In this document: positions 1 to 8,553 of the stretch, in pieces
How positions within the stretch are numbered: position 1 is the stretch's first letter
Layout: the number at the start of each line of letters is the position of its first letter
NCBI GenBank assembly: GCA_030527765.1
Contig: JAUNAE010000155.1
Location: forward strand, 1-8,553
Source: Eubacteriales bacterium
GTDB lineage: Bacteria > Bacillota_A > Clostridia > Lachnospirales > Lachnospiraceae
Length of the DNA: 8,553 bases
Direction of reading: 5' to 3'
The notes under the pieces: model-generated
Told to the model about the DNA's origin: nothing
Seen by the model: the letters and a program-made list of their open reading frames with translations, nothing else
The model's database searches: none
Translations under genes and position numbers: made by a program

Positions 1-108
1 CGTCCTGACGAAAGCCTCGCTATCGTCACTTCGAATCTGTATTCGCTCTGGTCTTAGTGCCTGTCTTTTCAAGTGAGAAATAAGCTCTCGAAAACGGGGA
101 AAAAGTAA

Positions 109-143
109 AACAGTCCGACAGAGAATTTCTCCATCGGACTGTT
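109..143 (-). terminator. Rho-independent terminator of the carbamate kinase gene
   Basis: Two perfect 10-base arms, AACAGTCCGA (109-118) and TCGGACTGTT (134-143), enclose a second short stem (GAGAA/TTCTC) near the loop. Read on the minus strand the hairpin is followed at once by TTTTACTTTTT, as expected for an intrinsic terminator about 40 bases past the arcC stop. On the plus strand the stem is followed only by ATATTGT, so it should work mainly in the minus direction. I see nothing convincing in bases 1-108 to its left. Confidence 0.85.
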
Positions 144-183
144 ATATTGTATGAGTCTCTTGATTTGAGAGTGGTTATCAAAC

Positions 184-1113
184 TCAGCGAATGATGGTTC
201 CTGTTTTTTCTCTGTAACCATCTTTGGCATGAGGAATGTCTGTTATGATTGTTCTGCGGCCTTCTCCTTTTTCGATAAAGGAAATGCCGGCTTCAAACTT
301 CGGAAGCATGGAGCCCGGTGCAAACTGGTTCTCTTCCATATGCTTCTTGGCTTCTTCAACTGTAATCTGATCCAGGAATTCCTCATCTTCCTTTTCGTGA
401 TTCAGGCTGACTCTCTCCACACTTGTGAGAATCATGAGTGTATCTGCGTTCAATTCCTGTGCCATTAATCCGGCTGAAAAATCTTTTTCGATAATTGCGC
501 TGGCACCCTGAAGTCGGATTCCCTGCTCCATGACCGGTATTCCGCCGCCGCCTGCAGCAATGACAATCTGTCCTGCATTAATTAATGTACGAATTGTCTC
601 AAGTTCCACAATTTTCTGTGGCTTCGGAGCGGAAACGATACGGCGATAACCATCCTCTGTCTTTGTAACAAAGTTGCCTTTGTGCTCTTCCATCTCTGCT
701 TCTTCTTCGGTCAGAACACGGCCGATAATTTTCTCCGGCTCTGCGAAGGCATCATCGTACGGGTCAATGACTACCTGGGTGAGTACGGTGCTGACCGGTT
801 TGTAGATGCCTCTGGACAGAAGTTCCTGTCGAATGGCATTCTGCAAATCGTATCCGATATATCCCTGACTCATTGCTGAGCAGACTGACATCGGTGCAAA
901 CGTGTAATAAGGATGCGCTTTTCCAAACTCATTCATTGCGGTGTGGATCATTCCTACCTGCGGTCCGTTGCTATGACAGATCGCCACCTGCGTTCCTTCC
1001 TCTACAAGGTCTGCAATTGCTTTGGCTGCTTTTTTTGTTGCTTCTACCTGCTCCGGCAGTGTATTTCCAAGTGCTCTATGTCCAAGAGCCACTACTGCGA
1101 TTTTTTCACTCAT
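184..1113 (-). CDS. arcC: Carbamate kinase (YqeA-like branch)
   Basis: Carbamate kinase of the amino-acid kinase fold. It catalyses the reversible transfer of phosphate between carbamoyl phosphate and ADP; in fermenters it usually runs toward ATP, CO2 and ammonia in the cytoplasm. The 309-residue length is normal for the family. Visible motifs are NGPQVG (49-54), MSQGYIGYDLQNA (81-93), LTQVVIDP (111-118), PKP (163-165), GGGGIP (188-193), KDF (210-212) and PGSMLPK (266-272). From memory, the MSQGYIGYDLQNA stretch and the REKTGTI tail look closer to E. coli YqeA than to the ArcC of arginine deiminase operons. I chose the ATG at 1111-1113 because it has AGAGGG six bases upstream and gives the usual N-terminus; a GTG at 1144-1146 would add 11 residues but is badly placed relative to any Shine-Dalgarno. 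No arcA, arcB or other carbamoyltransferase is in the window, so the source of carbamoyl phosphate is unknown. Oddity: the first glycine loop reads ALGHRALGN where most carbamate kinases have ALGGNAL, and the second reads HSNGPQ where HGNGPQ is usual. Confidence 0.92.
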   Translation of the reverse strand: MSEKIAVVALGHRALGNTLPEQVEATKKAAKAIADLVEEGTQVAICHSNGPQVGMIHTAMNEFGKAHPYYTFAPMSVCSAMSQGYIGYDLQNAIRQELLSRGIYKPVSTVLTQVVIDPYDDAFAEPEKIIGRVLTEEEAEMEEHKGNFVTKTEDGYRRIVSAPKPQKIVELETIRTLINAGQIVIAAGGGGIPVMEQGIRLQGASAIIEKDFSAGLMAQELNADTLMILTSVERVSLNHEKEDEEFLDQITVEEAKKHMEENQFAPGSMLPKFEAGISFIEKGEGRRTIITDIPHAKDGYREKTGTIIR

Positions 1114-1202
1114 GAGAATCCCTCTCTTCCCTGTTCTGTCATTCACCTGCTGCCAGTGTCCTCCGCTTATATTCGAATCGAGTTCTGCGAGTCCACCACT
1201 TT

Positions 1203-1231
1203 ATTATAAAAAAGCTTCCTTGCAATTGCAA
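1203..1231 (-). promoter_or_regulatory. Promoter of arcC, overlapping a TTGCAATTGCAA palindrome
   Basis: On the minus strand, TTGCAA (1226-1231) lies exactly 17 bases from a perfect TATAAT (1203-1208), which is a near-ideal sigma-A promoter. Transcription would start near 1196, leaving a leader of about 80 bases before the ATG at 1113. The -35 hexamer is half of a perfect 12-base palindrome, TTGCAATTGCAA (1220-1231), which could be an operator, although a short palindrome can arise by chance. Confidence 0.75.
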
Positions 1232-1308
1232 TAGGCGTCAAGGGGATATTCTCAATTCGGTTCGATACGTTTCCTTATATAGAGGATATGGGAATTCTTG
1301 TTTTTTTG

Positions 1309-1317
1309 TGGTAAGAT
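1309..1317 (+). promoter_or_regulatory. Probable extended -10 promoter of fruK
   Basis: TGGTAAGAT (1309-1317) fits an extended -10 element (TG, one base, then TAAGAT). No good -35 is seen 17 bases upstream, which is tolerated with an extended -10. The start point would be near 1324, giving a leader of about 28 bases with GGAGGA at 1340-1345, six bases before the fruK ATG. An alternative pair is TTGTTT (1299-1304) with TATCTT (1323-1328). I found no catabolite-repression (cre) palindrome nearby. Confidence 0.4.
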
Positions 1318-1351
1318 GGTCCTATCTTTATTTCTAAATGGAGGATGAACA

Positions 1352-2254
1352 ATGATATATACGGTTACCTTTAATCCTTCTCTGGATTATATTCTCACCG
1401 TTCCGAATTTTGCACTGCATGAAACAAACCGAACCACCAAGGAGCAGATGTTCCCGGGCGGCAAAGGAATTAATGTTTCTATGGTACTGCAGAATCTCGG
1501 AATTGCAAACAAAGCACTTGGATTCGCTGCCGGTTTTACCGGTCAGGAAATCATTCGTTCCCTGAAGGAATGGAATCTGGATACGGACTTTATCCTGCTT
1601 CCGGAGGGAATGTCCCGTATTAATGTGAAACTGAAAAACTACGATGGTACGGAAATCAACGGCCTTGGACCTGTCATTGATGCACATAGTCTGAGTCTTC
1701 TCATGGAGCAGCTGGATCAGCTTCAGGAAGGGGATACCCTGATTCTTGCAGGAAGCATTCCTTCCAGTCTTCCATCCACAATTTATGGCGACATTATGTC
1801 AAGACTGCAGTCCAAAGGAATCCGTTTCGTCGTGGATGCTACCAGTCATCTTCTGCTTGAAGTACTCCAGTATCATCCATTCCTGATCAAACCGAACAAT
1901 CATGAACTTGGAGAACTTTTTTCTGTAGAACTTACGACCCGGGAATCGGTTGTTCCTTATGCTCGCAAACTTCAGGAAAAAGGTGCTCGAAATATCTGCG
2001 TTTCTATGGCAGGAGAAGGCGCTGTTCTTCTTGACGAAAATGGCGGCGTTCATGCTCTTCCTGCTCCAAAAGGAACTCTTGTCAACGCAGTTGGGGCAGG
2101 CGACTCCATGGTTGCCGGCTTCGTTGCCGGATGGGAGGAAACCAAAGATTACGAAACTGCCTTCCGCATGGGCGTTTCTGCCGGAAGTGCGAGTGCTTTC
2201 TCTGAGAACCTCGCAACCCGCGAAGAAGTTATGAATATTTTCAACAATCTATAA
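1352..2254 (+). CDS. fruK: 1-phosphofructokinase (PfkB/ribokinase family)
   Basis: FruK phosphorylates fructose-1-phosphate, the product of PTS fructose uptake, at C6 with ATP to give fructose-1,6-bisphosphate in the cytoplasm. The 300-residue protein is full length for the family. It begins MIYTVTFNPSLDYI, carries the substrate-site GGKGINVS (36-43), the FruK-typical EINGLGP (101-107), AGSIPSSLP (133-141), KPNNHELGE (180-188), and the C-terminal PfkB signature NAVGAGDS (245-252), in which D251 is the expected catalytic base. From memory the closest well-known relative is Bacillus FruK, over the whole length. Tagatose-6-phosphate kinase (LacC) is the main alternative, but the EINGxGP motif and the TAFSE-like end (here SAFSE) favour FruK. 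It has a strong Shine-Dalgarno (GGAGGA). Only 21 bases separate it from the ATPase gene downstream, with no terminator between, so the two are very likely cotranscribed. The usual partners fruR and fruA (EIIBC) are absent here. Confidence 0.93.
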   Translation: MIYTVTFNPSLDYILTVPNFALHETNRTTKEQMFPGGKGINVSMVLQNLGIANKALGFAAGFTGQEIIRSLKEWNLDTDFILLPEGMSRINVKLKNYDGTEINGLGPVIDAHSLSLLMEQLDQLQEGDTLILAGSIPSSLPSTIYGDIMSRLQSKGIRFVVDATSHLLLEVLQYHPFLIKPNNHELGELFSVELTTRESVVPYARKLQEKGARNICVSMAGEGAVLLDENGGVHALPAPKGTLVNAVGAGDSMVAGFVAGWEETKDYETAFRMGVSAGSASAFSENLATREEVMNIFNNL

Positions 2255-2275
2255 AATAAACACAGGAGGTCTCTT

Positions 2276-3769
2276 ATGCCGGTTTTTGATTTCAACTCCC
2301 CTTCTACTCCTGCTGCCCAGGAGAAGAATATTTGTACTTACACAACATTTGACACAGAGAACGATACTCCTTCTCCGGAGAAACCAATTCTTGTTCTGGA
2401 CAGAACTTCTAGCGAGTTGCCGCATCACTCTGCGGGAATCTTTATCAATCCGGAAGTTCGCTCCTCTTTCGAGTTCGAGATGGATGGTGAGAAAACTCAG
2501 GTGGACATTCTCAAAATCGACAGTCGTTTCGTGAGTCTGATTCAATGGCTTGGACGCAACCGAATCCATGTCCGTCTGTCCGGTTCCAATACTGCCGAAG
2601 GATACGCAGTCTACAAAATCCGTGAAACTCTTTTCAGTGGTGCGAACAAGCTTTCCGCCGAAGATGGCTTCCTTCAGTTCATGATTCAGCGTCTTCTGGC
2701 CAGCCGTCCGGCTCCGGACTCTCCGGAGGTTGAAGATGAAGAACCAGATGGCGATGATATGAAGCTTACCAGCATTCAGAGCATCACTGATTTCATGGCT
2801 TGTGCCGGCAAAACGCTCCCGGATAACATTCGGCTCTGGGCCCGCCGCAATCTTGTCGTTGCCCGTTCCAATGAAGTCAGCCCGGAGGAACGCCGTCATG
2901 CACAGCGTGCTCTCTCTATTATGATGAATGTTCAGTGGAAGAGCGATTATTTCGAATCCATCGACCCGGTTCTCGCCCGCCGTATTCTGGACGAGGAACT
3001 TTATGGTATGGAAAAAGTAAAACAGCGTATCATTGAAACGATTATTCAGATTAACCGCACCCACACCTTGCCTTCTTATGGTCTTCTGCTGGCAGGTCCT
3101 GCGGGTACCGGAAAATCCCAGATTGCTTATGCCATTGCAAGAATTCTGAGACTTCCATGGACCACCCTTGACATGAGTTCCATTAATGATCCGGAGCAGC
3201 TGACCGGTTCTTCCCGTGTCTACGCCAATGCAAAGCCCGGAATTATTCTTGAAGCCTTTTCCATGGCCGGCGAATCCAATCTTGTTTTCATTATTAATGA
3301 GCTTGACAAAGCCACTGCAGGTAATGGCAAAGGAAACCCTGCCGATGTTCTCCTGACACTTCTGGACAACCTCGGATTTACCGACAACTATATTGAATGT
3401 ACAATTCCGACCGTCGGCGTATATCCAATTGCGACAGCAAACGACAAGAGCAAAATCAGTGCACCGATTCTTTCCCGTTTTGCCGTCATCGACATTCCGG
3501 ACTACACCAAAGAAGAGAAAAAAGAAATCTTCAACCGTTTCTCTCTTCCGAAGGCTCTGAAACGAATCGGTCTGGAAAGTCAGGAATGCACGCTCACCGA
3601 TGACGCGGTAGACGCTGTCATCGAGAGATATTCCGGCACCTCCGGTATCCGTAATCTTGAGCAGGCTGCAGAACATCTCGCTGCAAATGCCCTCTATCAG
3701 ATCGAAGTAGATCACGTTCCATCCGTGACATTTGATGCAGCATCCGCAGCCGCACTTCTGGCGGAGTAG
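2276..3769 (+). CDS. Lon-like AAA+ ATPase lacking the protease domain
   Basis: Cytoplasmic AAA+ ATPase of 497 residues whose ATPase module follows the Lon pattern. YGMEKVKQRI (243-252) precedes the nucleotide fold, then Walker A GPAGTGKS (274-281), a Lon-like segment GSSRVYANAKPG (311-322), the Walker B region VFIINELDK (337-345), sensor 1 in IATAND (385-390), a likely arginine finger R401 in LSRF, and sensor 2 GIRNLEQ (457-463). The chain ends about 35 residues later, so the Ser-Lys protease domain of true Lon is missing. Residues 1-240 are not recognisable as the Lon N-terminal domain; an acidic, probably flexible stretch lies near 148-161. Oddity: the Walker B aspartate is asparagine (N341, codon AAT at 3296-3298), while the catalytic glutamate E342 is kept, so Mg-ATP handling may differ. 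AGGAGG at 2264-2269 sits six bases before the ATG. Cotranscription with fruK is the only functional clue. A remodelling, chaperone or regulatory role in sugar metabolism is possible but unproven. Confidence 0.85.
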   Translation: MPVFDFNSPSTPAAQEKNICTYTTFDTENDTPSPEKPILVLDRTSSELPHHSAGIFINPEVRSSFEFEMDGEKTQVDILKIDSRFVSLIQWLGRNRIHVRLSGSNTAEGYAVYKIRETLFSGANKLSAEDGFLQFMIQRLLASRPAPDSPEVEDEEPDGDDMKLTSIQSITDFMACAGKTLPDNIRLWARRNLVVARSNEVSPEERRHAQRALSIMMNVQWKSDYFESIDPVLARRILDEELYGMEKVKQRIIETIIQINRTHTLPSYGLLLAGPAGTGKSQIAYAIARILRLPWTTLDMSSINDPEQLTGSSRVYANAKPGIILEAFSMAGESNLVFIINELDKATAGNGKGNPADVLLTLLDNLGFTDNYIECTIPTVGVYPIATANDKSKISAPILSRFAVIDIPDYTKEEKKEIFNRFSLPKALKRIGLESQECTLTDDAVDAVIERYSGTSGIRNLEQAAEHLAANALYQIEVDHVPSVTFDAASAAALLAE

Positions 3770-3811
3770 CAGGGGACAAGCGTATCGTCGCTTTCTTAAT
3801 CCAATAAAATG

Positions 3812-3821
3812 ATTCGATGAA
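3812..3821 (+). repeat. Left copy of a 10-bp inverted repeat around the toxin-antitoxin locus
   Basis: ATTCGATGAA here is the exact reverse complement of TTCATCGAAT at 4722-4731. Each copy lies in the intergenic DNA just outside the toxin-antitoxin operon and next to a CTCAG-containing hairpin. This could mark the ends of an inserted segment, but 10 bases is short enough for coincidence. Confidence 0.35.
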
Positions 3822-3825
3822 ATGT

Positions 3826-3886
3826 AAAAAGTCTCAGCGCATAGGTGTGACAAGTCATTACACACACTACTACGTTGAGACTTTTT
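3826..3886. terminator. Bidirectional terminator between the ATPase and toxin-antitoxin genes
   Basis: The arms AAAAAGTCTCAGCG (3826-3839) and CGTTGAGACTTTTT (3873-3886) pair over 14 bases with one G-U pair. The long loop holds a second nested stem, GTGTGAC with GTCA...CACAC. The plus reading is followed by TTTTTCTTGTTTTC, which suits termination of the ATPase gene 57 bases upstream. The minus reading ends in CTTTTTACATTTC, which suits termination of the antitoxin gene. The 3' flank 3887-3985 holds no gene I can support. Confidence 0.75.
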
Positions 3887-3985
3887 CTTGTTTTCATCTA
3901 AGCTTGACCTTTCTTCTGCCGAACTCTGCGATCCGCCGGAGGCTCATCTTTTCTACTTCTTGTACTTTCAACTATTCCCCTCATT

Positions 3986-4276
3986 CTATCGACTTGGGCG
4001 CAATTCAATATGCAATTCCATACCCAGTCCTTTTGCAATTCGCGTCAAAAATTCGAGAGATGGATTGTAATTACCACCTTCCAATCGACTAATATTACTC
4101 TGTCTGATACCAGTTCTTTCAGCAAGCTGAGCCTGTGTGATTCCCTGCTCATCTCTAGCCTTAATAATTTGCGAAATCACCTCATACTGTGTACGAAGTT
4201 CCTCAAATTCTTTTGCTGTCTCAGGATCAGTCAACAATTCTTTTTTCACCTGATTCCATTTTCTTAATTCAGCCAT
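3986..4276 (-). CDS. higA: HigA-type antitoxin, XRE-family HTH regulator
   Basis: A 96-residue protein with a helix-turn-helix of the Cro/XRE class at about 46-85: TQAQLAERTGIRQSNISRLE (47-66) followed by NPSLEFLTRIAKGLG (71-85). The charged N-terminal helices (1-40) probably form the part that touches the toxin. In HigBA-type modules the antitoxin binds and neutralises the toxin and represses the shared promoter. The gene starts at an ATG that overlaps the toxin stop by eight bases and has its own perfect AAGGAGGT (4286-4293) nine bases upstream, so translation is coupled but independently primed. The toxin-first order is characteristic of HigBA rather than RelBE. The module is clearly more AT-rich than the metabolic genes on either side, suggesting acquisition by transfer. 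Confidence 0.88.
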   Translation of the reverse strand: MAELRKWNQVKKELLTDPETAKEFEELRTQYEVISQIIKARDEQGITQAQLAERTGIRQSNISRLEGGNYNPSLEFLTRIAKGLGMELHIELRPSR

Positions 4277-4637
4277 TATTCACAAACCTCCTTATATAAT
4301 CCTCTTTATAACGCAGTGCCGTCTCTAATTCCTTCTTGGAAGTTTTTTGATCCTTTTTCACATAACCATGCAGAAGTACAAATTTATCTCCTATCGAAAG
4401 GAAATAAAATATACGTGAAATATCATTTCCTTGCTGGACTCTAAGTTCCAACAAGCCCTTATATTTTTCCCTTTGGATATTTTTTACATATGGCATTTTC
4501 AAAGACAATCCATGTTCTTCCAACAAATCAATTTCCCAGATTGCTTTCGCTCGATGTTTACTTGGCAAAGAGTTCAAGAATATCATAACGGGTTCTTCGC
4601 CGTTCTCAGTTGCATATAATTCTATATTCCAACTCAA
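4269..4637 (-). CDS. higB: HigB/RelE-like toxin (phage-derived Gp49-like family)
   Basis: A 122-residue RelE-superfamily toxin, expected to be a ribosome-dependent mRNA interferase. Family landmarks are LLELRVQQGNDISRIFYF (62-79), with R66 and R75 as likely active-site residues, and VLLHGYVKKDQKTSKKEL (87-104), which matches the LLHGFxKKxxKTP signature of the Gp49-like branch. The start is a TTG (4635-4637), chosen because AAGGAGGAG (4646-4654) lies just upstream and no ATG fits; the second and third residues are S and W. A TTG start would keep toxin output low compared with the ATG-started antitoxin. It is the first gene of a two-gene operon and overlaps the antitoxin gene by eight bases. 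Whether it is active cannot be told from sequence, but no frameshift or truncation is seen. Confidence 0.88.
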   Translation of the reverse strand: MSWNIELYATENGEEPVMIFLNSLPSKHRAKAIWEIDLLEEHGLSLKMPYVKNIQREKYKGLLELRVQQGNDISRIFYFLSIGDKFVLLHGYVKKDQKTSKKELETALRYKEDYIRRFVNNG

Positions 4638-4664
4638 ATTATTCTCTCCTCCTTCTTTTCCTCT

Positions 4665-4692
4665 ATTATATCATATACGATATACACTACAA
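4665..4692 (-). promoter_or_regulatory. Promoter and likely HigA operator of the toxin-antitoxin operon
   Basis: On the minus strand there is an extended -10, TGATATAAT (TATAAT at 4665-4670), and a -35 candidate TTGTAG (4687-4692) at a 16-base spacing. An inverted repeat TATATC-N6-GATATA (4667-4684), with inner bases nearly symmetric as well, overlaps the -10. This is the expected position for autorepression by the HTH antitoxin. The promoter and its coordinates are read directly; operator function is inferred. Confidence 0.6.
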
Positions 4693-4709
4693 GATGTGTC
4701 CATCAAAAA

Positions 4710-4739
4710 AACTGAGGACTCTTCATCGAATTCTCAGTT
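4710..4739 (-). terminator. Terminator for minus-strand transcription from the DUF1537 kinase gene
   Basis: AACTGAG (4710-4716) pairs with CTCAGTT (4733-4739). On the minus strand the stem is followed by a run of seven T (CAGTTTTTTTGATGG), a good intrinsic terminator. It lies about 160 bases past the kinase stop and just upstream of the toxin-antitoxin promoter, so it would insulate that operon from read-through. Confidence 0.65.
4722..4731 (-). repeat. Right copy of a 10-bp inverted repeat around the toxin-antitoxin locus
   Basis: TTCATCGAAT is the exact reverse complement of 3812-3821. This copy falls in the loop of the terminator at 4710-4739. Confidence 0.35.
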
Positions 4740-4834
4740 CTTATTGATTTCTGGCTTATTATTTTACATTGTATTACATCCAGACTCTATCTGCATTTCA
4801 AAACAAAATGGTGTAGTGACAAAATGTTAAGTAC

Positions 4835-4856
4835 CAGAAAATGCCTATTTTCTGGG
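4835..4856. other. Perfect 9-bp hairpin in the 3' flank of the kinase gene
   Basis: CCAGAAAAT (4835-4843), a four-base loop, then ATTTTCTGG (4848-4856). On the minus strand it is followed by TACTTAACATTTTG, only loosely T-rich, so it may be a weak terminator or a 3'-end stabilising stem for the kinase transcript. Confidence 0.45.
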
Positions 4857-4860
4857 TCTT

Positions 4861-4886
4861 CAAGGAATTCTGTAGATCGTTCCTTG
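4861..4886. other. 7-bp hairpin immediately after the kinase stop
   Basis: CAAGGAA (4861-4867) and TTCCTTG (4880-4886) are perfect inverted arms around a 12-base loop, starting 11 bases past the kinase stop codon. No T-run follows on either strand. With the hairpin at 4835-4856 it makes a tandem pair in the transcript 3' end. Confidence 0.35.
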
Positions 4887-4897
4887 TCACCTGATCT

Positions 4898-6340
4898 TCA
4901 AATCCCCTGCAGGATTTCCACGGCTTTTCTAAGGGTCTGCTCTTCTCCCACGTTTCCCGGGAAAATCACGTACGGGATCTCAGGGAATCGACTCTCCTCT
5001 CCCGTCTGCCAAACCGGAATTCCCGGCTGAATCTGTCCGAGAACTTTCGCTTTCCGCACCTTCAATGCCTTCGTTCCCACATCAGAGGATGTGATACCGC
5101 CCTTAGCAACGACAAAGGCCGGATGCACCTTCAGATCTCCTACAAGGCGCTGGACTCCATCACTGATCGCAACACTACGAAGAAGAGCACTCTCCTTCGT
5201 ATCCCCCTCGAGCTCCAGAAGTTTTCGCTCTGTGAAGCAGACCACGGTTTTTCCCTGACGAATCAGATCCTCCTCCAGACTCACACATCGGGCAATCTCC
5301 TGCTCAAAAGCTTCTTTTCCCTGAAGCACAATGCCGGAATGGAATTCCACAGGAACAACGGTGTGAAGATTCAGAAGTTCCTTAAGCTGTGCCGTAGTTT
5401 TTGCAGTGTGACTGCCAACGACAACGATTCCACCCACGTCCTTCTGTGTTGTAACCATCTGCTCTCTTGTCAACAGCGGCTGATCGGAAATGCCGCCTGC
5501 AATTTTTACAAAACCTGCTGCCGTACGATACAGGAAAGATCCCTTATGATCCGGCTCTCTCATCACACGATACAGGGCAATGCAGAATACCATGAGATCG
5601 CAATCATCACAGCAGTTTACACAGACTTTGCCGAAATCTTTCACTTCCCGAAGCTGCTGACAAATTTTCTCGAAGTTCTGCTCTCTAAGATCTTTAAGAG
5701 AAATGCAAGTCACCTCTTCCGCTTTGTAAGCACCCTTCGTCTTTTCTTCCACATATTCCGGAATCGAAGACGCCCGATATCCAAAGGTTCGATCCCTTGC
5801 AAACTCCGTCTCACCTGCCGGGACTAACTGATCACCATATTTCACATAATGTGTATTCTGCAGGGTAAAACGTCCTCCCTCCTTAAAATAAGGAAGAAGA
5901 ATTTCCCCGGCGATCACTTCGCCCTGTTTTTCCAAACCTTCTCTGAGAAGCTGGGTCTCCAATGGATAGTGACCGCGCAGGGTAGAATCCCCTCTGGAAA
6001 TGAACTGGTAGGATTTTCCGGTGATTCTGGCCGCCTCTGCAACCGACGCCAGAATTTCCTTATGAATCTTTGTCGTCTCTTCCTCTGTCATTCCCCGGCT
6101 GTTTGTCAGGATATAAAACAGACGACTATCCTCTTTGAATCCTTCTGTCATGCTTTCCACAGACCAGTCTGTAAAAACACTGACATCGTGCACTGTCTGT
6201 ACTCCTGTCGGATCGTCGTCTAAAACTACGAATTTTGTAGAATTCTGTCTGAGTTCCTCTGCCAGCAGTTTTTGAAGCTGCTCTTTGTCCGGCAATGGAA
6301 ACTCGAATAATTTTTCCGTCGAAATAATCTCTGCCTTCAT
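4898..6340 (-). CDS. Four-carbon acid sugar kinase family protein (DUF1537)
   Basis: A 480-residue kinase of the four-carbon acid sugar kinase family (N-terminal substrate-binding and C-terminal nucleotide-binding domains). Characterised members phosphorylate D-threonate, D-erythronate or 3-oxo-tetronates at O4 with ATP in the cytoplasm. Visible landmarks are DDDPTGVQT (41-49), NSR (80-82) and SRGDSTLRGH (115-124) in the first half, then VGSHTAKT (308-315), AKGGITSSD (412-420) and the glycine-rich PGNVG (461-465) in the second half. I took the ATG at 6338-6340, with an AGAGAG stretch upstream; an in-frame TTG at 6404-6406 would add 22 basic residues with no ribosome site. The partners usually found beside such kinases (a PdxA-like dehydrogenase, an aldolase or an isomerase) are absent; the gene stands alone, divergent from the HPr-dehydrogenase fusion. 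The exact substrate therefore cannot be assigned. Family membership is firm. Confidence 0.88.
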   Translation of the reverse strand: MKAEIISTEKLFEFPLPDKEQLQKLLAEELRQNSTKFVVLDDDPTGVQTVHDVSVFTDWSVESMTEGFKEDSRLFYILTNSRGMTEEETTKIHKEILASVAEAARITGKSYQFISRGDSTLRGHYPLETQLLREGLEKQGEVIAGEILLPYFKEGGRFTLQNTHYVKYGDQLVPAGETEFARDRTFGYRASSIPEYVEEKTKGAYKAEEVTCISLKDLREQNFEKICQQLREVKDFGKVCVNCCDDCDLMVFCIALYRVMREPDHKGSFLYRTAAGFVKIAGGISDQPLLTREQMVTTQKDVGGIVVVGSHTAKTTAQLKELLNLHTVVPVEFHSGIVLQGKEAFEQEIARCVSLEEDLIRQGKTVVCFTERKLLELEGDTKESALLRSVAISDGVQRLVGDLKVHPAFVVAKGGITSSDVGTKALKVRKAKVLGQIQPGIPVWQTGEESRFPEIPYVIFPGNVGEEQTLRKAVEILQGI

Positions 6341-6439
6341 AAATTTTCTCTCTGCACTTTCTGTTTTATTTTGCACAAAAACTCTATATTTTAGCCGTCT
6401 GCGCAATTACATCTGTTCTTCTTACATACATATGGTATC

Positions 6440-6468
6440 ATTATACAATGAAGTGATCCGTATTGCAC
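6440..6468 (-). promoter_or_regulatory. Probable promoter of the DUF1537 kinase gene
   Basis: A perfect TATAAT on the minus strand (6440-6445), with GTGCAA (6463-6468) as a weak -35 at a 17-base spacing. Transcription would start near 6433, giving a leader of about 93 bases before the ATG at 6340. The -35 falls within one arm of the inverted repeat at 6463-6517. Confidence 0.5.
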
Positions 6469-6517
6469 TGTTTTCTGGGCATAACATCAAAAATCCCCTT
6501 TTTCCGAAAAAGTGCAA
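6463..6517. repeat. Inverted repeat TTGCACT / AGTGCAA between divergent promoters
   Basis: TTGCACT (6463-6469) and AGTGCAA (6511-6517) are perfect inverted arms 41 bases apart; allowing one extra base, the match continues inward (GTTTTC against GAAAAA). One arm overlaps the minus-strand -35, the other sits at the -35 region of the plus-strand promoter. This geometry would suit a dimeric regulator looping or bracketing both promoters, though no regulator gene is present here. Confidence 0.4.
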
Positions 6518-6538
6518 CATTTCCCTTTGAGATTAGTG

Positions 6539-6544
6539 TATAAT
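6539..6544 (+). promoter_or_regulatory. -10 element of the HPr-dehydrogenase gene
   Basis: A perfect TATAAT, preceded by TG, lies 55 bases before the ATG at 6600. The base block 17 bases upstream (AACATT, 6516-6521) is a poor -35, so activation by a factor bound at the neighbouring inverted repeat is conceivable. The leader would be about 49 bases and ends with AAAGGA (6584-6589), ten bases before the start. Confidence 0.55.
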
Positions 6545-6599
6545 CCATTTAGCAAGTATGAGAAAAATTTATCAATCCACAAGAAAGGACGCGATACCT

Positions 6600-7904
6600 A
6601 TGAAAACAATGCAGTATGTTGTCAAAAATCCACAGGGTGTTCATGCCCGCCCTGCTGCTCTTCTCGCTAATGCCTGCACCGGATTTAAAAGTGAAATCAC
6701 CATTCAGTGTGACGACGCCAAGGCTGCCGGTAATAACGTTCTGCAGATTCTGAAGCTGCACGCTATCAAAGGATCTGTACTTGAAATTTCCGCAAACGGC
6801 CCGGATGAAGAAGAGGCTCTTGCAGCAATTGCAAAACTCCTCGCCGATATTTCTCCAAAAGCAAAGAAAGCTGAGATTCTCAAAGTTGCCTTCTTTGGCG
6901 CAAAGGATTATGATCGCATTTTCTTCAGCGAACTGAGCAAAGATGCTTCCGGTGCTGATGATGGTTATAATGTAAATATCAAATATTTCAGCAGCCGTCT
7001 GACTGCAGAGACCGCTCATCTCGCTCAAGGATTTGAAGCAGTCTGCATCTTCGTAAATGATGAGGCTCCAAGAGAAGTTATCCGTATCCTTTACGATTGC
7101 GGCGTTCGTCTGATTCTTCTTCGCTGCGCAGGTTTCAACAACGTAGACCTCAAAGCAGCAAAAGAATACGGCATTTCCGTAGCTCGTGTTCCGGCATATT
7201 CTCCATATGCGGTTGCCGAGCATGCTATGACCATTATTCAGGCTGCAAACCGTCGCATCCACAAAGCATACAACAAAGTAAAAGACAACAACTTCGATCT
7301 TACCGGTCTTCTCGGCATCGACCTTCACAACAAAGTTGCCGGAATTCTCGGAACCGGTCGTATCGGTGTCTGCATGGCAAAAATCTGCAAAGGTTACGGC
7401 ATGACGGTCCTTGGCTGGGATGCATATCCGAACAAAGCTCTCGAGGAGCAGGGTCTTCTGACTTACGTTTCCAAAGAAGAACTTCTTCAGCGTTCTGACC
7501 TGATTTCTCTCCATGCACCACTTGTTATGGGTGAGGGCGGAACTTATCACCTGATCAACGAGCACAGCATTTCCATGATGAAAGATCAGGTTATGCTCGT
7601 AAATACTTCCCGTGGTCCGCTGATTGACCTGGAAGCTCTGATCGCAGCTCTGAAGCAGAACAAATTCCACGCAGTTGCACTTGATGTATACGAAGGCGAG
7701 GATGAGAACGTTTACACCGACCACTCCTACGATATGATGAGCAGTGATGTTGTTGCAAGACTTCTGACATTCCCGAACCTGATTCTGACTTCTCACCAGG
7801 CATTCTTCACAAGAGAAGCACTTCAGGCAATCGCTGCAGTTACTCTTGAGAACGCACGCAACTTCAACGAGTCACTCCCGTTCGGCGATGCTGAGGTAAA
7901 ATAA
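6600..7904 (+). CDS. Fusion of HPr phosphocarrier domain and D-lactate dehydrogenase
   Basis: A 434-residue cytoplasmic protein with two complete modules. Residues 1-84 are an HPr domain (PTS phosphocarrier) with the phosphorylation centre GVHARPA (13-19): H15 and R17 fall at exactly the classical HPr positions. Residues about 93-434 are a D-isomer 2-hydroxyacid dehydrogenase very like E. coli LdhA: FEAVCIFVND (145-154), RCAGFNNVDL (175-184), VPAYSPYAVAEHA (197-209), the NAD motif GTGRIG (251-256) with D274 after the second strand suggesting NAD preference, and the catalytic set R338 (NTSRGP), E365 (DVYEGE) and H399 (SHQAF). It should reduce pyruvate to D-lactate. The HPr regulatory serine is replaced by N46, so HPr kinase could not act there. 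I chose the ATG at 6600 because it puts His at 15 and has AAAGGA upstream; an in-frame ATG at 6558 lacks a ribosome site. The reading frame runs unbroken through both domains. The two activities are inferred from motifs; a physiological link between them is hypothesis. Confidence 0.9.
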   Translation: MKTMQYVVKNPQGVHARPAALLANACTGFKSEITIQCDDAKAAGNNVLQILKLHAIKGSVLEISANGPDEEEALAAIAKLLADISPKAKKAEILKVAFFGAKDYDRIFFSELSKDASGADDGYNVNIKYFSSRLTAETAHLAQGFEAVCIFVNDEAPREVIRILYDCGVRLILLRCAGFNNVDLKAAKEYGISVARVPAYSPYAVAEHAMTIIQAANRRIHKAYNKVKDNNFDLTGLLGIDLHNKVAGILGTGRIGVCMAKICKGYGMTVLGWDAYPNKALEEQGLLTYVSKEELLQRSDLISLHAPLVMGEGGTYHLINEHSISMMKDQVMLVNTSRGPLIDLEALIAALKQNKFHAVALDVYEGEDENVYTDHSYDMMSSDVVARLLTFPNLILTSHQAFFTREALQAIAAVTLENARNFNESLPFGDAEVK

Positions 7905-7946
7905 GATATAAGAAATAAAAAATAAGAAGTATAATAATACAATAAA

Positions 7947-7980
7947 GCGGAGAAAATTCTATGATTTTCTCCGCCTTTTT
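7947..7980 (+). terminator. Rho-independent terminator of the HPr-dehydrogenase gene
   Basis: GCGGAGAAAAT (7947-7957), a six-base loop, then ATTTTCTCCGC (7964-7974) form a perfect 11-bp stem followed by CTTTTTCTC. It is 42 bases past the stop codon. The minus reading is followed by TTTATTGTATTATT, so it may also serve the convergent gene at 8004-8534. Confidence 0.9.
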
Positions 7981-8003
7981 CTCTTGTCTGCTTCAGCTTA
8001 CGA

Positions 8004-8534
8004 TTACTCAGCCTCTGTCTGCTCTTTTGCTTTTTCTGCAATGTCAAGGAGCATCTGATCTTCCTCAGTCGCCTCGGCTACATTTTTGATAGATACTTTG
8101 TGATCATACCATTTGCCTTTTTTACCAATGAGTGCCAGATCGAACTCTTCTTCCAGAGCCTTCACAGGAACTTCGAATCCATATACTTCCTCTGTCATTC
8201 CGTCACTATAGGTTACCTGGTCATTGGTAGGCTGAAGAATTTCCTCTTCATTCAACGCATCTACAGTTCCAAGAAACAGATTTACAATACTTTTGGAAAC
8301 AAGAGTCAGGTGGAAGGTCATCTCTCCATTTTCCACACGAAGAGTTCCTTTGTTTTTGCATGCCTCATTTGCATGGAACATAGAACTGTCGGACTCAAAC
8401 TCTGCCACATAAACACCATCTGCAAGGTTTGCCGGATCCAGAGCAGCCTTTTCCTCTGCCATTGCAACGGTTCCGCTTACAAGTGACAGAACCAAACCAA
8501 CTACAACTGCACCTTTTCGAAGAATTTTTTTCAT
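8004..8534 (-). CDS. Small secreted protein, possibly with a NEAT-like domain
   Basis: A 176-residue exported protein. The N-terminus MKKILRKGAV plus a hydrophobic stretch (about 9-25) and AMA before EE (24-28) make a clear signal peptide for signal peptidase I; there is no lipobox cysteine. The mature part is a single predicted beta-rich domain (about 38-150) starting DGVYVAEF (40-47), with SSMFHANEAC (50-59), TYSDGMTEEVYGF (108-120) and WYDHKVSI (142-149), then an acidic helical tail (153-176). The DGxY opening and the YDH near the end recall NEAT haem-binding domains, but this is a weak, memory-based resemblance. No membrane anchor or sortase motif is seen, so it is either released or held by a partner. 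I took the ATG at 8532-8534 (GAAGAG upstream); an ATG at 8550-8552 would add six basic residues, and its upstream region is cut off by the window edge. It is convergent with the HPr-dehydrogenase gene. Confidence 0.72.
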   Translation of the reverse strand: MKKILRKGAVVVGLVLSLVSGTVAMAEEKAALDPANLADGVYVAEFESDSSMFHANEACKNKGTLRVENGEMTFHLTLVSKSIVNLFLGTVDALNEEEILQPTNDQVTYSDGMTEEVYGFEVPVKALEEEFDLALIGKKGKWYDHKVSIKNVAEATEEDQMLLDIAEKAKEQTEAE

Positions 8535-8553
8535 GTTTCTCTTCTTTCTCATC

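Follow-up and report, generated by a model that had tools for sequence, protein, structure and literature searches.

The window analyzed here, meaning the whole 8,553-nucleotide stretch of DNA, contains a single gene that joins a complete HPr phosphocarrier domain to a complete LdhA-type D-lactate dehydrogenase. The architecture, its conservation, its single origin, the enzyme I genes of its host genomes and a relative that carries the two parts as separate genes are established below. We propose, tentatively and with slightly less than even confidence, that the fusion is a built-in switch, an enzyme with its own PEP:pyruvate sensor, which would set D-lactate output quickly and without transcription in many rumen and gut Firmicutes. 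If this is true, sugar uptake would be physically and directly coupled to which fermentation product is made, and the bacteria concerned matter for lactate in the rumen and for methane yield. The accessible part of one study links Sharpea and Kandleria, PTS-rich lactate formers, with low-methane sheep, and reports a 12-fold increase in such animals of a Sharpea D-lactate dehydrogenase gene, which may or may not be the fused form (PMC5069950). The fusion also offers a clean test system, with one protein, one histidine and one measurable rate.

The fusion gene and its two halves

The frame runs from ATG to TAA without interruption (Table 1). Pfam matches are PTS-HPr (PF00381; residues 4-82, E 6e-24), 2-Hacid_dh (PF00389; residues 124-424, E 1.7e-29) and 2-Hacid_dh_C (PF02826; residues 212-401, E 4e-45), all scoring far over the curated cut-offs; these were the only Pfam domains matched in the protein at E 1e-3. 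An alternative in-frame ATG at 6558 would give 448 amino acids. The start at 6600 is preferred because of the likely ribosome-binding site AGAAAGGA and because the fused homologues are mostly 431-434 amino acids long. A terminator-like hairpin follows the gene, one of 4 such sites found in a scan of positions 6300-8553, against 1.6 expected from shuffles. The upstream neighbor presumably encodes a four-carbon acid sugar kinase-like protein, although the NCBIfam D-threonate kinase model was matched only far below its cut-off. Because this neighbor is divergent, the fusion gene is probably transcribed alone, as its own transcription unit.

Table 1. Features of the fusion gene, its surroundings and related loci. 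Coordinates refer to the window unless a locus is named.
Feature	Position	Strand	Basis
HPr-D-lactate dehydrogenase fusion gene, 434 aa	6600..7904	+	open frame; PF00381, PF00389 and PF02826; comparison with 202 other full-length fused sequences
AGAAAGGA, likely ribosome-binding site for ATG at 6600	6582..6589	+	read from sequence
HPr domain, about residues 4-84	6609..6851	+	Pfam 4-82; HPr secondary structure in model, blocks 1-80 pLDDT 88-97; column counts
His15	6642-6644	+	column counts
Arg17	6648-6650	+	column counts
Asn46, in place of regulatory Ser	6735-6737	+	column counts
Short variable linker, residues 85-93	6852..6878	+	22% mean pairwise identity in 85 sequences; pLDDT 68 in block 81-90
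LdhA-type D-lactate dehydrogenase, residues 94-428	6879..7883	+	top phmmer match Fusobacterium nucleatum D-lactate dehydrogenase 5z21; 45% identity to 5z21 in fold search
Terminator-like hairpin 3' of fusion gene, 12 pairs, loop 4, T run	7947..7974	+	hairpin scan
Upstream neighbor, SBD_N/NBD_C protein, PF07005, PF17042	4898-6406	-	Pfam
His15-less HPr-like proteins	L063:606-875, L060:9666-9899, L221:252-512		adjoin stand-alone D-lactate dehydrogenase genes

Elsewhere in the window, a 1-phosphofructokinase gene (1352-2254), with no fructose permease adjoining it within the window, lies just upstream of a gene for a Lon-like AAA ATPase that has a lid and no match to the protease domain (2276-3769, + strand). 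A toxin-antitoxin-like pair (3986-4637, - strand) comprises a Gp49-like protein (PF05973) and an HTH protein. A 182-residue protein (8004-8552, - strand) has a start that by eye resembles a signal peptide; neither Pfam nor NCBIfam gives a match at E 1e-3.

Residues were counted in two alignments. The smaller, of 85 sequences, comprises the window and 88 fused frames (84 distinct) taken one per locus from L001-L041 and L081-L127, with none dropped; the larger, of 203, adds 118 further database proteins. Membership of the HPr family is clear by profile (PF00381, 84.3 bits against a cut-off of 23; TIGR01003, 72.1 against 47.9). Gly13, His15, Ala16 and Arg17 are invariant in all 203 fused sequences, and within residues 1-93 only these four and Gly67 are kept in at least 99% of the 85. 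With the Kandleria vitulina homologue set added, the distinct fused sequences number 318. Every one has the His-Ala-Arg loop, which in 317 of them lies among residues 1-60 and in the other behind an N-terminal extension. Mean pairwise identity among the 85 is 51% for the HPr halves (minimum 28%), 22% for the linker and 76% for the dehydrogenase halves. Of 29 disjoint pairs, 27 were usable for the HPr half and give a median dN/dS of 0.14; for the dehydrogenase half, with 29 pairs, the median is 0.084. By both measures the HPr half evolves faster than the dehydrogenase half; with a dN/dS well under 1, it is by this estimate under purifying selection.

Residue 46 is Asn in 178 of the 203 fused sequences, Asp in 18, Ser in 4, Glu in 2 and His in 1, so that Asn or Asp is present in 196. 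The serine that marks Gram-positive HPrs with HPr kinase/CcpA function is thus replaced in the window and confined to 4 fused sequences. Among 40 other HPr genes, hand-picked from 39 of the fused genomes, His15 is present in 38 and Ser46 in 28. The invariant histidine loop and the replacement of Ser46 argue that the enzyme I site has been kept and the HPr kinase site given up. This loss, which the first-pass annotation had missed, points to a sensor with His15 as its only input. Because this loop is also kept in free HPrs, its conservation indicates a functional site of phosphorylation and not, taken alone, a regulatory one.

The dehydrogenase half carries the NAD motif GTGRIG at residues 251-256. 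Arg338, Glu367 and His399, which we take to be the catalytic Arg-Glu-His set from our knowledge of D-lactate dehydrogenases, are kept in 203, 201 and 202 of the 203 fused sequences, respectively. The top fold matches of the predicted model are D-lactate dehydrogenases, and the nearest solved structures are those of F. nucleatum (5z21), Pseudomonas aeruginosa (5z20), Salmonella (4cuj) and E. coli (5z1z), with 43-45% identity in the fold search. Among the 25 NCBIfam families listed, every model of a D-lactate dehydrogenase stayed below its cut-off; still, these nearest solved relatives suggest pyruvate as the predicted substrate and D-lactate as the product. The model itself (mean pLDDT 88.6, pTM 0.83) has an HPr fold at residues 2-83 (strand-helix-strand-strand-helix-strand-helix), a dip in pLDDT to 68 at residues 81-90 and the dehydrogenase thereafter; it comes without interdomain error and gives no confident contact between the two domains.

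The first-pass annotation had described one chain made of a complete HPr domain, with His15 and Arg17, and a full LdhA-like dehydrogenase with an NAD motif and Arg-Glu-His. The single frame, the three Pfam domains and the many homologues built alike bear out the one-chain claim; PF00381 spans the whole HPr domain with both residues where they were placed, and PF00389, PF02826, GTGRIG and the near-invariant catalytic residues confirm the enzyme.

Distribution and origin

The same annotation had proposed a domain-architecture search; the homologues collected here show a widespread fusion, with the phosphorylation loop present throughout the sequences aligned. The best 120 homologues of the window protein (itself included) and the best 120 of the Kandleria vitulina copy all carry all three domains, among the 8000 candidates sharing most words that were scored for each query; a chance fusion or lost stop codon is thereby excluded. 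Nothing found favors an artifact, whether two genes joined through faulty sequencing or assembly or the recent loss of a stop codon, and this reading is refuted by the 318 distinct full-length fused sequences, isolates included, and by the low dN/dS of both halves; we give it next to no weight.

Among the 80 loci listed from a genome scan, 41 are whole fusions (L001-L041) and 38 are stand-alone enzymes, and L042 is cut by the contig start and matches only residues 152-434. The hosts include Lachnospiraceae, Erysipelotrichaceae, Kandleria vitulina, Eggerthia catenaformis, Faecalibacillus faecis, Solobacterium, Eubacterium pyruvativorans, Oscillospiraceae and Selenomonadaceae. Kandleria, Eggerthia, Faecalibacillus and E. 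pyruvativorans are cultured bacteria. Since most of the host genomes were binned from metagenomes, isolated unexpected hosts (Selenomonas, Oscillibacter) may reflect errors in binning. The family to which G001 (the source of L001) belongs was sampled evenly: among 299 genomes, a match at E 1e-60 occurs in 134, of which 11 have full fusions; of 196 genomes from the order of Kandleria (G014), 48 match and 42 have fusions. At the same threshold a stand-alone relative accompanies the fusion in none of the 11 and in one of the 42 fused genomes (G347).

The dehydrogenase halves form one clade, which indicates that the fusion has one origin: a tree built from 54 dehydrogenase domains separates all 30 fused rows from the others by a branch with 100/100 support that is present in 100% of bootstrap trees. 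In a first tree of 82 rows, in which the nearest rows to the window were G083 and Lachnospiraceae, the fused state needed two changes through the contig-cut row L042; without that row there is one clade. The sister rows to the fused clade are L128/G045, L236/G505 and L043/G242. L128 has a separate 86-residue HPr gene (2640-2380, - strand) with His15, Arg17 and Gln at position 46, and the enzyme gene (2277-1273) follows 102 bases later on the same strand. Each gene has its own likely ribosome-binding site, and three in-frame stops, including that of the HPr gene itself, separate the two coding parts. L236, from the same genus, has the same gene pair, and in a third species of that genus the contig ends within the gene. 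No HPr lies beside the enzyme at L043. A clade of the fused rows with L128 and L236 and without L043 was rejected by the AU test (p 0.029). L043 thus belongs with L128 and L236, so that either L043 has lost a neighboring HPr or the HPr became a separate gene in the L128 line.

The HPr tree places the L128 HPr together with the 30 fused HPrs, apart from the 39 others (support 96/86, from few columns and with the bootstrap unsettled); it may lie inside or outside the fused group. The simplest history would be an operon of HPr and D-lactate dehydrogenase genes, followed by one fusion and its wide spread; a later fission in the L128 line may be an alternative.

The idea that an HPr beside stand-alone enzymes is a general rule was rejected by 45 unfused loci and 60 further upstream regions. 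In the 45 loci (of which L043 and L129 are one gene and L044 has only 112 bases upstream) the enzyme is adjoined by one phosphorylatable HPr, that of L128, and by two His15-less HPr-like proteins (L063, L060); the 60 regions, two of them shorter than 800 bases, hold one His15-less protein only (L221). A phosphorylatable HPr thus adjoins the enzyme only at L128 among these 105 loci and regions, not all of which are from distinct genomes. The His15-less proteins, which have the Ser46 motif AKSIMG and are encoded just upstream of stand-alone D-lactate dehydrogenase genes, are a mirror image of the fused HPr and would be a Crh-like partner of the same enzyme, Crh being an HPr paralogue with Ser46 and without His15. 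At L060 a hairpin and T run, seen by eye, lie between the HPr-like gene and the enzyme gene.

Enzyme I (PF05524) was found in 59 of 61 fused genomes; G378 and G456, where it was not detected, are possibly incomplete assemblies. HPr kinase (PF07475) was likewise found in 59 of the 61, the exceptions being G009 and G010 (E. pyruvativorans). All 19 unfused genomes tested alongside have both genes, and neither gene therefore distinguishes fused from unfused genomes. More than one PF00381 match was found in 60 of 61, and a fused HPr with no other HPr-type protein in its genome is therefore rare. The L-lactate dehydrogenase model TIGR01771 is matched over its cut-off in 13 of the 61 and at E 1e-3 in 20; distant D-lactate dehydrogenase families aside, and with many assemblies possibly incomplete, the fusion may be the main NAD-dependent lactate dehydrogenase in many hosts. 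E. pyruvativorans ferments and grows on pyruvate and amino acids, not sugars. Its strain i6 has the fusion with His15 kept (L028:7847-9145) in a genome, G010, without a detected HPr kinase.

Within four genes of the fusion, no neighbor is shared by more than 5 of the 35 loci analyzed, out of 42 (the 41 and the window). Upstream of 84 fused genes, a TTGTTAA-type Rex pattern is matched at 12 of 14 positions in 3 genes (0.7 expected), a TTGTGAA-type pattern at 11 or more of 14 in 10 genes (1.9 expected), and a cre pattern at 12 of 13 in 2 genes (0.6 expected); the expectations are from mononucleotide shuffles, and part of the excess reflects close relatives sharing a site. The best Rex-pattern match of the window is 10 of 14. 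These candidate Rex-like and cre-like sites are suggestive at most and are not used as support. The two-gene operon at L128 has TTGACA, 17 bases and TATAAT (2699-2738, - strand), overlapped by TTGTTAAAGTATTGACAA, which presumably resembles the Rex redox operator.

A proposed PEP:pyruvate switch and other readings

Enzyme I phosphorylates His15 of HPr from PEP, and the phosphorylated fraction follows the PEP:pyruvate ratio. In 2-hydroxyacid dehydrogenases, the first strand of the catalytic domain is part of what moves on closure. We propose that a single fusion, probably of a two-gene operon like that of the sister species, brought a dedicated HPr that can be phosphorylated into one chain with an LdhA-type D-lactate dehydrogenase. 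With PEP as donor, enzyme I would phosphorylate the fused HPr at His15, so that the share of phosphorylated protein would track PEP:pyruvate. Acting in cis on the tethered catalytic domain, the phosphorylation state would set the rate at which pyruvate is reduced to D-lactate. In the fusion, the HPr is attached at this first strand, and phosphorylation of His15 may alter closure or assembly. With Ser46 gone, the fused HPr would no longer answer HPr kinase/CcpA and would report the PEP:pyruvate side only. In the most likely direction, the unphosphorylated form, prevalent during fast PTS uptake when pyruvate is high and PEP low, would be active, and the phosphorylated form, as sugar runs out, would be restrained. 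This direction is sensible because PTS uptake yields one pyruvate per sugar and lowers PEP. We judge the chances evenly balanced that enzyme I-phosphorylated HPr sets dehydrogenase activity by PEP:pyruvate in this way, with phosphorylation, effect and direction all part of the proposal.

PTS control of pyruvate reduction becomes the leading idea because the fusion is genuine, the loop is invariant, enzyme I is nearly always present and no characterization was found. Several observations favor this proposal. The loop is unchanged amid HPr halves that share about half their residues, purifying selection appears to act on the domain, and Ser46 has been lost. Enzyme I is present, fused and stand-alone enzymes rarely co-occur, and L-lactate dehydrogenases are few. 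The fused sequences form one clade, the sister operon has an HPr like the fused ones, and HPr controls enzymes by contact elsewhere. Against it, the linker, though short, is not conserved, a confident contact between the domains is absent from the model, and the HPr half changes more quickly than the enzyme half, as would be expected of a domain on a loose tether. Enzyme I is undetected in 2 of the 61 genomes, the fusion is kept in E. pyruvativorans, and the third sister enzyme, at L043, has no adjoining HPr.

If the HPr instead docked on enzyme I or enzyme II complexes and held the dehydrogenase where the PTS releases pyruvate, phosphorylation would control location and not catalysis. We think this unlikely. 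The hydrophobic patch beside His15 is kept (Val47 in 198, Leu48 in 198 and Leu51 in 193 of 203), and the variable linker and its low model confidence would suit a tether, but docking alone is not obviously in need of an invariant His15, and the gain is doubtful, as cytosolic pyruvate should diffuse fast. Slightly less probable still is signaling in reverse or a role as dedicated carrier, in which a specific IIA or PRD-type regulator receives phosphate from the fused HPr and the transfer is gated by the NADH and pyruvate state of the dehydrogenase. The further HPr-type protein in 60 of 61 genomes would leave the fused one free to specialize, and HPr within multidomain carriers is a known kind of fusion in the accessible part of a survey of PTS carrier evolution (PMC2405797). 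However, with no neighbor recurring in more than 5 of 35 loci a dedicated target is not visible, and catalytic residues kept in 201-203 of 203 sequences make the enzyme half look like a working enzyme. The faster evolution of the HPr half would fit a domain that only aids folding, solubility or oligomer packing, but a mere passenger would hardly keep its phosphorylation loop in 203 of 203 sequences while most other HPr residues change, nor would it be expected to have its own gene next to that of the enzyme, as the HPr does in the sister genus; we regard this role as improbable, more so than either docking or reverse signaling. The switch in cis remains our preferred reading.

Comparison with known systems

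Some members of the family are named by NCBI as "fused HPr family phosphocarrier protein/2-hydroxyacid dehydrogenase"; others are named D-lactate dehydrogenase (a JGI name), and several only "HPr family phosphocarrier protein", so that name-based pathway maps may miss a possible main lactate-forming enzyme. The first-pass annotation knew of no characterized enzyme of this architecture. That statement stands insofar as our literature searches, whose scope mostly excluded subscription journals, recognized no published characterization of an HPr-dehydrogenase fusion; the architecture itself already had its NCBI name. HPr fusions and HPr control of enzymes are known, and a covalent HPr-dehydrogenase is, as far as found, uncharacterized.

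The word "dehydrogenase" is absent from the main text of the survey of PTS carrier evolution, and in its accessible part the partners in HPr fusions are only other PTS domains, IIA and enzyme I (PMC2405797). There HPr is one domain of a longer chain, as it is in the fusion, in FPr/FruB, in multiphosphoryl transfer proteins and in the IIAMan-HPr of dihydroxyacetone kinase operons (PMC2405797). The fusion is not a PTS multiphosphoryl transfer protein, as it has no IIA or enzyme I domain at E 1e-3.

With the LdhA-type D-lactate dehydrogenases of E. coli, P. aeruginosa and F. nucleatum, the fusion shares fold, NAD motif and Arg-Glu-His, whereas those enzymes lack an N-terminal HPr. The fused clade also differs from unfused dehydrogenases in Trp273 (85 of 85), Gly285 (85 of 85) and Gly366 (84 of 85), each present in at most one tenth of 45 unfused rows. 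With the free HPr of Firmicutes, the fusion has in common the whole domain and the His15-Ala-Arg17 loop; it differs in its covalent junction to an oxidoreductase and in the change of Ser46 to Asn or Asp, with NVLQIL where most of the free HPrs compared have SIMGVM.

In E. coli, according to the accessible parts of two reports, HPr regulates PykF, PfkB, NagB and Adk by binding (PMC8167557) and glycogen phosphorylase by contact, and HPr residues R17, K27, S46, L47 and/or F48 are named in a phosphorylation-dependent interaction (PMC5320558). There too HPr acts on central metabolism, but between separate proteins, whereas the fusion is one chain. Crh, like the fused HPr, is a specialized HPr with one input, but as its mirror image, for the fused HPr has kept His15 and lost Ser46.
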